Shown piece after piece: positions 1 through 64,000 of a stretch of 64,000 nt of DNA; position 1 is the first letter of the stretch; each line of letters starts with the position of its first letter. The stretch lies in contig CP073042.1 of NCBI GenBank assembly GCA_018114805.1, positions 4,757,501 through 4,821,500 on the forward strand, read 5' to 3'. This DNA is from Candidatus Streptomyces philanthi (GTDB lineage: Bacteria > Actinomycetota > Actinomycetes > Streptomycetales > Streptomycetaceae). Below the pieces are notes generated by a model. That model saw only the letters and a list, made by a program, of their open reading frames with translations. It had not been told where the DNA came from and made no database searches. A program made the position numbers and the translations under genes.

Positions 1-185
1 GTACTGCTCTTCGGAGCGTGGAACACGCCAAGCGAGGGTTCGTGTTGGGCGCGCTGTTGGGTGTCTGAGGGTACGGCCGTCAGGTTGTGTCTTCGGTTGC
101 CGGCCCCAGTGAACTCGTCTGTTTGGGCGGGGTGGTGGGTGGCTGGTCGTTGTTTGAGAACTGCACAGTGAACGCGAGCATCTGT
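1..185 (+). other. 16S-23S internal transcribed spacer (3' part)
   Basis: The sequence before the 23S rRNA is the 3' part of an rRNA-operon spacer. It includes the actinobacterial TTTGAGAACTGCACAGTG-type segment at about 152-170, just ahead of the mature 23S 5' end. No tRNA is visible in it. The 16S rRNA would lie upstream, outside the window. Confidence 0.85.
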
Positions 186-3305
<3,120 letters not shown>

Positions 3306-3378
3306 TCAGTTGCTCGCGTTCACTGTGTTGGTTCTGAAATAACGACTGTGTTGTTGTCCGGTTGGTTTATTTCATAGT

Positions 3379-3497
3379 GTTTCGGTGGTTATTGCGTTAG
3401 GGAAACGCCCGGTTACATTCCGAACCCGGAAGCTAAGCCTTTCAGCGCCGATGGTACTGCAGGGGGGACCCTGTGGGAGAGTAGGACGCCGCCGAAC
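3379..3497 (+). rRNA. 5S ribosomal RNA
   Basis: About 119 nt. The termini GTTTCGGTGG and CCGCCGAAC pair as the 5S helix I, and the internal CGCCCGGTTACATTCCGAACCCGG and GCGCCGATGGTACTGC segments are typical of actinobacterial 5S rRNA. It sits 73 nt after the 23S, in the standard operon order. Confidence 0.97.
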
Positions 3498-3505
3498 TCC
3501 TTGTA

Positions 3506-3547
3506 AGAAGAGCCTTGTTGGGACCCTGGTACCAACAAGGCTCTTCT
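3506..3547 (+). terminator. rRNA operon terminator hairpin
   Basis: A perfect 16-bp inverted repeat (AGAAGAGCCTTGTTGG, 3506-3521, and its complement, 3532-3547) with a 10-nt loop begins 9 nt after the 5S rRNA. There is no long T tract, as is usual for Streptomyces terminators. Confidence 0.92.
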
Positions 3548-3582
3548 GCGTTGTGCTCCATGCCACTCGGTGTTCATATTTG

Positions 3583-4299
3583 ATGGGCACCATCCGGCCT
3601 ATGCGGACTCCAGCGGATGAGCTGCGACATGAGTTGGCTCGGCCGGGCGTGCGTGCCGGCCACGAGGTGATCGTGCCCTCGTACGACGTGTGCGAGACCG
3701 CCCACGTGGTGCTGGCCCTCGGGGCGGAGCCGGTGTTCGCCGACATAGAACCGGCGTCCTTCTGCCTCGCTCCCGAGGCTGTGGAGGCCGTGGTGACCGA
3801 GCGGACCCGCGCTGTCGTGGCCGTTCACACCTTCGGCCACCCCGCGGACCTGGCCCGCCTGGCTGAGCTGGGCCAGCGGCACCAGCTCACTGTCATCGGG
3901 CACGGCCTGTCCGCCGAGCCGGCCGCCGACATCGCGCGGCGGCAGCAGCACGCCCGCTATCTGAGCGCCCGACTCAGGGGCGTGCTCACCCCGCCGACGC
4001 GTTCCGCGGTGGCGCACGGGTTTCAGCAGTACGTGGTGCGGGTGCCGGGCAACGGCAGGCCGGACCGGGATGCGTTCGCCCGTGCTCTGCGCGCCCGCGG
4101 TGTCGATTGTCGCGTTCCCGTACAGACCCCGGTGCACCGCAGTGCGGCGTTCCGGCGTGACGTGTGGCTGGTCGAGACGGAGCGGGCCGCCGACCAGTGC
4201 CTGGCGCTGCCGGTCGCGGCCGGGATGTCGCGGCGCGAGGTGCAGCGCGTTGTCGCCGCCTGCAACGCGCTCGGTGGGCTTTTGCAGCCCGCCTCGTGA
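3583..4299 (+). pseudogene. DegT/DnrJ/EryC1/StrS aminotransferase remnant lacking the PLP-lysine region
   Basis: The 238-residue product is recognisably a sugar-aminotransferase-family protein. It has GHEVIVPSYDVCETAHVVLA, then ALGAEPVFADIE, TRAVVAVHTFGHPADL and a C-terminal domain ending in CLALPVAAGMSRREVQRVV. Family members are usually 360-400 residues. Here the N-terminus is short and the protein jumps from the VIGHG segment straight to the RRQQHARYL helix. That removes roughly 100 residues that normally hold the SxK lysine binding pyridoxal phosphate, so catalysis is not expected. The frame itself is clean, so this may be a conserved non-enzymatic relative rather than recent decay. ATG 3583 was chosen because it is the first start after the terminator; it has no good ribosome binding site. 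Confidence 0.7.
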
Positions 4300-4391
4300 A
4301 TTCGGGTTCGACCTCGTGGTGGCGGGTGTGGTACTTACTCGGCTTGGTCAGAAGCGCTCGTGAGTTCGGGTAGGATTGTTTCCTTCTCTGC

Positions 4392-4464
4392 CCCCCAATA
4401 GGTCAGTCGGCAGAGCGTCTCCATGGTAAGGAGAAGGTCTACGGTTCGATTCCGTATTGGGGCT
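4392..4464 (+). tRNA. tRNA-Thr (anticodon GGU), with two stem mismatches
   Basis: It folds as a 73-nt tRNA: acceptor 4392-4398 with 4457-4463, D arm 4401-4416, anticodon stem 4418-4422 with 4430-4434, loop ATGGTAA with anticodon GGT at 4425-4427, and a perfect T arm 4440-4456 with TTCGATT loop. No CCA is encoded. The anticodon and T arms are flawless, but acceptor pair 1-72 is C-C and D-stem pair 11-24 is G-G. The preceding G4390 and extra Cs suggest the ancestral 5' end was GCCCCAA, changed by an insertion or misread. Confidence 0.88.
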
Positions 4465-4478
4465 CGATAGAAAAGAGA

Positions 4479-4510
4479 AAGAGGCCCTCACCGTCTGGTG
4501 GGGGCCTCTT
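4479..4510. terminator. bidirectional terminator between tRNA-Thr and osaC
   Basis: A 14-bp stem (AAGAGGCCCTCACC, 4479-4492, pairing with 4497-4510 through one G-U pair) has a 4-nt loop. It ends with A-rich sequence on one side and TT on the other. It separates the plus-strand tRNA from the converging osaC reading frame, whose stop lies 36 nt away. Confidence 0.88.
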
Positions 4511-4545
4511 CGCGTTGCGGTCGGCTTGCGCCGGTCGTCGCTCGA

Positions 4546-7194
4546 TCAGGTGGTCTGCGGTTCGCGCTGCGGCTCGGGGACCCGCATGGCGAGGATGGCC
4601 ATGTCGTCCGACGCCGGTTGGGCGGCGAAGCGTTCCACCGCGCGCAGCACGCGGGCGGCGACCGCGCCTGCCGTCAGGCCCGTACACGTGGTGAGCACGT
4701 CGACCAGCCCGTCGTCGCCGAGCATGCGGGTGCCCTCGCGGCGCTCGGTGACACCGTCGGTGACGCACAACAGCACGTCGCCGGGGGCGAGGGACACGGT
4801 CTGCTCGTACAGCTCCAGGTCGTCCATGACGCCGAGCAGCGGCTGCGGTTCGGCCGCCGCCTCGACGTCGCCGGTCTGACGCAGCCGCAGGGGCAGCGGG
4901 TGGCCGGCGCAGACGATCTTGAGGGTGGCGCTGTCGTCCTCCTGTGGCCACAGCTCGCCGTAGAGCAGGGTCAGGAAGCGGCTGCGGGCGCCCTCGTCGA
5001 GGATGGCGGCGTTCAGGCGCTCCAGTACAGCCGGGCCGCCGAAGCCCTCGCGGGCGAGCAGCCGCAGCGCGTGGCGGGCCAGCCCGGTGACGGCCGCGGC
5101 CTCCGGGCCGGTTCCGCACACGTCGCCGATGGCGAAGCCGTAGGCGCCGTCGCGGATCGGGAAGAGGTCGTAGAAGTCGCCGCCGACCTCGTTGCCCTCC
5201 CCGGCGGCGCGGTAGATGACCTCGACTTCGACGCCCGGCACGTCCGGCAGCTCCGGCGGCAGCAGGCTGCGCTGGAGGGACTGGCTGATGGCCGTGCGCT
5301 CGGAGTACAGGCGAGCGTTGTCCAGGGCGAGGGCGGCTCGGCGCGAGAGGTCCTCGGCGAGTTCGAGGATCTCCTGCCTGAAGTGCTCGTCGGTGGGCTT
5401 GCCGAGGGTGAGCATGCCGATGACGCGGTTGCGGGCCACGAGCGGTAGCACCACCGTCTCGCCGCCGACCGCGGAGGCCGTGGCCAGGGACGTGCCGGGG
5501 CCGGTGGCCGGGCGCACCGAATCGCCGAGGCCCAGGCTGCGCAGTGAGGTGCGCAGCGCGGCGGCGTGCGTCGGCGCGGTCCACACCTGCGCGCCGGGCG
5601 TGGTCACCGGCTCCGGTGGGTCGACCTTGGCGAGCAGCGCCTTGAGGCCGTCGATGCGGTCCTCGTCCTCGTGCAGTACGTAGGACAGCTCGGGCTCGGA
5701 CGCCGGGTCGGCGATGGTGTAGACGGCGCACCAGGTGGCCAGCGTCGGCACCGTCATCTGGGCCATCAGCGCGAGCGTCTGGTCCCGGTCCAGGGTGCCG
5801 GCAAGCAGGTCGGAGGCCTCGACGAGGAAGGAGAGTGAGCCGCGGCGCAGCCGCTCCAGCTCGGTCAGCCGGGCGGACTCGACGGCCAGGGCGATGCGGT
5901 CGGCGGCGAATTGCAGCCGCAGCGCCTCCTCGTTGCTGTACCGGCCGGGGGCCTCGGCGGCGACGCCGAGCGAGCCGGTCAGCCGGCCCTCGACCTTGAG
6001 CGGGACGGTGACGACCGAGCGCATGCCGGTGTTGTTGAGCAGCGGCACCGTGCCCGGCACGGCGCTCAGGTCCTCGTGGACGGCGGGCATCCGGGCCGAT
6101 CCGTACAGCCCCGAGCCGGCCTCGACGGGCACCCGGGCGAAGCGCTGGCGGGAGGAGGGAAGGCCGGTGGAGGCGCGGACTTCGAGTTCGGTCTCGTCGT
6201 CGGTGGCGAGCAGGAGGTAGGCGCTGTCGCCGTCGAGCATGTCCCGGGCCCGCTCCACGGTGCGCTGGAGTAGTCCGTCGAGGTCGTCCGGGGCCGGGGA
6301 GCCGATGAAGACCTCGAACGCGTCGGTCGCCGTGCCCCGCTCGGACGCGGGGGCGCGCGAGGGGGTCTGCAGGACGGCGCGCTCGTGGTCGCGTACGAGC
6401 AGGCAGACGGTGGACGGGGCGCCGTCGGCGTCGCGGACCCGCAGGTGCGAGGCGTAGACGGGGATGACGCGGCCGTCGGCGCCGCGGATGCCGTACGAGC
6501 CCTCCCAGCGGGAGAGCTGGAGGGCTTCGGCGATGCCGGTGCTGGTGCCCGGGGTGTGGGACCAGGCCGCGAAGTCCGTGAGCTGCTTCCCCGTGACCTG
6601 CTCGGGGCTGAAGCCGAAGAGGTCCTGTGCGTCCTCGTTCCAGGAGCTGATGCCGCCGAGGCTGTCGATCTGGATGGCCGCGACCCGCACCCGGGCGTCG
6701 GTGACCGGCAGCGCGCCGACGGGCAGCGCGGGGCCGGCGGAGCGGGTGCCGGCGGGCCGGTCGGGCAGGTCGAGCTGGAACCAGACCTGCTTGTTGGTGG
6801 CGGTGTACTCCACGCCCCAGCGGGAGGCCAGAGCCGCGCACAGCAGGAGGCCGCGCCCGCCCTCCCGGTCCGGGCTGCCGAACTGGACGCCGGCGCTCTG
6901 GAGCGGGACCTCGCGCTCCGGATAGCGGTCGCCGACCTCGACGCGTACGCCGGTGTCGGTGCGCATGCAGGCCACGTCGGCGGCGGTCCCGGCGTGCACC
7001 ACGGCGTTGGTGACGAGTTCGCTGGTCAGTACCACGGCGTCGTCGACGACGTCGGTGAACCCCCAGCCCTGGAGCGTGTCGCGGACGAAGGCGCGGGCGG
7101 AGGTGACCGAGCGGCCGACCGGGTCGAAGGTGGCGGCTGCCCGCGCGGTGATCACAGGTCTCCTCATACGTGTCTCGGCGATCTGCTCACACAT
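4546..7194 (-). CDS. osaC: OsaC-like multidomain regulator: RsbW-type kinase, PAS, GAF and PP2C phosphatase
   Basis: The 882-residue cytoplasmic protein has an N-terminal anti-sigma-factor-type ATPase (about 15-145; SELVTNAVVHAG N-box and GGRGLLL G-box) and a PAS domain (about 168-270). Two GAF-like sensor domains follow (about 290-450 and 460-640), then a SpoIIE/PP2C serine phosphatase (about 660-875) with the metal-binding aspartates of GGDFYD, GDVCGTG, TDGVTE and SDDMAIL. This is the architecture of S. coelicolor OsaC, which returns the osmotic sigma factor SigB to resting levels after stress. The neighbouring osaA-osaB pair supports that identity. Start 7194 is chosen for a GGAGGGG ribosome binding site about 8 nt upstream; an ATG at 7167 is weaker. 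It is transcribed divergently from osaA, and no lesion was seen. Confidence 0.9.
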   Translation of the reverse strand: MCEQIAETRMRRPVITARAAATFDPVGRSVTSARAFVRDTLQGWGFTDVVDDAVVLTSELVTNAVVHAGTAADVACMRTDTGVRVEVGDRYPEREVPLQSAGVQFGSPDREGGRGLLLCAALASRWGVEYTATNKQVWFQLDLPDRPAGTRSAGPALPVGALPVTDARVRVAAIQIDSLGGISSWNEDAQDLFGFSPEQVTGKQLTDFAAWSHTPGTSTGIAEALQLSRWEGSYGIRGADGRVIPVYASHLRVRDADGAPSTVCLLVRDHERAVLQTPSRAPASERGTATDAFEVFIGSPAPDDLDGLLQRTVERARDMLDGDSAYLLLATDDETELEVRASTGLPSSRQRFARVPVEAGSGLYGSARMPAVHEDLSAVPGTVPLLNNTGMRSVVTVPLKVEGRLTGSLGVAAEAPGRYSNEEALRLQFAADRIALAVESARLTELERLRRGSLSFLVEASDLLAGTLDRDQTLALMAQMTVPTLATWCAVYTIADPASEPELSYVLHEDEDRIDGLKALLAKVDPPEPVTTPGAQVWTAPTHAAALRTSLRSLGLGDSVRPATGPGTSLATASAVGGETVVLPLVARNRVIGMLTLGKPTDEHFRQEILELAEDLSRRAALALDNARLYSERTAISQSLQRSLLPPELPDVPGVEVEVIYRAAGEGNEVGGDFYDLFPIRDGAYGFAIGDVCGTGPEAAAVTGLARHALRLLAREGFGGPAVLERLNAAILDEGARSRFLTLLYGELWPQEDDSATLKIVCAGHPLPLRLRQTGDVEAAAEPQPLLGVMDDLELYEQTVSLAPGDVLLCVTDGVTERREGTRMLGDDGLVDVLTTCTGLTAGAVAARVLRAVERFAAQPASDDMAILAMRVPEPQREPQTT

Positions 7195-7332
7195 GTCGCA
7201 GCGCCCCTCCGATGCCCTAGCCGAATGCCAGGTTACTTACCTTCGCCGTGCGCGGCCGTGCGCGCGGATGCCGGTCGCCTGTGATTCCACCCCGAGCGCG
7301 TCCCCGACGGTGTGCGATGCTGCCGAACTGTT

Positions 7333-7350
7333 ATGGCCTGGTTGGGCCAT
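7333..7350. promoter_or_regulatory. dyad in the osaC-osaA divergent promoter region
   Basis: ATGGCC and GGCCAT flank a 6-nt centre (TGGTTG), a perfect 6+6 dyad roughly midway between the divergent starts of osaC (7194) and osaA (7417). It could be an operator shared by the two genes. That is inference from symmetry and position only. Confidence 0.35.
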
Positions 7351-7416
7351 GGTGAAACACTGGAAAGGCTCAAAAGAGAGCCCGACGAGGATGGTCGACC
7401 CTGCGGGAGGCATACG

Positions 7417-12930
<5,514 letters not shown>

Positions 12931-13151
12931 CGGAGCGTACGCGATGGGGGCGGCGCCCCGCGGTTTCGTTGACTGACCGTGGCCAAACACGTGTGGAAAC
13001 GCGGCATTCGGGGAACCTTCTCGCTCTCCGCCGCGTTTCCGCTATGTGCACAGTGACATCGCGGTGACAGGGTGTGGCGAGCAGCGGGGTGCGGCTACCA
13101 TGACCGGCACAAGGGCGGGCGGCGTAAGGGAGTCGCCCCCTGGGGCGGCGC

Positions 13152-13197
13152 CCGGTGCATCCCCCGGCACTTCGAGCTGGGGGGACCCCATGCCGGG
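13152..13197. repeat. nested inverted repeat upstream of osaB
   Basis: CCCCCGGC (13161-13168) pairs with GCTGGGGG (13176-13183) across a 7-nt loop, with one G-T pair. Outer arms CCCGGTGCAT and ATGCCGGG extend the structure. It ends 16 nt before the osaB start, so it may affect osaB translation or terminate upstream transcription. No T tract follows it. Confidence 0.6.
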
Positions 13198-13213
13198 GCG
13201 AGGAGGGCGAGGC

Positions 13214-13888
13214 ATGGTGCAGAAGGCCAAGATCCTCCTGGTCGATGACCGGCCGGAGAACCTGCTGGCGTTGGAGGCCATTCTCTCCGCGCTGGACCAG
13301 ACGCTGGTGCGGGCATCGTCCGGGGAGGAAGCGCTCAAGGCGCTGTTGACGGACGACTTCGCGGTCATCCTGTTGGACGTTCAGATGCCCGGCATGGACG
13401 GCTTCGAGACGGCCGCGCACATCAAGCGCCGGGAGCGGACCCGGGACATTCCGATCATCTTTCTCACGGCGATCAACCACGGCCCGCACCACACCTTCCG
13501 TGGGTACGCGGCGGGCGCGGTGGACTACATCTCCAAGCCCTTCGACCCGTGGGTGCTGCGCGCCAAGGTCTCGGTCTTCGTCGACCTGTACATGAAGAAC
13601 TGTCAGTTGCGCGAGCAGGCGGCGCTGCTGCGGCTCCAGTTGGACAGCGGTCAGCCGGTCGCCGACGCCAAAGAGCCGGCGGGCCTGCTGGCCGAGCTCT
13701 CGGCGCGACTGGCGGCCGTGGAGGAGCAGGCCGAGGCGCTGTCCAAGCAACTCGACGAGAGCGCGGACGCGGCCGCCCTGGCGACGGCCGCGCACCTGGA
13801 GCGCAAGCTCACCGGGTTGCGGCGGGCGCTCGACGCGCTGGAGCCGGGCGCGGGCAACGGCGCCGGCGCCGTGCCCTCGCAGAGCTGA
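13214..13888 (+). CDS. osaB: OsaB-like response regulator
   Basis: The 224-residue protein has an N-terminal receiver domain: acidic pair in LLVDDRPENL, acceptor Asp in ILLDVQMPGMDGFE (about residue 55) and the conserved Lys of YISKPFDPWVL. A leucine-rich coiled coil (about 140-210, LREQAALLRLQL then VEEQAEALSKQL) follows instead of a DNA-binding domain. In S. coelicolor the orphan-like regulator OsaB is required for aerial growth at high osmolarity and acts with OsaA. Start 13214 (MVQKAKILLVDD) is preceded by GGAGGGCGAGG; a longer upstream frame exists but is low-complexity and runs through the inverted repeat. Output through the coiled coil, perhaps by partner binding, is inferred. Confidence 0.9.
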   Translation: MVQKAKILLVDDRPENLLALEAILSALDQTLVRASSGEEALKALLTDDFAVILLDVQMPGMDGFETAAHIKRRERTRDIPIIFLTAINHGPHHTFRGYAAGAVDYISKPFDPWVLRAKVSVFVDLYMKNCQLREQAALLRLQLDSGQPVADAKEPAGLLAELSARLAAVEEQAEALSKQLDESADAAALATAAHLERKLTGLRRALDALEPGAGNGAGAVPSQS

Positions 13889-14236
13889 CCACGGCGCGCG
13901 GACGGGGTGAGCCGACCGGGTGCGCGGCCGGTCGCGCGGGCCGGGGCCCGGTGACCCACCGTCGCGGGCACCGGCTGCCGGCCCCTCGTCGTGACCAGCA
14001 CGCCCCCGACGGACGTGCCCGTGGCCCACGCCCGCGAGGCGCCCCGGCCGTGCCGCCCAGACGCTGGCCCTCCCTCAGCCCCCGTGCGCCACGCCCGGTC
14101 TGACACCCCCTCGCCCGCCACCGCGGCTCCGTCCGCCCCGGCCTCCCGCGGCGCGAACGCTCCGCTGGCTCCGCCAGCCACACGGCAAACCGTGGGCGTG
14201 CGTGCCCCATACGGCCGACGCGGGTAATCTCGGCGC
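13889..14236 (+). other. intergenic region between osaB and ftsK
   Basis: These 348 bp are C-rich and hold no convincing gene. Near the end is a short hairpin (CGCTGGCTCCGCCAGC-like, about 14163-14178). A TAATCT box lies exactly 6 nt before the ftsK ATG. Confidence 0.6.
14225..14230 (+). promoter_or_regulatory. candidate -10 box of leaderless ftsK promoter
   Basis: TAATCT followed by 6 nt and then the ftsK ATG would place the transcript start at the A of the start codon. This is the known TAnnnT layout of leaderless Streptomyces messages. It agrees with the absence of a ribosome binding site. No clear -35 element was seen. Confidence 0.55.
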
Positions 14237-17062
14237 ATGGCTTCTCGTACGTCCGGCAAGGGTTTCCCGAGCGCGGCGGGCACCTCGAAGCAGTCCGCCG
14301 GACGCGCCGCGGGCGCTGCGAAGAAGGCCGCAGCGAAACCGCCCGCGAAGAAGGCCGCGGTCAAGAAGGCGCCCCCCAGGAAGTCCGCGCCCGCGAAGAA
14401 GGCCCCGGCGAAGAAGGCGCCTGCCAAGGCCGCGCCGTCGCCCACGGGCGGCATCCTGCGGATGCTCCGCGCGATCTCGCGGGGCCTGGCGCGCGCGGTC
14501 GGGGCGGTCTTCCGGGGCATAGGGCGCGGCGCGTGCGGCCTCGACCCGGCGCACTGCAAGGACGGCCTGGCGCTGCTGCTGTTCGGGGTGGCGCTCGTGG
14601 TCGCCGCCGGCACCTGGTCGAACCTGGACGGGCCGGTCGGCGACCTGGTCGAGATGCTGGTGACGGTGACGTTCGGGCGGCTCGACCTGGTGGTGCCGAT
14701 CCTGTTCGCCATCATGGCCATGCGGCTGTTCCGGCATCCGGAGAAGCCCGAGGCCAACGGGCGCATCGTGGTCGGCCTGTCCGCGCTGGTCCTCGGCGTC
14801 CTCGGGCAGGTGCACATCGCGTGCGGCGCCCCGGGCCGGGACGAGGGCACCGAGGCCATGCAGGACGCGGGCGGCCTGATCGGCTGGGCCGCCTCCAAGC
14901 CGTTGATCTTCACGGTGCGCGAGGCGCTCGCCGTGCCGCTGCTGGTCCTGATCACGATCTTCGGTCTGCTCGTGGTGACCGCGACGCCGGTGAACACCAT
15001 CCCGCAGCGGGTGCGCCAGCTCATGGTCAGGCTCGGGTTCATCGACGACGCGGCCTCCACCTCGCACGAGATGCTCGACTCGGAGGCGTACGAGGACGAG
15101 GAGTACGCGGACCAGTGGCGGCAGCAGCCGTCCGCCCGGCGTCCGCGACGGGGCGCGCGCGGGCGCGACGAGGGTGGCGCGGAGGCGGAGCGCGCGGAGG
15201 AGGAGGCGATCAGCAAACGGCGCAAGCCCCATCGGGCCGCCGTCGCGGACACCGACGACGTGGAGCCGCCGCAGAGCAGGCCGATGGACGCGGTGGACGT
15301 GGCGGCCGCGGCCGCCGCCTCGCTGGACGGGGCGGTGCTGGACGGCGTGCAGCCCTCGCCGTTGGTCGCCGGGCTCAGCAGCGGCATCAGCACCGACTCC
15401 GGCGCGGCGCTGCCCAGCGCGCGCGGTGCGCGGGGAGGCGCGGACCGGGACGGCGCGGGTGGGCAGCAGGGCAGCGCGGTGGAGCAGGTGCCCGACCTCA
15501 CCCGCGCCACGCCCGAGCCCCCGTACCTGCCCGAGCGCCCCGGCGGCCTCCAGCCGCGCGCCGAGCAGTTGCAGCTCGCCGGCGACATCACGTACGCGCT
15601 GCCCTCGCTCGACCTGCTGGAGCGGGGCGGCCCGGGCAAGACCCGCAGCGCGGCCAACGACGCCGTGGTGGCCTCGCTGACGACGGTGTTCACCGAGTTC
15701 AAGGTGGACGCCTCCGTCACCGGCTTCACCCGCGGTCCGACGGTGACCCGGTACGAGGTGGAGCTGGGCCCGGCCGTCAAGGTCGAGCGGATCACGGCGC
15801 TGACCAAGAACATCGCGTACGCCGTCGCCAGCCCCGACGTGCGCATCATCAGCCCGATCCCCGGCAAGTCCGCGGTCGGCATCGAGATCCCCAACACCGA
15901 CCGCGAGATGGTCAACGTCGGTGACGTGCTGCGGCTGGCCGACTCGGCCGGCGACGAGCACCCGATGCTGGTGGCGCTTGGCAAGGACGTCGAGGGCGGC
16001 TACGTGATGGCCAACCTGGCGAAGATGCCGCACGTGCTGGTGGCGGGCGCGACCGGTTCGGGCAAGTCCTCGTGCATCAACTGTCTGATCACCTCGATCA
16101 TGATGCGGGCCACGCCCGAGGACGTGCGCATGGTCCTCGTGGACCCCAAGCGCGTCGAGCTGACCGCGTACGAGCGCATCCCGCACCTGATCACGCCGAT
16201 CATCACCAACCCGAAGCGGGCCGCCGAGGCGCTGCAGTGGGTGGTGCGCGAGATGGACCTGCGCTACGACGACCTGGCCGCCTACGGCTTCCGGCACATC
16301 GACGACTTCAACGCCGCGGTGCGCTCGGGCAAGGTCAGCCCGCCGGACGGCAGCGAGCGCGAGCTGACGCCGTATCCGTACCTGCTGGTCATCGTGGACG
16401 AGCTGGCGGACCTGATGATGGTGGCGCCGCGCGACGTGGAGGACGCGATCGTGCGCATCACGCAACTCGCGCGGGCGGCGGGCATCCACCTGGTGCTGGC
16501 GACGCAGCGGCCATCGGTTGACGTCGTCACCGGCCTGATCAAGGCGAACGTGCCGTCCCGGCTCGCGTTCGCGACCTCCTCGCTGGCCGACAGCCGGGTC
16601 ATCCTCGACCAGCCGGGCGCGGAGAAGCTCATCGGCAAGGGCGACGGGCTCTTCCTGCCGATGGGGGCGAACAAGCCGGTCCGGATGCAGGGCGCCTTCG
16701 TCACCGAGGAGGAGGTAGGCGCCGTGGTCCGGCACTGCAAGGACCAGATGGCGCCGGTCTTCCGCGATGACGTGACGGTGGGCACGGCGAAGAAGAAGGA
16801 GATCGACGAGGACATCGGCGACGACCTCGACCTGCTGTGCCAGGCCGCCGAACTGGTGGTGTCCACGCAGTTCGGTTCCACCTCGATGTTGCAGCGTAAG
16901 CTGCGGGTGGGCTTCGCGAAGGCGGGCCGGTTGATGGACCTGATGGAGTCGCGGAACATCGTGGGGTCCAGCGAGGGCTCCAAGGCGCGTGACGTTCTCG
17001 TCAAACCGGACGAACTGGATGGGGTGCTGGCCGTTATCCGTGGCGAGGAACACTCGTCATAA
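14237..17062 (+). CDS. ftsK: FtsK/SpoIIIE-type DNA translocase
   Basis: The 941-residue septal motor pumps chromosomal DNA out of closing septa, in Streptomyces mainly during spore formation. The N-terminal 70 residues are a Lys/Ala/Pro-rich tail. About four membrane helices follow (roughly 112-260; LALLLFGVALVVAAGTW, LVVPILFAIMAMRLF, then others), then an acidic linker. The motor has a Walker A (VAGATGSGKSS, near 603), Walker B (YLLVIVDELADL, near 720) and the RPSVDVVTGLIKANVPSR motif. The C-terminal gamma winged helix (about 862-938, STSMLQRKLRVGFAKAGRLMD) reads orienting DNA sites. Length is normal for the genus and no lesion was seen. The start is fixed by the leaderless -10 geometry. Confidence 0.96.
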   Translation: MASRTSGKGFPSAAGTSKQSAGRAAGAAKKAAAKPPAKKAAVKKAPPRKSAPAKKAPAKKAPAKAAPSPTGGILRMLRAISRGLARAVGAVFRGIGRGACGLDPAHCKDGLALLLFGVALVVAAGTWSNLDGPVGDLVEMLVTVTFGRLDLVVPILFAIMAMRLFRHPEKPEANGRIVVGLSALVLGVLGQVHIACGAPGRDEGTEAMQDAGGLIGWAASKPLIFTVREALAVPLLVLITIFGLLVVTATPVNTIPQRVRQLMVRLGFIDDAASTSHEMLDSEAYEDEEYADQWRQQPSARRPRRGARGRDEGGAEAERAEEEAISKRRKPHRAAVADTDDVEPPQSRPMDAVDVAAAAAASLDGAVLDGVQPSPLVAGLSSGISTDSGAALPSARGARGGADRDGAGGQQGSAVEQVPDLTRATPEPPYLPERPGGLQPRAEQLQLAGDITYALPSLDLLERGGPGKTRSAANDAVVASLTTVFTEFKVDASVTGFTRGPTVTRYEVELGPAVKVERITALTKNIAYAVASPDVRIISPIPGKSAVGIEIPNTDREMVNVGDVLRLADSAGDEHPMLVALGKDVEGGYVMANLAKMPHVLVAGATGSGKSSCINCLITSIMMRATPEDVRMVLVDPKRVELTAYERIPHLITPIITNPKRAAEALQWVVREMDLRYDDLAAYGFRHIDDFNAAVRSGKVSPPDGSERELTPYPYLLVIVDELADLMMVAPRDVEDAIVRITQLARAAGIHLVLATQRPSVDVVTGLIKANVPSRLAFATSSLADSRVILDQPGAEKLIGKGDGLFLPMGANKPVRMQGAFVTEEEVGAVVRHCKDQMAPVFRDDVTVGTAKKKEIDEDIGDDLDLLCQAAELVVSTQFGSTSMLQRKLRVGFAKAGRLMDLMESRNIVGSSEGSKARDVLVKPDELDGVLAVIRGEEHSS

Positions 17063-17248
17063 GGTTGCGGGCAACCGTTTCCTCTGCTGATACGTCAAGT
17101 TGAGGGAGGCGTTCGACGCTGCCTACAGTCGGGACCCGTGCGGCCATTCCGATGGCGTACAAAGTCCGGCCTCCCGCTTGCCCGACCCTTTCGTACCACC
17201 CCTAGACTGAACCTCCAGCAGGTGGCTACACGCTCGAAAGGCACCCTC

Positions 17249-18049
17249 GTGTCCATCGGCAACTCCCCCGCAGACGACCGCCCTTCCATCGGCCGCGTCC
17301 TCCAGCAGACCCGCATCGGCGCCCGACTGACCGTCGACGAGGTCAGCACCGCCACCCGGGTGCGCATTGCCATCGTGCACGGCATCGAGCAGGACGACTT
17401 CTCCCGCTGTGGCGGCGACGTCTACGCCAGGGGGCACATCCGTTCCCTCGCGCGCGCCGTCGGCGTCGATCCCGCGCCGCTCATTGCCCAGTACGACGAG
17501 GAACACGGCGGTCGCCCCGAACCCACCGCCGCCGCGCCGCTCTTCGAGGCCGAACGCATCCGCTCCGAGCCGCGCTGCCCGAACTGGACCGCGGCCATGG
17601 TCGCGGCGATCGTGGCCGTCGTCGGGTTCGTCGGTTTCACGCTGTTCAGCGGCGGCGACGACGGGACGGGCAGCACCGCGGCCGACGCCACCGACGCGAC
17701 CAAGCCGGCCCCGTCGGCGGAGAAGTCCACCAAGCCGGCCGACCCCAAGCCCGACCCGTCCGAGAGCGCCGTCGCCGGCGTGCCCGCCAACAAGGTGACG
17801 GTCAAGCTCACTGCCGCCGACCGGCAGGCGTGGATCTCTGCGAAGGACTACAACGGGCGGCTGCTGCACGTCGGCGTGGTCCAGCAGGGCGCGTCGAAGA
17901 CGTTCACCGACTCCAAGCGGATCGATCTGGTGCTCGGCGACGCCGGCGCGGTCAAGCTCTTCGTCAACGGCAAGGAAGTCAAGGACGTCGGCGAAGACGG
18001 CCAGGTCCAGCGCCTGAGCTACACCAAGGGAGACCCTGAGGCGGGCTGA
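17249..18049 (+). CDS. RodZ-like helix-turn-helix membrane protein
   Basis: The 266-residue protein has an N-terminal Xre/Cro-type HTH (about 14-75; [21 protein letters not shown]), a linker, one membrane helix (about 112-133, [19 protein letters not shown]), an Ala/Pro/Lys linker and a C-terminal DUF4115-type beta domain (about 175-260, [16 protein letters not shown]). This is the layout of RodZ, which ties the cell-wall machinery to the membrane. In actinobacteria the homologue sits between ftsK and rimO, as here. GTG 17249 is preferred: AAAGG lies 8 nt upstream and HTH homology begins just after it; the frame is open further upstream. A role in cell shape is inferred from the family. Confidence 0.85.
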
Positions 18050-18164
18050 TCGGGACGGGTTCGTTTCGGGCATACCCGGAAGTCGGAGCGGGTGGGCGCC
18101 GCCCCGAGCACACCGGGCGTGTGCTTCGTGTGCCCTTGGCGCGGGGACAGGTGTCGGAACAAAG

Positions 18165-18170
18165 TACTCT
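18165..18170 (+). promoter_or_regulatory. candidate -10 box of leaderless rimO promoter
   Basis: TACTCT, then 6 nt (GAGCGT), then the rimO ATG gives a predicted transcript start at the start codon. There is no ribosome binding site upstream, which agrees with a leaderless message. Confidence 0.55.
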
Positions 18171-18176
18171 GAGCGT

Positions 18177-19676
18177 ATGCCCGAACGCCGTACCGTCGCT
18201 CTCGTCACTCTTGGCTGCGCCCGTAACGAGGTGGACTCGGAGGAGCTCGCAGGCCGCTTGGCGGCGGATGGCTGGGAGCTCGTCCAGGAAGCCGGCGAAG
18301 CCGATGTCGCCGTCGTCAACACCTGTGGGTTCGTCGAGGCCGCCAAAAAGGACTCGGTCGACGCCCTCCTGGAAGCGAACGACCTGAAGGACCACGGCCG
18401 CACCCAGGCCGTCGTCGCGGTCGGCTGCATGGCCGAGAGATACGGCAAGGAGCTGGCCGACGCGCTGCCAGAGGCCGACGGCGTGCTCGGTTTCGACGAC
18501 TACGCCGACATCTCCGACCTGTTGCGCACCATCTTGTCCGGTGGCGTGCACGCCACCCACACCCCGCGCGACCGGCGCAAGCTGCTGCCGATCAGCCCCG
18601 CCGAGCGGCAGGGCGCCGGGGTGGCGCTGCCCGGGCACGGCGCCGCGGCCACCGAGGCCGACCAGGGCCCGCAGGCCGACCTGGCGGACCTCCCGGCCGG
18701 CGTGGCCCCCGCCTCGGGCCCGCGCGCACCGCTCCGGCGCCGCCTGGGCACCAGCCCGGTGGCCTCAGTCAAGCTCGCCTCCGGCTGCGACCGGCGCTGT
18801 TCCTTCTGCGCCATCCCCTCCTTCCGCGGCTCCTTCATCTCCCGCCGCCCCGCCGACGTGCTCACCGAGACCCGCTGGCTCGGCGAGCAGGGCGTCAAGG
18901 AGATCATGCTGGTCTCCGAGAACAACACGTCCTACGGCAAGGACCTCGGCGACATCCAGCTCCTGGAGACGCTGCTGCCCGAGCTGGCCGCGGTGGACGG
19001 CATCGAGCGGGTGCGGGTCAGCTACCTGCAGCCCGCCGAACTGCGGCCCGGTCTGATCGACGTCCTCACCTCCACGGACAAGGTCGCGCCCTACTTCGAC
19101 CTCTCCTTCCAGCACTCCGCGGCCGGCGTGCTGCGCGCCATGCGCCGGTTCGGCGACACCGACCGCTTCCTGGAGCTGCTCGACCAGATCCGGGGCAAGG
19201 ACCCGCAGGCCGGCGCGCGCTCCAACTTCATCGTGGGCTTCCCCGGCGAGAGCGAGGCCGACTTCGCCGAGCTGGAGCGCTTCATCACCGAAGCCCGGCT
19301 GGATGCCATCGGTGTCTTCGGGTACTCGGACGAGGACGGCACCGAAGCGGCCACCTACGACAACAAGCTCGACCCGGAGCTGGTCTCCGAGCGCCTGGAG
19401 CACCTCTCCCGACTGGCCGAGGAGCTGACGGCGCAGCGGGCCGAGGAGCGTCTGGGCGAGACCGTGCGGGTGCTCGTGGACCGGGTGGACGACAGCGAGG
19501 GCACCGTCGGCCGGGGCGCGCACCAGGCGCCCGAGACCGACGGACAGACCACCCTCCTCAGCGACCGAGAGCTGGCGCCCGGCCAACTGGTGGAGGCGAA
19601 AGTGATCGCGTCGGAGGGCGTGGACCTCGTCGCCGAGCCGCTGGCCGACGCGTGTCCCGAGGGGGCGGCCAGATGA
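18177..19676 (+). CDS. rimO: ribosomal protein S12 methylthiotransferase RimO
   Basis: The 499-residue radical-SAM enzyme adds a methylthio group to an aspartate of ribosomal protein S12. The N-terminal UPF0004 domain begins [16 protein letters not shown] and carries the three cluster cysteines (CAR, NTCGF, GCMAE). The radical-SAM motif is in [19 protein letters not shown], and a TRAM domain fills about 430-490. CAIPSFRG and the absence of a tRNA-type extension favour RimO over MiaB; a true MiaB is encoded at 54438. A 45-residue low-complexity insert precedes the radical-SAM domain. Its stop codon overlaps the pgsA start (ATGA), so the two are probably translationally coupled. Confidence 0.93.
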
Positions 19677-20341
19677 CCGGAGTCCCAGCCTCCGCGGCGG
19701 GAGGCGCCCGTGCGGCGACTGTGACCGCCCGCACCGCCGGGCTGTGGAACATCGCCAACATCCTGACCATGGTGCGGCTCGTGCTGGTACCGGGCTTCGT
19801 GCTGCTGATGCTGCACGGCGACGGCTACGACCCGGCCTGGCGCTCCTTCGCCTGGGCGGCGTTCTCGGTGGCGATGATCACCGATCTGTTCGACGGCCAG
19901 CTCGCGCGGCGCTACAATCTCGTCACCGACTTCGGGAAGATCGCCGACCCGATAGCGGACAAGGCGATCATGGGTGCGGCGCTCGTCTGCCTGTCCGTGC
20001 TGTCCGACCTGCCGTGGTGGGTCACCGGCGTGATCCTCTTCCGCGAGATCGGCATCACCCTGATGCGCTTCTGGGTGATCAAGCACGGCGTCATTCCGGC
20101 CAGCCGCGGCGGCAAGATGAAGACGCTGGCGCAGGCCACCGCCGTGGGCATGTACATCCTCGCGCTGACCGGCCCGTTGGCCACCCTGCGCTTCTGGGTG
20201 ATGGCGGTGGCCGTGCTGATCACCGTGGTGACCGGCCTGGACTACGTGCGCCAGGCCGTCGTGCTGCGCCGCGCCGGCCTCGCAGCCGAGCGTGAACGCG
20301 CGCGCACGCGAGCCGGGACGGACCGGGAATCGGTGCGCTGA
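19673..20341 (+). CDS. pgsA: CDP-diacylglycerol--glycerol-3-phosphate 3-phosphatidyltransferase
   Basis: The 222-residue membrane enzyme makes phosphatidylglycerophosphate, the precursor of phosphatidylglycerol and cardiolipin. The CDP-alcohol phosphatidyltransferase motif is complete: [12 protein letters not shown], then [11 protein letters not shown] gives D-x2-DG-x2-AR-x8-G-x3-D-x3-D (about residues 68-90). It starts [19 protein letters not shown] and has further hydrophobic helices at about 45-60, 110-125 and 175-195. The start at 19673 overlaps the rimO stop by 4 nt. The rimO-pgsA-cinA order is conserved in actinobacteria. Confidence 0.93.
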
Positions 20342-20456
20342 CATGCGCGGTATAGGGGAGCCCGGTGAAGAAGTGGCGGGCGGCGGGCGGTGGGGACCCC
20401 ACCGCCCGCCGCCGTTCGAAGCCGTTGGAAGTCGTTGGCAGTGAAGAGGGAACACG

Positions 20457-21176
20457 GTGTCTGAGGGGGATGCGGTGACGGAAGAGCGCCCGCTGGCGGA
20501 CGAGGCGATCGCCGCACGCGCGCGACGGGAGCCGCTCGCGACCGACGTCCTGTCGGCGCTCGGCGCCCGCGGCGAGAGCGTGGCGGTGGCCGAATCGTTG
20601 ACCGGTGGCCTGCTCGCCGCGGCGCTCACGGAGGCGCCCGGCGCCTCGCGCTGCTTCCGTGGCTCGGTCACGGCGTACGCCACCGAGGTCAAGGCCGGCG
20701 TGCTGGGTGTGGACGAGGCGCTGCTCGCCGCGCGCGGAGCGGTGGACGCCGAGGTCGCGGCCCAGATGGCACGGGGCGTACGACGTGTGGTCGGGGCCGA
20801 CTGGGCAGTCGCGACCACCGGGGTCGCCGGGCCCGAGCCGCAGGACGGCCAACCGGTGGGCACCGTCCACATCGCGGTCGCCGGCCCGCGCGACGCGTCG
20901 GTCGCCGCGGAGCTGCAACTGGCTGGAAACCGCGCCGAAATCCGAGCACGCAGCGTCACATCCGCCCTCGAACTGCTGCAGAGCGAATTGATGGAGAATT
21001 GCGAGGGCACAGGATACGGAACAGGGTGGGCCCGTTTGGTGTTTGCAGCCCTGAGTGAACACGACATCGCCCCGGCACGGGTGGAGCCCGAGGCGGTACG
21101 GTGGGGCGAGAAGGAACCGGATACGCGGTCCGAGGAGGGAGCCAGCGATGATTCTGCTCCGTCGCCTGCTGGGTGA
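20457..21176 (+). CDS. cinA: CinA C-terminal domain protein (NMN amidohydrolase type), probable C-terminal frameshift
   Basis: The core (about 25-175) is the CinA C-terminal/PncC domain: [15 protein letters not shown], then [39 protein letters not shown]. It deamidates nicotinamide mononucleotide in NAD salvage. GTG 20457 has AGAGGG 6 nt upstream. After LELLQSEL the frame gives an unusual 60-residue tail that overlaps clgR by 29 nt. Shifting one base near 20990-21000 gives [12 protein letters not shown] and a stop at 21052-21054, which resembles the tail I recall for Streptomyces homologues. So a 1-nt indel probably lengthened the tail; the catalytic domain is intact. Confidence 0.85.
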
Positions 21177-21531
21177 CGTGCTGCGCCGACAGCGTCAGCG
21201 CCAGGGCTGGACGCTGCGTGAGGTCTCCTCGTCCGCCCGGGTGTCCCTGGGATACCTCTCAGAAGTCGAGCGAGGACAGAAGGAAGCGTCCTCCGAACTG
21301 CTCTCCGCCATCTGCGACGCCCTGGACGTACGCATGTCCCAGGTAATGCGCGAAGTGAGCGACGAGCTGGCCCTCGCCGAGCTGGCGCGGTCCGCCGCGG
21401 CGAGCGAGCCCGTGCCAGCGCCGATGCGGCCACGCCTGAACTCTGTGTCCGTGACCTCTGTGATCTCCGTCCCGGAGGAACGGGTCACCATCAAGGCGCC
21501 CACCGAGGCGGTCAACGTGGTCGCCGCCTAG
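21148..21531 (+). CDS. clgR: ClgR, Xre-family activator of Clp protease genes
   Basis: The 127-residue regulator has an N-terminal helix-turn-helix (about 8-65; [37 protein letters not shown] contains the motif). In Streptomyces ClgR activates clpP1P2, clpC and lon, and is itself degraded by ClpP through two C-terminal alanines. The present protein ends VNVVAA, keeping that degron. GGAGGGA lies 8 nt before the ATG. It follows cinA, as in other actinobacteria, and is followed by a strong hairpin. Confidence 0.93.
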
Positions 21532-21582
21532 GGAGCCGTCCATCGGCCGCACGACCCGCCGAGCACCTGTCTGTCCCGTACG

Positions 21583-21605
21583 CCCCGTCCGAACCCCGGA
21601 CGGGG
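21583..21605 (+). terminator. terminator after clgR
   Basis: A perfect 9-bp stem (CCCCGTCCG with CGGACGGGG) and a 5-nt AACCC loop lie 52 nt after the clgR stop, followed by GTGTAGGCGTTTTGC with a short T run. Confidence 0.85.
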
Positions 21606-21619
21606 TGTAGGCGTTTTGC

Positions 21620-21665
<46 letters not shown>

Positions 21666-21932
21666 TCTGGGCCGGGGCGGGCTGGACGGGCTGGGCTGGG
21701 CTCGTGGGTCGGGTCGGATCGGCGTGCGGTGTGGGACCGGTGCCGGCCTGGGCGGGGCGGTGGGCGGTGCGGGAGCGGCTTCGTGCTGGCTTGAGTGGTC
21801 CTGTAGGCGGGGGGTAGGTGGGTGATCCGTTCGAGAAGGTGGGACGGGTTAGCCATATGCCGCGTATGCCGGGGTACGCGGGATTATGGCAGGGTGAGGG
21901 AAGGGACTTATTCCGTCACATAGGAGGAATGT

Positions 21933-22403
21933 ATGACTGTCGTCAAGAGCTCGCTGCCCGAGTCGGACCGGAAGACCGTCGGCGACGCGCTCCAGGGTGC
22001 GCTGGTGGACCTGGTGGATCTGTCCCTGGTGGCCAAGCAGGTGCACTGGAACGTGATCGGCCCCCGGTTCCGCTCCATCCACCTGCAGCTCGACGATGTG
22101 GTGGAGTCCGCGCGGACGCACACCGACACCGTGGCCGAGCGCGCCTCCGCGATCGGCGTGAGCCCCGACGGCCGAGCCGAGACCGTCGCCAAGACGAGCG
22201 GCATCGAGAACGTCAAGGACGGTTGGATCAAGGACACCGAAGCCGTACAGATCCTGGTCGGGGCGCTCAACGCGGTCATCGGCCGGATGCGCGAGCGCAT
22301 CGCGGCCACCGACAAGCCCGACCCGGTGTCGCAGGACATCCTGATCGGTCTGACCGCCGACCTGGAGAAGCACGCCTGGATGTTCCAGGCCGAGGCCGGC
22401 TGA
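21933..22403 (+). CDS. dps: Dps-family ferritin-like DNA-protection protein
   Basis: The 156-residue protein is the length of Dps. It carries the inter-subunit ferroxidase motif H38-x11-H50-x3-D (KQVHWNVIGPRFRSIHLQLDD) followed by the E/T-rich helix ARTHTDTVAERASAIG. Dps forms 12-subunit shells that oxidise and store iron and, in streptomycetes, help compact spore DNA. Position next to clgR corresponds to the S. coelicolor paralogue called DpsB. A strong AGGAGG lies 7 nt before the ATG. No lesion. Confidence 0.92.
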   Translation: MTVVKSSLPESDRKTVGDALQGALVDLVDLSLVAKQVHWNVIGPRFRSIHLQLDDVVESARTHTDTVAERASAIGVSPDGRAETVAKTSGIENVKDGWIKDTEAVQILVGALNAVIGRMRERIAATDKPDPVSQDILIGLTADLEKHAWMFQAEAG

Positions 22404-22519
22404 GCCGAGTCAGGGCTCGACATGGCGAAATGAGCCTCTGACTTGCGCGAGTGGGCGTTTCCACGCGCTGCCGGGTATGGTGACCCGTTGACGTGTTCCA
22501 GGTTTCGGGTTTCGGTGGC

Positions 22520-22535
22520 GGATTCCGCGGAATCC
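22520..22535. promoter_or_regulatory. perfect 16-bp palindrome downstream of dps
   Basis: GGATTCCGCGGAATCC reads identically on both strands and has no spacer, as in dimeric-regulator operators. It lies 116 bp after dps and 48 bp before the hairpin at 22583. Which gene it would serve is not evident. Confidence 0.45.
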
Positions 22536-22582
22536 CGCGCCTCTACCGGAAGGTCACCGGAATGCGGCAGGGCCCTGTCGAC

Positions 22583-22619
22583 ACGGAGCCGGCCCCACGG
22601 GTTGTGGGGCCGGCTCCGT
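22583..22619. terminator. strong hairpin downstream of dps
   Basis: A perfect 16-bp stem (ACGGAGCCGGCCCCAC, 22583-22598, with 22604-22619) has a 5-nt loop. It is about 180 bp after the dps stop and probably ends that transcript. Confidence 0.85.
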
Positions 22620-23002
22620 CGTGTCGTGGGCCCGTCGGCGGTGCGGGGCGTCTCGGCGCGTCGCACGGGCTGTCGCACCGGAGGCCGCACGGGTTGTCGC
22701 GCTGGACACGCTTCGGATGCGAGGGGCGTGGCACCGGGTGAGACTGGCACGACAGGACCAGTACGGGGTGTGCGACGGGGCCCGGTGCCCCGCGCCCGAC
22801 CGCGAGAGGTGCCCGGACATGCGAGACGAGCCGATACCCGCCCGACGTTCTCACTCCGCTCCGCGCCCGGCTGGTGAGTGCTGGACAGGGGCCCGGGGGA
22901 GGCGTCCGAGCCCGGGCCGTGGGGCGGGCCTCGGGGAGCAGGGGCAACGCCGTCGCCTACGGACGGGTCATCGTGGGTTCGGGGAGTGAGCGACGGCCGA
23001 CG
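22620..23002 (+). other. gene-free stretch before the small membrane protein
   Basis: No reading frame here shows family features or a usable start. It contains degenerate GCACGGG- and GACGGGGCCCGGTGCCCCG-type heptamer sequence, as elsewhere in the window. Confidence 0.5.
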
Positions 23003-23422
23003 GTGCCTGACCGCGTGCGCCTGGCCGGCGCGCTGCTGCTGAGCGGGGCCTGGGGCTGGGCCGTCTTGCGGGCGGCCACCGAGTCCGCGCAGGCGGGACC
23101 GGTGGAGGGAGCGCTGCTCGCGGGCGGTTGGGGCCTGAGCCTGCTGCCCGTGCACTGCGTGCCGGCCGGCCGTCGGCGGCACGGCGGCGAGCGACGGCCC
23201 GGCAGCGGGTGGTGGCCGGGGCGGGCGCGCCACGGAGCGCGGGGACTAACGACGCGGGGAACTGGTGTGGTGTGGGTGCGTCCTGCGGCTCGGGCCGCGA
23301 GGGGGACGGACGTGGTGGTGTCGGCGCGGCTCGCGGCGCCCGAGCCCGTACGGGAGGGCGGCGGCGGTGCGCGGGCTGGCGGAGGGCGCGGGGGCGGTGG
23401 CGGCGGTGCCCGTGGCGGGTGA
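23003..23422 (+). CDS. possible small membrane protein, unrecognised
   Basis: The frame from GTG 23003 encodes about 139 residues. It starts with two hydrophobic segments (LAGALLLSGAWGWAVL and GALLAGGWGLSLLPVHCV), then becomes Arg/Gly-rich low-complexity sequence. The first 60 residues have plausible codon use and look like a short two-helix membrane protein; the remainder may be spurious. It ends 4 bp before the converging nei gene. No function is assigned. Confidence 0.35.
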   Translation: MPDRVRLAGALLLSGAWGWAVLRAATESAQAGPVEGALLAGGWGLSLLPVHCVPAGRRRHGGERRPGSGWWPGRARHGARGLTTRGTGVVWVRPAARAARGTDVVVSARLAAPEPVREGGGGARAGGGRGGGGGGARGG

Positions 23423-23426
23423 GGGC

Positions 23427-24300
23427 TTACGGCGACGGCTCGGGCATGGGGCCCGGCTGGCAGCGGGGGCACCAGTAGGTGATGCGGGCCGGGGCGCTGT
23501 TCGGGTCGTCGGGGCTGGTCTGTTCGGCCACCCGGATGGTCGTGCCGCAGCGCGTACACGGTTTGCCCGCCCGGCCGTAGACCCACAGCCGCCGGTCGGG
23601 GTGGCGCTCGGCAGTGGTGGTCCGCGTCGGGCGCGCTTTGTTGACTTCCAGCAACTTCTTGGCCAGCGGCATCAGTCGCTGGCATGCCGATACGCTGAGA
23701 TCGGCCACCGGCGACCACGGGCTGACCCGGAGCAGGAAGCACAGCTCGGCCTTGTACACGTTGCCGATGCCCACGAGGTTGCGCTGGTCCAGCAGCGCTT
23801 CGCCGAGCGCTCGGCGCGGTGTGGCGAGTACGCGGCGCAGCGCCTCGTCCGGGCCCCAGTCCGGGCCCAGCAGGTCGGGGCTGAGGTGGCCGACGACGGT
23901 GTGCTCCTCGGTGGTGGGCAGGAGGCCGAGCACGGGCAACCGGTAGCCGACGGCCGTACGGTCCGCCCCCCCCGAGCACCGCCCGGATCTGGTGTCCCGG
24001 GCCGCCGCGCCAGCGTTCACCGGTGTCGTAGACGTACCAGGCGCCGTCCATCCGCAGGTGCGAGTGGAGCGTGAGGCCCCCCTCGACGCGGGCGAGCAGG
24101 TGTTTGCCGCGCGGCACGACCTCGCGCACGTGCCGCCCGGTCAGGTCGGTCTCGGGGAGACGGGGGCGCCGGTTGCCTCGGGCGTCGGGGCGCAGGCTGG
24201 CGCCGGTCGGAGCGCGCAGCTCCCAGCGCGTCAGGGGCTTGCCCGCCAACGCGGCGTGGAGGCGGTGTGCGGTGCGCCAGACCGTGTCTCCCTCGGGCAT
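23427..24300 (-). pseudogene. nei: Nei-type DNA glycosylase, broken by a G8 homopolymer frameshift
   Basis: The product starts MPEGDTVWRTAHRL, the Nei/endonuclease VIII N-terminus with Pro2 and Glu3 as catalytic residues of an oxidised-base glycosylase/AP lyase. The frame is lost at the run of eight C (plus strand 23966-23973). Removing one base restores QIRAVLGGADRTAVGYRLPV and the second half, with the H2TH region RRALGEALLDQRNLVGIGNVYKAE and the zinc finger CTRCGTTIR then YWCPRC. All conserved parts are present across the two frames (about 290 residues). A one-base homopolymer change could be real, phase-variable or a sequencing error; as given, the enzyme would lose its H2TH and zinc finger. 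Confidence 0.88.
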
Positions 24301-24471
24301 GAGGCCATCATGCCGTTCCTCGTGCGGTCGGGTGCCGACTAGGGTGCCCCATGGTCAGTGCCTGGGGTTCGGTGCCCTGTGCCCGCCCGGTGACCGGTGC
24401 CCGGCGTTCGGTGCTCCTCGATCGGCGGATGCCGCCCCGCTCCCGCCTCCTCCTCGGCCAGCGGGCCGGCA

Positions 24472-27400
24472 TCAGCGCGGGGAGCGCAGGCGTAGCCCGC
24501 GGGGGGTGGCGTGGAAGCCGGCGGTCTCCAGGGCCGGTCCGAACGGTGAGGAGAGCGCCGCTACGCCGTTGATCCGTTCGACCGTGATGGTGCCGAGGGA
24601 CCCGGCGTGGGCCGCGGTGGCCAGCGCTTCGAACGCCGGTATCAGCCGGGGGCCGTCGGCCGCGCCGGAGCCGTGGGACGGTTCGCGCGCCGGGGCCGGC
24701 GAGGGGGTGGTGCGCTCGGGGGAGGGCGGGGGCGCCCCGGTCGTGCCGGACCAGGCGAGGAGCGTCTTTCCGCCGCGCTCCAGGTAGAGCACCAGTTCGC
24801 CGTCGACGAGGACGACCAGCGAGCCGGCCTTGCGCCCCGGCTTGTGGGTGGCGCCCGGCGGCGGGTCCGGCCAGGCGAGGGCGGCGCCGTACGCGTTGGC
24901 GGGGTCGGCGGCCGCGAGTACCAGGGCCCGCGGTGCGGAGCCCGCCCCCGGGCCCCCTCGCGTCCCGCGCCGTCGCCAAGGCCGTGATGGAAGGCCGGGT
25001 CGAGGGCCGCGCCCTCCGCGCGGTCGCGTGCCGTACCCACCGCGCGGAGCCGGTCCACCGCCCCGTCCATGGCGAACTGGGCGGCCCCCAGCCCCTCCAC
25101 GACATAGCCGCGGCGCGCCTGGCCGCTCTCCTCGAAGACAGACAGCACCCGGTAGGCCGCGGCGAACCCGCCCTCGACGCCCTCGGCCGCCACCGCGCCG
25201 CGGGTCACGACGCCGTGCCGGTCGAGCAGCGTGCTGGCCAGTGCGTGCGCCCGGTGCGTGGGGTCGGCCGCCCGCTCGGGCACCAGCGACCAGCGCCCCG
25301 CCACCGTGGACGGACCGCCGAGCGAGGCCGTTGGGCGGGCCACCCGGCCGTACCCCCGTGGGCTGGCCAGCGAGCCGTACCGGCCGCGCGGGACGGCCCG
25401 CTTGGGCGGTGGGCGGTCGCCCCCGCCGTGCGTCCGGAGCCGAGGAGAAAGCGCAGCGGGGCGACGGTGTCGTTGGTGATCCGGCCCGACCAGGCCAGAG
25501 GTCCCAGATGACGTCGGCGATCTCGGCGTCGGCGCCGGGCGTCGGCTCGGCGAGCCCGGCGGCCCGCACCTGGTCGGCGATCTGGCGGAAGAACAGCCCG
25601 TATCCGCCGGCGAGCGCGCCGAGCACCGCCTCGTGGAGCGGGGTCAGCTCCAGCGGGCGTGGCTCGGGCAGCATCAGGGGCGCGGCCTCCGCCAGGTAGA
25701 GCGAGACCCAGCCGTCCTTGCCGGGCAGCGCGCCCGCGCCGGCCCACACCACCTCCCCGGCCACGGTCAACTCGTCGAGCAGGGCCGGGGAGTACCGCGC
25801 CACCCGGGACGGAAGTACCAGCTTCTCCAGCGCGGACGCGGGCACCGCCGCGCCCTGCAACTGCTCGATGGCGCGCACCAGGCCGTCGACGCCGCGCAGT
25901 CCCGACCCGCCCACGTGCTGCCACTGCGGCAGGAACGCGGCGAGCGCGGACGGCGCGACCGGCTCCAGCTCGTGCCGCAGTGCGGCCAGGGACCGCCGCC
26001 GCGTCGCACCACTCCTGGCCGATGCCCGAGGGGTGGAACTCGCCCTGGACGAACCGGTTGTCGGCGGCCAGACGGTGCAGCGCGCCGTCCGTGACGGCCG
26101 GGCCGAGACCGAAGCGCGCCGCCGCGTCGGCCGAGGTGAAGGGCCCGTGCGTGCGCGCGTACCGGGCCAGGAGGTCGCCCAGCGGGTCCCGCACCGGCTC
26201 GTTGAACGCCTCCGGGACGCCGGCCGGCAGCGCCGTGCCCAGCGTGTCCCGCAGCCGCCCCGCGTCCTCCACCGCGGCCCAGTGCTGGCGGCCCGCGATG
26301 CGCACCCGAATGGCGCGCCGGGCGGACTCCAGTTCCGCCGGCCACTCGGGCGCCGCGCCGCGCCGCGTCAACTCCTCGTCGGTGAGCGGCCTCAGGACGC
26401 GCAGGGCGTCGGCGACGGCCTCGGCGTCCTTGATCCGCCGATCGTCACTGAGCCAGGCCAACTCGCGTTCCAGCTCGGCCAGCACCTCGGGGTCCAGCAA
26501 CTCGCGCAGCTCCGCCTGGCCGAGCAGCTCGGCCAGGAGCCGCGAGTCCAGCGAGAGCGCGGCGGCCCGGCGCTCGGCCAGCGCCGAGTCGCCCTCGTAG
26601 AGGAACTGCGCCACGTACCCGAAGAGCAGGGAGCGCGCGAACGGGGAGGGCTCGGGCGTGGTCACCTCCACCAGTCGCACTCGGCGCGCCTCGATGCCGC
26701 CCATCAGCTCGGTCAGCCCCGGCACGTCGAAGACGTCCTGGAGGCACTCGCGGACGGCCTCCAGGACGATCGGGAACGAGCCGAACTCGCTGGCCACCTG
26801 GAACAGTTGCGAGGCGCGCTGGCGCTGCTGCCACAGCGGGGTGCGCTTGCCCGGGCTGCGTCGCGGCAGGAGCAGCGCGCGGGCGGCGCACTCGCGGAAG
26901 CGGGCGGCGAACAGCGCCGAGCCACCCACCTCGTCGGTCACCAACTGGGACACTTCGCCCTGGTCGAAGACGACGTCGGCCGCGCCGACGGGGGACTGCT
27001 CGCTGTCGAAGGCCGTGCCGTGGTCGGGCGCCGGCCCCGTTCCGGCGCCGGAGGCCGGCTCGGCGCCGCCCAGCTCCGTCGGCGTCGGTACGTCGAGCAG
27101 GTCGAGGCCGAGCAGGTCCGCGTCGGGAAGCCGCAGCACGATGCCGTCGTCGGCGTGCATCACCTGGGCGTCCATCCCGTACCGCTCGGTCAGCCGGGCG
27201 CCGAGGGCCAGCGCCCAGGGGGCGTGCACCTACGCGCCGAAGTGGGAGTGGATGACCACGCGCCAGTCGCCCAACTCGTCCCGGAACCGCTCGACCACGA
27301 TCGTGCGGTCGTCCGGGACGTGGCCGCACGCCGTGCGCTGCTCGCTCACGTACGCCAGCACGTTGTCCGCCGCCCAGCGGTCGAGCCCCGCGGCGCCCAG

Positions 27401-29422
27401 TCGGGCCCGGGCGGCCTCCGGGGCCAGCGCGCCGACCTCCCGCAGGAAGGCGCCCAGGGCGCGGCCCAGCTCCAGCGGCCGCCCGAGCTGGTCGCCCTTC
27501 CAGAACGGCAGCCGCCCTGGCACGCCGGGCGCGGGCGTCACCAGCACCCGGTCCCGTGTGATGTCCTCGATCCGCCACGAGGTCGTCCCGAGGGTGAACA
27601 CGTCGCCCACCCGGGACTCGTACACCATCTCCTCGTCCAACTCGCCGACCCGCCGCCCGCCGCTTCGGCCGCCCCCGCCGCTGGAGGGCTCGGCGCCGGC
27701 GAGGAAGACCCCGAACAGGCCGCGGTCGGGGATCGTGCCGCCGGAGGTGACCGCGAGCCGCTGCGCCCCGGGGCGGCCGGTGACCGTCCCGGCGACCCGG
27801 TCCCAGACCACCCGGGGCCGCAACTCGGCGAAGGCGTCCGAGGGATAGCGGCCGGCGAGCATGTCGAGCACCGCCGTGAACGCCGACTCGGGCAGCGTCG
27901 CGAAGGGCGCGGCCCGGCGCACAACGGCCAACAGCTCGTCGACGTCCCAGGTGTCCATCGCCGTCATGGCCACCAGTTGCTGTGCGAGGACGTCGAGCGG
28001 GTTGGCCGGGACGCGCAGCGCCTCGATCGCGCCGGCGCGCATCCGCTCGGTGACCACCGCGGCCTGCACCAGGTCACCGCGGTACTTGGGGAAGACGATA
28101 CCGGTGGAGACGGCCCCCACCTGGTGGCCCGCGCGGCCGACCCGCTGGAGCACGGAGGCCACCGAGGGCGGCGACTCGAACTGCACGACCAGGTCCACGG
28201 CGCCCATGTCGATGCCGAGCCCCAGGCTCTAGGTGGCGACCACGGCGGGCAGCCGGCCCGCCTTGAGGTCTTCCTCGACCAGCGCCCGCTGCTCCTTGGA
28301 GACCGAGCCGTGGTGCGCGCGGGCCAGCACCGCGGGCGCGCCCCTGGCCACGCCTGCCTCGGCCATCACCTCGGCCGGCGCGTGGTGCTCGGGCAGCGGG
28401 TCGCCTGTGGCCCGCTCGTACGCGATCTCGTTGAGCCGGTTGCACAGCCGCTCGGCCAGACGGCGGGAGTTGGCGAAGACGATGGTCGAACGGTGGGCCT
28501 GCACCAGGTCGACGATCCGCTCCTCCACGTGCGGCCAGATCGACGGCCGCTCGCCCTCCTGCTCCTGCCCGTCCCGCACGGGCGAGGAGCCCAACTCGCC
28601 CAGATCCTCCACCGGGACGACCACCGACAGGTCGAACTCCTTGCCGGAAGGCGGCTGGACGATCTCCACCCGGCGCCCCGGCGATAGATAGCGAGCCACC
28701 TCCTGCACCGGGCGCACCGTCGCGGACAGGCCGATGCGGCGCGCCGGACGCGCACGTCCCGACCCGCCCTCGCCCGCCCCGCGCAGGGCGTCGAGCCGCT
28801 CCAGGGAGAGCGCCAGGTGCGCACCGCGCTTGGTGCCCGCCACCGCGTGCACCTCGTCCAAGATCACCGTCTCGACGCCGGCCAGCGCCTCGCGCGCGGC
28901 GGACGTCAGCATCAGGAACAGCGACTCGGGCGTGGTGATCAGTATGTCCGGCGGCCGGGTGGCCTGGGCGCGGCGCTCCGCCGGCGGGGTGTCGCCGGAC
29001 CGTATGCCCACCCGCACCTCCGGCTCGGGCAGGGCGCGTCGCACCGCCTCCTGCCGGATGCCGGTCAGCGGGCTGCGCAGATTGCGCTCCACGTCCACCG
29101 CGAGGGCCTTGAGCGGCGACACGTACAGCACGCGACAGCGCTTCTTCGCCTCCGCCGGCGGCGGCGCGCTCGTGAGCTGGTCGAGCGCGGCCAGGAAGGC
29201 CGCGAGGGTCTTGCCCGAACCTGTGGGCGCGACCACCAGCACGTCCGAACCCTCGCCGATCGCCCGCCAGGCGCCGGCCTGGGCGGCGGTCGGCGCCGTG
29301 AACGCCCCGGTGAACCAGCCGCGGGTGGCCGCCGAGAACCCCTCCAGCGCCGCGGCGTGCGCGCTCGCGCCGTCCGGCGCACCACCCCCCGCCGGCTCAC
29401 CGCGCTGCTCGTTCTTCGCCAT
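24472..29422 (-). pseudogene. lhr: Lhr-type ATP-dependent DNA/RNA helicase, multiply disrupted
   Basis: Reading across lesions gives a helicase of about 1600 residues: Walker A (VVAPTGSGKTLAAFLAALDQL), DEVHAV box, PPDILITTPESL, motif VI QRVGRAGHQVGAVS, the Lhr core (HSHFG region), then a long C-terminal glycosylase-associated domain ending ETAGFHATPRGLRLR. Lesions: TAG at 28229-28231 (VVAT, then SLGLGID), TAG at 27230-27232 (HSHFGA, then VHAPW), and frame changes near 26000, 25490 and 24960. Lhr proteins unwind DNA 3' to 5' in repair. Upstream is a DNA-damage-type promoter. Even the N-terminal fragment (about 397 residues) lacks part of the second RecA-like lobe, so activity is unlikely. Confidence 0.9.
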
Positions 29423-29428
29423 GCCCCC

Positions 29429-29451
29429 ATCGTGCACCGCACCACTGACAA
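29429..29451 (-). promoter_or_regulatory. PafBC/RecA-NDp-type promoter of lhr
   Basis: On the minus strand TTGTCAGTG (29451-29443) is followed by exactly 8 nt and CACGAT (29434-29429), then 6 nt and the lhr ATG. This fits the DNA-damage promoter TTGTCRGTG-N8-TAN3T known from mycobacteria and bound by PafBC, apart from C for the first T of the -10 box. The message would be leaderless. Confidence 0.72.
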
Positions 29452-29559
29452 TCGACCGGAGCGGCAGGTCACCCGGGGTGTACGAGCCGACGCGGGGCCC
29501 ACCCGACCACACGGGCGGCCGGCCGTGACCGCCGGGCGCGCGTTCCGCACAATGGGGGC

Positions 29560-30390
29560 ATGAGCGAGCGGGAGCGGGCCAGGCACTGGCGGTACGCGGA
29601 GCTGCCGGGCGTGGACCTGCTGAGCGCCCGCTACATCCGACACGCCTTCCCGCAACACGCCCACGACGGCTACGTCATCGGCGCGATCACCGGCGGCGTC
29701 GAGGAGATCCGGTTGCCGACCGGCGTGCGGCGGGTGGGCCGGGGCGGCGTCGTCATGATTAACCCCGACGTGGCGCACACGGCACGCGCCGGGGTGCCCG
29801 AGGGCTGGGCGTACCACGTGCTCTACCCGGCCGCCGCGATGGTCGGTGACATCGCCGCCGAGGTGTCCGCGTCCCGGGGGACGGCCTGGTTCCGCGAATC
29901 GGTCGTGCTAGATCCGGAGAGCGTGCGGTTGATCATGGCCGTGCACCGGGCCGCGGAGCGGGGCAACGCGCTGGCCGCCGACACGGTGCTGCGTCAGGCC
30001 ATTGCGCGGCTGCTGCGCGGGCACGGCGGGACGCTCCCCGACCGTCCCGCACCGCGCGGGGCCGGCGCCCGCACCGCCGCCCGGGCCAGGGAGGCCCGGA
30101 TGGCCGCCCCGCCCACCCTCGCGAGCCTGGCCGCCGAACTCGGCACCGGCCCCTTCGCCCTGCTCCGCGCCTTCCGCGCCGCGTACGGGATGCCCCCGCA
30201 CGCCTGGCTGACCGACGCCCGGGTGCGGCGCGCCCGCCGACTGCTTGAGGACGGCACGCCACCGGCCGAGACCGCCACCCTGGTCGGCTTCACCGACCAG
30301 CCGCACCTGGGCCGCCACTTCACCCGCATCGTCGGCGTGCCGCCGGGCGCCTACCGCAGGGAGCGCTCGAACGCCCACCAGCGCCCTTGA
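29560..30390 (+). CDS. AraC-family transcriptional regulator
   Basis: The 276-residue protein has an N-terminal cupin-like sensing domain (about 12-130; HAFPQHAHDGYVIGAITGG, MINPDVAHTARAG) and two C-terminal helix-turn-helix motifs (about 185-270), the second in PPAETATLVGFTDQPHLGRHFTRIVGVPPGAYR. The frame is clean. It sits immediately upstream of azlC-azlD in the same direction, an arrangement common for AzlCD exporters, so it probably controls them. The start matches a CACAAT box 6 nt upstream (leaderless geometry). The effector is unknown. Confidence 0.85.
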   Translation: MSERERARHWRYAELPGVDLLSARYIRHAFPQHAHDGYVIGAITGGVEEIRLPTGVRRVGRGGVVMINPDVAHTARAGVPEGWAYHVLYPAAAMVGDIAAEVSASRGTAWFRESVVLDPESVRLIMAVHRAAERGNALAADTVLRQAIARLLRGHGGTLPDRPAPRGAGARTAARAREARMAAPPTLASLAAELGTGPFALLRAFRAAYGMPPHAWLTDARVRRARRLLEDGTPPAETATLVGFTDQPHLGRHFTRIVGVPPGAYRRERSNAHQRP

Positions 30391-30477
30391 CCGCGCCCGG
30401 CCCGCAAGAACATACAAGACCGCGCCGTTCGGCCGCCCGTACGTTGCCGGTGCGGTCGAACAAGCAGAACGCGAGGA

Positions 30478-31620
30478 ATGGCAGTGCCCCGCGCGGCGCA
30501 CGCGCCGCACCGACGGTGCGGAACGAGCCCCGCGCCGTGCGGGCGAGGACGGAGCACGGGGCACGGGGCATGGAGCGCCGACCCCGGGGCCCGGCGGCGC
30601 GCCGGACGGTGTACTGGGCCGGGCGCTGGACGGGGCGCCGCGCGGTGCGGCTGACGGGGCCCCGTCCAGCGCGACCGTCGCGACCGGTACGGGGCACGGG
30701 GCCGGCGGGGCTGGCCAGGCGAAGTGCACGGAGCGCGGGCCCACCGGCGCTGGCCGGGTGTCCGACGCGGGGCGAGGGACGGGGCGGCGAGTGCGACGGT
30801 GCACGGGGCGGTCGGCTGCTCCCGCCGGGCCGGGCGGCGCGGGGCCACGGCGCCCGGCGGGTGACGGCGGCGCCGACGCCGGTGACGGGGCCGTGGTGCG
30901 GGACGCGCTCGGGGTGGGCGTCGCGGTCGGCCTCTCCGGGTTCGCCTTCGGCGTCACGTCCGCCGGCTCCGGGCTCAGCCTGCCGCAGACGTGCGTGCTC
31001 AGCCTGCTGGTGTTCACCGGAGCCTCTCAGTTCGCGCTCGTCGGCGCACTGGCCGCCGGCGGGAACCCGTTGACGGCGGCGGCCGGCGCGTTCTTCCTTG
31101 GCGTACGCAACGCCTTCTACAGACTGCGCCTGTCCCAACTCCTGCGGCTGCCCCGGGCCCTTCGGCCGCTGGCTGCCCACTGGGTCATCGACCAGACCGC
31201 CGTCGTCGCACTGGCCCAGCGGGACCGGCGCGCCGCTCGGCTGGGCTTCGCCGTGACGGGAGCGAGAGCCTGTACGCCCTGTGGAACCTCACCACGTTGA
31301 TCGGCGCACTCGGCGCCGCCTCACTGGGCGATCCCGACGACTGGGGCCTCGACGCGGCGGGCCCCGCGGTCTTCCTCGCCCTCCTGGCCCCGATGCTCCG
31401 CAGCACGCTGGAGCGCGCGGTGGCCGGCCTCGGCGTCGTCCTCCGCTGCGTGCCGGTCCTGCCCGCCGGGGTGCCGGTGCTGGTGGCGGCGCTCGCCGCC
31501 CCGGTCATGCTGGCCGCGCGCGGCCGCCGCGCCGCCCCACAGACCGCGGGGCGGCCCGAGCCCACGACCGCGACCGACGCCACGGAGCCGAGCGGGACCG
31601 TCGAAGGAGAGAACCGATGA
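30478..31620 (+). pseudogene. azlC: AzlC-family branched-chain amino acid exporter subunit, frameshifted
   Basis: AzlC homology is clear from about 30890: WRDALGVGVAVGLSGFAFG-like sequence, QTCVLSLLVFTGASQFALVG, AAAGAFFLGVRNAFY, then ARLGFAVTG. At about 31255-31262 the frame must move by one base to continue SESLYALWNLTTLIGALGAASLGDPDDWGLD and the last helices, ending at a TGA that overlaps azlD by ATGA. The N-terminal part from GAGGA-ATG 30478 is filled with CACGGGG-type sequence, and that frame closes early. AzlC is the large membrane subunit exporting amino acids such as branched-chain residues. As given it is non-functional. Confidence 0.8.
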
Positions 31621-31925
31621 CCACGTGGATCGCCATAGCCCTGACGGCCGCCGGCTGCTACCTGGTCAAGCTGCTCGGCCTCGCCGTGCCGGCGGGTGCC
31701 CTGGAGCGCCCGCTGGTCAAGCGACTGTCCGCCCTGCTGCCCGTGGCGCTGCTGGCCGCCCTGATCGCGCAGCAGACGTTCAGCACGGAGCACACGCTCG
31801 TCATCGACGCCCGCGCTGCGGGCTTGGGTGCGGCGGTCCTCGCCCTGGTGCTGCGCGCCCCGTTCCTGCTCGTGGTGGCGGTCGCCGTGGCCGTGACGGC
31901 ACTGGTGCGGGCCGTCGCCGGCTGA
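31617..31925 (+). CDS. azlD: AzlD-family membrane protein
   Basis: The 102-residue hydrophobic protein has about four membrane helices (WIAIALTAAGCYLVKLLGL, then LSALLPVALLAALIAQQTF, then two more near the C-terminus) and the length of AzlD, the small partner of AzlC. The start overlaps the azlC stop (ATGA), and GGAGAG lies upstream. With azlC broken, this subunit has no obvious local partner. Confidence 0.88.
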   Translation: MTTWIAIALTAAGCYLVKLLGLAVPAGALERPLVKRLSALLPVALLAALIAQQTFSTEHTLVIDARAAGLGAAVLALVLRAPFLLVVAVAVAVTALVRAVAG

Positions 31926-32026
31926 CGCCCGACCGCGCGCACCGTACCGGTTACGCTCCGCCGCCCGGCCACCGTACGTACGCCTCGTGCCCCGCGCCCC
32001 GTACTCAGGGCCGCCGCCCCACGCTC

Positions 32027-32051
32027 CGTGCCCCGTGCCCCGTGCCCCGTG
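32027..32051. repeat. CCCCGTG heptamer array (about 3.5 copies)
   Basis: Three perfect CCCCGTG units plus a partial one lie between azlD and the toroid-fold gene, with looser copies on either side (about 31985-32110). This is the reverse complement of the CACGGGG element at 57412. Confidence 0.9.
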
Positions 32052-32202
32052 GCTCCGTGTCACCGGGGCCGAGGCACGGGGCCGAGCGGTGGGCCGCTGC
32101 ACGGAGCCCACAAGGCCGCCCCTCGCCCCCGCAGCCTCACCGCCCCGCTGCCCCGCCGCCAGCGGCGCCGTAGCCGTCGCGCCTGCCCTCCGTCCCGTGT
32201 CG

Positions 32203-33151
32203 TCAGTCGATCTCCCGGCCGTACGCGCGCAGCGTCAGCAGGGCGTCGATGGTCACCATGGGGCGACACTCCAGCGCCGTGCCGGGTGCCCACTGGGGCC
32301 AGTTGATGGGCCAGCCGCCGTCCTCCTGCTGCGCCGCCGCGAGGTGGTCCGGGAGGCCGACATCTCCGCGTCGGAGAACCACGGGCGGGCCGGGGAGGCG
32401 GGCGAAGTCGTGCGCGAAGTGGTGCTCCCCGGGCCCGTACCCCGCCGGCACCGGGTGGTCGGCGGCCTCCCGCGGGTCGAGGACGACGAGCCGCTGCTCC
32501 CGTACCCGCGCGCCGAGCCGCTCCGCGACCGCGCCCGCGCGCTGGCGGTCCGGCACGCAGTCCAGGAAGGTGATCGCCGCCATGACCTCGTACGGATGCG
32601 TCGGCGCTCCGTCCGCCAGCCGCTCCACGGCCGACCAACAGAAGTCCGTGGCCCGGACCAGCCAGGCTGTGCCACACGCCGCCTCGGTGCAGCAGCCCCG
32701 TGACGGGGCCGGTGGCGAGCAGGTCGCTCGGCGGGTCGTCCACCACCGGAATCCACGGCGCCGCCGGGTACCCGCGCAGCGAGGGGTGGAGCGCCGGGAG
32801 GGCGCCGGCTGGGGTAGAGATCTCGGTCAGGTACCGGCAGAACCGCTCTATCCGCTGCCCGCCGCAGCGCCCGACCTCGTCGAGCACGCGCAGGGCGTAC
32901 GCGGTGTGCAGGGGCTGGCTGACGGGGCCGCGCAGATCCGGCTCCAGGGCGTGCCCGTACCCCCCGTCGTCGTTCAGGTAAGTGGCCAGCGCCCGCTCCA
33001 TGGCGTCGACGGCGGGCTCCACGCCGTCGCCCCGGTGCAGGAAGTGGTAAGCGAACCTGCGCTGCTCCAGGACGCGGGCCGTGAGCCAGACGAAGTGCTC
33101 GGCGCGGGCGAGGGGTGAGGTCGGTGCTTGGTCCGTCGGTGCTGGGTCCAT
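32203..33151 (-). pseudogene. alpha/alpha-toroid (squalene-cyclase-like) hypothetical protein, frameshifted
   Basis: Starting at ATG 33151, about 155 residues read clean: an alpha-helical protein with AMERALATYLNDDGGYGHALE, DLRGPVSQPLHTAYALRVLDE and a PAAPWIPVVDDPPSDLLATG stretch. Near 32680-32690 the frame must shift by one base to continue WLVRATDFCWSAVERLADG through to QQEDGGWPINWPQWAPGT and ALLTLRAYGREID. Repeats of the DGGY/DGGW type resemble terpene-cyclase/prenyltransferase alpha-toroid folds, and related hypothetical proteins are common in streptomycetes. Catalytic motifs such as DxDD are absent, so no reaction is proposed. Confidence 0.7.
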
Positions 33152-33231
33152 CCCCTGACCGTAGGACCGGAACGCGGCGCGGGGCGGTGGATGCCGTACG
33201 GCTGCACTCTCAGGGGCGCGATACTGGACGT

Positions 33232-33426
33232 ATGCGGTTAACGGTCTTCTGGCAGCGAATGGCGGACTACTTCGGAGAGGGGTACGCGGACTCGTTCGCG
33301 CGTGACCACGTGATGTCCGAGTTGGGCGGCCAGACCGTCCACGAGGCCCTGGAGGCCGGCTGGAGCGCCAAGGACGTGTGGCGCGGGGTCTGCGCGGCCG
33401 TTGACGTCCCGTACGAGCGGCGCTGA
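33232..33426 (+). CDS. DUF3046 protein
   Basis: The 64-residue protein (MRLTVFWQRMADYFGEGYAD, ending KDVWRGVCAAVDVPYERR) is the complete DUF3046 family, an actinobacterial helical protein usually encoded near recA-recX. A GATACT box 6 nt before the ATG suggests a leaderless message. Function unknown; the conserved link to recA suggests a DNA-repair connection. Confidence 0.88.
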   Translation: MRLTVFWQRMADYFGEGYADSFARDHVMSELGGQTVHEALEAGWSAKDVWRGVCAAVDVPYERR

Positions 33427-33548
33427 CGAAACGGAGCCGAGACGACCGCGCGCGGCAAGAGCCCGCCCCCAGGGGTGGCTTACGGAGCCACGGAGCGGCG
33501 CGCTGCTTGGGGTGGCGGGGCCGGACGACACAGGGCGACAGTTGCTGG

Positions 33549-33576
33549 CACGGGGCACGGGGCACGGGGCACGGGG
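33549..33576. repeat. CACGGGG heptamer array, 4 copies
   Basis: Four perfect tandem CACGGGG units lie between the DUF3046 gene and the AI-2E permease gene, in otherwise gene-free sequence. Confidence 0.95.
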
Positions 33577-33683
33577 CCGGGCGTCCGCCGGTCAGCGCCT
33601 CCCGGGCGTGGGGCGGGTAGGCGGCCCGGAGATCTTGAGTTGAACGCGCACATGACAGGGGCGCGCGGGGTCGCGTCGGCACC

Positions 33684-35471
33684 ATGGGCCACACTTGCTC
33701 CGTGGTAGCGACAGAAGATTCCGTTCAGGAAGCACCCCCCGCGGGCCCGCGTGACGCGGCGAGTGCGCGTATGCCCCGTTGGTTGCCCTGGGCCATGGTC
33801 CTCGCCCTGGCGCTGGTGGCCGGCTTCCAGTTCGCCAGCTGGGCCTTCCACGAGCTGACATCGCTGCTGCTCAACATCCTGATCGCGTTCTTCCTCGCGC
33901 TGGCCATCGAGCCCGCCGTGGACTGGATGGCCGCTCGTGGGCTGCGCCGTGGAGTGGCGACCGGGCTGGTCTTCCTCGGCATCCTCATCGCCGTCGCCGG
34001 CTTCTTCACCCTGCTGGGTTCGATGCTCGCCGACCAGATCGTCACCATGGTCGAGGACTTCCCGAACTACCTGGACAAGGTCATCAGCTGGGTCAACACG
34101 ACCTTCCACACGGAGCTGTCCTGTGTCGAGGTGCAGGACAGCCTGCTGCACTCCGACTGGCTCCAGAAGTACGTACGGGACAGTGCCAACAACGTGCTGG
34201 ACGTGTCGGCGCAGGTGCTCGGCGGGCTGTTCAAGCTGCTGACGGTGACCCTGTTCGCGTTCTACTTCGCCGCCGACGGCCCGCGGTTGCGCCGTGCGCT
34301 GTGCTCCGTGCTGCCGCCGCACCGGCAGTCCGAGGTGCTCCGCGCCTGGGAGATCGCGGTCGCGAAGACCGGCGGTTACCTGTACTCCCGTGGCCTGATG
34401 GCGCTGATCTCCGGCATCGCCCACTACGTACTGCTGGAGGTGCTGGGCGTGCCGTACGTCCCGGCGCTGGCCGTGTGGGTGGGCCTGATCTCGCAGTTCA
34501 TCCCCACCATCGGCACCTACCTGGCCGGTGGCCTGCCGATGTTGATCGCCTTCACCGTCGACCCCTGGTACGCGGTGTGGGTGCTCGGTTTCGTCGTGAT
34601 CTACCAGCAGTTCGAGAACTACCTGCTCCAGCCCCGCATCACCGCCAAGACCGTGGACATCCACCCGGCCGTCGCCTTCGGCTCCGTGATCGCCGGCACG
34701 GCGCTGCTCGGCGCGGTCGGCGCCCTCATCGCGATCCCGGCCACCGCGACGCTGCAGGCGTTCCTCGGTAACTACGTCAAGCGGTACGAGGTGACGGACG
34801 AGGCGCGGGTGCAGGGCGGCACCCGCCGGCCGCGGGGCGTGTCGCGGCTGGCGCGCGTGCGGCGCGCGCTCCAGCGAGGGGAAGACGGAGCCGCCTCGGG
34901 CGCGTCGACGCCAGACGGGGCGGACGCCGAGCCCGCCGCGCCGGTCGTTGTTCCGGCACGCCCCGGTCAGGGCGGCGGAGCCCGGCCCGTGGGGGCTGTG
35001 TTCGCGCAGTCGCCCGACACGGAGCGGGCGAAGTCTCCGGCAGGCGACCCGGCGCCGTCCCGGCCTTCCGAGCCCACGGGGCCGGTGCCGGGGAGCCGGT
35101 CCCCGAGGGCTGACCGCCGAGCGGTCACCGTGCCGTCGCGGGGACGGTGCCGGTGGAGACGGGGTCAAGGGAGACGGGCCGCGGCGCGGCGTCCGCCACC
35201 CCGCGGGGCGCGGCACCGAGGCGTGGAACGGAGCGCCGCCCGCGTCTCGGCGGCTGTGTCGGCCCCGGGCTTCGGCGGGCCAGGGCGCGGGCGCGCCACG
35301 GGGCTGAGCCCGCTTGACACCAAAATCAAACATCTATTCTCATGGGGGTGCTGGCTGGCGGTTCTGCCCCCGGTTATCCACAGGCGGAGAGGGTGTCCGG
35401 GCCGATTGTCAGTGGCAGGCGTTAGCGTCGTGGACGTGAAGCGATCGACTCAAGCAAACCGGGTGGAGCCC
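33684..35471 (+). CDS. AI-2E/PerM-family membrane transporter, no stop before recA
   Basis: The conserved domain spans about residues 30-370 with seven or eight membrane helices ([57 protein letters not shown], then [55 protein letters not shown]). The family includes putative autoinducer or ion exporters; the substrate is unknown. Past residue 370 comes a low-complexity tail. No in-frame stop exists before recA, so the frame continues to the recA stop at 36599. A TGA in another frame at 35111-35113 (after GEPVPEG) may be the ancestral end, lost through a one-base indel. I end the feature just before recA. A start at 33702 or 33774 is also possible. Confidence 0.78.
35314..35340 (+). promoter_or_regulatory. 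recA promoter P1 candidate with degenerate SOS-like box
   Basis: TTGACA (35314-35319) and TATTCT (35335-35340) form a -35/-10 pair 15 nt apart. The overlapping AAACATCTATTC resembles the GAACATCCATTC sequence I recall from the S. lividans recA promoter, itself a weak form of the actinobacterial LexA box GAAC-N4-GTTC. Confidence 0.5.
35406..35428 (+). promoter_or_regulatory. PafBC/RecA-NDp-type promoter of recA
   Basis: TTGTCAGTG (35406-35414), 8 nt, TAGCGT (35423-35428) is a perfect match to TTGTCRGTG-N8-TAN3T, the LexA-independent DNA-damage promoter bound by PafBC in mycobacteria. It would start transcription about 37-38 nt before the recA ATG. Confidence 0.85.
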
Positions 35472-36599
35472 ATGGCGGCAGGAACTGACCGCGAGAAGGC
35501 GTTGGACGCCGCGCTCGCGCAGATTGAACGGCAATTCGGCAAGGGTGCCGTAATGCGGATGGGTGACCTGCCCAACGACCCTATCGAGGTCATCTCCACG
35601 GGGTCGACCGCCCTCGACGTCGCGCTGGGCGTCGGCGGCCTCCCGCGTGGCCGCGTGGTGGAGGTGTACGGACCGGAGTCCTCCGGTAAGACCACGCTGA
35701 CGCTGCACGCCGTGGCCAACGCCCAGCGGGCAGGCGGCACCGTCGCCTTCGTGGACGCCGAGCACGCCCTCGACCCCGACTACGCGCAGAAGCTCGGCGT
35801 GGACACGGACTCCCTGATCCTGTCCCAGCCGGACAACGGCGAGCAGGCGCTGGAGATCGTGGACATGCTTATCCGCTCCGGCGCGCTCGACCTCATCGTG
35901 ATCGACTCCGTGGCGGCGCTCGTCCCGCGCGCGGAGATCGACGGCGAGATGGGCGACTCGCACGTGGGCCTGCAGGCCCGACTGATGAGCCAGGCGCTCC
36001 GCAAGATCACCAGCGCGCTCAACCAGTCCAAGACGACGGCGATCTTCATCAACCAGCTCCGCGAGAAGATTGGCGTGATGTTCGGTTCGCCGGAGACCAC
36101 GACCGGTGGCCGCGCGCTGAAGTTCTACGCGTCGGTCCGGATCGACATCCGTCGGATCGAGACCCTCAAGGACGGCACCGAGGCGGTGGGCAACCGCACC
36201 CGGTGCAAAGTGGTCAAGAACAAGGTCGCCCCGCCCTTCAAGCAGGCCGAGTTCGACATCCTCTACGGCCAGGGCATCAGCCGCGAGGGCGGCCTGATCG
36301 ACATGGGCGTGGAGCACGGCTTCGTCCGCAAGTCCGGCGCCTGGTACACGTACGAGGGCGACCAGCTCGGCCAGGGCAAGGAGAACGCCCGCAACTTCCT
36401 CAAGGACAACCCCGACCTCGCCGACGAGATCGAGAAGAAGATCATGGAGAGGCTCGGCATCGGGGTGAAGGCCGACAAGCAGGCCGCCGAGTCCGACGCC
36501 ACGGTCGCCGCCGCCGAGCCCGCGACCGCCGCGAAGACGGTCGCGCCGACGGCGGTGAAGGCGACCAAGACAACCAAGGCCGCCGCGGCCAAGAGCTAG
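35472..36599 (+). CDS. recA: recombinase RecA
   Basis: The 375-residue strand-exchange ATPase begins [20 protein letters not shown], as in other Streptomyces. It has Walker [10 protein letters not shown] (about residue 68), Walker [11 protein letters not shown], the L1 region [17 protein letters not shown] and the L2 region [20 protein letters not shown]. The C-terminal tail is Ala/Thr/Lys-rich, as in the genus. A GGTGGAG precedes the ATG. Two damage-responsive promoters lie upstream, and recX follows 16 nt after the stop, so the two are probably co-transcribed. It drives homologous recombination and LexA cleavage. Confidence 0.98.
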
Positions 36600-36615
36600 C
36601 CGATGACCCGGCGAA

Positions 36616-37224
36616 GTGACTGGCCGGACAGCGGCGACGCGGGACAGCAACGACCTCGGCCCGTCGAGGGCCGGGCGGAGGGCTTCGCGTGGGGGCAGCC
36701 AGGCCGAAGCCCCCAGCATGGAGCCCGGTGAGCGGGCATGCGCGATCTGCCTGCGTCTGCTCACCGGGACGCCACGCACCCGCAAGCAACTCGCCCAGGC
36801 CCTGCGCCAGCGCGACATCCCCGATGACGTGGCGGAGGACGTGCTGTCCCGCTTCGAGGACGTCGGCCTGATCAACGACGCGGCGTTCGCCGAGGCGTGG
36901 GTCGAGTCCCGGCACCACAGCAGGGGACTCGCCCGGCGAGCGCTGGCGCGGGAGCTGCGCACCAAGGGCGTCGACCGCGCGCTCATCGACGAAGCGGTCG
37001 GTCAGCTCGACCTGGAGCAGGAGGAGCGGACCGCCCGCGAGCTGGTGGAGCGCAAGCTGCGCTCCACCCGGGGGCTCGACCGGGACAAGCGCATCCGGCG
37101 ACTGGCCGCGATGCTCGCCCGCAAGGGCTACTCCGAGGGCGTGGCACTGCGGGTGGTGCGACGGGCGCTGGAGGAGGAGGGCGAGGACGCGGAGCTGCTG
37201 GAGCACCACCTACCCGACGCGTGA
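36616..37224 (+). CDS. recX: RecX regulatory protein, N-terminal frame uncertain
   Basis: RecX binds RecA filaments and inhibits them. The conserved helical repeats span about residues 38-190: AICLRLLTGTPRTRKQLAQAL, VLSRFEDVGLINDAAFAEAWVESR, LARRALARELRTKGV, RLAAMLARKGYSEGVALRVV. The start is unclear. GTG 36616 gives this frame. ATG 36603, 4 nt after the recA stop, gives MTRRSDWPDSGD, which resembles the N-terminus I recall for other Streptomyces RecX, but needs a one-base shift near 36690-36720. An internal ATG at 36718 would still give the whole conserved domain. Confidence 0.9.
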   Translation: MTGRTAATRDSNDLGPSRAGRRASRGGSQAEAPSMEPGERACAICLRLLTGTPRTRKQLAQALRQRDIPDDVAEDVLSRFEDVGLINDAAFAEAWVESRHHSRGLARRALARELRTKGVDRALIDEAVGQLDLEQEERTARELVERKLRSTRGLDRDKRIRRLAAMLARKGYSEGVALRVVRRALEEEGEDAELLEHHLPDA

Positions 37225-37493
37225 CCGAACGACGACGCGGAGCCGCTGGAGGCGGAGGGGACCCTCGCCACGGCGCGGTTCCGTCGAGCGCCGGAGTACC
37301 TCGTCACGGGGCGCAGCGGTCGCGGGCCCACGATCGCCGCGCCCTTAAGTGGGCCCTGGGCGGGTCCGAGGCGTAAGCCACAGCCAGGCGAACGGTCCCG
37401 CGCTGGACCGTCGCCCTCTCCGGTACTCCGGTACGTCGAATCGGGCACGCCACCCCGCCGCGTGGGCGGCGTACCCGGCAAAAGGGGCTCGCG

Positions 37494-37924
37494 TCAGCCC
37501 GCGATGGTCTGAGCCGGGACGGACGGCTGATCGGAGTGTCGTACCGGCAGCCCCGCCGTCCGCCACGCCTGGAAGCCACCGACGATGTCGGTGGCCCGCG
37601 CCAGGCCGAGCTGGTGGAGGGAGACCGCCGCGATGCTGGAGGCGTACCCCTCGTTGCAGAACACCACCCCCGCACGTCGTGCCCGGTGACCTCGGGCAGG
37701 CGGTGGCCGCCGTGCGGGTCGAGTCGCCACTCCAACTCGTTGCGCTCCACGATCAGCGCCCCGGGGACCAACCCGCCCCGGTCACGGAGGGCGCCGTAGC
37801 GGGTGTCGATGAGCAGGGCGCCGTCCCGTGCCGCCGCTGCGGCCTCGTGCGGGCTGAGCCGGTGGAGCTGGGCCCGGGCCCGTTCGAGGAGGGTGTCCAC
37901 GCTGGTCGGCGGGTGGGTACTCAT
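37494..37924 (-). pseudogene. rhodanese-domain protein, frameshifted
   Basis: The start (MSTHPPTSVDTLLERAR) overlaps the stop of the cysteine dioxygenase gene by ATGA. The first part is rhodanese-like: LSPHEAAAAARDGALLIDTR, PGALIVERNELEWRLDP. At a G5 run near 37670-37676 the frame must move one base to reach the active-site segment VVFCNEGYASSIAA (catalytic Cys) and IVGGFQAWRTAGLPV. Rhodaneses move sulfane sulfur. The coupling to cysteine dioxygenase points to handling of cysteine-derived sulfur. As given, the active-site cysteine is out of frame. Confidence 0.82.
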
Positions 37925-38647
37925 GCCCACTCCCCGGGGTGCTCGACCTGCTCAAGGCGGAGTACGGGGCCCGTACGGCTGTAGCGGCGCATGAGCGGCA
38001 GCGGTGGGTAGTAGGCGTGCATGGAGATGGCGTGTCGCTGGGCGGAGAGGTTCAGCACCTGGTGGACGTGGTGCGGGCCGAAGGCGCGGCCGTCGCCCCG
38101 GGGCAGGGTGCGCTGGCGCTCCACGCCCTCGGCGAGCTCCAGCGTCTTCCACCCCTCGGTGGGCAACTGAGGGGTGAGTGACTGCTCGATCAACTCGCCG
38201 TCCGCGATGGCGAAGGCGCCGTGCGAGCCGCCGTGGTCGTGCCAGCCGGTGCCGGTGCCCGGCGGCCAGCTGATGAGCCAGGCCTCGCTGCCTCCCGGCC
38301 CCTCCAGCCGGGACCAGGTACGCCCCTCCGGGTCGAGGGGCAGTGTGGCGACGAGGGCGGCGTCGGCCGCGACGCGGCGGACGTAGTCGAGGAGTTCGGT
38401 CAGGGAGGTGCCGTTGCCCTGGGGCGCGGGCGTCGCCTCCGGGCGGCCGGAGGCCGGGGCCGGGCCCCGCCAGACGGCGCGGCGCGCCCCGGCCCGACGG
38501 CGCGACCCGGTGTGGTGGTGGGGGTGTGGCGATGGCCGAGGCGTACGGGGACGCGGCGGGTGGGGCCGCGACGGCGGGTGAGGGGTTCGCCGTGGCCGAG
38601 GTGGGGGCAAGGGGAGCGGAGGCAGGGCCGACCGAGCTGGTTGTCAC
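37921..38647 (-). CDS. cysteine dioxygenase (cupin), N-terminal frameshift likely
   Basis: The cupin core has the three-His iron site of cysteine dioxygenase: WHDHGGSHGAFAIADGELIE with HxH, the third His in GPHHVHQVLNLS, then HAISMHAYYPPLPLMRRY. It oxidises cysteine to cysteine sulfinate. The core frame is open from 38610, but its first 65 codons are Pro/Arg/His-rich and unlike coding sequence. In another frame GTG 38647, with AGGACGG 6 nt upstream, begins VTTSSVGPASAPLAPTSATA, typical of the Ala/Pro/Thr-rich N-termini I recall for Streptomyces homologues. A one-base indel between about 38420 and 38540 would join them. It lies below a cysteine-rich leader ORF. Confidence 0.75.
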
Positions 38648-38650
38648 GGA

Positions 38651-38724
38651 GACCGTCCTGAGGGCTCGCAAGGATGCGCGGCGGCGGGCCACGCGGAAGG
38701 GGAAGGCGGATCAGCAGGACGGTC
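38651..38724 (-). promoter_or_regulatory. long-range stem between leader ORF 3' end and cysteine dioxygenase RBS
   Basis: On the minus strand GACCGTCCTG (38724-38715), covering the last codons of the leader ORF, is perfectly complementary to CAGGACGGTC (38660-38651), which contains the AGGACGG ribosome binding site of GTG 38647. The loop is 54 nt. Translation of the leader would open the stem, so it is a plausible translational attenuator. Confidence 0.6.
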
Positions 38725-38797
38725 GACACACGCAGCCCGCGTAGCGAAGGAGGTCCGTGTGGACCCTCCGCCAGAGACGCAGGCTGGTGTCAGACAT
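38711..38797 (-). CDS. cysteine-rich leader peptide upstream of cysteine dioxygenase
   Basis: This 28-residue ORF starts MSDTSLRLWRRVHTDLLR and ends YAGCVCRPSC-stop, with three cysteines among the last eight residues. It resembles the short R-x-H-x-D-L-x-R leader peptides ending in Cys that I recall upstream of sulfur genes in streptomycetes. It lies 64 nt before the proposed cysteine dioxygenase start. A TAGTCT box (38813-38808) and a TTGACC (38834-38829) 15 nt further upstream give a start near the ATG, so the message may be leaderless. Ribosome progress over the Cys codons would report cysteinyl-tRNA supply. Confidence 0.75.
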   Translation of the reverse strand: MSDTSLRLWRRVHTDLLRYAGCVCRPSC

Positions 38798-38807
38798 GGT
38801 TCGTAGT

Positions 38808-38834
38808 AGACTACCTCCCTTCGCTCATGGTCAA
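38808..38834 (-). promoter_or_regulatory. promoter of the leader peptide-cysteine dioxygenase-rhodanese operon
   Basis: TTGACC (38834-38829) and TAGTCT (38813-38808) with a 15-nt spacer on the minus strand lie just upstream of the leader ORF. The next 480 bp upstream (38835-39311) hold no gene; only degenerate TACGGAGC/CACGGCGCCCC-type repeats occur, near 39180-39300. Confidence 0.55.
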
Positions 38835-39311
38835 CAGCGACCGGGTGTGCGCCCGCGCACTTTCCCTCCCCCACCGGCCGCTCATGCGGCGCGCCGTCCA
38901 CACCCCGGCTGGACGCCTCGCGTCCGCTTCTGCGGTCGCGCGTCGCCCCCCGAACCGGCCCCCGGACGCGCCCGCGCGAGCCCACCGCGGCCCGCGGTGA
39001 CGAGCCGCGTGCGCACCGGCACGCCGGGGCGCACGCGACGGCGGTTGCTCGCGCGTGGTCGGTGACAGCGCGTAGGCGGCCTCGCCCGAACCGGGTGGCG
39101 CACGGAGCCGGCGAAGGTAGCTCGGCGCGTACGGCCCGGGTGGGCACCTCTCGACGCGCCCGCCCCGCACCGCCGTACGCGCGTCTCCGACCGCTCCCCC
39201 TGGCCGGCTTAGGGCCACGGCCAACGGCGTACGGGGCGCGGCGCCCCGGTGTACGGAGCACGGCGCCCCGGTGCAGCGGTGTACGGAGCACGGGGGCCGC
39301 CGTGGTGGTGG

Positions 39312-41103
39312 TCAGGTGGGGCTGTGGGCGGGGGTCTGGAGGACCCCGCCCCGTGCGGCGTCCGCGCAGGCGTACAGCTCGGCCTGACGGACCCCCGCCA
39401 GCGCCGCCACCAGGTAGCCGTCGGGCCGTACCAGCAGCACGGTGTGCGCGGCGGCCCCCGGATAGCCCTCCGCGACCAGGATCTCGGCCCGTACCGGCAG
39501 CGCGGCGACGGCCGCGGCGAGGCGGGGCATGAGCCGCGCCCACCCAGTGCCGGCGCTCCCACACGCCCGTGCCCGGGGCGACCAGGACCACGAGGAGCGC
39601 TCCACCGAGCCGGCTGCGGAGCCGGGTCAGTGAGCCGTCGGGCGCCGTCACCGGCACGTCGGCCACCGGGCTGCCGGGCGCCGTGTCCACGGTCTCCGCG
39701 CCCTCCGGGGGAGCGGGTTGCAGCGGGCTGTGCTGGTAGCTCGGGGGCGCGCCGAGTTGCCCGAGACCCGCGTGGCCGTCGGTGAGCAGCGCGTCGTGGT
39801 TCCGTACGGAGCCCGGCAGCACCGAACGGCGCACGGCGGACCAGCCGCCCGGCGCGCGCACCTGGGACAGCAACTGGTCGGCGGTGCGTAGTCGGGCGCC
39901 GACGGCGCCGCGCCGTTCCGTCTGGTAGCTGTCGAGCAGCTGGTCGCCCGCGCCGTGGTGCCAGGTGAGGGCCAGCTTCCAGGCGAGGTTGTCGACGTCG
40001 CGCAGCCCCTCGTCGAGCCCCTGCGTGCCGAGTGCCCCTATCAGGTGCGCGGCGTCCCCGGCGAGGAACGCCCGCCCCACCCGCCAGCGCCGGGCGAGCC
40101 GATGGTGCGCCAGGTACACGCCGGTGTCCAGCAGTTCGTACGGCGGCAGGGTGCCGCACCAGCCGGTCAACGTGTCCCGCACACGGCTGAGCAGGGCCTC
40201 GGGGGTGACCAGGTCGCCGCCGGGCGGCAGCAGCCAGTCGAGCCGCCAGGCGCCACCCGGCAGCGGGCGCGCGGTCGCCTCCGCGTCGGCGCCTCGCCAC
40301 GGCGGCAGCCGGTGCAGCAGGCCCTCGCCGGGGAAGGGGAGGTCGGCCCTGAGCGCCGCCACGGCATGCCGCTCCACCGCCGTCCGGCCGGGGAACCGCA
40401 CGCGCAGCAACTTGCGGACGGTCGACCGCCGGCCGTCGCAGCCGATCACGTAACTCCCGCGCCACCAGATGCCCTTGGCCTCCGGGCCGCTCGCGGAGTC
40501 CGAAGCCTCCGTGGCCGGCGCCTCGCCCGGATCGGCGGCGTCCGCCTCGTCCGCCGGCTCCGTGTCCAGGACGGGCCGGGTGTGGACGCTGACGCCGGCC
40601 TCGTCCTGTTCTATGGCGTCCAGCCGCCCGCCCGTGGCGATCCGCACCAGCTCGCCGCCGGGCTGCTGGCAGAACGAGGCCAACGCGGCGCGCAACGATC
40701 GGGTGAGCACGTGCTGGGGGAGGTGGAGCGGCGAGGCGATGCCCGACGGTTCGTCCGGCGCGGTCGCGTCACGCGGGGCCGGGAGCGCCGGCGGGGCGTC
40801 CGCGGCCCCGCTCCGTGGCGTCTGCGAGTCGTCGAAGGTCACCTGACGCACCGTCTGGCGCCGGCGCATGGTGCGCCACCCCGCCCAGCGGGCACCGCCG
40901 TCGGTGGCGACGGCGCATCCGAGGCGGCTCAGCATCTGGGCGGTGTCCGGCCGGAGCACTGCGGTACGGGCGGGGCGCTGCTCGTCTATGCGCGGCCGGC
41001 CGGGCCCCTCGTCGAGAAGGATGACGGGGACGTCACGGCGGGCGAGAGCCAGCGTCAGCGCGAGGCCAACGGAGCCCGCGCCCACGACGATCACCGGGTC
41101 CAC
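39312..41103 (-). pseudogene. FAD-dependent aromatic monooxygenase (PheA/TfdB type), frameshifted near the C-terminus
   Basis: About 597 residues across the lesion. The N-terminal FAD-binding motif is VIVVGAGSVGLALTLALARR, the middle motif YVIGCDGRRSTVRKLL, and the GD motif GRAFLAGDAAHLIGALGTQGLDEG. A thioredoxin-fold C-terminal domain follows, as in class A hydroxylases of phenols or polyketides. The frame breaks near 39540 in a G-rich run: after ERRHWVG one base must be dropped to continue ARLMPRLAAAVAALPVRAEILVAEGYPG and the end VLLVRPDGYLVAAL. Catalytic FAD motifs are all before the break, so a truncated protein might retain partial function. The substrate is unknown. The start is GTG 41103. 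Confidence 0.82.
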
Positions 41104-41907
41104 GGCGCGGTTCCCCCGTCCCTGCGGCAGTTATGAGAACTGACAATAGGAGCCCGGTACGCGATCACAGAACGTATGCAACCCACTGCGCGTCCCCCCG
41201 TCAAGTGACGGCCGGGAGCATGCGGGAGCACGTGCACACCCAACCCGGCCGAGGATATACGCCCAGTACAGGTCCGGATACGCCAGCGTCACGCTTCCGG
41301 TCGCCGCCCCGGCGCGGGGCCGGGCCCCACGGCCCAGTCGCACCGTCACTGCACGCTCGTACGACCTCGGTTGGCGGCCCCGCCCCTGCCACGGGTCCGG
41401 CCCCCGCGTCCACCGTTCGGCCCCGTGCCCGGCGCGACACCGGCTCGTTCGCCCCGTGCCCCGTGCTCGCACAGCGTGCCCAACCAGGGTGTTCCGTGAG
41501 TAGTGATCGAGGGGCGGTCGGACGCCGCGGCAGCCTGATGTCCCGTCGGCCACCGCTGGCTGCCGCGCGGCGTGCTCCCGCGTGCCCCCGTGCTTCGCCG
41601 CCCGCGGGCATACGTGCGCCGGGCGCGCTGTGGGTGGTGGGGCGGCGCTCCCACGCACCGCGCCCGCCTCCGCCGCGCCCTGGCGCCGCCACACAGCGCC
41701 CCCGCCCAACCCGTTCCCCACCCGACCTCGTCCCGCCCCGACGCACCGCGCCCCGTACCGGCCGTCCCCGGCGCGCCGGGTAGTGCGCGGGGGCGGTTGC
41801 CGACATGCGAGCGCCCCGCGTCTCCGCCGTGGGGCGGGGACACGGGGCGCGGGGTGCGCCGTCGCGCACGGGGTCCGTGCGGGCGCCGGCGCGCGAGGGG
41901 CGCGGGA
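41104..41907. other. gene-free region between the monooxygenase and glu operon
   Basis: About 800 bp with no convincing coding sequence. Just upstream of the monooxygenase is an A/T-richer stretch (41123-41141) that may hold its promoter. CCCCGTG-type heptamers occur at about 41455-41466. The glu operon terminator lies at 41811-41850. Confidence 0.6.
41811..41850 (-). terminator. terminator of the gluABCD operon
   Basis: A 15-bp stem (41811-41825 with 41836-41850), with one G-T pair and one mismatch, encloses a 10-nt loop. It lies 58 bp beyond the gluD stop in the direction of transcription. Confidence 0.75.
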
Positions 41908-42831
41908 TCAGTCGGCCTTCGGGCCGCCTCCTCGCGCGTCGCCGTCCCGTGAGCCGCCGTCCGCGCTGTGCGAGGGGTCGGCCATGACGGTGGCCGCGCC
42001 GGCCGGTGCCGCCGTCGGGGCGCCCTTGCGGCTGCGCTTGGTACTCCGCTCGATCCAGGTGGCCAGCGACGAGAGCGCCAGGCACAGCAGGATGTAGATG
42101 GAGCCGAAGACGATGACCATCGGGATGAAGGCGTAGACGCCGTTCTCCGGCGGGGTCCGCTCCGCGAACGCCTTGCCGACGTAGAGCAACTCCTCGTAGA
42201 GGATGATGAAGCCGAGCGAGGTGTCCTTGAGCGTGACCACGAGTTGGCTGATGATCGACGGCAGCATGGAGCGCACGGCCTGCGGGATGAGGACGCGCGT
42301 CATCACCTGGGTCTTGCGCATCCCGATCGCGTACGCGGCCTCGCTCTGCCCCTTGGGCACGGCGTTGATGCCGGCGCGGAAGATCTCCGACTGCACCGAC
42401 CCGTTGTACAGCGTCAGCCCGATGACCAGCGCCCACATGGGCTCGGTGTCGAAGTACGCGTAGTACAGCAGGAAGATCATGATCAGCAGCGGCATGGCGC
42501 GGAAGAACTCCACGAGCACCGCCGTGGGCCACCGCACCCACCGGTGGTCGGAGAGGCGCCCCGCGGCCAGCACGGCGCCCAGGGCGAGCGAGAGGACCGC
42601 CGCGAGGGCGAAGGTCTTCAGCGTCGTGAGCAGGCCTTCCAGGATGCGGTCCTGGGTGTTCGCGTACTGGTAGTCGTCCCACAGGCCGGCCTGGAACTGT
42701 CCCGTGTCGTCGAGTCGGTAGATGACGAAGGCGATCAGGCCGAGGAGGGCGAGGGTGGAGATGACGCCGTAGACGCGGTTGCGTCGGCGGGCCTTGGGGC
42801 CCGGGACGTCGTAGAGGACACTGGCACTCAT
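41908..42831 (-). CDS. gluD: glutamate ABC transporter permease GluD
   Basis: The 307-residue HisM-type permease has about five helices (VISTLALLGLIAFVIY, TTLKTFALAAVLSLALGAVL, AMPLLIMIFLLYYAYF, MWALVIGLTLYNGSV, IPMVIVFGSIYILLCLALS) and the EAA loop GQSEAAYAIGMRKTQVMTRVLIPQA that docks on the ATPase. A charged Ser/Lys/Gly-rich tail follows. The start overlaps the gluC stop (ATGA). With GluC it forms the membrane channel for glutamate uptake. Confidence 0.93.
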   Translation of the reverse strand: MSASVLYDVPGPKARRRNRVYGVISTLALLGLIAFVIYRLDDTGQFQAGLWDDYQYANTQDRILEGLLTTLKTFALAAVLSLALGAVLAAGRLSDHRWVRWPTAVLVEFFRAMPLLIMIFLLYYAYFDTEPMWALVIGLTLYNGSVQSEIFRAGINAVPKGQSEAAYAIGMRKTQVMTRVLIPQAVRSMLPSIISQLVVTLKDTSLGFIILYEELLYVGKAFAERTPPENGVYAFIPMVIVFGSIYILLCLALSSLATWIERSTKRSRKGAPTAAPAGAATVMADPSHSADGGSRDGDARGGGPKAD

Positions 42832-43478
42832 CGGGCCACCGCCAGCCGGTTCTCCAGCAGCCGGAACAGGCCGCTGAGGGTGAGCGTGATGATCAGGTAG
42901 CAGACCGCGATCCAGAGGAAGATCACCAGGATGTCGTAGCCCGCGTCCGCGTTGAGCTGCGTCTGCAGCGCTCCGAGCTCCATGACGTCGAAGCCGGAGG
43001 CGATGGCGGAGTTCTTGGTGAGGGCGATGATCAGGCTCCCGACCGGGGGTATCGCCGTGCGCGCCGCCTGCGGCAGCACGATCTGGCTCAGCGTCTGCGT
43101 GAAGGTCATGCCGATGCTGCGCGCCGCCTCGGCCTGCCCGACCGGCACCGTGTTGATGCCGGAGCGGATGGCCTCGCAGATGAAGGCCGACGTGTAGCAG
43201 CCGAGGGCCATCACCGCGAGCCAGAAGGAGTCCCAGCCCTTGAGTCCGAGCGCGGGCAGGCCCAGCGTGACGATGAGGAACAGGAGCACCAGGGGCGTGT
43301 TGCGCAGCAGCGTCACCCACACGGTGCCGAAGACCCGCAGCGCGGGCACCGGAGACACCCGGAAGCCCGCGATCAGTATGCCGAGCACGAGGGCCAACAG
43401 CGAGCTGTACGCGGTCAGTTCGACGGTCTTGAGGAAGCCGTCGCGGAATGCCGCGAAGTTGTCCGTCAGTACGTTCAA
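42828..43478 (-). CDS. gluC: glutamate ABC transporter permease GluC
   Basis: The 216-residue amino-acid ABC permease starts MNVLTDNFAAFRDGFLKTVE and has five helices plus the EAA loop GQAEAARSIGMTFTQTLSQIVLPQA. The length is standard for HisQ/HisM permeases. It lies between gluB and gluD; the stop overlaps the gluD start by 4 nt. No lesion. Confidence 0.93.
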   Translation of the reverse strand: MNVLTDNFAAFRDGFLKTVELTAYSSLLALVLGILIAGFRVSPVPALRVFGTVWVTLLRNTPLVLLFLIVTLGLPALGLKGWDSFWLAVMALGCYTSAFICEAIRSGINTVPVGQAEAARSIGMTFTQTLSQIVLPQAARTAIPPVGSLIIALTKNSAIASGFDVMELGALQTQLNADAGYDILVIFLWIAVCYLIITLTLSGLFRLLENRLAVAR

Positions 43479-43597
43479 GTCAAGTCTCCGGTGGTGAGCG
43501 CGGCGGCCGGGGGCGTCCGCGGCGTGTGGGCCCTCACGGGGCCCGGGCCGCGCCGTGGACGCCCGGCCGCTCAGGCGTCAGCCGTCGTGGCGGCGGC

Positions 43598-44494
43598 TCA
43601 GTAGCGGTCGACCTTCGGCGGCGTCGGGGCCGGGATGCCGGACTTGCCGAGCGTGGCGTCGTACGCCTTCTTCCAGTTGCCGTTCTTCTGGTTCGTCTCG
43701 ATGGCGTCGTTGATCGCGTCGCGCAGCGCCTTGTCGCCCTTCTTGAGGCCGACGCCGTACGGCTCCTCCGAGAACGGCTTGCCGAGCACCCGCAGCCCGT
43801 CGTTCTGGGCCGCGTAGCCCTTGAGGATCGTGTCGTCCGTGGTGACCGCGTCCACCTGGCCGTTGTTCAGGTCCTGCACGCACAGTTGGTAGCCCTGCTG
43901 CGCCTTGGCCTTGGCGACCCCGTACTTCTTCTCCTTGATCCGCTTCAGCGGCGTGGAGCCGGTGACGGAGCAGACCTTCTTGCCCTTGATGTCCTCCGGG
44001 GTCTTGATGTCGCTGTCCTTGTCGACCAGCAGGTCCTGGCCGGCGAGGTAGTACGGGCCGCCGAAGTCGACCTGCTTCTTGCGCTCGTCGTTGATCGTGT
44101 ACGTACCGACGTAAAAGTCGACGCCACCGCTGGAGAGCTGCGTCTCGCGAGCCTCGGTCGGCACCGTCTTCCAGTCGATGTGCTGCTCGTCGAAGCCGAG
44201 TTCGGCGGCGATCATGCGGGCGATCTCGGCGTCGAAGCCGGAGCGCTTCCCGGTGCTCGGGTCCTCGTAGCCGAGGTTCGGCTGGTCGGCCTTGGTGCCG
44301 ATCTTGATCCTCTTGCCCTTGACCTTCGACCAGACCGGCGAGTCCTTGACGTCCGCCGCGGTGTTGACCTTGTAGGAGAGCTTCGGGGCGTCCTTGCCCG
44401 TCTTGTCGTCGTCCGGGCTGCCCTCCTTGCCACACGCCGTCGCCGTCACGGCCATGGCCAGTACGACCGCCGCCGCAGTCCTGCGGACCTTCAT
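43598..44494 (-). CDS. gluB: glutamate-binding lipoprotein GluB
   Basis: The 298-residue extracellular solute-binding protein (family 3) has a lipoprotein signal with lipobox TATAC and acylated Cys21. The binding domain follows (IKIGTKADQPNLGYEDPSTG, RSGFDAEIARMIAAELGF, VDFYVGTYTINDERKKQVDFGGPYYLAGQDLLV). It delivers glutamate to GluCD. Order gluA-gluB-gluC-gluD matches the known actinobacterial glutamate system. Confidence 0.93.
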   Translation of the reverse strand: MKVRRTAAAVVLAMAVTATACGKEGSPDDDKTGKDAPKLSYKVNTAADVKDSPVWSKVKGKRIKIGTKADQPNLGYEDPSTGKRSGFDAEIARMIAAELGFDEQHIDWKTVPTEARETQLSSGGVDFYVGTYTINDERKKQVDFGGPYYLAGQDLLVDKDSDIKTPEDIKGKKVCSVTGSTPLKRIKEKKYGVAKAKAQQGYQLCVQDLNNGQVDAVTTDDTILKGYAAQNDGLRVLGKPFSEEPYGVGLKKGDKALRDAINDAIETNQKNGNWKKAYDATLGKSGIPAPTPPKVDRY

Positions 44495-44529
44495 GGTGAT
44501 TGTCCTTTACGTCGTCGAGCGGGGGGCGG

Positions 44530-45306
<777 letters not shown>

Positions 45307-46115
45307 CGGCGTCTCGCTCCGTCCTCCTCGGTTGGGAGGACCCTAATGAGCCGCCGCGACCAGCGTCATTACATCTGAGCTGAAATTGAGCATAACGATC
45401 CGGCCGCAAAGCGACACTCTGCGTGAACGGGGCGCCCGGCGTGATCGGTGTACGGCCTGGGAAACAACGCGGTGCCCATACCGGCTACGTAACGGAAACA
45501 ACTGGGTGGTCGCATTCCCTTGACGCGCCCCGCGGGTATCGGCGTTCATGCCTGTGGCGCCGGTGGGGGGACACGCTGCCTGGCGCCGACGAACGGCGCG
45601 GGTCGGCGCGAGGAACAGCGAAGGAACACACCAGGTGAGCGATCCGCACCCCGGCGTGCACCGGTGCGGGCGGGGGCCGGGGCGGCGCCGGCCGGCCAGG
45701 GCTCGCGCTTTGCGGAGTACGGAGCGGGGAAGGGCTCGAAGCGCCGGCGCGTCGCCTCTCCTCGCGCGCTGGCCCGCACGCCACGGAGCGCAGCCGGCAC
45801 GGGCTGGCGGGGCTACGGAGCGCGCGGACGAGTGGGGCGCGGGAGCCCCGCCGAGACGGAGCACGGGCACGGAGCGCGGTGCACCGGGAAGACACGAGCG
45901 TACGGAGCAGGCAGTGGCGCACGCGGGACACGGCGTGGTGGGGGTGCGCGGGTGAAGGCGGGGCGCCCCTGGCGGCGCTGCGGGCGGGCCCCGCGCCCCG
46001 GGTCGACGGCGCCGCCAGGCCCCCCCGGGACCCGGCGCCCGACGGGCACGAGGGGCGCGCGACCAGAGCCGAGTCGGGACGCGTGAGGGAGCACCACCGA
46101 GGGAGGGCGGAGCTG
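45307..46115. other. gene-free region between gluA and gluR
   Basis: This 809-bp divergent spacer holds no convincing gene. An A/T-rich island at 45342-45410 (AATTGAGCATAACG and neighbours), unusual for this genome, is the likely gluA promoter and regulator-binding zone. CACGGGC/CACGGAGC-type heptamers occur at about 45860-45910. Confidence 0.6.
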
Positions 46116-46820
46116 ATGAGACTGCTGCTGGTCGAGGACGACAACCAAGTGGCCGCCGCGCTCTCCGCGGTGCTGGCCCGGCACGGCTTCCAGGTCACGC
46201 ACGCCCGCAACGGGGAGGAGGCGCTGCGGGCCCTGTTGCCGGGGGAGAGCGACCCGTTCAGCGTGGTCCTGCTCGACCTCGGGCTGCCCGATCAGGACGG
46301 GTTCGAGGTGTGCGGGCGCATCCGCAAGCTCACCAGCACCCCCGTGATCATGGTGACGGCCCGCGCCGACGTGCGCTCCCGCATACACGGGCTCAACCTG
46401 GGCGCCGATGACTACGTCGTCAAGCCGTACGACCCGATGGAGTTGCTCGCCCGCATCCACGCCGTCAGCCGGCGCACGGTGCCCGCCGACGGAGCGGCCG
46501 ACGAGCACCCCGACGAGCCCACGGGGCCGCTGCTGGTCGGCCCCGTCAGCATCGAACTCTCCACTCGCCAGGTCCGCGTGGACGGCGCCGTCGTCTCGCT
46601 CACCCGCAAGGAGTTCGACCTGCTGGCCCTGCTCGCCAAGCGGCCTGGGGTGGTCTTCCGCCGCGAGCAGATCATCAGCGATGTGTGGCGTACGAGTTGG
46701 GAGGGCACCGGTCGCACCCTTGAGGTGCACGTGGCCTCGCTCCGCTCGAAGCTGCGGATGCCCGCGCTGATCGAAACGGTGCGCGGTGTGGGCTACCGCC
46801 TCGTCGCCCCGGTCGCCTGA
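46116..46820 (+). CDS. gluR: response regulator GluR (OmpR family)
   Basis: The 234-residue protein has a receiver domain (acidic pair in LLVEDDNQVAAAL; acceptor Asp in VVLLDLGLPDQDGFEVC; Lys in YVVKPYDP) and an OmpR-type winged helix (about 140-230; LTRKEFDLLALLAKRPGVVF, GRTLEVHVASLRSKL, IETVRGVGYRLV). GGGAGGGCGGAG precedes ATG 46116. It is next to gluK and divergent from gluABCD, as in the GluR-GluK glutamate-sensing system described in S. coelicolor, where the regulator activates the uptake operon. Confidence 0.9.
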   Translation: MRLLLVEDDNQVAAALSAVLARHGFQVTHARNGEEALRALLPGESDPFSVVLLDLGLPDQDGFEVCGRIRKLTSTPVIMVTARADVRSRIHGLNLGADDYVVKPYDPMELLARIHAVSRRTVPADGAADEHPDEPTGPLLVGPVSIELSTRQVRVDGAVVSLTRKEFDLLALLAKRPGVVFRREQIISDVWRTSWEGTGRTLEVHVASLRSKLRMPALIETVRGVGYRLVAPVA

Positions 46821-46848
46821 GCGGCCGACCCCGTCCCCCCGGAGCATC

Positions 46849-48264
46849 GTGCGCACTCGACTCCTCCCGCTGCTGATCGTCCTGATGGCGGGCGTGCTGC
46901 TGGCCCTCGGGCTCCCGCTCGGCGCGAGCCTGGCGGCGGCGGAGCAGCAGCGCGTGGTCGTGGACCGGATCGACGACACGGCGCGGTTCGCGGCCCTGGC
47001 CCAGTACGTCACGGCGCGGCCGGCGGCGAACCCGGCGTACGCCCAAGAGGGCGACGAGCGCCAGGCCACGCTGCAGGTGGAACTGGCCCGCTACCACGAG
47101 CTGTACGGCATTCGGGTCGGCGTCTTCTACCGCGAGGGCGAGCCGATGGGGTCGGCCCCCGCCGGCTGGTCGCTGACCAGGGGCAGCGAGCTGTGGCGAG
47201 CCTTCACGGAGGCGCTCGCCGGCCGCCGCAGCCACGACCCGGAACAGGTCTGGCCCTGGGAACGGGGCCGCCTCGCGGTCGCCTCACCCGTGGTGCGCGA
47301 CGGCGACGTGGTGGCGGTGGTCGTCACCAACTCGCCCACCGGCCAGATACGCTCGCGCATCGTACGCGGCTGGCTGCTGATCGCCGCGGGCGAAGCGGCG
47401 GCGATGCTGCTCGCCGTCGCCGCCGCGGTGCGCCTGACCGGCTGGGTGCTGCGCCCCGTACGCGTGCTCGACGCTGCCACCCACGACATCGCCACGGGGC
47501 GACTCGCCTCCCGGGTCGCCGCCTCGGACGGGCCGCCCGAACTGCGGCGGCTGGCGCGCTCGTTCAACGAGATGGCCGACCACGTGGTGGAGGTGCTCGA
47601 ACAGCAGCGGGCGTTCGTCGCCGACGCTTCGCACCAGCTCCGTAACCCGCTCTCCGCGCTGCTCCTGCGGATCGAGCTGCTGGCCCTGGAACTGCCCGAG
47701 GGGAACGAGGAGGTCGCCTCCGTCCGCGCCGAGGGCAAGTGGCTGACCCAGGTCCTCGACGACCTGCTCGCCCTGGCCCTGGCCGAACACGCCGCCGCGG
47801 ACCTGGGCCTCAGCGACATCGCCGAGGTCACGGAGGAACGGGTCGGCGCCTGGCGCCCCGTCGCCGACCGCGCGGGCGTCACGCTCGACTACGTGGGCCC
47901 GGGCGGGGCCACCGCGTGGGCCGACCCGGTGGCGCTGTCCAGCGCGTTGGACGCCGTGATCGACAACGCGCTGAAGTTCACGCCGGAGGGCGAGCGGGTG
48001 ATCGTGGACGTGCGCACGACCGGCGACACGGTGCGGATCACTATCGCGGACGGCGGCCCCGGCCTGACCGAGGAGGAGCTGGAGCGCGTCGGTGACCGCT
48101 TCTGGCGCAGCAACCGGCACCAGAACGTCTCCGGCTCCGGCCTGGGCCTGTCCATCACCCGCGCCCTCCTGGCCGCTGGCGGATCCACGATCGCCTACGC
48201 GCCGAACAAGCCACGCGGCCTGCGGGTGACCATCGCCGTGCCGCGCACGGCGCCCCAGGAGTGA
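46849..48264 (+). CDS. gluK: sensor histidine kinase GluK
   Basis: The 471-residue kinase has an N-terminal membrane helix (LLPLLIVLMAGVLLALGLPL), an extracytoplasmic sensor of about 120 residues, a second helix (LLIAAGEAAAMLLAVAAAV), a HAMP linker, the phospho-His in FVADASHQLRNPLSALL and an ATPase with DNALKFTPEG, DGGPGL and GSGLGLSITRALL. GTG 46849, 28 nt after gluR, is chosen: GGAG lies just upstream and the first helix starts there. It pairs with GluR. No lesion. Confidence 0.9.
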   Translation: MRTRLLPLLIVLMAGVLLALGLPLGASLAAAEQQRVVVDRIDDTARFAALAQYVTARPAANPAYAQEGDERQATLQVELARYHELYGIRVGVFYREGEPMGSAPAGWSLTRGSELWRAFTEALAGRRSHDPEQVWPWERGRLAVASPVVRDGDVVAVVVTNSPTGQIRSRIVRGWLLIAAGEAAAMLLAVAAAVRLTGWVLRPVRVLDAATHDIATGRLASRVAASDGPPELRRLARSFNEMADHVVEVLEQQRAFVADASHQLRNPLSALLLRIELLALELPEGNEEVASVRAEGKWLTQVLDDLLALALAEHAAADLGLSDIAEVTEERVGAWRPVADRAGVTLDYVGPGGATAWADPVALSSALDAVIDNALKFTPEGERVIVDVRTTGDTVRITIADGGPGLTEEELERVGDRFWRSNRHQNVSGSGLGLSITRALLAAGGSTIAYAPNKPRGLRVTIAVPRTAPQE

Positions 48265-48289
48265 GCACGGGGCGCCGGGCGCGGGGCAT

Positions 48290-48312
48290 GGCTCAGCCGC
48301 GGGGGCTGAGCC
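48290..48312. terminator. hairpin between gluK and mannosidase gene ends
   Basis: GGCTCAGC and GCTGAGCC form an 8-bp stem around a 7-nt loop. It lies in the gap between the converging gluK and mannosidase genes and overlaps the mannosidase stop codon. It may act in both directions. Confidence 0.5.
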
Positions 48313-51300
48313 GCAGGGTCAGGATCTGGAACGGGCGCAGGGTCAGCTCCAGCGCGCCCTGGGGCGAGAACGCGCGCTCCGGCGCGTCGGCCAACGGGCG
48401 CTCCAGCAGGTCCGTCTCAACCACCTCCGCGACCGGCACGGAGGCGGTGAGTGTCGTGGTGGCCCGGCCGCCGCAGCACTCGTACAGCCGCACCACGATG
48501 TCGCCGCCGCGGTCCTCCGCGAGCTTGACCGCCTCCACGATCACCTGGTCGCCGGCGATGGAGACCAGCGGTTCGACGGTCCGGCCGCCGGTGACGGTGC
48601 GCTCGGGGAGGTTGATCCGGTGCCCCTCGCGCACCGTGTCGGCCACGGTCGCGCCGGGTGCGAGGGCGTACCGCAGCCGGTGGTGGCCGTGGTCGGTCTC
48701 CGGGTCCGGGTAGCGCGTGGCACGGAGCAGTGAGAGCCGCACCGTGGTGGTCTGCCCGCCGTCCGCGCGCACGTCGCGGGTGACGTCGTGGCCGTACGTC
48801 GAGTCGTTGACCACGGCGGCGCCCCAGCCGGGCTCCTCGACCTGCACCCAACGGTGCGCGCAGATCTCGAACTTCGCTGCCTCCCACGAGGTGTTGGTGT
48901 GCGTGGCCCGGTACACGTGCCCGAACTGCGTCTCGGACGCGGACCGGTCCGCCTTCACGTCCAGCGGGAAGGCCGCCTTGAGGAACTTCTCCGTCTCCCG
49001 CCAGTCCACCTCGGTGTCGACGTCGAGCACCTTGGCGCCGGCGCGCAACGCGAGCCGCTGCCGGACGGTGGAGCCCGCGTCGCCGAAGGAGCGCGCGACC
49101 GTGACCACCGCGCGCTCGTCGGTGGACTCGGCCAGGTCCAGCTCGTCGACGTCGACCAGGTCGGTCACGTTGTGCCGGTAGAAGTGGTCGACGTCCCAGG
49201 CGTCCCACATGTTCGGGAAGTCCGGGTGGATCTGGAGCAGGTTGCCGGCCAGGCCGGTGGCGATGGCCTCGCGCCCGGCAGCCAGGTCGTACGCGGAGAC
49301 CACGAGGCCCCGCTCGTCCACCTCGACCCGCAGCAGCCCGTTGGCGAGCACGTAGCCGCCGCCATCGCGCTCGGCCGCCGTGACCGGGGCGCTCGCCGGC
49401 GGCGGGGCCGGGGACGCGCCGCCGGCGGGCACGCTGCGCCGGGCGTGCGGTGCGGCGTTGAAGACGACCGGCTCCTCGCCTGGGCCGGCCAACGCCGCCT
49501 GCGCGGCGGACACCAACTCCGTCAACTCGGCGCGCACCCGGGCGTAGGTCTCGCGCGCCTCACGGTGCACCCAGGCGATTGACGAGCCGGGCAGGATGTC
49601 GTGGAACTGGTGCAGCAGCACCGTCTTCCAGACTCGCTCCAACTCCTCGTAAGGGTAGGAGAACCCCGGCACCGTGCTGGCCGCGGTGGCCGCCCACAGC
49701 TCGGCCTCGCGCAGCAGCGACTCGCTGTGCCGGTTGCCCTGCTTCGTCTTGGCCTGCGAGGTGTAGGTGCCGCGGTGCAGCTCCAGGTACAGCTCGCCCG
49801 CCCACATCGGCGCGTCGGGGTACTCGGCCCGCGCCGCCGCGAAGAACGCCGACGGGCGCTCGATCGTCACCTGTGGCGAGCCTTCCAGGTCGCTGACGCG
49901 CCGCGCGCGGGCCAGCATCTCGCGGGTGCGACCGCCACCGCCGTCGCCCCAGCCGAACGGGGCCGGCGAACGCGTGCCGCGCCCCTTCTCCTGGTAGTTG
50001 CGGGCCGCGTGGGCCAGTTCGGCGCCACCGAGGTCGGAGTTGTAGGTGTCGATCGGTGGGAAGAAGTGCGTGAAGACGCGGGTTCCGTCGATGCCCTCCC
50101 ACCAGAAGGTGTGGTGCGGGAACTTGTTGGTCCGGCTCCAGGAGATCTTCTGGGTGAGGAACCAGTCGGAGCCCGACAGCTTCACCAGCTGGGGCATCGC
50201 CGCCGTGTACCCGAACGAGTCCGGTAGCCAGACCTCCTTCGTCTCGATGCCGAACTCGTCCAGGAAGAACTTCTTGCCGTAGAGGAACTGGCGGGCCATC
50301 GCCTCGCCGCCCACCATGTTGGTGTCGGACCTCCACCCACATGCCGCCCACCGGGACGAACTGGCCGCTGGCCACCTTCTGCTTCACCCTGGCGAAGACC
50401 TCGGGCCGGTGCTCCTTGATCCACGCGAGTTGCTGGGCCTGCGACATGGCGAAGACGAATTCGGGGTGGTCGTCCATTAGGTGCGCCACGTTCGACGAGG
50501 TGCGGGCGACCTTGCGCACCGTCTCGCGCAGTGGCCACAGCCACGCCGAGTCGATGTGGGCGTGTCCGACGGCGCTGACTCGGTGCGCGGAGGCGTTGGC
50601 CGGGGCGGCGAGTACGCCCGCCAGTGCGTCCCGGGCCCGGCCGGCACTGCCGGCGACGTCGGCGAGGTCCAGGGCGTCGAGACAGCGCTCGACGGCGCGC
50701 AGCAACTCGAAGCGGCGCGCGTCGCCGGTGGAGAGCTGCGTCATCAGGCTGCCGACCACCTCGAGGTCCTGGACCAGCTCCCACACCTCATGCTCGAAGA
50801 CGGCGAGCTCCATCCGGGTGAGCCGGTACAGCGGCTCGTCGCTCGCGGTGAGGCGGTCGCCCTCCAGGGTCGGCGACTGGCCGACCAGGATCGGGTTGGA
50901 CGCGGCCTCCACGTATCACTCGACCTCCTCGCCGCCCTCGACCGGGGCGCCGACGCGCACCCAGGCGTTGTGCGGGTTGAGCGCCTTCACGGCCTCCCCG
51001 TCGGCCCGGTAGACCAGCCCCTCGCACTGGAAGCCGGGGAGTTGGCGGTCGAAGCCGAGGTCGAGGACGGCCTCGACGGTGCGGCCCGCCGACGCGGCGG
51101 GCACCTGCCCCGTCACCCTGAACCAGGTCGTCCCCCAGGCCGGGCCCCACCGGTCCCCGACGGTGGTGGGCCCGTACGCCGCGGCCAACCCCTCGGCCAC
51201 CGGTACCGGTTCGCCGGGCGCCTCCCACCGCCCGATGGTGAGCGGCTCGGTGGCGCCGTAGACGGCGGGTTGGACACGCTCGGCGAGGACGCGGCGCAGA

Positions 51301-51332
51301 CGGTCTTCGACGATGCTGCGGTCGTCATGCAT
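48293..51332 (-). pseudogene. GH38 alpha-mannosidase, one nonsense codon and one frameshift
   Basis: Read across the lesions, this is a bacterial alpha-mannosidase of about 1010 residues: N-terminal jelly-roll (WGTTWFRVTGQVP), GH38 catalytic domain with AVGHAHIDSAWLWPLRE and the nucleophile region EVWLPDSFGYTAAMPQL, then FGWGDGGGG, LHQFHDILPGSSI, and a beta-sandwich C-terminus ending PFQILTLRLS. Lesions: TGA at 50916-50918 where TGG or similar is expected (GGEEVE, then YVEAASNPI), and an extra base near 50330 (GGMWVE, then SDTNMVGGEA). The enzyme would hydrolyse alpha-mannosides. The active site is split, so it is inactive as given. Confidence 0.9.
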
Positions 51333-52076
51333 GGCGGCGGCTCCGTTGACTCGTGGGGCGGAACGGCTGACGGTGTGCGCTGATGACGTGCGCGGTACGG
51401 GCGTGGGGCGTACGCCGGGGCGAGGTCCGCCCCGATCGTGCGGTGCTCAGGTGGCATTACCACTGATCGGCGGGGGAAACCGGGACGCCACCGCGGAACG
51501 CCCCGCTCGCCGCGCCGCGGCCCCCCGCCTGCTGTCGGGTACCGGGGCGGGGGAGCGGGCGTACTGGGCGCGGGGCGGCGAACTCCCGGCGTGGGGCTAC
51601 GGGGCGCGGGGCGCAGCGGGCAGAGAGCGCGGGACCCGGGGCGCGCGGTGCGGCGAGCACGGGGCATGAGGCACGGGGCACGGTGCCCGAAGCCGCACGG
51701 GCGCCGGGCGGGCGCGGTGTCGTCGCGCGCGGCCCACGGCGCCTGGCGGCGGGTGCGGGGCGGGGTCGGGCCTCCGCGCGCCCTGGGGCGGGGCGGGCGT
51801 CTCGGGGTGAACCCCCGTACGGCTGGAACCGGGGTCGGCGCGGATACGCCGTATCCCCGTGGCGACGTGGCCCGTTCCGTAGGGAGTCCCCTTGCTGCAC
51901 GGGGCGCCCGCGCCGCCGGCACCGCGTGCCGCTGGTTCGGGAGCGGTCCGCGGGCTCGCCGCGAGCCTTTGGCCCGGGCCCCCGGCCCGCTACCGAGGCC
52001 GCGCCCCGGTGTGGTGGGCCGCGTGCGCACGGGGCCCAGCAGCGCCACAGCCGGACCGACCGAGAGGCAGACCGAC
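51333..52076. other. gene-free region between mannosidase and ROK genes
   Basis: These 744 bp carry no supportable gene. Dense GGGGC/CACGGGG-type repeats occur at about 51540-51690 (GAGCACGGGGCATGAGGCA, then CACGGGGCACGG). The long open frames here reflect G+C bias. Confidence 0.6.
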
Positions 52077-53156
52077 ATGACCGCAGCCGACGCACTGACG
52101 CCAGCCGACGCGCCCTCGCCCCACCCCGTCGCCCGTACGCACGCGCCGGCCGCGCCCGCCACCCGGGGAGCGTCGGGGCCCGGCGCCGGCAGCGCCGCGC
52201 TGAGTGTGGCCATCGACATCGGCGGAACCAAGATCGCGGGTGCGTTGGTGGCCCGACGGGGCACGCTGCACGCCACGGCCAGGCGGCCGACCCCGCCCGG
52301 TACGGGGCGGGGCGACGGCGCCTGGTCGGGCCGGCGTCGTGGGCGCGGCCTGCGCGCCGCCGGGGGCGGCTGCCGAGGCGGTCATGGCTGCCGTCACCGA
52401 GGTCATCGCCGCCCTGGCGCGGTCCCCCGCGTGGGCCCGCGTCACCCGGTGCGGCCTCGCCAGCGCCGGGCCGGTGGATGCCGCGCGCGGCACTGTCAGC
52501 CCGGTGAACATCACGGCCTGGCGCGACTTCCCGGTCCGTGCCCGCGCCGAGGCCGCCCTCGCGCGTCACGGGGCGCCGGTACCCGCCGTGCTCGTGGGCG
52601 ACGGGGTGGCCATGGCCGCCGGAACGCCCTGGGCATGGTGGTCTCCACCGGCGTCGGCGGCGGCCTGATCCTGCACGGACGACTGTGCCCCGGCCCCACG
52701 GGCAACGCGGGGCACATCGGTCACATCAGCGTGGAGGTGGACGGCGCCCCGTGTCCGTGCGGCTCGCGGGGATGCGTCTAGGCCATCGCCTCGGGCCCGG
52801 CCATCGCCCGCCGTGCCGCCGCGGCGCGCGACGGCGACCCGGTGGCCCTGGCTGCCTTCGACCGGGCCGGACGGGCCCTGGCCGCGGCGATCGCCGGCAC
52901 CGCCACCCTGCTGGAGGTCGAGACGGCGGTGATCGGTGGCGGCGTGGCGGCGGCCGGCGAGGTGCTGTTCGCACCGCTGCGCCGGCACCTGGCGACGTAC
53001 GCCGTGCTCTCGTTCGTACGGGGCATCGAGGCGGTGTCGGCCTCGCTGGGTACCGACGCGGGGCTCGTGGGGGCGGCCGCTGCCGCGTACGAACTGCTCC
53101 CCGACCCGGCGCTGGACGACGCCGAGCCCGCCCCCTCCCCGCGCCGCTGCACCTGA
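52077..53156 (+). pseudogene. ROK-family sugar kinase, two frameshifts and one TAG
   Basis: The ATP-binding start ALSVAIDIGGTKIAGALVARRG is clear. Near 52330 the frame shifts for the middle part (CGLASAGPVDAARGTVSPVNITAWRDFPV) and near 52630 it returns (LGMVVSTGVGGGLILHGRL, GNAGHIGHISVEVDG, Zn motif CPCGSRGC). An in-frame TAG at 52779-52781 then sits where Glu is expected (GCV, then AIASGPAIARRAA). The remainder to 53156 is intact. ROK kinases phosphorylate glucose, N-acetyl sugars or mannose; next to a mannosidase gene, a role in mannoside use is likely, and the two genes have decayed together. Confidence 0.88.
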
Positions 53157-53239
53157 GCCCCGCCAGAGCGCGCCCGTACGAGCGCACCCGGCCGCCGGAG
53201 CACGCCGGCGGACATTAGCGCCCGCGAGCGGCGGCGCGG

Positions 53240-53256
53240 GCCCGCCGTGGGCGGGC
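53240..53256. terminator. short hairpin between ROK and TAXI genes
   Basis: GCCCGCC and GGCGGGC pair around a 3-nt loop between converging genes, 2 bp from the TAXI stop. It is a plausible but short terminator. Confidence 0.4.
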
Positions 53257-53257
53257 G

Positions 53258-54313
53258 TCAGGGTTTGACCGACCGGTAGTAGCGCTTCGCACCCTCGTGG
53301 AGGCCCAGGGGGTCGGTGTAGATGGCCGTGCGGAGATCGACGCGCTGCGCCGCGTGCACGTCCTCGCCGATCACGTCGCGGCTGTTGATCACCGTCCGGG
53401 TGACGCTCTCCGTCAGCTTCCGGTCCGTCTCGTCCGTCGTCACCAACAGGTTCGCCACCGCGATGGTCTTGATGGCCTGGCCCCGCTGCACCATGGGGTA
53501 GGCGTCGGCGGGCATCACGGCGGCCCGGTAGTAGTGCTTGGCGCCGCCGAGCTTGTGTACGCGGTCCACCAGGTCACCGAGTTGCACGAGCCGGATCGGA
53601 TACCGCTTCGCGAGATCGAGCACGGCGCCCGTCGGCAGGCCACCGGACCAGAAGAAGGCGTCGATCTTCCCCTCCCGCATCAGGGTGGTCATCTCACTGA
53701 TCCCGACCGGCACCGGCGTCAGGTCCTTCTCCGGGTCGAGCCCCGCCGCCGTCAGGAGCCGCTCCGCGATCAGGCTGACACCGGAGCCGGGTTGCCCGAT
53801 CCCGACGCGCTTGCCGGCGAGGTCCGCGGTGCTGCGCACCGTCGAACCGACGGGTACGACCAGTTGCAGGTAGTCGTCGTACAGCCGGGCGCACGCCCGC
53901 AGCCGGTGTGCGCCGTCGCCGCCCTCGTCGCGGTAGGTCGCCACGGCGTCGGCGGTGGCGATCGTGAACGACGCCTCGCCGGCGACGAGCCCCCTGATGT
54001 TCTGTACCGACCCTTCGCTCGGCGTGAGGTTCGCCCGTAGCCGCGGCAGGTCGTCGTCGAGGCGTTCCTTGAGCAGTTCGCCGTACCGCGCGTACACGCC
54101 CGTACGCACCCCGGTCGTCACGGTCACGCTCCCGCTCGGGGTCGACTCGTCTCCCACCGGCAGCAGCCACCACAGCAGCAGCCCGAGCACCACGACGGCC
54201 GTCACGGCGAGCCGCCACAGCCGCCGGGCCCGCCCGATGCCGGGGCCGGCCACGACGCCGGCGGCACGGAGCGCGCGCCACGCTCCCGGCCGTTCGGTCA
54301 GGGTCTTGAACAT
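53258..54313 (-). CDS. TAXI-family TRAP transporter solute-binding protein
   Basis: The 351-residue protein has an N-terminal membrane anchor (LAVTAVVVLGLLLWWLLPV, about 26-45) and a TAXI domain: VTTGVRTGVYARYGELLKE, SEGSVQNIRGLVAGEASFTIATAD, LVVPVGSTVRSTADLAGKRVGIGQPGSG, MTTLMREGKIDAFFWSGGLPTGAV. TAXI proteins capture glutamate- or 2-oxoglutarate-like solutes for TRAP permeases. No permease gene is adjacent, so the partner is unknown or it serves as a sensor. Start 54313 (MFKTLTERPG) is chosen because upstream codons overlap the miaB promoter region. Confidence 0.82.
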   Translation of the reverse strand: MFKTLTERPGAWRALRAAGVVAGPGIGRARRLWRLAVTAVVVLGLLLWWLLPVGDESTPSGSVTVTTGVRTGVYARYGELLKERLDDDLPRLRANLTPSEGSVQNIRGLVAGEASFTIATADAVATYRDEGGDGAHRLRACARLYDDYLQLVVPVGSTVRSTADLAGKRVGIGQPGSGVSLIAERLLTAAGLDPEKDLTPVPVGISEMTTLMREGKIDAFFWSGGLPTGAVLDLAKRYPIRLVQLGDLVDRVHKLGGAKHYYRAAVMPADAYPMVQRGQAIKTIAVANLLVTTDETDRKLTESVTRTVINSRDVIGEDVHAAQRVDLRTAIYTDPLGLHEGAKRYYRSVKP

Positions 54314-54425
54314 GGGCCGGATACTGCCAGCATCGCGGCGCGGAAGGGAGGGGCGGGGAACGGAGTCGAACACGTACCCTGGGCAACCGAGATAAGCGCG
54401 AGGACGCACGAGATGCGCGCCCGTC

Positions 54426-54431
54426 TACCTT
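54426..54431 (+). promoter_or_regulatory. candidate -10 box of leaderless miaB promoter
   Basis: TACCTT, 6 nt (GATGTC), then the miaB ATG: the same spacing as at ftsK and rimO. No ribosome binding site precedes the start. Confidence 0.5.
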
Positions 54432-54437
54432 GATGTC

Positions 54438-56039
54438 ATGAGCAGCAGTGACCGGAGCAGTGCAGTGGGCGTGAATCGAAGCTACGAAGTACGCACCTAC
54501 GGGTGCCAGATGAACGTCCACGACTCCGAGCGGCTGTCCTGTCTCCTAGAGGACGCCGGCTACGTGCGGGCGCCCGAGGGCTCCGCGGAGGGCGACGCCG
54601 ACATCGTCGTCTTCAACACCTGCGCGGTGAGGGAGAACGCCGACAACCGGCTGTACGGCAACCTGGGCCGCCTCGCCCCCATGAAGGCGCGGCGGCCGGG
54701 CATGCAGATCGCGGTCGGCGGCTGCCTGGCCCAGAAGGACCGCGACACGATCGTCAAGAAGGCCCCGTGGGTGGACGTGGTCTTCGGCACGCACAACATC
54801 GGCAGCCTGCCGGTCCTCCTGGAGCGCGCGCGGGTCCAGGAAGAGGCGCAGGTCGAGATCGCCGAGTCGCTGGAGGCGTTCCCCTCGACGCTGCCCACCC
54901 GCCGCGAGTCCGCGTACGCGGCGTGGGTGTCCATCTCGGTCGGCTGCAACAACACGTGCACCTTCTGCATCGTGCCCGCCCTGCGCGGCAAGGAGAAGGA
55001 CCGCCGGCCCGGCGACATCCTCGCCGAGGTCGAGGCGCTGGTCGCCGAGGGCGTCACCGAGATCACGCTGCTCGGCCAAAACGTCAACGCGTACGGTTCG
55101 GACATCGGCGACCGCGAGGCGTTCAGCAAGCTGCTGCGCGCCTGCGGCGCGGTCGAGGGCCTCGAGCGGGTGCGCTTCACCTCGCCGCACCCGCGCGACT
55201 TCACGGACGACGTGATCGCCGCCATGGCCGAGACGCCGAACGTCGTGCCGCAACTGCACATGCCGCTCCAGTCCGGCTCCGACACGGTGCTCAAGGCCAT
55301 GCGCCGCTCGTACCGGCAGGACCGGTTCCTCGGGATCATCGAGAAGGTGCGCGCCGCCATGCCGGACGCGGCGATCTCCACCGACATCATCGTCGGTTTC
55401 CCCGGCGAGACCGAGGCCGACTTCGAGCAGACGCTGCACGTGGTCCGCGAGGCGCGGTTCGCCCAGGCGTTCACCTTCCAGTACTCCAAGCGCCCCGGCA
55501 CCCCGGCCGCCGAGATGGACGACCAGATCCCGAAGGCGGTCGTCCAGGACCGCTACGAGCGCCTGGTCGCCGTCCAGGAAGAGATCAGTTGGGCGGAGAA
55601 CAAGCGTCAGGTCGGCCGCACCGTGGAGGTCCTGGTCGCGGAGGGCGAGGGCCGCAAGGACGACGCCACCCGCCGCCTCTCCGGCCGGGCCCCCGACAAC
55701 CGCCTGGTGCACTTCACCCGCCCCGACGAGCCGGTTCGCCTCGGCGACGTGGTCACGGTGGACATCACCTACGCCGCGCCGCACCACCTCCTCGCGGAGG
55801 GCGCCCCACGGGGGCGTACGGCGCACGCGGGCGGGCGACGCGTGGGAGCGGCGCAACGCCGCGCCGGAGCAGAAGCCCGCGGGCGTCATGCTCGGCCTGC
55901 CCACGGTGGGCGCCCCCGCACCGCTGCCCGCGGAGCCCGGCGGCTGCTCCGTCCGCTGACCGAGCGCCGCCGGCCGGCGACCGCCGACGGCGGCTCGCCC
56001 CCGAGCGGCAACCGTATGCGGGGCCGGCACGACGTGTGA
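54438..56039 (+). CDS. miaB: tRNA-2-methylthio-N6-isopentenyladenosine synthase MiaB, shifted C-terminal tail
   Basis: The radical-SAM methylthiotransferase acts on isopentenyl-A37 of tRNAs made by MiaA (encoded at 58299). The N-terminal domain has cluster cysteines in [21 protein letters not shown] and GGCLAQ. The radical-SAM motif is [20 protein letters not shown], and a TRAM domain lies at about 385-455. After [11 protein letters not shown] the frame gives an Arg/Ala-rich tail to 56039. Shifting one base at the CACGGGGGCG run (about 55808-55815) gives [20 protein letters not shown] and a stop at 55957-55959, with better codon use. So an indel probably replaced the last ~50 residues; catalytic parts are intact. 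Confidence 0.93.
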
Positions 56040-56240
56040 GCAGTCGTGCGCCCTACGGCGCGTACGCCGGGGTCGCCGGAGCGGTGAGCCGCGCGTTGCC
56101 GACGGCGGGGCCCCATCGAGCCGGGCCGAACGCGCCGTGCCGGGCGAACGAGCCGGCCGGACGCGGGCGGGCCGCGACGGCCGGACCGGCCCCGGCGGCG
56201 CACGCGCACGCGGCCTGAGACGAGGCCGGGGGAGAGCGCT

Positions 56241-56525
56241 ATGCCACGGTGGGGACTGCTCGTCGAGCCACCCATTGGCCAGAACGACGTCGACACGATC
56301 GAGGTACTGGCCGAAGTCGACGGCACGCGCGAGGAGGCACTCACGCTGCTGGCCGAACATGTGGAGACGTACCAGCCGACACACCCACGGAGCCCGCGCG
56401 GCAGGCGGCTGTACCGGACCTACGACGGTTGGCTGCTTGTCATCGCGGGCTCCTGGAGCAGCAGGCTGTACCCGTGCCGATTCCGCGTCTGCGAGCTGGT
56501 CTGGGATTCGGGCGACCGAGCCTGA
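56241..56525 (+). CDS. small conserved hypothetical protein
   Basis: The 94-residue soluble protein (MPRWGLLVEPPIGQNDVDTI, ending RFRVCELVWDSGDRA) has a clean frame, good codon use and GGGGGAG upstream. Similar short proteins are found near miaB in streptomycetes, from memory. Two conserved-looking cysteines occur in LYPCRFRVCEL. No function is assigned. Confidence 0.7.
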   Translation: MPRWGLLVEPPIGQNDVDTIEVLAEVDGTREEALTLLAEHVETYQPTHPRSPRGRRLYRTYDGWLLVIAGSWSSRLYPCRFRVCELVWDSGDRA

Positions 56526-56541
56526 CGTTAGGCTGCCGATC

Positions 56542-57369
56542 ATGCTTGTCGCTGCCGCCGTGTGCCCGTGCCCGCCCCTGCTCGTGCCCGAGATCGCCGC
56601 TGGAGCCGCACCCGAACTGGCGCCGTTGCGGGACGCCTGTTCGGACGCGATCAGCGTGCTGGCCACGGCCCGCCCCGACCGCCTCATCGTGCTGGGCCCG
56701 GCCGCCCCGGACGCCGATGGCACCTACCCGAGCGGCAGCACCGGCTCGTTCCACGGGTACGGCGTGGACGTGACGGTGCGGCTCGGCGCGCGGCCGGGGG
56801 CGGACGCCACTACCGGGCACGCGGCCACGGAGCAGGGAGCTACGGGGCACGGGGCACCGAGCGCCGAGACGGACGACGCGGAGCACGGAGCGGACCCGGG
56901 GCACGGGGCGAGCTGGCTGGCGGAGCGTGAGCTGCCGTCCTCGTTGGCGATCGCGGCGTGGCTGCTGGAGCGCGCCCGCTGGAGCGCGGCGCCCGTCGAG
57001 AGCCTCGGCCTCGCCGAGACGCTCGCCGTCGACCGCTGTACCGCACTGGGGCGCGAGCTGGCACGGTCCGCCGACCGGGTGGCGCTCCTGATCTCCGGTG
57101 ACGGCAGCGCACGCCGCACGCTCAAGGCGCCCGGCTACCTCGACGAGCGGGCCGCCGTGTGTGACGCGGAGGTGGCGCGCGCCCTGGGCACGGCCGACAC
57201 CACCGCCCTGTCGGAACTCGACCCCCACCTGGCCCAGGACCTGCTGATGTCGGGCCGAGCCTCCTGGCAGGTGCTCGCCGGCGCGGGCGACGGAGCGGGC
57301 CTGCGCGGCGCGCTGCTGTACGACGAGGCGCCGTACGGCGTGGGCTACTTCGTCGCCACCTGGTCGTAG
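56542..57369 (+). CDS. LigB-superfamily (class III extradiol dioxygenase-like) protein
   Basis: The 275-residue protein opens MLVAAAVCPCPPLLVPEIAA and has LATARPDRLIVLGPAAP, GSTGSFHGYGVDVTVRLG, LLISGDGSARRTLKAPGYLDERA and YDEAPYGVGYFVATW. This is the LigB-type fold found between miaB and miaA in actinobacteria (Rv2728c-like). Ring-cleavage activity is not shown for these. Residues about 92-130 (GHAATEQGATGHGAPSAE, then EHGADPGHGAS) are encoded by CACGGGG-type repeats and look like an in-frame insertion into a surface loop. A TAGGCT box 7 nt before the ATG suggests a leaderless message. Confidence 0.75.
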   Translation: MLVAAAVCPCPPLLVPEIAAGAAPELAPLRDACSDAISVLATARPDRLIVLGPAAPDADGTYPSGSTGSFHGYGVDVTVRLGARPGADATTGHAATEQGATGHGAPSAETDDAEHGADPGHGASWLAERELPSSLAIAAWLLERARWSAAPVESLGLAETLAVDRCTALGRELARSADRVALLISGDGSARRTLKAPGYLDERAAVCDAEVARALGTADTTALSELDPHLAQDLLMSGRASWQVLAGAGDGAGLRGALLYDEAPYGVGYFVATWS

Positions 57370-57411
57370 CCGACGCACGGAGCGCGAGGCGGCGCCGATC
57401 CTGCCCGGGGG

Positions 57412-57474
57412 CACGGGGCACGGGGCACGGGGCACGGGGCACGGGGCACGGGGCACGGGGCACGGGGCACGGGG
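57412..57474. repeat. CACGGGG heptamer array, 9 perfect copies
   Basis: Sixty-three bases consist of nine identical CACGGGG units between the LigB-like gene and the terminator at 57522. A tenth, imperfect unit follows (CGACGCC). There is no gene here. This is the longest array of a family seen across the window. Confidence 0.98.
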
Positions 57475-57521
57475 CGACGCCCGTCCGGAAGTGCGGGACG
57501 CACCGGCCGTCGCCGGCACGA

Positions 57522-57557
57522 CCACGGCCGCGGAGCCAGGAGGCTCCGCGGCCGTGG
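57522..57557. terminator. bidirectional terminator
   Basis: A perfect 16-bp stem (CCACGGCCGCGGAGCC, 57522-57537, with 57542-57557) has an AGGA loop. It lies 15 bp beyond the stop of the minus-strand Rv0909-like gene and also downstream of the LigB-like gene on the plus strand. Confidence 0.9.
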
Positions 57558-57571
57558 GGAACGGTCAGACG

Positions 57572-57811
57572 TTAGCGGCCCTGCGGCCCCTTGCGGTCTT
57601 CGTCCTTCTGTGCGAGGCGGTCGAGGGCGCCCTTGGCCTTGCCCGTACCGGTGTCGATCTTATCGCTGTACTTGCCCTTGGTCTTCTCGTCGACCGTCTT
57701 GGCGGCCTTGTCCAGACCGCGCTCGATCTTGTCGCCGTGCTGATGCGCGAGGTCCCCGGCCTTGCCCTTGAGCTGACCGGCCTTCACCTTGAGATTGTCC
57801 AGCAGGCCCAT
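57572..57811 (-). CDS. Rv0909/MT0933-like antitoxin-family protein
   Basis: The 79-residue, very hydrophilic helical protein (MGLLDNLKVKAGQLKGKAGD, ending QKDEDRKGPQGR) is rich in Lys, Asp and Gly with repeated KAKG-type motifs. It matches the actinobacterial family named after the M. tuberculosis Rv0909 antitoxin. No toxin gene is adjacent, so it may be a stand-alone stress or structural protein like CsbD-type proteins. GGAAGG precedes the start. Confidence 0.8.
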   Translation of the reverse strand: MGLLDNLKVKAGQLKGKAGDLAHQHGDKIERGLDKAAKTVDEKTKGKYSDKIDTGTGKAKGALDRLAQKDEDRKGPQGR

Positions 57812-57835
57812 GGGCCACCTTCCCTCGTCGGAGGA

Positions 57836-58115
57836 CTACTGTCGGGCGTCTTCCCCGGCCTCGCTGTCCGCAGCCCGCGCGGCGGACTGTTGCTTGGGAA
57901 TCGTGGCGCCGCCTGCCGCCGTGTCGCCCTGGTCGGGGGATCGACGGTGGAGGCAGCCGCCGACGAGGCCACCGGCGGGGCGTCAAGCTCCTCCGGAGCC
58001 GGGGATTCCGCGGCTGATTCCCCGGTCAGGCTACCGCCCTCATCGCCCCGCGCCGCTTCCGCGGGGGCCGCGTCAGCCGAACGCGACGAACGGCGAAACC
58101 TTGAAAAAAGCCCAT
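57836..58115 (-). pseudogene. small conserved Streptomyces protein, two frameshifts
   Basis: ATG 58115 begins MGFF. In the next frame SRFRRSSRSADAAPAEAA then GDEGGSLTGESAAESPAPEE follows, and in a third frame GGATIPKQQSAARAADSEAG and a TAG at 57836-57838. The pieces join into a ~93-residue protein like one I recall between Rv0909-like genes and miaA in other streptomycetes (MGFFSRFRRSS start, IPKQQSAE-type end). The first break fits loss of one T from a T7 run (now six A on the plus strand, 58104-58109). The second lies between about 57905 and 57960. Function unknown. Confidence 0.65.
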
Positions 58116-58298
58116 AATCACTGCATAGATTAGCCTGTGCGGCGGCAGCCCGGACGGAGCAGGATGCGCTCTCGCGCCGCTGCCACGACCCGGCTCGCTC
58201 GGCGGTGTGCCGAAACCTCGCAACGGGCAACGACCACCGCGACCCCCTGTCACGTCGCTCGTTCGAGGAGTGGCCCGTGGATTTGCGAGACTGGCCCG

Positions 58299-59249
58299 GT
58301 GAACAGCGCAGTCCCCGCTCCGCGGGTCATCGCCATCGTCGGCCCCACCGCGGCGGGCAAGTCCGATCTCGGGGTCGCCCTGGCCCGGCACCTCGGCGGC
58401 GAGGTCATCAACACCGACTCCATGCAGCTCTACCGCGGCATGAACATCGGCACCGCCAAGCTGCCCGTCGCCGAGCGGCAGGGCGTGCCGCACCGCCTGC
58501 TGGACGTCTGGGAGGTGACCGAGAAGGCCAGCGTCGCCGAGTACCAGCGGTTGGCCCGCGCGGAGATCGACCGACTGCTCGCCGAGGGGCGTACGCCGGT
58601 GCTCGTCGGGGGCTCCGGGCTGTACGTACGGGGCGCGATCGACGCTCTGGAGTTCCCGGGCACCGACCCCGCCGTCCGCACCCGCCTGGAGGCGGAGCTG
58701 CTGGAGCGGGGCAGCGGGCCATTGCACGCCCGGCTCGCGGTGGCCGACCCCCGCGCCGCCGAGGCCGTCCTCCCGAGCAACGGCCGCCGCATCGTCCGGG
58801 CCCTGGAGGTCATCGAGATCACCGGCCGCCCCTTCACCGCCAACCTGCCCGAGGCGGACTCGGCCCACAGCGCCGTCTACGACACGGTGCAGATCGGCGT
58901 GGACGTGGCCCGCCCGGAGCTGGACGAACGCATCGCCCGCCGGGTGGACCGGATGTGGGAGGCCGGCCTGGTGGACGAGGTGGAGCGACTGGAGCGCACG
59001 GGGCTACGCGAGGGGCGCACGGCCTCCCGCGCCCTGGGCTACCAGCAGGTGCTCGCGGTGCTGGCTGGGGAGTGCGACGAAGCGGAGGCACGTGTCGAGA
59101 CCGTACGAGCCACCAAGCGCTTCGCGCGCCGCCAGGATTCGTGGTTTCGACGAGATGGGCGAGTTCACTGGCTCAGCGGTGCCGCCGCTGACAGCGGGGA
59201 ACTCCAGGCGCACGCGCTGACGTTGCTCGAACGAGCGGTCACAGCCTGA
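58299..59249 (+). CDS. miaA: tRNA dimethylallyltransferase MiaA
   Basis: The 316-residue enzyme isopentenylates A37 of tRNAs reading UNN codons, the step before MiaB. It has the P-loop VIAIVGPTAAGKSDLGVALA, the DSMQLYRGMNIGTAKL motif with the catalytic Asp/Gln, LLDVWEVTEKASVAEYQR, VGGSGLYVRGAID and the late TKRFARRQDSWFRRD motif. GTG 58299 is chosen because homology begins within ten residues; there is no strong ribosome binding site. The length is standard and the frame is clean. Confidence 0.94.
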   Translation: MNSAVPAPRVIAIVGPTAAGKSDLGVALARHLGGEVINTDSMQLYRGMNIGTAKLPVAERQGVPHRLLDVWEVTEKASVAEYQRLARAEIDRLLAEGRTPVLVGGSGLYVRGAIDALEFPGTDPAVRTRLEAELLERGSGPLHARLAVADPRAAEAVLPSNGRRIVRALEVIEITGRPFTANLPEADSAHSAVYDTVQIGVDVARPELDERIARRVDRMWEAGLVDEVERLERTGLREGRTASRALGYQQVLAVLAGECDEAEARVETVRATKRFARRQDSWFRRDGRVHWLSGAAADSGELQAHALTLLERAVTA

Positions 59250-59358
59250 TCACGTGATGGCATCGGGACGCTACCGTGCGTCCTGGAGGCCGCCGTGATC
59301 GTGCAATCATCGAGCTTCGATCGTGCCGTGATGTCGACTGTGGGGAGGGCGTACGGCG

Positions 59359-59829
59359 ATGGAGGCCAGCCCTCGGGATACAGCGGAGACGCCGTCGCGC
59401 GACGAAGCGGAGCCGCTGGCGTCGGAGGAGTCCCAGGCGCTGACCCCGGACGGACCGGACGCGCAGGGCGACGACGCGCCGCTGGGCGAACCGGAGTCCT
59501 TCCGCGATCTGCGCCCGCCGCGCCGGCTGAGGGTCTGGCAGATCGCGCCCATCGTCGGGCTCGCCACCCTCGGTTCGCTGATGTTCGCCTTCCCGCTCGC
59601 CTTCGAGTTCGGTGACGGCGGCGCGGTGGTCTCCATGCTCGGCCTGCTGCTGAGTTGCTGCGCGGCCGGCTGGGGCCTGATGGCCGCCCGCCGCGTCGGC
59701 TACACCTGGCCCGGTCTGCCGCCCTGTGGCTCGGGCCGCAAGGCCGACTGGCGCTATGTGATCGCCTACGTCGCCATCGTCGCCCTCCTCGCCGCGCTGG
59801 CCATCTGGCGCGTCGCCCGCCTTCGCTAG
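59359..59829 (+). CDS. conserved membrane protein between miaA and dapF
   Basis: The 156-residue protein has an acidic N-terminal half (Glu/Asp/Ser-rich, about 1-50), then three membrane helices (QIAPIVGLATLGSLMFAFPL, VVSMLGLLLSCCAAGWGLM, WRYVIAYVAIVALLAALAIW). GGGAGGG lies 8 nt upstream of the ATG. Family members with this layout sit at the same position in other streptomycetes, as I recall. Function unknown. Confidence 0.72.
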   Translation: MEASPRDTAETPSRDEAEPLASEESQALTPDGPDAQGDDAPLGEPESFRDLRPPRRLRVWQIAPIVGLATLGSLMFAFPLAFEFGDGGAVVSMLGLLLSCCAAGWGLMAARRVGYTWPGLPPCGSGRKADWRYVIAYVAIVALLAALAIWRVARLR

Positions 59830-60012
59830 CCGTCGCCCACCGGTTCGCTCCCGCGCTCCCCTCCCGTACGACCCCCGCCGCACGGTCCGGGAGATTCGGG
59901 GGCCACCGCACGCCCCGTGGCCCCGTACCCCGGGCCGCCGGGCAGGGCCGCTGCCCCGTGCTCCGTGCTCCCGGGGGCGTCCGCGGCGCCGGCACCGTCG
60001 ACGGCGGCGCCG

Positions 60013-60018
60013 TAGGAT
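60013..60018 (+). promoter_or_regulatory. candidate -10 box of dapF promoter
   Basis: TAGGAT lies 7 nt before the dapF ATG, which would give a near-leaderless transcript. The 190 bp upstream hold only degenerate CCCCGTGCTCC-type repeats. Confidence 0.45.
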
Positions 60019-60025
60019 CGTAAGG

Positions 60026-60961
60026 ATGAGTACCGCAGAGCGGCTTCCGTTCCTCAAGGGGCACGGCACCGAGAACGACTTCGTGATCGTCCCCGACCCG
60101 GACAACCGGCTGGAGCTGTCGGCGGCGGCCGTGGCGCTCCTGTGCGACCGGCGCGCGGGCATCGGGGGCGACGGGGTGCTGCACGTCGTACGGTCGGCCG
60201 CGCACCCCGAGGCGCGGTCGATGGCCGCCGAGGCCGAGTGGTTCATGGACTACCGCAACGGGGACGGCAGCATCGCCGAGATGTGTGGCAACGGCGTACG
60301 GGTCTTCGGGCGCTACCTGCGGCACGCCGGGCTGGTCGACGCGGGGTACCTGCCCATCGCCACCCGCGCGGGCGTGCGCCGGGCGCACATCGCCAAGACC
60401 GCGCCCGCCTCCGACCCGCGCGGCCAGGAAGGTGCCGAGGGCGGCATCACGGTGGCGATGGGCCGGGCGCTGCTGCCGGATGGGCTGGACGCGGAGGTCA
60501 CCGTCTCGGTGGCCGGGCTGAGTTGGCCGGCGCGCCACGTGAACATGGGCAACCCGCACGCCGTCGCGTTCGTCGGCGACCTCGCCGACGCCGGCAACCT
60601 GTTCACCGCGCCGGACGTGCGCCCCGCCTCGGCGTACCCGGACGGCGTCAACGTCGAGTTCGTGGTGGACCGCGGCCGGCGCCACGTGGCCATGCGCGTG
60701 CACGAGCGGGGCGCGGGGGAGACCCGGTCCTGCGGCACCGGCGCCTGCGCCGTCATGGTGGCCGCCGCCCGCCGCGACGGCCTGGACCCCGCGGTGCTCG
60801 GCCACCCCGTCACGTACACCGTGGACGTGCCCGGCGGGCGGCTGACGATCGCCGAGCTGCCCGACGGCAGCGTGGAGATGACGGGGCCCGCCGTGATCGT
60901 GTGTGAGGGGACCCTGGAACCCGGGTGGCTGCGGGGCGCCCTCGGGGACGGCGCCGCGTAG
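60026..60961 (+). CDS. dapF: diaminopimelate epimerase
   Basis: The 311-residue enzyme converts LL- to meso-diaminopimelate for lysine and peptidoglycan. Both catalytic cysteines are present, in AEMCGNGVRVFGRYL and RSCGTGACAVMVAA, together with KGHGTENDFVIV at the N-terminus and VNMGNPHAVAFV. An insert of about 12 residues near 128 is low-complexity. The frame is clean. Confidence 0.95.
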   Translation: MSTAERLPFLKGHGTENDFVIVPDPDNRLELSAAAVALLCDRRAGIGGDGVLHVVRSAAHPEARSMAAEAEWFMDYRNGDGSIAEMCGNGVRVFGRYLRHAGLVDAGYLPIATRAGVRRAHIAKTAPASDPRGQEGAEGGITVAMGRALLPDGLDAEVTVSVAGLSWPARHVNMGNPHAVAFVGDLADAGNLFTAPDVRPASAYPDGVNVEFVVDRGRRHVAMRVHERGAGETRSCGTGACAVMVAAARRDGLDPAVLGHPVTYTVDVPGGRLTIAELPDGSVEMTGPAVIVCEGTLEPGWLRGALGDGAA

Positions 60962-60987
60962 CCACCCGGGCCGGTAGCGGCGGGGTG

Positions 60988-61006
60988 ACGGGGCGAGTCG
61001 CCCCGT
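60988..61006. terminator. possible hairpin after dapF
   Basis: ACGGGGCGA and TCGCCCCGT form a 9-bp near-palindrome with a single-base centre, 26 bp past the dapF stop. The loop is too tight for a strong terminator unless the inner pair opens. Confidence 0.4.
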
Positions 61007-61229
61007 ACTCGGGAGAACATGGCAGCCTTCCCGCCGGTACCCATGGGCGAAACATCGCCTCATTCCGCTCGCTCGAATGAGTGATCTGGTTCACGCTCGA
61101 CGAGAGCGGTTCGGTGGCGCGTGATGGGCTCGGTAGCATCAAGCACCGGCACGGGCGCCCACTCGGCGCCTAGGGGCCGATCGCCCCGGCAGTCGCTGCC
61201 ATCGCCGGTCGATGCCGCCGGAGGTGCCC

Positions 61230-64000
61230 ATGAGCGCAGAGGCCACTAACCCAGCAGAACAGGGTTCGTTCGGCCGGAGGCGTGGCCGCCCGCTCATCGA
61301 CCTGCACAACCACCGCAGATTCGGCCGCGCGGCCCTGCTGGGACCGGCGCAGCGCGGCCGGGTGCCGGACGCCATCGAGCACGTGGCCAAAGCGCACTGG
61401 GCCCACCACCCCGGGGCCGATCTGGAGGTGTTGCGGCGGGCGTACGAACTCGCCGAGTCCTCGCACCGTGGGCAGATGCGCAAGAGCGGCGAGCCGTACA
61501 TCACGCACCCCCTGGCCGTGACCCTCATCCTGGCCGAACTCGGCTCCGACACCACGACCTTGACCGCGTCGCTCCTGCACGACACGGTCGAGGACACCGA
61601 GGTGACGCTCGATCAGGTGCGGCGGGAGTTCGGCGAGGAGGTCCGTTACCTCGTCGACGGCGTCACGAAGCTGGAGAAGGTCGACTACGGCGCCGCGGCC
61701 GAGCCTGAAACGTTTCGCAAGATGCTCGTCGCCACCGGAAACGACGTGCGCGTCATGTCGATCAAGCTCGCCGACCGGCTGCACAACATGCGCACGCTCG
61801 GCGTCATGCGCCCGGAGAAACAGGCCCGCATCGCCAAGGTCACCCGCGACGTGCTGATCCCCCTCGCCGAACGGCTCGGAGTGCAGGCCCTCAAGACCGA
61901 ACTGGAGGACCTGGTCTTCGCGATCCTGCACCCGGACGAGTACGCCCGCACCCGCGACCTCATCGCCGAGCACGCCACCCGCCCCGACCCGCTGGCCGAG
62001 ACCGCGCGCGCCGTCCGCGCGGTGCTGAGCGACGCGGGCATCGCGGCCGAGGTGCTCGTACGCCCGCGGCACATCGTCTCCGTGTACCGGGTGCGCTGCA
62101 AACGCGGCGAGCTGTCCGGGGCGGACCTGGGGCGGCTGCTGGTGCTCGTCGGGGAGGACGCCGACTGTTACGCGGTCCTGGGCGAACTGCACACGTGTTT
62201 CACACCGGTCATCTCGGAGTTCAAGGACTTCATCGCCGTACCGAAGTTCAACCTCTACCAGTCGCTGCACACCGCCGTCGCGGGCGAGGGCGGCAAGGTC
62301 ATCGAGGTGCTCATCCGCACCCAGCAGATGCACAAGGTCGCCGAGGCGGGAGTGGTGGCGCTCGGCAACCCGTACGCCGCCGCGGCGGACGGGGCAGAGA
62401 CCGCGGAACCAGGCGCGGCCCAGGCCGCCGACGGGGCGGGCGGCACCGGGGCGCCCGGCGGCCTCGGCGAGGCCGTGGACGGCGAGCGGGCGGATCCGAC
62501 GCGGCCCGGCTGGCTGTCCCGGCTGCTGGACTGGCAGCGCGCCGTGTCGGACACGGACGCCTTCTGGTCCTCGCTCTGTGACGACCTTGCCCAGGACCGG
62601 GAGATCACCGTGTTCGCTGCCGACGGCATCGTCCTCAGCGTTCCGGACGGGGCGAGCTGCGTGGACGCCGTGTACGCCCGGTACGGGGCGGTGGGGCACT
62701 CCTGCGTGGGCGCCCGGGTCAACGGCCGTCTCGTCACGCTCAGCACGATGCTGGACGACGGGGACAGCGTGCAGTTCCTCATGACGACGGGGCGCGACGC
62801 CGCGTCTTCCGGGCCCTCGCCGGAATGGCTCGCGCACGCGCGCACGCCCGCCGCGCGCATCGCCATCACGCACTGGCTCGCCGCCCACGCCACCCCGTCG
62901 GAGCGGCCGACGCCTCCCGCCCCGGCGACCGGGCCCCGCCCCGCCCCTCACCCCGCCCACGGCGCCGCCGCCCCCGCACCCGACGCTCCGGAGGCGGACA
63001 GCGCGCAGGCGGATGCGCGCCGCCCGGGCGCCACGGTGCCCGACGTGAGAGCCCGCCGTACGGAGCAGGTGACGGCGGGCCACAGGCCGGACGGTGGCCA
63101 CGCGACGGACGAGACCCAGCGGCCTCACGTCCAGCCTGCTCCCACGCACGGGACGACGGAAGACGCCGTAACGGGGCACGGGGCGCGGGGCGTGGAGCGC
63201 CAGCCACGACATGGCACACGGGGCACGGAGCACGGAGCCCGGGGCGCGGAGCCTCCCAGCGGCCGTCCGGGCCGCGCAGGCCGACCGGTCCGCCACCGGT
63301 GCGCCGCCCGGCAGCACCGACGGCGCACCGGGCGCCGTCACCGGCGCGCCGGCCGGCGCCGAGCCCCGGTCGCGCGGCGCCGACCGCGTGCCGCCGTCCG
63401 CCGCGCGCGCCGAGGAGTCACCGGGTTCGGTCGCCGGCGACGGCACCGCCCCGGGCGTCGGTTCCCGCCCCGTCTCCGGCGCCGAGGGGCCACCGGGCGG
63501 CCCCGCAGCGGCGACCGACACCACGACCTCCCGTGCCGCAGCCACTCCCACCGCCACGCCCGTCACGCCCGTCAGCGGCACTCCGTTGAGCGAGACGGAG
63601 CCGTCCGCGCACGCGCCCGTCACGCCCACACAGGCCGCGGCCACTGCCGTCGAACCGGACACCCGAGGCGGCGACCGCGAGACCGCCGACGCGCGGCCCG
63701 CGCCCCAGGCGCAACGGTTCGCCACGGCACCCCACGGGGCGGGAACGGCCACCGCGGCAGCCGTCGCCGACGCCCGTGACGTGGCCGATGCTCCAGCCGA
63801 CTCCGACTCCGACTCCGACTCCGACTCCGACTCCGACTCCGACTCCGACTCCGACTCCGACTCCGACTCCGACTCCGACTCCACGGTGCGGACGGTGGCC
63901 TCGCCCGCGCGGGCCGCTACGGACGCACCGCCAGGCCCGCCCCCCGGCAGGCGACGGAGCGTCGGTGTGGTCGTGGACCAACCCGGCGCGACGGTGCGGT
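61230..64000 (+). CDS. rshA: RelA/SpoT-family HD hydrolase (RshA-like), frameshifted in its tail and running off the window
   Basis: GGAGG 5 nt before ATG 61230 fixes the start. An HD hydrolase domain (about 70-200; YITHPLAVTLILAEL, LLHDTVEDTEVTLDQVRREFG) is well conserved for (p)ppGpp removal. The synthetase-like domain (about 270-385) keeps KDFIAVPKFNLYQSLHTAV but the usual DxxGxR motif reads DLGRLLV, so synthesis is doubtful. A TGS domain lies at about 457-520 (REITVFAADGIVLSVPDGAS). After that comes a disordered tail. Between 63172 and about 63240, inside CACGGGG-type repeats, the frame must move by one base to keep coding-like sequence, which then contains (Asp-Ser)14 and remains open to the window end. 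In the unshifted frame it stops at 63779. It resembles S. coelicolor RshA. Confidence 0.85.
63799..63882 (+). repeat. GACTCC hexamer array, 14 perfect copies (Asp-Ser repeat)
   Basis: Eighty-four bases of perfect tandem GACTCC encode (Asp-Ser)14 in the frame inferred for the RshA-like tail. Being a multiple of three it can change length without frameshift. Confidence 0.97.

Follow-up and report, generated by a model that had tools for sequence, protein, structure and literature searches.

A reading frame of 28 codons, with three cysteine codons near its stop, precedes a gene of the cysteine dioxygenase family in Candidatus Streptomyces philanthi, and its last codons are complementary to the ribosome binding site of that gene. 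Might translation of this leader control translation of the dioxygenase, and if so, which positions of the leader ribosome would open the site and what would the leader sense? Here, we address these questions in the window, i.e. the whole stretch of 64,000 nucleotides that was analysed, and in homologous loci of other genomes. The features concerned are these:

37494 to 37930, minus strand: rhodanese-like gene, adjoining the dioxygenase stop (Pfam Rhodanese scores below cut-off on this fragment)
37921 to 38610, minus strand: cysteine dioxygenase type I family protein (PF05995; E 7.6e-40, 136.6 bits against a cut-off of 23)
38645 to 38647, minus strand: GTG start codon of the dioxygenase as judged from homologues; in this assembly its frame differs from that of the downstream core
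38651 to 38660, minus strand: 3' arm of stem P3, CAGGACGGTC, containing the ribosome binding site AGGACGG (38653-38659)
38676 to 38694, minus strand: P4, apical hairpin of the predicted sequestering stem-loop
38711 to 38797, minus strand: leader ORF, 28 codons, member of NF042934, with ATG at 38797 and stop TGA at 38713-38711
38734-38732, 38728-38726 and 38716-38714, minus strand: leader Cys codons C22, C24 (UGU) and C28
38715 to 38724, minus strand: 5' arm of stem P3, GACCGTCCTG, i.e. the end of Arg25, Pro26, Ser27 and the start of Cys28
38742 to 38773, minus strand: hairpin P1, codons W9 to Y19
38805 to 38810, minus strand: -10-like element TCTACT
38829 to 38834, minus strand: -35 element TTGACC

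The leader and its dioxygenase gene

The predicted ORF ending GCVCRPSC-stop is seen in the sequence, from ATG 38797 to TGA 38711 on the minus strand, and encodes MSDTSLRLWRRVHTDLLRYAGCVCRPSC. With 30.6 bits, the peptide exceeds the cut-off of 27 of NCBIfam family NF042934 ('putative leader peptide', cis_reg_atten), and it scores 29.1 bits in a profile search of its own genome. Against NF042933, the family of the Cys-rich leader Ms5788A, it reaches 18.4 bits for a cut-off of 45, and the covariance models of Rfam 15 gave no match up to E 5 in 38300-39300. Its cysteines are arranged C-V-C-RPS-C and lack the contiguity that marks the polycysteine attenuators of mycobacteria. Conservation extends beyond the Cys codons to His13, Asp15, Leu16 and Arg18, with synonymous changes, and this counts against a pure codon-count attenuator, which needs no such conservation. 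The stop is TGA in 78 of 78 loci (the window and 77 relatives) and TAG in three loci of other genera.

The promoter is equally regular. The TTGAC motif lies at most 45 nt from the leader start in all 78 loci; its first base is 35-37 nt before that start in 64 of them, and in the other 14 a second, nearer TTGAC was measured. Since the -10-like TCTACT stands 7 nt before the ATG, a leaderless mRNA is implied, and the promoter spacing fits a transcript that would begin at the leader start codon itself.

The pairing was compared over 126 loci, 119 of the window's genus and 7 of sister genera. Eighty relatives were picked by similarity to the window's dioxygenase and 77 were used (no leader was found in L022, and L063 and L083 are at contig ends), which with the window makes 78 loci. 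To these were added 41 further same-genus loci, the same-genus matches of one search together with the best of a second (L128 was dropped, having no dioxygenase in its stretch), and the 7 sister-genus loci. The 41 may overlap the 78, one of them being identical from leader to ribosome site, and the loci are related rather than independent, so that the counts below are not probabilities.

The choice of GTG as the dioxygenase start is borne out by homology: in 77 of 77 leader-bearing relatives an in-frame start (62 GTG, 12 ATG and 3 TTG) follows GGACGG, or GGATGG in L088, by 5-8 nt. The ribosome binding site named in the original prediction, AGGACGG at 38659-38653, is also present before GTG 38647-38645, but the spacing is 5 nt and not 6. 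That the GTG is out of frame might have spoken against it as the start. We rejected this, given the in-frame starts of the relatives and the single bases missing from the window. In the dioxygenase, a single base is missing from the window near 38521 and another near 38458 relative to the reference S. buecherae NZ_CP060404, and a further difference of 6 nt near 38479 is in frame. Against the same reference, the rhodanese-like gene is frame-broken by one base short near 37667 and the upstream monooxygenase, near its end, is two bases short near 39535. With several small losses clustered in GC-rich runs over a few kb, the breaks in the three genes are probably assembly errors rather than real ones.

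The solved chains nearest to the dioxygenase carry the name cysteine dioxygenase (best E 1.4e-12), a name that tests nothing. Cysteine is the enzyme's putative substrate by family membership, and the neighbouring rhodanese would also suit sulfur salvage. More distant dioxygenase relatives (43-46% identity; L214, L215, L217 and L218) lie near two NF042934-like leaders on opposite strands.

Pairing between the leader end and the ribosome binding site

The perfect complementarity over 10 bp was found as predicted: GACCGTCCTG (38724-38715) faces CAGGACGGTC (38660-38651), with 54 nt between them. Over eight positions, the pairing of CCGTCCTG with CAGGACGG is complete in 101 of the 126 loci, reaches 7/8 in 22 and 6/8 in 3. 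As background, among 11,699 other windows of 8 nt taken downstream of the leaders in the 78 loci, one pairs fully. The window's stem-loop folds with z = -2.6 (2 of 200 shuffles as good), its whole leader RNA with z = -4.5 (0/200), and the median stem-loop z over 75 distinct arm pairs is -4.0. A covariance model of the structure, R1, finds this site alone in its own genome (E 8.8e-25; the next match has E 4.55). A pattern search with a gap of 20-50 nt matched 6 of 121, among which G542 looks like chance, and this is not a frequency, most loops being longer. The observation that the leader end pairs with the ribosome site is thus confirmed, and is stronger than had been claimed.

Third bases are nearly fixed inside the arm in same-genus leaders (Pro26 is CCG in 109/119 and Ser27 TCC in 114/119, for frequencies of 0.49 and 0.36 in the codon use of the dioxygenase genes), and those of Arg25, Cys28 and Cys22, just outside it, vary. 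The 126 loci hold only 16 distinct arm pairs. One stem pair is U-A in 109 loci, U-G in L144, L148 and L133, and C-G in the sister-genus loci L143, L147 and L151, all three kinds occurring among the sister genera. The upper stem arms fit their own partners better than those of other loci (native -7.91 against -7.34 +/- 0.11 kcal/mol when swapped, none of 300 swaps over 75 distinct arm pairs doing as well).

In the lower 8 bp, covariation is scarce because the ribosome-site arm is almost frozen, AGGACGG being near-invariant. Where leader codons differ the site seldom compensates, which leaves 25 of 126 loci not fully paired, and in eight loci the leader has a C opposite a retained A of the ribosome site. 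In alignment A1, which leaves out five loci with long loops, the structure pairs 92.1% of cells, against 91.3% when shuffled and 31-46% when slid. Pairs altered on both sides are no more numerous in A1 than in shuffles (69 of 500 as high), and RNAalifold run on it did not pick the sequestering stem. Run at 30 C on 73 full leaders, it yields a consensus fold that takes in five of the eight pairs of the lower stem. The checks put forward with the original prediction were folding and covariation of the stem; the fold is closed on free RNA and C-G replaces U-A in sister-genus loci, but the lower stem covaries little.

RNAalifold also found a hairpin within the leader ORF, P1, with third-base covariation between codon 9 and Arg18. 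Across genera these bases are G-C in 38, C-G in 15, U-G in 1 and unpaired in 2 of 56 distinct sequences. The covariation score of the helix is 0.113 against 0.058 in shuffles, none of 500 being as high; the number of pair types is not unusual (193/500 shuffles). P1 can explain the rare AGG codon at Arg11 and the replacement of Trp9 by His, Tyr or Val in other genera. It also accounts for the GGAGG inside the leader, so that internal initiation is not needed to explain this motif. Such initiation, at an NTG after His13, was rejected in any case, the codon being CTC in 8/119 loci and ACG in the window. In the folded RNA of the window (38725-38791), GACACCAGCCTGCGT at the head of the leader ORF is paired to codons 20-25, which lengthens P1 into one long hairpin; folds of some relatives show the same.

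How far does the lock extend? Forty loci were fetched from other genera of the family, of which 8 gave no leader and are uncounted. The lock, taken as GGACGG before the start and CCGTC at the leader end, is kept in 7 of the other 32 and absent in 25. An eighth candidate, L157, was rejected: its CCGTC and GGAYGG matches arise by chance and its ribosome site is GGGTGG. Homologous loci that keep the leader and lose the complementarity, named in the original prediction as evidence against it, therefore do exist outside the core group (25/32). As these 25 keep the leader without the lock, the association of leader and dioxygenase is wider than this particular lock. In genus g120, which we infer to be Kitasatospora-like, the leader mostly ends in CTAAR and the ribosome site resembles GGGTGG, i.e. 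both arms differ together. Fold calculations gave no clear opening step by the ribosome in g120 leaders, nor any ribosome-dependent step in the sister-genus locus L151, where the pairing is present. Among L140-L177 (mostly g120), AGGGTGGTNACCC or a close variant often precedes the start; it may fold into a short hairpin of its own across the ribosome binding site and stand in for the one paired with the leader.

In a family-wide draw, the leader was found in 142 of 249 genomes and 9 of 17 genera; in the window's genus, 95 of 105 genomes have it. The ten same-genus genomes without it have no close dioxygenase orthologue, nine having only relatives of 37-46% identity, and G133, also without leader, having a C-terminal piece of 63% identity and a 40% relative. 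Orthologues in four leader-bearing genomes searched alongside are 68-73% identical. Leader and this dioxygenase go together within the window's genus. The lock itself is conserved in Streptomyces and sister genera, where the pairing can hide the ribosome site of the next gene.

Ribosome position and the direction of the response

In free RNA at 30 C, the mean unpaired probability of AGGACGG is 0.02 over the 78 loci. The median energy needed to open the site is 13.2 kcal/mol in free RNA and also with the ribosomal A site at C22, and drops to 8.3 at V23 and 6.6 from C24 to the stop. The 41 further loci follow the same course (12.0 free, 11.5 at C22, 8.0 at V23 and 7.2 kcal/mol from C24 on), and do so also at 37 C. 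These values assume a ribosome edge about 15 nt past the P-site codon and the boundary depends on 2-3 nt of footprint: with an edge 2 nt longer, C22 already opens the site partly (8.7), and with one 3 nt shorter it stays closed (14.0). The assumed edge agrees with the 15-nt offset at start codons given for M. tuberculosis Ribo-seq in PMC9094748. Once the lock is removed the site is still mostly paired (mean unpaired 0.24 over the 78 loci, 0.56 in the window), because other partners are available downstream. Hence, the predicted switch is graded, a drop of about 6-7 kcal/mol and not full exposure. A competing hairpin, P2 (GCGGG with CCUGC), was rejected as anti-sequestrator, since it has 5 bp and little variation, and the site is closed on free RNA in the mean of the 78 loci.

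Pairing, conservation and folds thus support in silico the idea that the ribosome binding site is masked by the leader's 3' end and, as a prediction, opened by ribosome occupancy. The locus is probably a translational attenuator whose gate is set by the ribosomes that occupy codons 23-28. A leaderless mRNA would open with the 28-codon NF042934 leader. On the free RNA, the Pro26-Ser27-Cys28 codons would close the dioxygenase ribosome binding site by pairing with it. A ribosome with its A site anywhere from codon 23 to the stop is computed to cover the 5' arm and remove the lock, after which the site should be easier to open yet would tend to pair elsewhere downstream. At the first Cys codon or earlier, a position at the edge of the footprint uncertainty, the ribosome is computed to leave the lock shut. 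Since ribosomes on codons 23-28 remove the lock and earlier ones leave it shut, regulation would amount to their dwell time on these codons, including the family-invariant UGU24.

This codon merits attention. C24 is UGU in all 119 leaders of the window's genus and all 32 of other genera. A UGU also stands at the same distance from the His position, 11 residues after it, in 33 of 33 other NF042934 leaders (L005-L007, L009 and L180-L208; 4 from the window's own genome and 29 from class-wide draws), which share the RxxxDLxR core with the window's leader. The other Cys codons of these 33 leaders are 39 UGC against 13 UGU, and the invariant UGU points to codon-level selection across a widespread family, NF042934 being over its cut-off in 45 of 60 class-wide genomes. 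Unlike these relatives, beside none of which a dioxygenase was shown, the window's leader precedes a thiol dioxygenase, ends in GCVCRPSC, and has last codons that pair with the ribosome binding site of the next gene.

What, then, is the direction of the response? In the computed folds, the site stays closed when a ribosome stalls at C22, and the lock is weaker when it stalls at C24 or C28. With assumed rates, a ribosome-flow simulation yields an opening that rises at moderate cysteine limitation (0.05 to 0.46, 0.19 to 0.63 and 0.52 to 0.70, for a 60-s mRNA life) and declines at extreme limitation; it only rises with shortage if C22 already opens the site. Because stalls at C24 and C28 remove the lock and the flow model opens at moderate shortage, the claim that ample cysteine switches the gene on does not follow. 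A cysteine-induced switch, opposite in sense to biosynthetic attenuators, is one possibility and not a consequence of the anatomy. On these models, the chances are about even that the gene is ON when ribosomes pause at UGU24 or Cys28 with charged tRNA-Cys limiting, a reading likelier than ON at ample cysteine, which we hold to be possible at most; that another signal or a nascent-peptide arrest sets the direction is rather doubtful. For an enzyme that breaks down cysteine, induction by starvation would be odd, but cysteine is here a putative substrate. One might go further and tentatively propose a cysteine-sensing translational switch of the band-pass kind, conserved across Streptomyces and sister genera. 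The lock on the dioxygenase ribosome binding site would then be the leader's last three sense codons, a stall would leave the site closed at C22 and open at C24 or C28, and the sensor would be a UGU common to the family and selected for its slow decoding.

If cysteine did induce its own breakdown, ribosomes would reach the stop and uncover the site when it is ample, and starvation would stall them at C22 with the site shut. We regard this as possible though clearly not the leading case. C22 is the first Cys codon met, a ribosome there leaves the site closed in the fold calculation, and a cysteine-degrading enzyme is expected to be off in shortage; moreover, a flow model with the boundary moved past C24 and fast initiation has opening fall from 0.40 to 0.14 with shortage. 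Yet C24 and C28 stalls open the site, and with the computed boundary the model lowers opening at extreme shortage alone, or never if C22 opens, as it would in part with a footprint 2 nt longer. In addition, a Cys two residues before the conserved one also occurs in other NF042934 leaders, and L060 and the g116 loci lack it. The ribosome might instead be held near UGU24 or the stop by its own nascent peptide, which would sense cysteine or another small molecule and so open the site, by analogy with TnaC and Erm leaders. The peptide-level conservation with synonymous variation, the fixed 11 residues between the His position and UGU, and the TGA stop in 78/78 loci speak for such an arrest. We think it rather unlikely, as P1 explains the conservation of Trp9 and several codons, three other-genus loci have TAG, and the core is common to leaders that precede other genes.

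Two further explanations do without a lock. The pyrimidine-rich segment after the leader stop might be a Rho loading site masked by ribosomes, i.e. attenuation would act on transcription: the stretch from +6 to +25 past the stop has 72% pyrimidine and 23% G, where coding DNA of the dioxygenases has 51% and 35% (78 loci), and the same was proposed for mycobacterial cys leaders in the passages of PMC1262725 on them. This leaves the fixed pairing of AGGACGG with the leader end unexplained, and the pyrimidine bias may partly just keep the loop open; we consider it unlikely. The segment in the window is 38686-38705, G-poor and pyrimidine-rich, possibly a Rho site or an open loop. Alternatively, the pairing could be a by-product, the codons of a conserved peptide happening to complement a conserved ribosome binding site. 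Both arms are indeed near-invariant, hence the limited covariation. But it is mainly within the arm that third bases are fixed (other fixed codons being UGU24 and several in P1), both arms are replaced together in g120, C-G compensates for U-A in sister genera, and the background rate of full pairing is 1/11,699, which makes coincidence very improbable.

Known leaders and the control of sulfur flow

The closest parallels are found among translational attenuators. In the Erm type, a leader ORF precedes a sequestered ribosome binding site that is opened by ribosome position. The window's locus shares leader ORF, sequestered site and, as a prediction, opening by ribosome position, and the defining trait of the type, a conserved stem that sequesters the ribosome binding site through an arm in the leader, is present here on computational and comparative grounds. 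It differs in that the leader's own last codons would be the masking arm, and, unlike for the Erm type, we know of no antibiotic ligand. The TnaC leader of the tryptophanase operon, which acts through Rho and an arrest at the stop codon by tryptophan, also precedes a gene of the amino-acid-degradation type, whereas the window's leader is predicted to mask a ribosome binding site.

In the open-access full-text literature, we found no title or abstract opening on a leader peptide controlling a Streptomyces dioxygenase. The mycobacterial polycysteine leaderless attenuators (Canestrari 2020), as summarized in PMC9031893, resemble the window's leader in being short ORFs with Cys codons near the stop and in an mRNA predicted to start at the start codon. 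Judged by that summary, the window's leader differs in its isolated cysteines, in a downstream gene that is not biosynthetic and in a defined, predicted sequestering hairpin. The account of leader peptides in a reannotation of S. lividans gives eight of them, none assigned there to cysteine, the metL peptide having three Cys (PMC8079986). The part of a 2005 actinobacterial survey on cys leaders places these in Mycobacterium, Propionibacterium acnes and Bifidobacterium longum, and describes the mycobacterial ones as without conserved terminators (PMC1262725).

NF042934 leaders are widespread in the class, and their effector structures are mostly undescribed in the literature that we found. In this leader, a conserved candidate effector can be seen, namely a stem that would hide a ribosome binding site, with one codon deciding between locked and unlocked. 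Ordinary Streptomyces strains allow direct tests of how it works, in which direction, and what the invariant UGU does. If the band-pass reading is true, enzyme production would peak at moderate cysteine shortage and be lower both when cysteine is plentiful and when it is extremely short. The study of these leaders bears on the control of sulfur flow through thiol dioxygenases.
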